Shown piece after piece: positions 1 through 20,267 of a DNA stretch of 20,267 nucleotides. Source of the stretch: a virus. How positions within the stretch are numbered: the first letter of the stretch is position 1; every line of letters starts with the position of its first letter. The stretch is from IMG/VR virus record IMGVR_UViG_3300020172_000234, positions 1 through 20,267 of that record, one strand, 5' to 3'. The position numbers were made by a program, and so were the translations under genes. Below the pieces are notes generated by a model. The model ran no database searches, was not told the DNA's origin, and worked only from the letters and a program-made list of their open reading frames with translations.

Positions 1-469
1 CATCACTCATCAGCATTGCTAACTCATCGTTAGACAAGTCAAAGTAACGCTCTTTGGTAATGTCTTCTTTGTCTTCCCAATATGCCTTAACGATGCCGTT
101 CTTTTGTAAGAGAGCATCTTTAAACCAATCGTGAAGGATTGCTACACCCTCGTTATCTTTGCGGAATACCCAATTACAGTAGTCAGTTGCTTGCTTGGCA
201 GAGGCTTCGTCTCGTGGGCCTTGAGGCTCAAATACTACAATCTGTTCTGAGCCTGTAAAGATGCGAACAAGTGAAGGCAAAGCACCATCAATGGCTTCTG
301 CAACTTCACCTGTAACGATTGAAGACTTCCCTTCTACCTCATTGCCATAAGGCTGACGGAGATATGCTTCTAACGCTTGCTTGCGTTGCTCAACAGTCTC
401 ACTCTCAATAAAGCCAATGGCATCATCAATTTCTGCCTGTAGTATCGACTTCAAGTCGTTCGTTTCCAT
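1..469 (-). CDS. Phage portal protein, N-terminal part (gene continues past the window edge)
   Basis: Portal proteins form the dodecameric ring at the head vertex through which DNA is packaged and ejected. An open frame runs from an ATG at 469 to the left edge, giving about 156 residues starting METNDLKSILQAEIDDAIGF. Visible portal-like features are the run YGNEVEGKSSIVTGEVAEAI, then LPSLVRIF, then a D..A..AT.YCNWVF stretch and a DWFKDAL..KNGIVKAYW stretch. This pattern is familiar from P22-type portals of short-tailed phages. Its position directly after the large terminase gene is the usual packaging order. The start overlaps the end of the small upstream gene by 44 bases. The C-terminal majority is outside the window, so completeness cannot be judged. 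Assignment is by motif memory, not by search. Confidence 0.82.
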   Translation of the reverse strand, partial: METNDLKSILQAEIDDAIGFIESETVEQRKQALEAYLRQPYGNEVEGKSSIVTGEVAEAIDGALPSLVRIFTGSEQIVVFEPQGPRDEASAKQATDYCNWVFRKDNEGVAILHDWFKDALLQKNGIVKAYWEDKEDITKERYFDLSNDELAMLMSD

Positions 470-608
470 GTGCATCCTTTGGAGGGCGACCTAGTTTCGG
501 TCTTGACGAGGATTGTAACTCTTTTACCACATTTTCCAACATTTCAAGGCGGTTTTCAAGTTCTTTTACTTTAGGTGCTAGATTTACACCCTGCATTTGT
601 ACATACAT
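426..608 (-). CDS. Small coiled-coil protein with an AT-hook-like motif, between TerL and portal
   Basis: About 60 residues are encoded if translation begins at the ATG at 608, which overlaps the terL stop by one base (TGATG). An upstream ATG at 620 would add four residues but lies inside terL. Residues from about 9 to 33 (PKVKELENRLEMLENVVKEL) have heptad spacing typical of a short coiled coil. They are followed by a basic RPKLGRPPK segment that resembles an AT-hook, the minor-groove DNA-binding motif. The 3' end overlaps the portal start by 44 bases. Lying between TerL and portal, it could be a DNA-binding packaging accessory, but that is inference. I do not recognise a named family. Confidence 0.6.
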   Translation of the reverse strand: MYVQMQGVNLAPKVKELENRLEMLENVVKELQSSSRPKLGRPPKDAHGNERLEVDTTGRN

Positions 609-1870
609 CAGACAATCCATTTCGGAGGTTGGTTAATCGGCTTAGACCACGTTGAATGTCCTTCATCCAATCCAAGGGCTAAGTAGCGGAACGAGTCACT
701 TCCATGAGAAGACCAATCGTGTAGCGGTCTTTCAAAGAATATCTTACGCTTCTCATCGTAATCTCTGCGATAGTTTCTCAGGCAATTCAAGCCATTCTGC
801 ACTTTAGGTACGTTAAACCAGCACCTTGGCAATAGTCGCCTCACAGCCTGAATACCATCGTCTAAGCCCATCCTTGGGGCTATCTTTATCTCTAGTCCTG
901 ATTCCTCAAGCATCTCTAGTCGGCTCTTGCCTGTGCCTAACTCCCTAACCCTTACGTCATGGGGCAGAATATGCTCTGCTTTTGAGTAGTCGTTATCTTT
1001 AATCCACTTAACGTAGTGGTCTAGTCCAACTCCATGATTCTCGTAGTAGTCGATTAGTCTGACCTCAGTACCCACCAGTTGAGCCACCCAGATAGACGTA
1101 GAGTCACCCATGCCCAAGTCCCAAGCGGTAAAAGTTCTGCTCAGTTCCTCTCTGGGAATCTCCTGCATATGCTTCTTTTCTTCTAGGCCATTCAGGATAG
1201 TTCCGTAGTACGAACCCTCTACAGCAGCGTCAAAGCTACACTCAAACTCTTGGCGGTACTTATCCTCGCCCATCTCACTCTTAGCAGCCTTTAGTTCTGT
1301 ATCATCCACTACGCCTGTCTCAGAGGCTTTGAACTCTAGCAGTCCCCATCCTTCTTCTTTCTCTGCCCTGTCTCGCAACTCTTTAAAGTGGTTGTGTCCC
1401 TTTGGCGTACCAATAAAGAGACACCAGCCTTTTCTGTCTGTCAGAGCAGGTCTAACAATGTCTGTCCATATTTTAGGATTCTGGTCACCCACCTCATCAA
1501 TGATGACCCCATCAAAGAATTGACCTCGCAGGGAATCAGGATTGTCTGAGCCGTATAGCTGAATACGCCTACCCCAGAAGTCAACCCGCAGTTCTGAGAT
1601 GTTGTTAGTACCGCCTAGCGGAGTAGTGTATTTAACGAGATAGTCCCAAGCTACCCTTTTAGCCTGTCCATATGTCGGGGCAATGTAGGCATATCTGGGT
1701 GTTTCTTTCTCGTTTAGCACCGCCTCACGGATTAGATGGTTAAGCGCAGCTACAGTCTTACCGAATCTACGATGTGCCACCACTACTGCAAAGCGTTTGC
1801 CATCCAGTAACTCGTGAACCTTTAGTTGGTGTTCCCTTGGCTTATAGGGAATTTCGATTACTTCGCCCAT
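608..1870 (-). CDS. terL: Terminase large subunit (packaging ATPase and nuclease)
   Basis: The large terminase pumps DNA into the prohead by ATP hydrolysis and cuts the concatemer. The 420-residue length is normal for a compact TerL. The N-terminal ATPase shows a Walker A variant HRRFGKT (33-39), Walker B GVIIDE (121-126) with the catalytic Glu, and the coupling motif IGTPKG (153-158). The C-terminal RNase H-like nuclease shows acidic positions at D251 (TAWDLGMGD), D305 (LPHD) and D392 (GSDSFRY), the expected metal-binding set. The ATG at 1870 overlaps the upstream TerS-like gene by 13 bases, which suggests translational coupling. All key residues are present, so the gene appears intact. The portal gene follows after one small gene. 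Confidence 0.95.
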   Translation of the reverse strand: MGEVIEIPYKPREHQLKVHELLDGKRFAVVVAHRRFGKTVAALNHLIREAVLNEKETPRYAYIAPTYGQAKRVAWDYLVKYTTPLGGTNNISELRVDFWGRRIQLYGSDNPDSLRGQFFDGVIIDEVGDQNPKIWTDIVRPALTDRKGWCLFIGTPKGHNHFKELRDRAEKEEGWGLLEFKASETGVVDDTELKAAKSEMGEDKYRQEFECSFDAAVEGSYYGTILNGLEEKKHMQEIPREELSRTFTAWDLGMGDSTSIWVAQLVGTEVRLIDYYENHGVGLDHYVKWIKDNDYSKAEHILPHDVRVRELGTGKSRLEMLEESGLEIKIAPRMGLDDGIQAVRRLLPRCWFNVPKVQNGLNCLRNYRRDYDEKRKIFFERPLHDWSSHGSDSFRYLALGLDEGHSTWSKPINQPPKWIV

Positions 1871-2148
1871 GTAACTTTCATTTCAATAGGTTTGTTGGAA
1901 TCACCAGTTAACTCAGTCCTAGCCAACTTAGGAATGTGATACTCAACAACGCTTTGAAACATCTCAAAGGCTTTTGCAGGGTTTGGTTTAATTTCATTTG
2001 TAGGGTCACCATCAGCAACAGCATTAAGCCACTCAGTAAGCCTGTGTGCGTTTTGGTCAACAAATAAGGCTATGGCTTGTCTTGCCTCTTGCGTAGCCTT
2101 GTTGGGTGTTCCAACGGCTCTACCGCCTGTTTTAACTCCATTAGCCAT
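1858..2148 (-). CDS. Probable terminase small subunit-like protein
   Basis: This is a 96-residue protein immediately before terL, the usual site of the small terminase subunit that recognises the packaging signal and recruits TerL. The start is taken at the ATG at 2148, preceded by GAGAGGT; a TTG at 2154 is possible. The N-terminus is basic and Gly-rich (GVKTGGRAVGTPNKATQEAR), followed by predicted helices (ARQAIALFVDQNAHRLTEWL and KAFEMFQSVVEYHIPKLART). The R.GTPNK motif followed by helices is common in proteins encoded just upstream of phage terL. I do not see a clear helix-turn-helix, so the TerS role rests largely on position, size and basic N-terminus. It overlaps the GIY-YIG gene by 8 bases. 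Confidence 0.6.
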   Translation of the reverse strand: MANGVKTGGRAVGTPNKATQEARQAIALFVDQNAHRLTEWLNAVADGDPTNEIKPNPAKAFEMFQSVVEYHIPKLARTELTGDSNKPIEMKVTWAK

Positions 2149-2542
2149 ATGCAACCTCTCTAAATAAATCTACTTTAGACTGGTCAATCAATGATGGGTT
2201 AACTTTGTTGTAGGAAAGCAACAATCTAGCAGCGCAAGCACGAGAGCCTATGCGTTCAATTAGTTTCTCGTAATCTTGTTTAACAATGCGTTTTTTGGTA
2301 GATGTGCATCCATTGCCACCTTTGCATTTATTTAGGCTTGGCTTATGTAATGAGATGAATTCCACCTCTTTTGCATACGCAAGTTTTTCTGTTGCGAATG
2401 TCTCAAGTATTTCTCCAGACAATTTAAAGTTCTTCTTTTGAACCTCAAATCTGCGCCCAGAGCCTTTGCCTATGTAAACAATTGAACCTTGCTCGTTCTT
2501 GATTGCATAAACATAGAACTTGTTTATTGGTCTTCCAGCCAT
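2141..2542 (-). CDS. GIY-YIG family endonuclease
   Basis: GIY-YIG nucleases cut DNA with a single compact domain and include homing endonucleases and phage repair or packaging nucleases. In this 133-residue protein the first motif is FYVYAI (9-14) and the second VYIGKG (22-27), followed by the conserved Arg region GSGRRF (27-32). A helix with AKEVEFI (57-63) supplies the catalytic Glu, and LNKCKGGNG (70-78) is the usual C-terminal motif with its Asn. The C-terminal 45 residues are basic and of unknown role. A GAGGAGT ribosome-binding site precedes the ATG at 2542. Its placement directly before TerS/TerL, with overlapping ends, suggests either a mobile homing-type gene or a packaging-linked nuclease; the sequence does not decide between them. 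Confidence 0.85.
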   Translation of the reverse strand: MAGRPINKFYVYAIKNEQGSIVYIGKGSGRRFEVQKKNFKLSGEILETFATEKLAYAKEVEFISLHKPSLNKCKGGNGCTSTKKRIVKQDYEKLIERIGSRACAARLLLSYNKVNPSLIDQSKVDLFREVAYG

Positions 2543-2584
2543 TGTGTTTGACTCCTCTAGGGTTGGTCAAGGTTAAGTAATACT

Positions 2585-4822
2585 TTATTCTAACAGACTT
2601 GTAATCTCTTTGCGTTTTTCTTCGTCTAGTAGGCTTGTTGCTGGTAATAGCGGAGTAGCAGCAAATAATGGTTGACCCTTAGATGTTCCCTCTTTCATTT
2701 GAGGAGTAACGTCTAAGTAACGGATTGTTTCGCCACCGCCTAAATTCTTTTCTTTATATCTATTTGCTAATGCTTGGGCTTCAGCCATGTTTGCAGCATT
2801 TTGATTTATGACTGTAGTTGTTCCATTTGGCTCAACGCCAAAAACTGTATGGTCATTGAAATAGCCTTGTTTAACAACATAATCAACATAAGGAACGCTG
2901 TCAGTTTTAATCTTTGTCTCACCTACGCTTGCGCCATACTTTTTGCCGTACTTATCCAAAAACTTAGGATAAATCTCGTCATAGTATTTCTTCATGCCTT
3001 CACCACCAATATCTAAACCTTCGCCACTAATGGTTTTTTTATTGTTAAGCATGATTTCTTTAGCTATGTCTTTACCCACAACTTCAGAAAGATTTTTACC
3101 CATGAAATTTTTAATGCTTTCATCGCTTACATTGTCAACAATTCCATCATTGTTAACACCAATCCGTAAAGATTGACCAGATTTCATATCTAAAGCAACT
3201 GATTTTGATTTTTCACCAGTAGCCATATTAGTTCTACCGATTACGTTTATTTCATCAACTTCATTGCTTAACTTATATCTACCTGCTTGCTGTTTACCAG
3301 TAGTCAATCCTATACGCTCATAGCCATTGTCGGCAGCATACTTGGTTAGTCTTTTGAGTGCCAACTGATACCATGTGTCTTTAAATGGTGCGTCTGGAAT
3401 TCCAGTTTGTCCAGTTTTTGACAATTCTTGTGCTTGATTCATTAAATCAAAACGCTGTTGAGCAATTGCGTTTTTTTCTTCTTCTGTTTTTGCTTGCTCT
3501 TTTAATTTCCCTAAACGCTTATGTTCTTCTTTTAAAGCAGCTATTTGTTGTTGCGCCTGATTTTGTGCTTTAGGGTCGTTATAGCCCTTCTCCCTACCTG
3601 CTTGATGCCAATCAGATTGAATTTCCTCAACCAATAGCATTTTCTTACCATCAGCATCAATGCGGTCATTAACCCTCATATGGGCTAAGATATTAGGCTG
3701 GTCAAAGTGAGATGATTTATATGTACTTGCATCTTCACCAGCATAAAACTTATCAAGCCTTGCTCGTTCAATATCTGTCAACGGAAGATTAGCAAAGCCA
3801 CCTTGTCCATACTTTTCTCTAAGAGACTTGGTGTATTTATCATACGCACTCATGTTTTCTGGCAATGTCAGCAATATTTCACGATAGTTTTCACCACCAG
3901 CTAACTGATATTTTCCGTATCTAGTTAAATCTTCTGCTTGTGCGCCTGATAATTCACTTATTATTTCTTCTCGTGACATTGCGTCACCATAATTATCTAC
4001 TGGCTTGTATCCACGAACCCGTACATATTCATTTTGTAATTGTAAATCTGGTAATTTTGAAAAGTCTTGATTTCCATAAGTTACCTCTTGAACATCCACA
4101 CGATTATTAGCCAAGAAGTCCTGAACCTCTTGTTTAGTAACATTAGGCTTGTCTCTCAGGAACTCATCCAATCCTGTGAATTGCAGTTCTTCCTTCTTAA
4201 CATCAGGTGCTTTCATCAAGTCGTTAATAAAAGACTGACCAGTTCCCTTGTTTCTACCAAGATTTAGCGCAGCTTGCTCAGTAGCAGAATAAAACCCAAT
4301 GTCAGATACTGGTGCTTGTGGCTTAGTCTGTAACAGGCTTTCTATAGGCTCTGTTTTGGTAGCCAATAAACCCTCTGGGGCAACAGCAAACAATGGCTGT
4401 GGCACTACCTTACTCATCATGCTGTTAGGACGCTGACCCATCATAGTAGCTGCCAGTTCTTCTCCTACTACTTGTCCTACCTTTTGCACACCCCTTACGG
4501 CTGGCATAGGGTTTAGCGGAACAAATGACGCAGCTTGGCCTGCTACCTGACCAACCTTTGATGTTGGTGCAAGTGGTAAATCTTTTAAGAACTTCTCTGT
4601 TGTGTAAGGAAACTGCGCTGGTGCTTGATAACTAACATCACCAAACATTTCTGTCGAACTAGGTGACCTAAGTAAATTAGCAATATCAGCAGGTGCGCCT
4701 AGCAAGCCAGCCAAACGTCCTCGTAAAACATCAATAGGCAAATTGGCAGAGTCAGCAGGGCTACCTTGTCTGCGCCTGTTTAACTGCGGATAAAAGCCAA
4801 ATGCTGCGCCTAAATCTGCCAT
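2585..4822 (-). CDS. Large polyvalent-type phage protein, function unknown
   Basis: This 745-residue protein lies in the packaging/head gene block. Residues 1-165 are low-complexity with repeated PLFA.AP style linkers (VVPQPLFAVAPEG near 139-151). Residues 205-245 hold KKEELQFTGLDEFL and VTKQEVQDFL. A central domain contains VEEIQSDWHQAGR (398-410), a charged helical stretch (420-470), and PFKDTWYQLALKRL plus AADNGYERIGLTTG (479-509). Then comes GGEGMKKYYDEIYPKFLDKY (606-625), and a C-terminal TPQMKEGTSKGQPLF tail (706-720). I recognise these blocks as recurring in very large phage polyvalent proteins, often near head genes. No enzymatic activity is established to my knowledge. Possible roles are an injected protein or head-associated enzyme. 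It starts two bases after the DUF6496-like gene ends. Confidence 0.7.
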   Translation of the reverse strand: MADLGAAFGFYPQLNRRRQGSPADSANLPIDVLRGRLAGLLGAPADIANLLRSPSSTEMFGDVSYQAPAQFPYTTEKFLKDLPLAPTSKVGQVAGQAASFVPLNPMPAVRGVQKVGQVVGEELAATMMGQRPNSMMSKVVPQPLFAVAPEGLLATKTEPIESLLQTKPQAPVSDIGFYSATEQAALNLGRNKGTGQSFINDLMKAPDVKKEELQFTGLDEFLRDKPNVTKQEVQDFLANNRVDVQEVTYGNQDFSKLPDLQLQNEYVRVRGYKPVDNYGDAMSREEIISELSGAQAEDLTRYGKYQLAGGENYREILLTLPENMSAYDKYTKSLREKYGQGGFANLPLTDIERARLDKFYAGEDASTYKSSHFDQPNILAHMRVNDRIDADGKKMLLVEEIQSDWHQAGREKGYNDPKAQNQAQQQIAALKEEHKRLGKLKEQAKTEEEKNAIAQQRFDLMNQAQELSKTGQTGIPDAPFKDTWYQLALKRLTKYAADNGYERIGLTTGKQQAGRYKLSNEVDEINVIGRTNMATGEKSKSVALDMKSGQSLRIGVNNDGIVDNVSDESIKNFMGKNLSEVVGKDIAKEIMLNNKKTISGEGLDIGGEGMKKYYDEIYPKFLDKYGKKYGASVGETKIKTDSVPYVDYVVKQGYFNDHTVFGVEPNGTTTVINQNAANMAEAQALANRYKEKNLGGGETIRYLDVTPQMKEGTSKGQPLFAATPLLPATSLLDEEKRKEITSLLE

Positions 4823-4824
4823 GA

Positions 4825-5004
4825 TTATTTACCTTTGTATCTACCCATTTGTTTAGCACCTTCGCTAATAGCAATAGCAATAGCTTGCTTTGGATTCTTA
4901 ACGACTTTACCGCCCTTACCAGAGTGCAGTTCGCCTTTGCCAAACTCGTGCATTACAGCACCCATCTTGGCTTTGCCAGCTTTGTTCATCTTAGGAGTTT
5001 TCAT
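4825..5004 (-). CDS. Small basic DUF6496-like protein
   Basis: A 59-residue protein begins MKTPKMNKAGKAKMGAVMHE. It contains VMHEFGKGELHSG (18-29) followed by KNPKQAIAIAISEG (36-49), which closely matches the pattern of DUF6496 proteins (VM.EF..G.LHSG...V...KQAIAIALSEA). These short basic proteins are widespread in phages and bacteria, and their function is unknown. The ATG at 5004 overlaps the preceding stop (ATGA), and the gene ends two bases before the 745-aa gene starts, so all are likely co-translated. The high Lys/Gly content would suit nucleic-acid contact, but this is inference. Confidence 0.75.
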   Translation of the reverse strand: MKTPKMNKAGKAKMGAVMHEFGKGELHSGKGGKVVKNPKQAIAIAISEGAKQMGRYKGK

Positions 5005-5111
5005 TTTTTAGGCTTTTTTGCTTTGTTCTTTGCAGTACGCTCACCACGCTCGGGCTTAGTCTTCTTCTGCATAAGTTTCTGCATCATCTCTGTTGCTTGC
5101 TGATTTATCAT
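5001..5111 (-). CDS. Small Lys-rich peptide (36 aa)
   Basis: The frame reads MINQQATEMMQKLMQKKTKP followed by a very basic tail rich in Lys and Arg ending KAKKPKK. Support comes from the ATGA overlap with the next gene at 5001-5004 and from an AGGAAGAAA stretch upstream of the start. The first 56 bases overlap the 3' end of the Cys-rich gene in another frame, which lowers certainty. No family is recognised. The polybasic tail could bind DNA or RNA. Confidence 0.45.
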   Translation of the reverse strand: MINQQATEMMQKLMQKKTKPERGERTAKNKAKKPKK

Positions 5112-5553
5112 TTTCTTCCTCCGTTATTGGCCCACCACTAATCCATGCCTCACAAGTCCTCTTGGAAGCACACTTAAAGTCAAACACTTCGCAATAGCCT
5201 AAGTCACCAGCATCAATGACTTCCCAAGCATCCATTTCCTCGCCATTCATCTCAAGACCTGATTCAATGCAAGCAAGCATCTTAGGGGTCTGAATGAAAG
5301 CAGCGCAGTTACCGCAACGAGACTTTTTAGCCTGTGCAGGTGAGATTCTCCAAGCCTTAGAAATATCACGCCAGTAGTCCATGTTTGGCTCATTGGGATT
5401 CATTGGGCCATAGTTAGCTTTATCAATGGCTTTCTGGCGACACTCAAGATTGACTTCTACGTCACCTGTCGCAACTGGACACGCTTCGCCCTTTTTTTCT
5501 TGGCTTTGTATCTCAATCTCAATTTTTACGGATGGTTCTAGTAATCCACTCAT
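5056..5553 (-). CDS. Cys-rich, probably metal- or Fe-S-binding phage protein
   Basis: This 165-residue hypothetical protein is the first gene downstream of the terminator at 5588-5614. Residues 55-75 (EPNMDYWRDISKAWRISPAQ) lead into RCGNCAAF with C80 and C83. Further cysteines are C95 (MLACIESG), C121 (LGYCEVF), C128 and C134 (KCASKRTCEAW). The spacing CxxC, then single cysteines before aromatic positions, resembles high-potential iron-sulfur-like proteins seen in phage genomes, but I cannot verify that. The C-terminal 25 residues are strongly acidic (EEENDK, DDAETYAEED). The start at 5553 is preceded by GTAGGGA. Its place at the head of the packaging block suggests a virion or assembly role, which is inference. 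Confidence 0.7.
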   Translation of the reverse strand: MSGLLEPSVKIEIEIQSQEKKGEACPVATGDVEVNLECRQKAIDKANYGPMNPNEPNMDYWRDISKAWRISPAQAKKSRCGNCAAFIQTPKMLACIESGLEMNGEEMDAWEVIDAGDLGYCEVFDFKCASKRTCEAWISGGPITEEENDKSASNRDDAETYAEED

Positions 5554-5587
5554 GGCTATCCCTACGGAGTTTGTGCTATTTTCTCAC

Positions 5588-5614
5588 AAAAAAAAGAGAG
5601 ACGCAAATCTCTCT
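5588..5614 (-). terminator. Rho-independent terminator ending the dpdA operon
   Basis: Read on the minus strand this is AGAGAGA, a six-base loop TTTGCG, TCTCTCT, then eight T in total including the last stem base's neighbours. The 7-bp perfect stem followed by a T-run is a standard intrinsic terminator. It lies 27 bases downstream of the HNH/Ref-like gene stop and before the Cys-rich gene, so it separates the early modification operon from the packaging genes. Confidence 0.85.
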
Positions 5615-5640
5615 AAAGTCTCAATGGCAACTGAGTAACG

Positions 5641-5898
5641 CTATCCTAACATTTTTCTTAATGTTTCGTTTAAAACTGACATTTCATCTTGCTTATAAAT
5701 TGCCCAATTACGTTTCTGACCATGCAAACCAAGAAAATTGTTTGTATGGCAATCCTTGCATAAAGGAATACATAAGTATTGGTTATGTTGGACAATGTGG
5801 TGTGCATCACTTGGGCCAGAAGCATTGCAGACCCCACAAGGCATTTCTTTAATCTTTGCCAAGTGGAGTCGTTCCCTGTTATTGGGTCTGTTGTTCAT
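5641..5898 (-). CDS. HNH-type zinc nuclease, Ref/DUF968-like
   Basis: This 85-residue protein has the zinc-finger nuclease layout CGVC (21-24), SDAHHI (30-35), IPLCKDCH (44-51) and a distal LHG (58-60). This resembles the C-terminal nuclease domain of P1 Ref, a RecA-dependent HNH endonuclease, and DUF968-type phage proteins; paired CxxC sites hold structural zinc and DAHH supplies catalytic His. It has only the nuclease core, shorter than Ref itself. The ATG at 5898 lies inside the end of the transporter gene (20-base overlap), so it is the last cistron of the dpdA operon, right before the terminator. A role in recombination, or in cutting DNA lacking the phage modification, would be inference. 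Confidence 0.78.
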   Translation of the reverse strand: MNNRPNNRERLHLAKIKEMPCGVCNASGPSDAHHIVQHNQYLCIPLCKDCHTNNFLGLHGQKRNWAIYKQDEMSVLNETLRKMLG

Positions 5899-6364
5899 TT
5901 TGAAACTTTAGTAGCAAAAATGACCATACTGCACCACCAGAAACTTTGGCAATAAACTGAAGTGCAATAATTTCTGGCATCAAAACACCAAATGCAATTG
6001 TTGGAAATAGCAAAGAATCCACGGCAGCACCAGCCGTATTTGAAACATTTGCTCGTTTAATCCATGAGCCTGTTGCTTTTACAAATACCGCCCAATCAAC
6101 TAAAGCGGCAACCAAGAACGCAACGGCAGAAGCTACTGCAATCATTCCTGCGGCAGGGTTTAGCAGATAAGTTAACCCACCAGTACCGACAATTAAGCAT
6201 CCCATTTGCCAAGTTTTTAGGCGAACATGAAGCCAATCTCTCAATGTCAAATCAAGTCCGATTAGGAAAAAGGCATTTATTGGGCTAATCGATGGGCCAA
6301 AGGTTGCCACCAAAAGGTTTGCCAAGGTCATTGCCACAGCATAAATAATTAAAGCAAAAATCAT
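5879..6364 (-). CDS. yhhQ: VUT/YhhQ-family queuosine-precursor transporter
   Basis: Vut_1/YhhQ proteins are inner-membrane importers of the 7-deazaguanine precursors preQ0 and preQ1. This 161-residue protein has about five or six hydrophobic segments. It carries NLLVATFGPSISPINAFFLIG (16-36) and DLTLRDWLH (38-46), and ends with SNTAGAAVDSLLFPTIAFG (108-126), matching the family's conserved loops. The ATG at 6364 is chosen because it forms an ATGA overlap with the dpdA stop; upstream in-frame codons to 6403 lie inside dpdA. The length is shorter than E. coli YhhQ (about 220 residues), as in other phage versions I recall. Coupling to dpdA indicates supply of the modified base from the medium or host rather than de novo synthesis, since no queC/queD/queE/folE genes are visible. 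Confidence 0.85.
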   Translation of the reverse strand: MIFALIIYAVAMTLANLLVATFGPSISPINAFFLIGLDLTLRDWLHVRLKTWQMGCLIVGTGGLTYLLNPAAGMIAVASAVAFLVAALVDWAVFVKATGSWIKRANVSNTAGAAVDSLLFPTIAFGVLMPEIIALQFIAKVSGGAVWSFLLLKFQNEQQTQ

Positions 6365-7101
6365 AAAAGTGTTTCCTGTTCCATTGGTTGATAAAAGTTC
6401 CATCTGGATGGGGCATTAAAGGCTTCTATCCTAGAACGCATGATTTGCGCCCTTGCTTCCTTGGTAGGCGGCAAATAATTTCCATGCTTCCAATGCACAT
6501 CAATGCCTACATTCCTACCAATATTGGTGCTATCGGCTGATGAAAATGGTAGCTTGGTAAAGATTGCAGGGTCTAACATCCTCAAACCATGAAGTTTGCA
6601 AGCAGGTCTTCCCATGTCGTCACAAATAACCCTCATTGCCTGACCAATTTTTACCCACCATTGAGATGTTCCAACTGTAGAAAACTCTCCAGAACTTCCA
6701 ATGCAGACTCGAACATAGGTGTTTGCCAGTTGCTCTAGTCTTTCAAGAGATTCGTGCATATGCCAAACTGGTGCGCCAAACCATGTCGGCAATGGGCAAT
6801 CTCTTAACAAAGCATCGTTGTCAGCTTCTGTTCCATCAATCACATCAGGAATTACTGCAAAGTCGCAAGATGGAACTTTCTTTAGGTTTAACGCCCAATC
6901 GTAGAAAGGCTGCCAATTAAGAATTGGATTACCTTGTTTCCAAGCAGAAAAAGCCCCATTATCTATGGCAAATGATTGACAAACTTCTATTGCTACAGAC
7001 AACTGGTCAGAATGAGCAAATGAAACAAACGCATGACCACTTTCAATTGCTTTAACCGCTACTGTAGCTGGTGTTATTGGAAGTCCGTGATAGTGAATCA
7101 T
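6361..7101 (-). CDS. dpdA: DpdA-like DNA 7-deazaguanine transglycosylase (TGT superfamily)
   Basis: DpdA proteins are relatives of tRNA-guanine transglycosylase that exchange guanine in DNA for a 7-deazaguanine such as preQ0. This 246-residue protein has FAIDNGAFSAW (44-54), equivalent to the DSGGF substrate-binding motif of TGT. FAVIPDVIDG (81-90) and IGSSGEFSTVG (134-144) follow. KLHGLRML (169-176) and SSADSTN (187-193) come next, with D190 at the likely nucleophile position seen as SADS in DpdA proteins. The CxCxxC zinc motif of tRNA-specific TGTs is absent, and the protein is shorter than bacterial TGT (about 370). It shares ATGA overlaps with genes on both sides (7098-7101 and 6361-6364). 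Enzyme identity is inferred from motifs and from the neighbouring transporter; the exact base made is unknown. Confidence 0.8.
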   Translation of the reverse strand: MIHYHGLPITPATVAVKAIESGHAFVSFAHSDQLSVAIEVCQSFAIDNGAFSAWKQGNPILNWQPFYDWALNLKKVPSCDFAVIPDVIDGTEADNDALLRDCPLPTWFGAPVWHMHESLERLEQLANTYVRVCIGSSGEFSTVGTSQWWVKIGQAMRVICDDMGRPACKLHGLRMLDPAIFTKLPFSSADSTNIGRNVGIDVHWKHGNYLPPTKEARAQIMRSRIEAFNAPSRWNFYQPMEQETLL

Positions 7102-7295
7102 GCTTCTCTTACATAAACACCAAAACTAGCAGAAGTATCACCAAATGGTAATTGCTCTATCTTTTGAGCAATACGCTCACGCTCTTGTTTAGCAACTAGA
7201 TAGGCAAAGCGTTCAAGCATCAATTGACACTTATCAACTTCGCCATCATAGAAACCAACTTCTAGGGCTATGCGGATAACTTCTTCTCTAGTCAT
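7098..7295 (-). CDS. Conserved small phage protein of unknown function (65 aa)
   Basis: It begins MTREEVIRIALEVGFYDGEV and continues through LERFAYLVAKQERERIAQKI (28-47). Short proteins with the layout TREE.IR.A.E.GF followed by LERFA.LVA..ERE are frequent in phage early regions; I know no function for them. It is probably all helical. The stop overlaps the dpdA start (ATGA), so translation of dpdA is probably coupled to it. Its own start lies within the end of the 28-aa membrane peptide gene. A helper role for DpdA is possible only by position. Confidence 0.75.
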   Translation of the reverse strand: MTREEVIRIALEVGFYDGEVDKCQLMLERFAYLVAKQERERIAQKIEQLPFGDTSASFGVYVREA

Positions 7296-7374
7296 ACAAA
7301 AACCTTAATAAATAAAGGACTGCTGCCCAGAAAGCAGTCAGCCCCACAAGAATTAACTTCCAAGCCTTACTCAT
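7288..7374 (-). CDS. 28-aa single-span membrane peptide
   Basis: The frame reads MSKAWKLILVGLTAFWAAVL then YLLRFLYD. The middle 18 residues form one hydrophobic span with a basic N-terminus, the typical form of a tiny phage membrane peptide. Its ATG at 7374 overlaps the end of the 81-aa gene by 8 bases, and its stop overlaps the next start by 8 bases. This fills what would otherwise be the only gap in a tightly packed operon. No ribosome-binding site of its own is evident beyond coupling. Function unknown. Confidence 0.55.
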   Translation of the reverse strand: MSKAWKLILVGLTAFWAAVLYLLRFLYD

Positions 7375-7612
7375 AAGCAATAATCTTGGCATGGTCAGAT
7401 TCTGCGAGTAAGTGGCTGGTCAGTTTCATTGTGCCTTCCATCTCAAGTTCTTTAAATTGTGCGTCAGTAAAGATGCCCATGACGTTACGTCCTTCAAACC
7501 AGACTTCATCAATGTTCTCGTTGTAAGTTCCTTCTTCGTCACGCTCGTATGTCATCACGACAGTAACGATTACAGAGCCTTCGCCAGTAGTTGTGTCAAA
7601 TTCGTATTTCAT
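7367..7612 (-). CDS. First gene of the dpdA operon, unknown function (81 aa)
   Basis: The 81-residue acidic protein has an N-terminal beta-rich part (EFDTTTGEGSVIVTVVMTYE, 4-23) and a C-terminal part with FTDAQFKELEMEG (48-60). The ATG at 7612 follows TAAGGAT at good spacing and lies about 46 bases from the -10 element of the promoter at 7658-7663. No family is recognised with confidence. It is the promoter-proximal gene of the unit carrying the predicted DNA-modification pair. The acidity could point to a protein-interaction or DNA-mimic role, but nothing specific supports that. Confidence 0.72.
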   Translation of the reverse strand: MKYEFDTTTGEGSVIVTVVMTYERDEEGTYNENIDEVWFEGRNVMGIFTDAQFKELEMEGTMKLTSHLLAESDHAKIIAYE

Positions 7613-7630
7613 TTTGTATCCTTAAAAGTA

Positions 7631-7649
7631 CCCTTGCGAATTGCTTGGG
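7631..7649 (-). other. Weak leader hairpin before the dpdA operon
   Basis: On the minus strand CCC and GGG bracket a 13-base loop and are followed by TACTTTT. On its own this is too weak to call. It is listed because the equivalent position after the matching rightward promoter holds a clearer hairpin (9994-10022), with the same T-rich tail leading into TTTTAAGGA and the ribosome-binding site. Confidence 0.25.
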
Positions 7650-7654
7650 CTAAT

Positions 7655-7695
7655 GCAAGTATAGCAAACTAAACACAATATTTACTAGGTGTTTA
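7655..7695 (-). promoter_or_regulatory. Promoter and upstream box of the dpdA operon (copy of the rightward early promoter)
   Basis: On the minus strand TATACT (7658-7663) is preceded by TG plus one base, an extended -10. A 21-base stretch (7655-7675) is identical to the stretch at 9968-9988 on the plus strand. Upstream, the 11-mer TAAACACCTAG (7685-7695) is identical to one at 9938-9948. No good -35 is seen at 17 bases, so an extended -10 promoter or activator/repressor control is likely. It lies in the only sizeable gene-free stretch here (7613-7698). Confidence 0.75.
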
Positions 7696-7698
7696 TAC

Positions 7699-8031
7699 CT
7701 ACTCCGTAGTTTTTACGCCAAGACGCTCACTTGCTTGCTCACTTCGCCATATATCCGCTTTCATTTGGGCAGCGACCAGCATGAACTTCAGAGTTTCTTC
7801 CCTCTCTATTGCCACCATAAGTCCTCTGAGCAAATCAGCGTACTCAATGTGAGAATAGGCTTCACGCTCCTGAGATACAGCAGAATCAAACCCTTTAGCC
7901 ATAGCTTCCTTCATCAGCAAAGCCTTCTTTGTTTTTAAGAAACACTCTAAGTAAATTCTTTGTGACTTAGCCTCACCAAACTTGCTTGCGTTTTCCATGA
8001 TGAACTCAATGGCTTTGTAGGGTGCTTTCAC
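7699..8031 (-). CDS. Helical phage protein of unknown function (110 aa)
   Basis: The start is a GTG at 8031 that overlaps the stop of the VRR-NUC-like gene (GTGA). The protein is mostly helical: APYKAIEFIMENASKFGEAK near the N-terminus, then SQRIYLECFLKTKKALLM, a central AVSQEREAYSH (51-61) and a C-terminal helix IEREETLKFMLVAAQMKADI. Proteins of this size and layout, containing a QEREAYAH-like motif, are common next to replication genes in temperate-like phages, but I know no function. It is the last gene of the replication operon, ending just before the dpdA promoter region, so replication transcripts may read into the dpdA unit. Confidence 0.75.
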   Translation of the reverse strand: MKAPYKAIEFIMENASKFGEAKSQRIYLECFLKTKKALLMKEAMAKGFDSAVSQEREAYSHIEYADLLRGLMVAIEREETLKFMLVAAQMKADIWRSEQASERLGVKTTE

Positions 8032-8294
8032 TTAACTACTCCAATCATTCGTAATGCGCTCTCAGCGTCATTTACTCTGCACAAGGTACTACCAGACCAA
8101 TTCTCGAAAAAGTCGGCTTGTAGCTTCGTTAAACGCTTTTTAGAGTCTGTTTTAATCTCAACCAGAAAGGTGTGATTCTTGTAGCCAACCAAAAGGTCAA
8201 CTGGTAAGCCAATAATCCAGACGTATGCACCTGCTGCCCTAAGTGCTGAAACTATCTGTTCTTGGTTTGCATCAACTCTGGCTGCGTGTCTCAT
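8028..8294 (-). CDS. VRR-NUC / PD-(D/E)XK-like nuclease
   Basis: This 88-residue protein starts MRHAARVDANQEQIVSALRA. The core shows GLPVDLLVGYKNHTFLVEIK (29-48), with the catalytic Asp in PVD, then E46 and K48 as E-x-K. Next comes LTKLQADFFENW (56-67), whose Gln is also typical. This is the minimal layout of VRR-NUC or Holliday-junction-resolvase-like phage nucleases, so processing of branched replication or recombination intermediates is plausible. It overlaps the 76-aa gene upstream by 23 bases and the 110-aa gene downstream by four. Confidence 0.82.
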   Translation of the reverse strand: MRHAARVDANQEQIVSALRAAGAYVWIIGLPVDLLVGYKNHTFLVEIKTDSKKRLTKLQADFFENWSGSTLCRVNDAESALRMIGVVK

Positions 8295-8502
8295 TTCGTA
8301 ACCTCGTCATTCTGTCCCTCAAAAGCAAAGTATCTGACTTTCCTCTGATTCGTTCCAAGTCCACGCACACACCCTGCCACCAGAGCAACGCTTTGGCAGA
8401 GCCAATCGTCAATTTCTTTTGGTTGTACCTGCGTATCCACTCTTGGGCTTCGCAATTTTTGAAGTGTTCCAATTCTGCTGGAGTCATTTGTAGGCCATTC
8501 AA
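8272..8502 (-). CDS. 76-aa protein in the replication operon, start uncertain
   Basis: The frame contains MTPAELEHFKNCEAQEWIRR then YNQKKLTIGSAKALLWWQGV and DLERIRGKSDTLLLRDRM, a recognisable type of small phage replication-operon protein of unknown role. The start is a problem. In this frame only a TTG at 8502 or the ATG at 8487 is available, and neither has a clear ribosome-binding site. In the next frame an ATG at 8509 has a strong AGGAGA site and an ATGA overlap with the replication gene. Related proteins, as I recall them, start MNFE and then M.P.E, so a one-base frameshift near 8495 is possible (assembly error or real). The body frame is preferred because its residues look conserved. 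Confidence 0.62.
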   Translation of the reverse strand: MNGLQMTPAELEHFKNCEAQEWIRRYNQKKLTIGSAKALLWWQGVCVDLERIRGKSDTLLLRDRMTRLRNETRSQS

Positions 8503-8505
8503 AGT

Positions 8506-9267
8506 TCATGCTTTTCTCCTTATCTCAGCCATCTTTGCCAAAGTTTCTAATGATGGACGAGATGCCTTTAAATCGTCTTCTTTAATTTTTAACAATGTAG
8601 GGTCAGGCTCATTTCTGCTTGGAACTGTGAGCCTCACAACATCGTAAGGATTTTGTTTAGGTGCGTTAGTGCTTCTCACCCAATTACGCCAAGTAGCAAA
8701 CCAATCCAGCTTGACACCCTTCTGACCTGCTTGGGCAATCCAATAATCCTTGAACTGGTCAAAGGTTTTAACAGGGCTAAGTTCTGGTCTTGTCTGTTGA
8801 CAGAAGTCTTCCCATTCTTTTGGAAAACTAAAATCACTAGCGAGGCGTTTGCCGAGTGTCTTCTTCTCTTTCTTTTTATCTGATTCTGTATCTGTATCTG
8901 TATCTATAGCGTTACTTGGGCGTTTCTGTAACGTTTCGTCAGCGTTACTTAGCTGTTTCTTTTTATTACGATGCTTGGCAACCCGCATGGTGCTTGAGTC
9001 TGAGACAAATTGACGTTTATCCCAATTGAGTAAGTTCCAATGTTTATCAATAAAATTCTTACTGATAAACAACTGCTTAGTTTCATCCAATTCGCCTGTG
9101 GATAACCTGAGTTGAAACGCTATCTCTGTTTCATGTAACGTTTCAAGTGTCTCGCTACATCTAAGGCACATAAGCATGACATAACGTCTTTGCATAGCCT
9201 CTGAAAGCATTTGAATTTTGGGGTCGTGTGCAAACTCTGAATAGAGTCGAAACCAAGGATTAGCCAT
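8506..9267 (-). CDS. Phage replication protein, lambda O / DnaT-like
   Basis: This 253-residue protein has two parts. Residues 1-95 (ANPWFRLYSEFAHDPKIQML, then RRYVMLMCLRCSE, LRLSTGELDETKQLF) form the winged-helix-like N-terminal domain of phage replication initiators. Residues 145-200 (SDFSFPKEWEDFCQQTRPEL, TFDQFKDYWIAQAG, VKLDWFATWRNWVR) match the C-terminal DnaT/helicase-loader-like segment. Between them is a Thr/Asp repeat (DTDTDTE) and Lys-rich hinge. It most likely binds the origin and recruits the host helicase. Its position after Cro-like and winged-helix genes mirrors cro-cII-O in lambda. GGCGG precedes the ATG at 9267. Internal DNA repeats (8908-8960) may be origin iterons. Confidence 0.8.
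   Translation of the reverse strand: MANPWFRLYSEFAHDPKIQMLSEAMQRRYVMLMCLRCSETLETLHETEIAFQLRLSTGELDETKQLFISKNFIDKHWNLLNWDKRQFVSDSSTMRVAKHRNKKKQLSNADETLQKRPSNAIDTDTDTESDKKKEKKTLGKRLASDFSFPKEWEDFCQQTRPELSPVKTFDQFKDYWIAQAGQKGVKLDWFATWRNWVRSTNAPKQNPYDVVRLTVPSRNEPDPTLLKIKEDDLKASRPSLETLAKMAEIRRKA
8886..8906. repeat. Tandem 6-bp TCTGTA repeat inside the replication gene
   Basis: Three and a half units of TCTGTA occur in a row. They encode the Thr-Asp hinge of the replication protein, and unit changes would keep the frame. They sit directly beside the candidate iterons. Confidence 0.7.
8908..8960. repeat. Two 20-bp direct repeats plus an inverted motif, candidate replication iterons
   Basis: AGCGTTACTT followed by four variable bases and GTTTCT occurs at 8908-8927 and again at 8941-8960 (17 of 20 bases match, 33-base period). 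Between them GTAACG (8928-8933) is the inverse of CGTTAC in the repeats, and another GTAACGTTTC lies near 9138-9147. Lambda places its origin iterons within gene O, so these may be initiator sites; alternatively they reflect a repetitive protein hinge. Confidence 0.45.
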
Positions 9268-9333
9268 AATAATTTCCGCCTTTTACTCGCCCCTTAAAAG
9301 AAACAGTCGGCAGGAGAGGGGATAACTCTTTTC

Positions 9334-9355
9334 GGTGCGCTCATGACTTCGCACC
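9334..9355. other. Inverted repeat in the leader of the replication gene
   Basis: GGTGCG (9334-9339) and CGCACC (9350-9355) form a perfect 6-bp inverted repeat around a 10-base loop containing the palindrome TCATGA. It lies in the 112-base gap (9268-9379) between the replication gene and the winged-helix gene and has no T-run, so it is not a standard terminator. A leftward TACAAT within TTGATACAATG (about 9369-9379) might be a -10 element. Nothing else is evident in the gap. Confidence 0.4.
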
Positions 9356-9379
9356 TAGCCGTTGTTTCAAAACATTGTA

Positions 9380-9748
9380 TCAAATAAACTGATTGTTTGT
9401 AATATCTTGTGAAAACGATTTGCCAAGCAATCGTTTAGCTTGTGCGTTCATCACCGCATATTCAGCCTTAGAAAAGATACCTCTGGCATTACGAATGTCA
9501 AAAGGATTTAGCTTGTCGTAAGGCTCATCATTGGCAGCTTTGGTAGATTCAATCATGTGTGGTGCTAGAGTGAACTGAGAAACCCATGACCGACCCATCT
9601 TAACTTTTCCAATTGTTAATTTCTTCTTGTAACTCATCTTGGTGCAACAAGCTGCAATAGATAGTCTTGGTATGCCTGTTAAATTTTCTATTTGGTAGGA
9701 CGTAAGTGGGCCGTTTTGTAGGCATCTGATAACTGCTTCTTGTGTCAT
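9380..9748 (-). CDS. Winged-helix DNA-binding protein following the Cro-like gene
   Basis: The start is the ATG at 9748, forming an ATGA overlap with the Cro-like gene; the frame is open further up but that stretch encodes the Cro-like protein in another frame. The 122-residue product begins MTQEAVIRCLQNGPLTSYQI and continues ENLTGIPRLSIAACCTKM, a winged helix-turn-helix, followed by a basic KKKLTIGKVKMGRSW wing. The C-terminal half (PYDKLNPFDIRNARGIFSKA) is of unknown fold. By position (second gene after Cro-like, before O-like) it resembles the place of lambda cII, but its sequence is not cII-like. A transcription-regulator role is likely; the target is unknown. Confidence 0.7.
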   Translation of the reverse strand: MTQEAVIRCLQNGPLTSYQIENLTGIPRLSIAACCTKMSYKKKLTIGKVKMGRSWVSQFTLAPHMIESTKAANDEPYDKLNPFDIRNARGIFSKAEYAVMNAQAKRLLGKSFSQDITNNQFI

Positions 9749-9897
9749 TTGAACCACTCTGGTCTGAGTTCTTTTAGTTGATAAATTCGTAAAAGAGGGA
9801 TTTTTTTCCAATGCCAGACGGCAGCCCTTTTTATTCCTAATATTCTAGCAAGCTCACTCTGTGAGCCAGCAAGTGTGATAGCAGTTTGTTTATCCAT
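9745..9897 (-). CDS. Cro/YdaS-like helix-turn-helix repressor (50 aa)
   Basis: This is a short frame between the winged-helix gene and the divergent promoter. It reads MDKQTAITLAGSQSELARIL followed by GIKRAAVWHWKK and IPLLRIYQLKELRPEWFK. Residues 12-30 form a classic helix-turn-helix (SQSELARILG, then KRAAVWHW as recognition helix), and the I-P-xx-R-xxQL ending is typical of small Cro/YdaS-type phage regulators. It probably binds the operators in 9898-9990 and turns early transcription down. Its TGA overlaps the next ATG. The start lies only seven bases after a TACAAT -10 box with no ribosome-binding site, so the mRNA may be leaderless. Confidence 0.82.
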   Translation of the reverse strand: MDKQTAITLAGSQSELARILGIKRAAVWHWKKIPLLRIYQLKELRPEWFK

Positions 9898-9912
9898 CTA
9901 AACATTGTAGCA
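9898..9912 (-). promoter_or_regulatory. Leftward early promoter of the Cro-like gene
   Basis: On the minus strand TACAAT (9904-9909) preceded by TGC (9910-9912) is an extended -10. The bases after it are GTTTAG and then the ATG at 9897, so transcription would begin at or next to the start codon. No clear -35 or ribosome-binding site is seen. A TGTTTAG heptamer, also found twice at the rightward promoter, overlaps this element. Confidence 0.6.
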
Positions 9913-9937
9913 AAGAAATTATTTGTTGTTTTTAGGG

Positions 9938-9988
9938 TAAACACCTAGATAAATAGCTTGTTTAGTCTGTTTAGTTTGCTATACTTGC
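9938..9988 (+). promoter_or_regulatory. Rightward early promoter with upstream box and repeat heptamers
   Basis: An extended -10 TG-C-TATACT (9977-9985) has a possible -35 TTGTTT (9958-9963) at 16 bases. The upstream box TAAACACCTAG (9938-9948) and the 21-base core (9968-9988) are repeated exactly in the dpdA promoter. TGTTTAG occurs at 9959-9965 and 9968-9974, a direct repeat with a nine-base step, and is a candidate half-operator for the Cro-like protein. The element drives the 10035-12163 operon. Confidence 0.75.
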
Positions 9989-9993
9989 GTCAG

Positions 9994-10022
9994 CCCACAA
10001 CAAAACGTAAGTGGGTATTTTT
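9994..10022 (+). other. Leader hairpin with T-run, possible attenuator
   Basis: CCCAC (9994-9998) pairs with GTGGG (10011-10015) around a 12-base loop, followed by TATTTTT. It lies between the rightward promoter and the first gene, where a short stem with a T-run could cause partial termination. The stem is short, so this is tentative. Confidence 0.4.
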
Positions 10023-10034
10023 AAGGAAATCAAG

Positions 10035-10190
10035 ATGAGCAAGTATTTTACAAACAAAGAGTTCCGAAATGGATTTGATGCAGCATCATTATGCGAATCA
10101 TGCGACAAATCTAAGTCTAAAGAATGGATTGATGGCTGGAATCATTATCAAGACAAAATGACCGCAAGTGAAACAGCTTGCTGGTTTTAA
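10035..10190 (+). CDS. Rmf/CrpP-like small protein, first gene of the rightward operon
   Basis: The 51-residue product begins MSKYFTNKEFRNGFDAASLC and contains KEWIDGWNHY (29-38). The F..GFDAA..C....K..EWI.GW pattern resembles phage members of the Rmf/CrpP group, relatives of ribosome modulation factor, which dimerises and silences ribosomes in bacteria. The resemblance is to short motifs only. AAGGA precedes the ATG at 10035 at good spacing. As the promoter-proximal early gene it would be made first after infection, which would suit a host-takeover role; this is inference. Confidence 0.65.
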   Translation: MSKYFTNKEFRNGFDAASLCESCDKSKSKEWIDGWNHYQDKMTASETACWF

Positions 10191-10200
10191 GGAGAACCAA

Positions 10201-10293
10201 ATGAAAAGTAAGATTATTCAGACGCTAGTTGAATGTGTGTTAGCCATCGTTATCTTTGGCGGTATCGGTGTACTCTTGGCATGGAGAGGCTGA
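10201..10293 (+). CDS. 30-aa single-span membrane peptide
   Basis: The frame reads MKSKIIQTLVECVLAIVIFG then GIGVLLAWRG, one hydrophobic helix with basic ends. AAGGAGA precedes the ATG at 10201, a strong ribosome-binding site. Its stop overlaps the next start by one base (TGATG). It matches the style of tiny phage inner-membrane peptides; the function is unknown. Confidence 0.65.
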   Translation: MKSKIIQTLVECVLAIVIFGGIGVLLAWRG

Positions 10294-10448
10294 TGAACAC
10301 ACATTATCTAACCCGAGTTCGCAGGATATTTAGCACCTACGATGCCCCACCAGAGGTCATTAGAGGCTACCAAAAGCAATGGGTGAAGTCAGTACGCCAG
10401 TTAGGTGACAAGTGGCTTGTAGCAAAGCCTATTGAAAGAATCCAATGA
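10293..10448 (+). CDS. 51-aa conserved-type phage early protein
   Basis: The ATG at 10293 is preferred over upstream in-frame codons because it is coupled to the previous stop and the upstream part would overlap the membrane peptide. It begins MNTHYLTRVRRIFSTYDAPP and contains EVIRGYQKQWVKSVRQLGDK then WLVAKPIERIQ. Small basic proteins with W..SVR.LG.KWL are frequent in early regions of freshwater and Burkholderiales phages as far as I recall; no function is known. The stop overlaps the next start (ATGA). Confidence 0.7.
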   Translation: MNTHYLTRVRRIFSTYDAPPEVIRGYQKQWVKSVRQLGDKWLVAKPIERIQ

Positions 10449-10615
10449 CTAGAGAAGATGCAATCCAAGACCTACAAGGTACTTACTGCTGCTACTGCAC
10501 TAACCCAAAGACCTACGGCTCATGCTGTGGAGAAAATCACTTCGTACCTTTCGAGGATTTGTACGAGGAAGATAAAGAAGCAATGATTGAAGAATATTTA
10601 ACTGAAGGAAATTAA
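10445..10615 (+). CDS. 56-aa Cys-rich protein
   Basis: It starts MTREDAIQDLQGTYCCYCTN, then PKTYGSCCGENHFVPFEDLY and an acidic helical tail. Five cysteines (15, 16, 18, 27, 28) and a nearby His at 32 suggest a zinc-binding knuckle. ATGA overlap with the upstream gene and one base to the ERF start support its reality. No family is recognised. Confidence 0.68.
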   Translation: MTREDAIQDLQGTYCCYCTNPKTYGSCCGENHFVPFEDLYEEDKEAMIEEYLTEGN

Positions 10616-10616
10616 A

Positions 10617-11219
10617 ATGGTACATAAGAAGTTAATGCAAGCAAGAATCGCCTTGCAAAACGCACCTCTGAAGAAGTCTGGTCACAATAAGTTTGCTGGC
10701 TACAGCTACTTTGAACTTGGTGACTTTATGCCAGAGATAAATGCAATATTTAATGAAGTTGGTCTGTGTGGCGTAGTGTCCTACGATTCTGAAATAGCAA
10801 GTCTGACAATTACTGACACAGACGATGGCACTAGCCTTGTGATTACATCACCTATGGCAGAGGCCAATCTAAAGGGTTGCCACCCAATCCAGAACCTTGG
10901 TGCAGTTGAGACATACACCAGACGCTACCTGTGGGTTACAGCAATGGAAATCGTTGAACATGACGCTCTAGATTCCTCTGCGCCCATTAAAGAAGCAGTA
11001 ATCATCACGCCAGCACAAGGCATACGAGATGAGTTACCTATTGAGATTTTGAAGTATCTTGACGAGTTAGCAGTTGAACTGATTGCTACTTGTGAGAAAG
11101 ACCCCAAGGCAGCTTGGGTAAGGTTGGAGCAAGAAAACCTAGAGGCTGACCAGAAGGTAGCTTTGTGGGGCTTGATGCCAAGTAATGTAAGAAGCGCAAT
11201 TAAGAAAGCGAAAGGTTAA
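10617..11219 (+). CDS. erf: ERF-family single-strand annealing recombinase
   Basis: ERF proteins form rings that anneal complementary single strands and circularise or recombine phage DNA. This 200-residue protein shows the family pattern. KFAGYSYFELGDFMPEINAI (25-44) is the conserved Y.Y.....I segment, and IQNLGAVETYTRRYLWVTAM (92-111) is the TYxRRY motif, followed by EIVEHDALD. The C-terminal part from about 130 is variable, as is usual for the family. It is followed by SSB-like and nuclease genes, forming a typical phage recombination module. AAGGAAATTAAA precedes the ATG at 10617. Confidence 0.88.
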   Translation: MVHKKLMQARIALQNAPLKKSGHNKFAGYSYFELGDFMPEINAIFNEVGLCGVVSYDSEIASLTITDTDDGTSLVITSPMAEANLKGCHPIQNLGAVETYTRRYLWVTAMEIVEHDALDSSAPIKEAVIITPAQGIRDELPIEILKYLDELAVELIATCEKDPKAAWVRLEQENLEADQKVALWGLMPSNVRSAIKKAKG

Positions 11220-11221
11220 TC

Positions 11222-11461
11222 ATGGAATACGACAATACAAACCGAGGAAGTTTGTTTAAGAACGACAGGAAAGACGATGCCAAGTTTCCTGATTACAAAG
11301 GAAGTCTTAATGTAGATGGTACAGAGTATTGGCTATCTGCTTGGATTAAGCTAAGCAAGGACGGACAAAAGTTCATGTCCTTGTCTATCAAGAATAAGAA
11401 CGCTGATGCTTCTTTACAACCTAAAAAGAAGGTTGTTTATGAGGACGATGCGCCATTCTGA
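11222..11461 (+). CDS. Single-strand-DNA-binding-like protein with acidic tail
   Basis: The 79-residue protein begins MEYDNTNRGSLFKNDRKDDA and continues FPDYKGSLNVDGTEYWLSAW then KDGQKFMSLSIKNK. The N.GSLF.N....FPDY.G..NV.G..Y.L.AW layout is that of small OB-fold-like phage proteins related to DUF736. It ends YEDDAPF, the acidic-plus-Phe tail used by SSB proteins to recruit partners. Its position directly after ERF supports a role in protecting single strands during annealing. Biochemical function is inferred. Confidence 0.72.
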   Translation: MEYDNTNRGSLFKNDRKDDAKFPDYKGSLNVDGTEYWLSAWIKLSKDGQKFMSLSIKNKNADASLQPKKKVVYEDDAPF

Positions 11462-11484
11462 GTTATGGGGGAAAGCGGACAGCA

Positions 11485-11871
11485 ATGTCTGACGAACGTA
11501 AGTACCCCAACTTAATGCGAAACAGGTATGCAACGCATATAGACTTTAGAGACTTTAAGGGATTGATAGAAAGTAATCCACGAGCAGTACCATCCAATCT
11601 GGATATGGTGTTTGAACGAAAAGGATACTTCTTGGTTGGTGAATGGAAAAGACCTAATGAGTCTATTTCTCTTGGTCAACAAATCCTATTAAAGTCTTTA
11701 TCAAGAGTGCCAAGGTTTACAGTCCTCGTAATCGTTGGCTCTACAGAAGAAGTAACTGAAGTACGAACAATTTTTAAAGTAACCAATGGAGGGTGTCAGA
11801 AACTAGGGTCTGGTCTTGATTGTCTAAAAGGACTGGTATCCATGTGGTATGACTACGCAAATGAACATTAA
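11485..11871 (+). CDS. Putative PD-(D/E)XK nuclease of the recombination module
   Basis: In this 128-residue protein the segment SNLDMVFERKGYFLVGEWKR (37-56) fits a PD-(D/E)XK core, with D40, then E53-W-K55 as the E-x-K pair. SLGQQILLKSLSR (62-74) supplies the usual downstream helix with Gln. Strand-like FTVLVIVG follows. The length fits a minimal nuclease or resolvase. Following ERF and an SSB-like protein, it could resect ends or cut recombination joints. I do not recognise a closer family. It starts 23 bases after the SSB-like stop, and its 3' end overlaps the next gene by 23 bases. Confidence 0.6.
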   Translation: MSDERKYPNLMRNRYATHIDFRDFKGLIESNPRAVPSNLDMVFERKGYFLVGEWKRPNESISLGQQILLKSLSRVPRFTVLVIVGSTEEVTEVRTIFKVTNGGCQKLGSGLDCLKGLVSMWYDYANEH

Positions 11872-12163
11872 AGACGCTTTTAACAAAATCTTTCCACGAG
11901 TAAGAAGCACAGACCCTGTAACCTCATTTGAGGCAGCAGAGTCCATCAAGCCTTCTGTTCACTACCAAACCATCTTAGAGTGCCTACAAACGCATGGTGC
12001 GCTTGGTAAAGACGGAATATCAGCAAAGACTAACCTAGATGGTAATCAAGTTGCTAGACGATTGAATGAAATGAAAATTATTGGCTTGATTGAACTAACA
12101 GGTAACACAGTTAAATCCAACTCTGGACGCAACGAAAGAGAATGGAATGTCGTTAAGAAATAA
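11849..12163 (+). CDS. Winged-helix protein ending the rightward operon
   Basis: This 104-residue protein (or 100 from the ATG at 11861) contains RVRSTDPVTSFEAAESIKPS (17-36), a DP.TS..AA motif frequent in phage winged-helix proteins. It is followed by YQTILECLQTHGALGKDGIS, a helical hairpin into the recognition region QVARRLNEMKIIGLIE, and a wing (TGNTVKSNSGRNEREW). DNA binding is likely and the target unknown. Its 3' end overlaps the convergent endolysin gene by 11 bases, so there is no room for a separate terminator between the operons. Confidence 0.75.
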   Translation: MTTQMNIKDAFNKIFPRVRSTDPVTSFEAAESIKPSVHYQTILECLQTHGALGKDGISAKTNLDGNQVARRLNEMKIIGLIELTGNTVKSNSGRNEREWNVVKK

Positions 12164-12752
12164 GAACACTAAGTGCGTGACGGATATGCTTTTCTCTATC
12201 TGCCAAACCTATGAAACCTCCGTTGATTTTTTTGGTCATGCCTTTGTAGTCTTCAACATCCGCAAAGTTATTTAACTTGTGAGTGTTCCAAAAAAAGCCA
12301 GCAGTAAGAGCAGCGTATTTAGGAGTAGACACTAGGTCAGGATTCATTACAAAGTCCTCTCCTAGTGCCTGTCCTGCGTGATAGTACCCTGCGTGACCTG
12401 TGGTTTGGAAAAGACCCCTGCCTCGGAAACGAAACCCATCCCCTGAAGCCTCATCTCTGTTTCCCATACGATTGGCGTAAACAGAATTGGCAATTTTTTT
12501 AGCGTCCTTCTCATACTGCTTGGCAAACTCTAAAGTCGGGAAACGCTTAGGCCACACCTTCATTAAAGTCTCAGCACGATAGTTTAAGTTTTCAACAAGC
12601 ATCTTAAAGTTACCACTCTCATGTGCAGCTTGTCCAATAAAAGACGCTTGCTGAGCAGGTGTAACAATATTGAAACGCTCAAAAGTCTCGTTCAGAGCAT
12701 CTGTCCACACAGGGTCAATGTGTAGCTTTTTTAGTTGGTCAGGACTTATCAT
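12153..12752 (-). CDS. Endolysin, glycoside hydrolase family 19 (chitinase-like lysozyme)
   Basis: This 199-residue enzyme should cut cell-wall peptidoglycan at lysis. The family 19 layout is visible: FIGQAAHESGNFKMLVENLN (38-57) with catalytic E45, then NRMGNRDEASGDGFRFRGRG (94-113) and LFQTTGHAGY (114-123), the substrate-cleft segment. A late WNTHKLNNFAD and KINGGFIGLADREK complete it. No signal peptide or membrane anchor is seen, so release should depend on a holin. The start at 12752 overlaps the Rz gene end by 14 bases. It is the last gene of the leftward late block and converges with the early operon. Confidence 0.93.
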   Translation of the reverse strand: MISPDQLKKLHIDPVWTDALNETFERFNIVTPAQQASFIGQAAHESGNFKMLVENLNYRAETLMKVWPKRFPTLEFAKQYEKDAKKIANSVYANRMGNRDEASGDGFRFRGRGLFQTTGHAGYYHAGQALGEDFVMNPDLVSTPKYAALTAGFFWNTHKLNNFADVEDYKGMTKKINGGFIGLADREKHIRHALSVLIS

Positions 12753-13236
12753 TCAACAAATCTCTCATTGAGTTATACGAGTCAACACACGCATTTAAAG
12801 CTGCTGTGTTCCTATCCCCCTGCGCTACTATTTCGGCAATGGCTTCGATGGTTGCTCTTTCGGCATCAGAAGCTGTGTCAGCCTGTCTGTCAGGTTCACT
12901 GGTTGCTTTTGTATCTGTGCTGGCAATGGGGGAACTTGTGGGGGCTTGTACACTACTTGCGGGGCAGAGGCGCAACTTGCCAGCACTATTGGCAACAGCA
13001 AGAGCAGTAGTTTTTTTGTTGATAGCATCATTAGCCTCCTGTAATTTACTAGCGTTTTCGTTCAGCTTTTCGTTTAACTTCTGTTCAGTCTGCCTAGCTT
13101 CCTCGTTCTTTTTGGCAATGGCTATCTGCATCTCTTTATCCCTGTCTGACCAGCCAAAGTGATAACCCCCACGATAACTGCCAAACAATGCAATAGCCAC
13201 AGCTAAAGCAATATAGGGTAAAGGTATGCCAAACAT
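12739..13236 (-). CDS. Rz: Rz-like inner-membrane spanin
   Basis: This i-spanin-type protein of 165 residues has an N-terminal membrane span (PYIALAVAIALFG, 7-19). A long charged coiled coil follows (DKEMQIAIAKKNEEARQTEQ onward to about 75), then a low-complexity linker rich in Ser/Thr/Pro and a helical C-terminus (AERATIEAIAEIVAQGDRNT). i-Spanins join with o-spanins to fuse inner and outer membranes at the end of lysis, so the host should be Gram-negative. The o-spanin gene is nested inside in another frame, as in lambda. The ATG at 13236 overlaps the upstream stop (TAATG). Confidence 0.88.
   Translation of the reverse strand: MFGIPLPYIALAVAIALFGSYRGGYHFGWSDRDKEMQIAIAKKNEEARQTEQKLNEKLNENASKLQEANDAINKKTTALAVANSAGKLRLCPASSVQAPTSSPIASTDTKATSEPDRQADTASDAERATIEAIAEIVAQGDRNTAALNACVDSYNSMRDLLNDKS
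12828..13031 (-). CDS. Rz1: Rz1-like outer-membrane lipoprotein spanin, nested in Rz
   Basis: This 67-residue frame lies wholly within the Rz gene in a different register. It has a lipoprotein signal MMLSTKKLLLLLLPIVLASC with a LASC lipobox, so the mature protein is lipid-attached at the Cys. The mature part is Pro-rich (YKPPQVPPLPAQIQKQP), as expected for o-spanins. A strong AGGAGG ribosome-binding site precedes the ATG at 13031, evidence that the nested frame is truly translated. It would pair with Rz across the periplasm. Confidence 0.9.
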   Translation of the reverse strand: MMLSTKKLLLLLLPIVLASCASAPQVVYKPPQVPPLPAQIQKQPVNLTDRLTQLLMPKEQPSKPLPK

Positions 13237-13730
13237 TAGTCAGCCTCTTTTCTTGCAGCAGCTAATTTCTCTCTCTCATGGTCATCTTCCATATGCTCTG
13301 GAGGAGTAGTCGGAGGAGGAGGAGGAGTCCAAGATTCATCTAGTTCAGGATTAACCCACTTAGGCAAATCATTGTTAGGCGCAGTCCATGTTTGTGAAGC
13401 GTTATAGCTACTCTGGTAGCCTTGCATTGGCTGACAGATAGGTTGTGTTGGAGGAGGAGTCCCAAAAGCCTTAGATGCCGCACCTGCTGCCCTTTTAGTC
13501 ATCACACCACCAATACCGCCCACGATAAGCAGAACAATGTCGTTTAGCATCTTGGTGTAGGCTTGGTCAATCGGGGCCATGCTCTTAATCGGTTGAGTCA
13601 CAAAAGTTACCGAATAAAGCAAAGCAATTACGATAAAGCACAGGATACAAGTGACCACAATGACCACAAAGCCCCACACCCTGACTTCAAATTCTTCAGT
13701 TGTTAGGTTTGGTTTCGGGCTGGATGTCAT
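13236..13730 (-). CDS. Two-span membrane protein with Pro-rich tail in the lysis cassette
   Basis: The start is taken at the ATG at 13730, which has GGAG ten bases upstream; a TTG at 13757 is weaker. The 164-residue protein has a strong span VWGFVVIVVTCILCFIVIAL (17-36) and a second hydrophobic stretch MLNDIVLLIVGGIGGVMT (59-76). The C-terminal tail is rich in Pro and Gln (TPPPTQPICQPMQGY, WTPPPPPTTPPE) and ends in charged residues. Two spans in a lysis cassette make a holin or holin-antagonist possible, though the long tail is unusual for a holin. The (GGA)n-like DNA at 13300-13330 encodes the Pro run. Confidence 0.72.
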   Translation of the reverse strand: MTSSPKPNLTTEEFEVRVWGFVVIVVTCILCFIVIALLYSVTFVTQPIKSMAPIDQAYTKMLNDIVLLIVGGIGGVMTKRAAGAASKAFGTPPPTQPICQPMQGYQSSYNASQTWTAPNNDLPKWVNPELDESWTPPPPPTTPPEHMEDDHEREKLAAARKEAD

Positions 13731-13899
13731 TGATTTTTTTCTCCAAGATGGGTGCAACTAAATACTCTGGACATTGCTGAGTAAACAAACATTTAGGTTT
13801 CTGACATTCCTCGGCATGAAAGTGGTCAGGGTTTTGACACTTGTACCTGTACCTGTCTTCGCATCCTGTGAGCAAAAGTAACAACAGTAGATATTTCAT
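13696..13899 (-). CDS. Small Cys-rich lipoprotein
   Basis: This 67-residue protein has a very short lipoprotein signal MKYLLLLLLLTGCEDRYRYK, with LTGC as the lipobox. The mature part CQNPDHFHAEECQKPKCLFT followed by QQCPEYL has five more cysteines that could form disulfides in the periplasm. The start at 13899 overlaps the stop of the 49-aa gene (ATGA). Short lipoproteins with this Cys pattern recur in phage lysis regions as far as I recall; no function is known. Superinfection exclusion or envelope modification would be guesses. Confidence 0.75.
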   Translation of the reverse strand: MKYLLLLLLLTGCEDRYRYKCQNPDHFHAEECQKPKCLFTQQCPEYLVAPILEKKINDIQPETKPNN

Positions 13900-14045
13900 A
13901 TTGGCAATCTTTCAAGAATTGCGTTAACAATTCTGTCTGACAGAAAATTGGGTAAGACTTTCAAAACATCTAAAAACAAATTCGTAGCCCACCAAGCACC
14001 AACAATCTTAAAAGCCATGTCAGCAGTCTTTTGGTATTCATTCAC
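13896..14045 (-). CDS. 49-aa protein joined by overlaps to both neighbours
   Basis: A GTG at 14045 overlaps the upstream stop (GTGA) and the TGA overlaps the lipoprotein ATG (ATGA), so the frame exactly fills the apparent gap 13900-14041. It reads MNEYQKTADMAFKIVGAWWA then TNLFLDVLKVLPNFLSDRIV and NAILERLPI. The middle is hydrophobic and amphipathic, suggesting a membrane-associated peptide. Function unknown. The double coupling makes it more than a chance frame. Confidence 0.65.
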   Translation of the reverse strand: MNEYQKTADMAFKIVGAWWATNLFLDVLKVLPNFLSDRIVNAILERLPI

Positions 14046-14530
14046 CGACCACACCTGTTGGTAGCGCAGTGGTCTAGCACCTCATAGATGCCATAAGCGC
14101 AAAGAACAATTGCAAGCACCAGTCCACCAAGCATTAGGCCAAGTTCTAGGTCTTCTTGGTCTGCCTTCTTTTTACGTTCAGCCGCTTCTTTCTCTCGCCT
14201 AGCGTTGTGAGCATCTTCTACATCCATTGCTTGCGCTCTGGCTTTAATCTTTGCCCATACGTCCATTTTGTTGGCTTGAAAGAACAACATCTGAAGTTCC
14301 TTCTCAAACTCACGAGTAGCCTCCAGAGCCATCTCAATCTCGATAGCCATACCCATGCTAGAGCCACCCTTCTTGGCAGCGGCTACGGCTTTGGTAGCCT
14401 CACTCTTAGCATTGAAATACTTACCCAGAAGCGGGCCAAGGCTTGCCACATCGTCCACAGTCTTGGACGCTTGCTTGATTAGCTTAACTGCTGACTGTAT
14501 GCCAGCTAGGGCTGTTACTGGGTCAATCAT
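14042..14530 (-). CDS. Phage protein with MIDPVTA N-terminus and C-terminal membrane span
   Basis: The ATG at 14530 is chosen because it overlaps the stop of the 37-aa gene (ATGA). The 162-residue protein begins MIDPVTALAGIQSAVKLIKQ, a start I recall from a family of uncharacterised proteins in T7-like and other marine/freshwater phages. The middle (MAIEIEMALEATREFEKELQ, 61-80) is a helical coiled-coil region, followed by a highly charged stretch (HNARREKEAAERKKKADQED). The C-terminus has one membrane span (LMLGGLVLAIVLCAYGIY, about 131-148). It lies between fibre and lysis genes. The role is unknown. Confidence 0.75.
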   Translation of the reverse strand: MIDPVTALAGIQSAVKLIKQASKTVDDVASLGPLLGKYFNAKSEATKAVAAAKKGGSSMGMAIEIEMALEATREFEKELQMLFFQANKMDVWAKIKARAQAMDVEDAHNARREKEAAERKKKADQEDLELGLMLGGLVLAIVLCAYGIYEVLDHCATNRCGR

Positions 14531-14640
14531 GGAAACGCCCAAACAATGATGTAACTACAGAACATGATAAAACAAATGAAAAAAGCCAGAGCAACAATAG
14601 GCTCTAGCCAATCTATTATTTTTTTATCAAGGTCTGCCAT
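14527..14640 (-). CDS. 37-aa single-span membrane peptide
   Basis: The frame reads MADLDKKIIDWLEPIVALAF then FICFIMFCSYIIVWAFP, a charged N-terminus and one long hydrophobic helix. The ATG at 14640 lies 25 bases inside the holin-like gene end and the TGA overlaps the next ATG. It fills the otherwise unexplained stretch 14541-14615. It may be a small holin-cassette peptide; the function is not established. Confidence 0.6.
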   Translation of the reverse strand: MADLDKKIIDWLEPIVALAFFICFIMFCSYIIVWAFP

Positions 14641-14840
14641 ATAGCACCAGCAGCCATGACCAAGCCACTAATCCATAGAATAGGTTTAGCAAGTGAAGCA
14701 ATCCATCCCAATACCTTAACAGCACCTTGAGCAGCGTCTATAGCCTCCACAAGACCTTTAGTATTGTTGTCAATTCTGTCAACCTTTTGCTCTACAGCAA
14801 TTAGTCTTTCATAGATTTGTTCATGGCTTACATCGCTCAT
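14616..14840 (-). CDS. Holin-like protein (coiled coil plus C-terminal membrane span)
   Basis: This 74-residue protein starts MSDVSHEQIYERLIAVEQKV followed by DRIDNNTKGLVEAIDAAQGA, a short coiled coil, and ends with a hydrophobic region VLGWIASLAKPILWISGLVM plus AAGAIWQTLIKK (43-74). This layout is like XhlA-type and related phage holin or lysis-associated proteins. It precedes the lysis genes, which supports a holin role. AGGTGACGT lies upstream of the ATG at 14840. The other membrane proteins of the cassette could also be the holin. Confidence 0.68.
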   Translation of the reverse strand: MSDVSHEQIYERLIAVEQKVDRIDNNTKGLVEAIDAAQGAVKVLGWIASLAKPILWISGLVMAAGAIWQTLIKK

Positions 14841-14872
14841 ACGTCACCTATTGATATAGTCATGATTTTTCC

Positions 14873-15880
14873 TTAACTAGCTTTAATTGCTATGTAAATG
14901 TAGTTGCTACCCGCAGAATTTATTGCATTGCCCACACTACCAGTAATTGTCATGCCTGTAGCTGTAGCAATTATGACTGGAGCTGTAAGGCTATTTTCAG
15001 CATCGGATAAATTTGGAGCTAATGTAAAAGCAGAACCTGTTGATGGCATCCCTCGTGTCACATCAAGAATTTGCCAATTTGAAGAATTTGTTATATTTTT
15101 TACCAGCACCCATTGAACTTGATAGCCTAGATTTATATCTACGTTACTGGCAGAACCCGCATAAGACCCGCATGAAATTGCATTTCCTCCAACAAATCCA
15201 CCTGCGTCATGGGCGAATATGTAGGCTACGTATGTGCCACCATTTTCATTGCCTTGGCTGTTGCTTCCCACAGTAAAGACTGTAGATGTTGGCTCGGTGT
15301 TGTTCCAGTAAGCAGTTAGCGTACTAGTAGCAGACGTTAGGTTTAAACGCAAAGCACCCGTTGCCCCGATTGACCTGTGGTACACGCCCCAGTTTTCTAT
15401 TGCATCTGTACGCTTAACAATAATACATCCAACAGCCCCGCCCAACGAATGAGCAATATTCTGTGTTGTGCCATTGCCCGTATAAGTCACAATATCAAAG
15501 AACTTTGGTTGCTTACGGAATGTCCATGCAACGTAATTAGTGCTTGCTGCGTTTGAAAAAGGATTTGAACCAGTTGTAAAGCCTGTACTGCTAACAGATT
15601 GAATAAGACCACTGTATGAAAATTGAGCTGAAGTTGTGCTTGATGCAAGTCCAGTTGAATCACCAAATCCACGAGCAGAATCTTGCAATAGATGGTCTAC
15701 TGTTGAAAAAGTGCCTGAACGAGCTTTTGCCCAAATCAATCCACCTTTGGTAGACACATCAATGTTATTGGTAATGGTCTGTGTAGAGCCATTTCCCGTG
15801 TAAAGCGTTGTGCTAAAAACCTCGGAAATATTAACTGGTATAGCTCCACCAGCTTGAAAAGCGTTAAGTGCGGCAAACAT
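14873..15880 (-). CDS. Tail fibre/appendage protein with DUF7483-like repeats
   Basis: The 335-residue protein is rich in Ser, Thr, Gly and Asn and poor in charge, typical of beta-structured phage appendages. It contains two related openings, TTLYTGNGSTQTITNNIDVS (25-44) and DIVTYTGNGTTQNIAHSLGG (129-148). Each is followed by a G-I/L-I-x-x-K/A type strand and a H.L.D or VYH.S segment, so it looks internally duplicated. This YTGNG...I pattern matches DUF7483-type fibre domains. It is probably a receptor-contacting part of the tail. The start overlaps the previous fibre gene stop by one base (TAATG). Confidence 0.72.
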   Translation of the reverse strand: MFAALNAFQAGGAIPVNISEVFSTTLYTGNGSTQTITNNIDVSTKGGLIWAKARSGTFSTVDHLLQDSARGFGDSTGLASSTTSAQFSYSGLIQSVSSTGFTTGSNPFSNAASTNYVAWTFRKQPKFFDIVTYTGNGTTQNIAHSLGGAVGCIIVKRTDAIENWGVYHRSIGATGALRLNLTSATSTLTAYWNNTEPTSTVFTVGSNSQGNENGGTYVAYIFAHDAGGFVGGNAISCGSYAGSASNVDINLGYQVQWVLVKNITNSSNWQILDVTRGMPSTGSAFTLAPNLSDAENSLTAPVIIATATGMTITGSVGNAINSAGSNYIYIAIKAS

Positions 15881-16524
15881 TATGGGGTATATCCTTGTGC
15901 GATATTGCCATACCAGTTAGTGCTATCAGCTACAAAAGACAATATGTCTAACCTATTTGCATTAGCCGTTATGGTAGGTGCGCCAACAGTTCCCCACTTC
16001 ACACCAGTAAATGTTGCAGTTCTGTTGCCTGTGCCATCTTGTCTAAGCAACAAGATAAAAGACTTACCAGCCACAACAGTTGGCATGGTGAAAGTGCAGT
16101 TACCAGTTAAAGTAGCTGTCTGGACTGTTCCGTTTGTCAAAGCAATAGTCTGTGATGTTCCTGTGTTACCAATCGCAACAACACTCTCAACATAGTTCGT
16201 AACAGTTGGGTTTGTCAGGGTCTTGTTTGTTAGTGTCTCTGTTCCAGTTGGAGTAACGTAATCAGTACCAGCCGTAGCAGCACTAAAGGCAGATGTTCCG
16301 TTACCCTTAACGATACCAGTTAGCGTACCAACACCAGTACCACCAGCAGAGACAGCCGTGTAGTCACCAGATGTACCTGCTTGCCAATCCTTTAACTGAG
16401 CCATTAAAGTACGGATAGCATTGTTGATGCCAGAAGGCGCACAGCCCTCGTCAATGTTAATGCCAGCAATATCTGTATTACTGTTAGCGGTACTGCTGTA
16501 CTCTGAAATCTTTGTCTTTGGCAT
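15880..16524 (-). CDS. Tail fibre protein
   Basis: The 214-residue protein starts MPKTKISEYSSTANSNTDIA, then INIDEGCAPSGINNAIRTLM (23-42), an N-terminal type often seen in fibres that attach to the tail. Next is a Thr/Gly-rich shaft with SAGGTGVGTLTGIVKGNGTS (59-78) and ETLTNKTLTNPTV (95-107), the repeated segment found in many phage fibres. The C-terminal part (TATLTGNCTFTMP, LLLRQDGTGNRTATF, NWYGNIAQGY) resembles fibre head domains. It probably works with the following gene in host recognition. Confidence 0.8.
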   Translation of the reverse strand: MPKTKISEYSSTANSNTDIAGINIDEGCAPSGINNAIRTLMAQLKDWQAGTSGDYTAVSAGGTGVGTLTGIVKGNGTSAFSAATAGTDYVTPTGTETLTNKTLTNPTVTNYVESVVAIGNTGTSQTIALTNGTVQTATLTGNCTFTMPTVVAGKSFILLLRQDGTGNRTATFTGVKWGTVGAPTITANANRLDILSFVADSTNWYGNIAQGYTP

Positions 16525-16534
16525 ATTAGTCCTA

Positions 16535-18568
16535 TTATGGGTTAGCCATACCAGTTAAATCTACACGATATGGTTTCTCAGTATCCAACAATCCAGTCAT
16601 TGTAGATGCACCTGTTAAACCAGCAGCTTTTCTAGCTTCTTGTTCAAGCAAGTATTTTTCATAAGCACTTAATGCTTTTAAAGTTTCAATATTTGCTCTT
16701 GGGTCACCAAGTTTAAATAGCATTGGGCCAAGTTCTTCTGCTGTTTGACCAGCAACACCTTGACCTTGAGCCTTCAAATAACCAAGCGTTCCCCTAAGTG
16801 GGCCTTGCTCAATCAGTTGACCAATAAAACTAGGCTCTGCTTCTAAACCTTGACCAGCAATCTGTCTTTCAAATGTTGCAGAATTACCCAAAATTTTCTC
16901 TTGAGTTTTACGCATCATTGATTCAGTCATCATGTCTTTTTCAAACTGCTTGAAAGTAGCGTCATCTGGGAACAATGAGGAAACTCGTGAACGCTCTGCT
17001 GGTGAACCAAATATGCGCTTACGAATGTCAGCAGTATCTTTGGCAGTTGTAATTTTTTCTTTTACAGCATCCAAAGCACCAACCTTATAAGCCTCTTGCT
17101 CAGATGCAGATAGCTTTGCAAATGTTCTGTTTGCTTCTGATGCTGTCTGTTTGTAGAAGTCTTTACCTAACTTAGTAGCATCAAGTAATTCTGCCTCACC
17201 CGCAAATGCTGCTCTAGCCCTACCAAAGTCAGGAACAGCAGTATCTAACTCAGACAAGAATTCGTTTTTCTTGTTTTTGTAAATAGTTCCTAGTTTAGAA
17301 ACTTTGCCAAATGCGTCTGTTTCGGCATCAATAAGAACATCAAGACCACGCTTAATGTTATCAAGAGTTTCAACAGTAGGACGAGACATATCTACTGTGC
17401 GACCTTCAGCCGCCAATAGTTCTTGCGCTTTCTTTGTCGCAGTCTTGAATTGTGGTAGTTCTAAATACTTTAATACGCTAGGCTCTGTTACCTCGCCATA
17501 AGCATAAGCCTTTTGGTAAAGTGGTGAAGACACTTGTTTTTGTCTTTGAGCAATAGCTGCTGTGTATTCAAATGGGTCTGTAAAGCCACCCAAGTATTTA
17601 GAAATATCAGCTTGGATTCGCTCTCCCTGACCTGCGGCTCGTTCTTCAAGTGCGGTCTTAGCCACTTGTCTGGCTGTACTTGGATACTTCTGAGCAACAT
17701 CAGCAAGTGACCTAACATTTTCACCTGCAATATCAGCAATTCCTACTGGCTTAGTGGTGCGAGTAATTGTCTTTTCTAAGTTAGCAGAAGCAAGAATCAT
17801 CTTCTCTAAGTCAGCAGGGCTTACCTTGTCACGATACAAAGCCTCTAAAAGTTTAGCTTTTGCACGATTTGCATAGTCAACGCTTTGACCAGTAGCCATA
17901 CCAACAGCTTTACCAACTTGCTGAAGAACAGGAATACCGCTAGTTACGTCAACAACTTTACTACCAGCAGCCCCAATACCCTTTGTAACTACAGGTGCAG
18001 CACCGCCTACAAGACCCCCAAGAGTACCACCAGCTTGTGCGCCAGCCACACGCTCACCAACCCCCGCAGCACCAGCACCACCGAGTGCGCCAGTAAGTGC
18101 GCCTGTGACAGCAGATGCACCAGCCGTAACTCCCGCACGAACCAATGGTGCAGCATCTTTAGCCATTTGTGCATATCTAGCTGTTCCCAAGAATGGCAAT
18201 AATGCGTATGGCAATCCACCTGCAATCTCAGTAGCCAATGCAGTCTTAGGATTTTGTTGACCATATCTTTGTTTAGCGAATTCAAGAGCAGCCATGTTTT
18301 GCTCATACGTACCTTGACCAGCCAATGACTTTGTTAATGCTTCTAATTCATCAGCAAAACCAAATGTTGCGCCTTGAGCCAATGAACGTCCTGCACCATA
18401 CTCAGAAGTCCTACCACCAGATTGCTTAACAAGGTCTAATGCTTTAGCAAAAGAGTCTTGAGTAAATCCTTCTTCTTTTAGATACTTGTTAACGTCATCA
18501 ATGGGTGCTTTCTTATCAATCATCTTGATAAGATTTTGCTTAACTCGTTCAACATTTTCGTAAGCCAT
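16535..18568 (-). CDS. Internal virion / DNA-ejection-type protein
   Basis: The 677-residue protein begins MAYENVERVKQNLIKMIDKK and contains GRSLAQGATFGFADELEALT (60-79), a motif I associate with phage internal proteins. A long Gly/Ala-rich hydrophobic region follows (112-205, for example GVTAGASAVTGALTGALGGA), suitable for membrane insertion. The rest is helical with many charged residues. Such proteins in short-tailed phages are stored in the head and injected to form a channel, like P22 gp7/gp16/gp20 or T7 core proteins. Homology to a specific one cannot be claimed. The ATG at 18568 overlaps the upstream stop (TAATG). Confidence 0.65.
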   Translation of the reverse strand: MAYENVERVKQNLIKMIDKKAPIDDVNKYLKEEGFTQDSFAKALDLVKQSGGRTSEYGAGRSLAQGATFGFADELEALTKSLAGQGTYEQNMAALEFAKQRYGQQNPKTALATEIAGGLPYALLPFLGTARYAQMAKDAAPLVRAGVTAGASAVTGALTGALGGAGAAGVGERVAGAQAGGTLGGLVGGAAPVVTKGIGAAGSKVVDVTSGIPVLQQVGKAVGMATGQSVDYANRAKAKLLEALYRDKVSPADLEKMILASANLEKTITRTTKPVGIADIAGENVRSLADVAQKYPSTARQVAKTALEERAAGQGERIQADISKYLGGFTDPFEYTAAIAQRQKQVSSPLYQKAYAYGEVTEPSVLKYLELPQFKTATKKAQELLAAEGRTVDMSRPTVETLDNIKRGLDVLIDAETDAFGKVSKLGTIYKNKKNEFLSELDTAVPDFGRARAAFAGEAELLDATKLGKDFYKQTASEANRTFAKLSASEQEAYKVGALDAVKEKITTAKDTADIRKRIFGSPAERSRVSSLFPDDATFKQFEKDMMTESMMRKTQEKILGNSATFERQIAGQGLEAEPSFIGQLIEQGPLRGTLGYLKAQGQGVAGQTAEELGPMLFKLGDPRANIETLKALSAYEKYLLEQEARKAAGLTGASTMTGLLDTEKPYRVDLTGMANP

Positions 18569-19947
18569 TATCGACCTCCACGCAATGAATTGCTAAGTCT
18601 TGGAGATAAATCATATTGATTTGTCATTGATTCTGGTGCTGTCGTGCTTGGTGCTTTAAATGATTTACCACCAGCGTTAACCATGTTTTGAGTCAAAATA
18701 TTACGGAAAATTGCTTTGTTTTTAATTGTTTGCTCATCATCGTTGTATTGAGGGAAGTAGTTAATAAACTCAGCAGTCCACTCATCAACACCAATTGCCG
18801 CACCTGATTCTTTACGCAAGTTAGCACGAATAAAGTTATTCGCAGCTTGCAAATACTGTCTGCGCTCTGAAGATAACCCACCAACAGCTTGAGGGATAAC
18901 CTCTGGAATTGTTTTGCCAATTAAAGGAATAGCACTTAGTACAGCTTCACCAAACTTAGGCGCAGCCCCTGTAGCTAGTTTTGATGTAATTGCTTCTGAT
19001 GCAACCATGCGAGATGCAAATCCAGCAGCATTAGTTTCACCTTCAGTTGGCTTTCCAGACTTGGTTAATGGTTTTCCATCTTGTCCCAATACTGGAGTCA
19101 TTTGCATTGTCTTGGGATTAAAAGCCATCAATCCTTGGTCTGTTTCAATAGCTTGGAAACTTACAGGGCCTTCTGGCGCACGACCTTTAGGTATCCGTGA
19201 AACTTCTTTGCCACTTGAATCTAATTGAATAATTGCATTACCAGCATCTTGATATGTAAATCCTTTTTTAGATTTTTCAAAGTCTAAAAAACTACCTTCA
19301 AATCCTTGGTTTTTTGCAAGATTGTATTCAGCAATGGACGCTGGTGTTGGTTCACGTTTTGGTGCGCCTTGAGCAATAGTCTCAACTTTATTAGTAAATG
19401 GGTTTACACGAACAAGATTAGCACCTTCAGCCAATGTAGTTGTTTCACCAGCCATTGCTTTCTGAGAAGCAATCAATTCAGTCAGGGCTTTGCGTCCTTC
19501 TGGAGAAGCCATCAATTGAGGCATTGCTCGTTGCAAATCAAAGCCACCAGCAGTCATACCTTCACCTACTCGCTGACCCATTATGTCCTCACCATACACC
19601 TCTTGAGGCTTGGTTACAGCACCTTGGATAACACCTTGAATACGTTGTTGTTCAGCCAATGCTTGTTGCTCTAGCTTACGCTTACGAATCATGTCAGCCA
19701 GTTGGACATTCTGTAACTGCTCTTGCAAGTTACCCTGCATAGCACCCTTATATGCTTGCTGACCTTGTTGTAAGCCCTGAGCAATAGATGCTCCAGTATT
19801 CCCTCCTTGGAATAGTCTGCCAGCTAATGCGTAGAGTGCTTGTGCTTGTGCATCGTCACGATTACGAGCAATGTCGGCAGGTGACATACCTAACAGACCC
19901 ATTGTGTCTGCACCGCTAGTACCAAAAATGTCTAATAGTCCAGCCAT
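18568..19947 (-). CDS. Second internal/ejection-type structural protein
   Basis: The start is the ATG at 19947, one base after the preceding stop; an in-frame ATG at 19977 would overlap that gene. The 459-residue protein begins MAGLLDIFGTSGADTMGLLG. It has a Gln/Ala-rich helical part (GASIAQGLQQGQQAYKGAMQ, then QEQLQNVQLADMIRKRKLEQ). Its C-terminal segment (359-400) reads SSERRQYLQAANNFIRANLR then KESGAAIGVDEWTAEFINYF. That last segment recurs in structural proteins of podovirus-like phages. The likely role is an injected or core protein, from composition and position. Confidence 0.65.
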   Translation of the reverse strand: MAGLLDIFGTSGADTMGLLGMSPADIARNRDDAQAQALYALAGRLFQGGNTGASIAQGLQQGQQAYKGAMQGNLQEQLQNVQLADMIRKRKLEQQALAEQQRIQGVIQGAVTKPQEVYGEDIMGQRVGEGMTAGGFDLQRAMPQLMASPEGRKALTELIASQKAMAGETTTLAEGANLVRVNPFTNKVETIAQGAPKREPTPASIAEYNLAKNQGFEGSFLDFEKSKKGFTYQDAGNAIIQLDSSGKEVSRIPKGRAPEGPVSFQAIETDQGLMAFNPKTMQMTPVLGQDGKPLTKSGKPTEGETNAAGFASRMVASEAITSKLATGAAPKFGEAVLSAIPLIGKTIPEVIPQAVGGLSSERRQYLQAANNFIRANLRKESGAAIGVDEWTAEFINYFPQYNDDEQTIKNKAIFRNILTQNMVNAGGKSFKAPSTTAPESMTNQYDLSPRLSNSLRGGR

Positions 19948-19948
19948 G

Positions 19949-20267
19949 TTAGAACTCCAAAGAACCCATGTATTCACCAGAAGCAGGATTTAAAGCTGAA
20001 GAACCACGTAACCAGTTAGCACCGCTATTCCACAAGTTACTAATACCAGTTTGACCACCTAGATTTTTATACAAGCCACCACCAGTAGCAGCAATACCTA
20101 ACAAATTCTGCAAGAAAGAAGTATCAGCAGCACCACTAGATGTAGACTGTCCAACTCGTCCTAGTGGGTTGCCATATACCAACGATAGATAGTTCTGTAA
20201 GTTCTGTTGTGGTTGGTTTTGCAAGAAGTTGAACTTAGCAATGTCTGCTTGCTGTTGTGCGCCTGTA
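19949..20267 (-). CDS. C-terminal part of a structural protein (gene continues past the right edge)
   Basis: The frame is open through the window end, so the gene starts outside. The visible 105 residues begin GAQQQADIAKFNFLQNQPQQ and continue NLQNYLSLVYGNPLGRVGQS, then Ser/Gly-rich sequence and a C-terminus ASGEYMGSLEF. An apparent start at 20224 is only an in-frame TTG. The Gln-rich helix followed by L..Y.....G.PLG is familiar from small virion proteins preceding ejection genes in podovirus-like phages. The specific role is unknown. Confidence 0.65.
   Translation of the reverse strand, partial: TGAQQQADIAKFNFLQNQPQQNLQNYLSLVYGNPLGRVGQSTSSGAADTSFLQNLLGIAATGGGLYKNLGGQTGISNLWNSGANWLRGSSALNPASGEYMGSLEF

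Follow-up and report, generated by a model that had tools for sequence, protein, structure and literature searches.

The window analyzed here is a 20,267-bp linear virus record (IMGVR_UViG_3300020172_000234, positions 1-20,267). It carries terminase, replication, Erf-like annealing and lysis genes, and is a fragment, so that the absence of a gene from the window alone is little proof. On its minus strand we identified a gene for a short DpdA-like member of the TGT superfamily overlapping one for a VUT/YhhQ-like membrane protein, in the following arrangement (with the supporting evidence in brackets):

7098..7295, minus strand: 65-aa ORF upstream of dpdA, ATGA-joined to the dpdA start at 7098-7101 (sequence)
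6361..7101, minus strand: short DpdA/TGT-superfamily protein, 246 aa (phrog_887, AlphaFold2 model, dN/dS)
6961..6963, minus strand: D47 codon, predicted general-base Asp in IDNGAF, corresponding to TGT 'DSGGF' and 9g D72 (alignment)
6589..6591, minus strand: H171 codon, equivalent of 9g DpdA His196 (alignment, 9g KVHGF)
6532..6534, minus strand: D190 codon, predicted nucleophile Asp in SSADST, corresponding to 9g D215 in 'CDSSS' (alignment)
6361..6364, minus strand: ATGA stop/start overlap of dpdA and the VUT gene, with probable translational coupling (sequence; swap point of the partner gene in relatives)
5879..6364, minus strand: VUT/YhhQ-like six-helix membrane protein, 161 aa (PF02592, phrog_4899, predicted helices, dN/dS)
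5641..5898, minus strand: 85-aa HNH-like ORF, phrog_1588, downstream and overlapping the end of the VUT gene (PHROG match)

Both ORFs of the pair lie at the coordinates given for them in a preliminary description of this DNA, and the ATGA junction agrees with it too. The longest VUT ORF extends to 6403, which would result in a 43-nt overlap with dpdA, but this start was rejected in light of close relatives that swap in a different gene exactly at the ATGA at 6364. As the change of partner gene, in the relatives whose junctions were inspected, falls precisely at the corresponding ATGA, sequence comparison indicates that the true start of the VUT gene is almost certainly at 6364, giving the protein of 161 aa. 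The 65-aa ORF at 7098-7295, which returned no significant family match in Pfam, PHROG or NCBIfam, probably shares a transcription unit with dpdA, and the HNH-like ORF at 5641-5898 probably stands outside the pathway. Elsewhere in the window, between a small ORF upstream of the large terminase and a 745-aa protein, lies a nuclease-like ORF (2141-2542) related to phrog_22377 'restriction endonuclease II' and the homing endonuclease family phrog_314.

The 246-aa enzyme matches phrog_887, annotated 'queuine tRNA-ribosyltransferase' (E=2.3e-67), and recovered zero matches in Pfam or NCBIfam. Its IDNGAF and SSADST motifs are exact and the CxCxxC site is absent. Neither of the features of the bacterial tRNA-guanine transglycosylases, namely a PF01702 match and the CxCxxC zinc site, is found in it, and it displays the TGT-superfamily barrel of 9g-type DpdA; the protein is a barrel only, with neither the zinc-binding CxCxxC part nor an extra RNA-binding domain. 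Aligning 29 relatives, with identities as low as 34%, revealed conservation of H5, G6, S27, D47, A50, P85, D86, G90, P111, V112, H114, G135, H171, L173, P185, D190 and S191. Across about 314 aligned homologues, D47, D86, H114, H171 and D190 are invariant wherever the residue is present, with D47 retained in 314/314, D190 in 315/315 and H171 in 316/316. In a confident AlphaFold2 model (pLDDT 91, pTM 0.89) the conserved residues sit at, or just past, the strand ends. Of the viral structures compared with this model, 28 match at E<=1e-3, and those that carry a name are mostly queuine tRNA-ribosyltransferases. Against the PDB, the fold search alone is not decisive, as it recovered mostly generic TIM barrels ranking beside arcTGT; among the listed PDB matches the best query TM-score, 0.57, belongs to the archaeosine tRNA-guanine transglycosylase 1j2b. 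Sequence searches of solved structures with the enzyme and its family profile recovered no match, and hhalign comparison with host TGTs was not significant (probability 0.5%).

The preliminary description had staked its assignment on a predicted TGT barrel with D47 and D190, and the model together with its named viral matches bears this out. Membership in the DpdA family likewise stands, given that phrog_887 is shared with the 9g DpdA and that both Asp motifs and His196 align. The suggestion that the short form may define a subgroup of its own finds no support: a length of about 225-275 aa is normal in the family, and a 2021 paper had already clustered such short proteins as DpdA/TGT_1. Matches to the window enzyme were found in 127 of 50,697 phage records.

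The partner protein matches the Pfam Vut_1 domain (PF02592; E=1.6e-9, 38.7 bits against a cut-off of 27.2) and phrog_4899 (E=9.8e-36), and its model contains six long predicted helices (pLDDT 90). Among solved folds the nearest is that of an ECF S-component, at a TM-score of 0.62 but with E=0.26. Although E. coli YhhQ is recovered by an iterated VUT profile (E=6.6e-15), the protein scores 20.9 bits against a cut-off of 252 for the NCBIfam YhhQ equivalog (PRK11212). By these sequence relationships it belongs to the VUT family, and is more safely described as a VUT relative than as an assured YhhQ orthologue.

We observed that the two genes are linked well beyond the window. Among the 80 IMG/VR loci with the closest enzymes, 71 possess a VUT gene, directly adjoining in 52 and separated by a small gene in 19, and in nine none was found. 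A scan of IMG/VR seeded with the VUT protein recovered the enzyme in 71 of 73 new loci, the remaining two ending at a contig edge; the enzyme- and VUT-seeded sets share many contigs and are not independent. A further scan with the VUT protein of phage ECO111 5-P found the enzyme in 8/8 loci, mostly in the reverse gene order, such that both orders occur; one seeded with the protein of Tunavirus LHE71 recovered no IMG/VR relatives. The pair is present in nine distinct isolated phages (AB3P2, PEAT2, Tbat1_6, ECO111 5-P, the Opt-719 type, RCIP0319, Lg3, LHE71 and Phc), and also in Vibrio phage PS25B.1, where the annotation of the VUT protein reads 'putative preQ0 transporter'. A quick tree of 65 enzymes, on which some of the 'none' labels may reflect contig ends, requires 14 changes in VUT presence, with at least 11 gains or losses forced by well-supported branches. 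Both genes are under strong purifying selection, with dN/dS of 0.05 for dpdA (78 pairs) and 0.083 for the VUT gene (140 pairs), at dS of about 0.8-0.9; this, together with the retention of the pair in 71 of the 80 closest loci, argues that the association is not due to chance. As the genes are found paired across many unrelated phages, they very probably work together.

Viewed from the transporter, the association is nearly complete: the short phage VUT gene adjoins a short dpdA in practically all contigs that allow a test, one lambdoid group (mEp021) excepted. VUT proteins in the absence of a phrog_887 enzyme are seen in the mEp021 type and in MagusPhagus. The mEp021-type homologue adjoins a cytosine methyltransferase gene (phrog_757; L190:4956-6223), and a hidden DpdA beside it was rejected, there being no phrog_887 enzyme in that genome. 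Viewed from the enzyme, VUT is frequently absent, as in 79 of 80 SPN3UB-like loci and 23 of 26 genome loci carrying the enzyme, and a 2019 survey had found YhhQ to be uncorrelated with any phage group (PMC6884629).

The preliminary description had also noted the lack of precursor synthesis genes, and this holds in the window for queC, folE and queD, as well as for queF. Our searches covered QueC, FolE, QueD/PTPS and QueF. QueC and FolE were detected neither in the window nor in another 28 phage records, among which the protein of Caulobacter phage DMCA is the sole PTPS; queC, folE and queD were likewise not found in longer relatives carrying the pair, nor was QueF in the 16 records searched for it. 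On the bacterial side, 22 of 24 genomes holding relatives of the enzyme show a QueC match over the cut-off (that in G020 consisting of weak fragments), G019 lacks a full QueC and G011 lacks any. Since most hosts possess QueC, preQ0 could be supplied by the host, and the VUT protein would boost the supply rather than replace it. The idea that VUT genes are carried where hosts cannot synthesize preQ0 found no support: most hosts, including the VUT-carrying L092 and L097, have QueC. The sole fit, an actinobacterial MAG (L110) with VUT and without a full QueC, is a single metagenome bin and proves nothing.

Other genes also associate with the short dpdA. A QueD/PTPS gene, matching at the Pfam cut-off, directly adjoins it in Caulobacter phage DMCA, and others do so in three MAG contigs (L091, L103 and L112); genes of this kind beside short DpdA lie at L112:1451-1855, L103:8735-9106, L091:7675-7986 and L209:4705-5001. 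A scan seeded with the L112 protein recovered no IMG/VR relatives. Such neighbors provide a VUT-independent link between the enzyme family and the 7-deazaguanine pathway. The second associate is a small protein of about 81 aa, phrog_37496 (for example L007:3826-4068, L095:7759-8004 and L113:7750-7995), which adjoins the enzyme in 53/53 loci possessing both, either upstream or downstream depending on the locus. It lies beside the enzyme, by coordinates, in all four phage records containing it, and a search seeded with it found the enzyme at <=300 bp in 80/80 loci; the window has no copy. We consider this protein a candidate accessory subunit. Taken together, the QueD and phrog_37496 linkages connect the enzyme to the pathway without reliance on annotation. 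Three elements are new here, with prior notice of the pairing being possible: the near-obligate pairing of short VUT and short DpdA, QueD as an alternative partner, and the small protein linked to the enzyme.

Two further neighborhoods deserve mention. In Pantoea phage AH07 a gene for a 440-aa ParB-HTH protein is ATGA-overlapped with the short dpdA (L087:1682-3004); bacterial deazaguanine modification of DNA also employs a ParB-like partner, DpdB. At L221:1015-3341, the genome of Achromobacter aestuarii, which carries the DpdA-VUT pair (L097), additionally codes for a bacterial DpdA-like protein of 431 aa with a weak TGT match, preceded by a 344-aa gene that by eye resembles DpdB, with queC nearby.

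We propose that the genes for the VUT protein and the short DpdA are coupled in translation and make up a module by which phage DNA is modified with a 7-deazaguanine that the host makes or scavenges. The VUT protein would import the precursor base, preQ0 or preQ1, and thereby raise its supply; the short DpdA would cleave selected guanines at the glycosidic bond, using D190 as the predicted nucleophile and D47 as the general base, and insert the precursor. The modification would be sparse and site-limited rather than genome-wide. Precursor import with insertion into phage DNA had been put forward in the preliminary description, and the recurrent linkage lends it strong support, with preQ0/preQ1 as the cargo and DNA as the substrate being the parts that we infer. 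We regard it as the best explanation of the pair and, on balance, a probable one. Weighing against it are the frequent absence of VUT, the VUT proteins that occur without a phrog_887 enzyme, the low identity to YhhQ (25%), the replacement of D86 by Ser111 in the 9g DpdA, and the commonness of preQ0 synthesis in hosts, which makes import not obviously needed. Further, modification has been measured only in relatives from the other half of the DpdA tree, and at tiny levels. More tentatively, the short DpdAs might form a modular system that carries out sparse site-specific marking with one or two phage-encoded helpers, be it VUT, QueD or phrog_37496 as a new accessory subunit; the last may contribute, for example, to substrate choice or to the conversion of preQ0 to dADG.

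The measurements in relatives bear directly on what such a module might achieve. Salmonella phage 7-11 has 50 dADG per million nucleotides, about 0.02% of G, and Pantoea phage MED16 has 354, about 0.13% of G (PMC6884629, PMC8306585). Most of the enzymes tested cut MED16 DNA, among them several whose GA or GGC sites are modified by another DpdA; MboI and Bsu15I, two enzymes that are sensitive to Dam methylation, did not cut it (PMC6884629, PMC8306585). Given these traces and the cutting of MED16 DNA, broad restriction resistance, which the preliminary description had expected the phage to gain, is not anticipated. Instead, the pair may bring about sparse marking, or an increase in marking through better supply.

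The same low levels of DNA modification (PMC8306585, PMC6884629) would also suit a miniature RNA transglycosylase that, during infection, alters the queuosine or preQ1 of tRNA from host or phage, with the VUT protein supplying the base, as would the annotation of the enzyme as a queuine tRNA-ribosyltransferase and the top query TM-score (0.57) of arcTGT 1j2b among the listed PDB matches. We nevertheless consider this unlikely: the enzyme is barrel-only, lacking the CxCxxC zinc part and an RNA-binding domain, it has phrog_887 and His196 in common with the DNA-acting 9g DpdA, and host genomes already possess their own Tgt. A slightly smaller chance attaches to a DNA-modifying enzyme whose VUT neighbor imports an unrelated vitamin-like molecule, the linkage being operon hitchhiking. 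Such hitchhiking poorly explains an association that recurs in unrelated phages, in both orders and through many gains and losses, and a neighborhood that QueD occupies in other loci, even though the VUT protein shares no more than 25% identity with E. coli YhhQ, an ECF S-component at E=0.26 ranks first among its structure matches, and the mEp021-type VUT gene adjoins a cytosine methyltransferase gene instead. Finally, it is highly improbable that the pair, rather than modifying DNA for the phage itself, shifts the host pool of preQ0-type bases to blunt 7-deazaguanine-dependent defences such as Qat and type IV CBASS, for although QueC-family enzymes are parts of such defences (PMC13329287, PMC13279940), import and QueD would raise the pool and not drain it, and nothing in the analysis ties the pair to hosts having either system.

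The largest DpdA group of the 2019 survey comprised 76 phages with DpdA and without synthesis genes, and its modification status was difficult to predict (PMC6884629). The VUT pairing, the recurrent QueD and the strictly linked small protein give this group a concrete supply logic, which can be tested in isolated phages such as AB3P2, PEAT2, LHE71, Lg3 and PS25B.1.

Of the characterized enzymes, the DpdA of Enterobacteria phage 9g, a preQ0/dG+ DNA transglycosylase, has been shown by experiment to insert preQ0 into DNA (PMC6884629). Like the window enzyme it falls in phrog_887 (E=2e-98), and it aligns with the family profile at an hhalign probability of 95.8% (E=8e-9): D72, His141, His196 and D215 of 9g correspond to D47, H114, H171 and D190, and its LDSGAF motif to IDNGAF. 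His196 is a DpdA feature that DpdA2 lacks (PMC6884629). The two proteins differ in length (317 against 246 aa), share 24% identity and have distinct neighbors, with folE, queD, an aminotransferase/queC-type gene and queE accompanying the 9g gene where the window has a transporter. The invariant D86 of the window family is Ser111 in 9g, and hence the base pocket may differ. Also comparable are the DpdAs of Salmonella phage 7-11, SEN1 and Pantoea phage MED16 (cluster DpdA/TGT_1), which are short singletons in phages without preQ0 synthesis genes; the 7-11 protein is in phrog_887, and the SEN1 protein is 41.6% identical to the window enzyme and 55% to that of MED16 (PMC8306585). Proteins of this type belong to the other half of the DpdA tree from the window enzyme, and those of 7-11 and SEN1 branch from within the VUT-paired proteins but, unlike in the window, have no VUT gene adjoining.

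For the transporter, the natural reference is E. coli YhhQ, with which the window protein has in common the PF02592 domain, the iterated-profile match and six predicted helices, while differing in length (221 against 161 aa) and sharing 25% identity. YhhQ has been shown elsewhere to be involved in preQ0 transport, being a preQ0/preQ1 transporter. The YhhQ of Providencia phages PSTCR4 and PSTCR7 is full-length, about 55% identical to that of E. coli, and adjoins QueE rather than a short DpdA; nevertheless, these phages provide an instance of a phage-borne preQ0 transporter in a 7-deazaguanine context, as we propose for the window.
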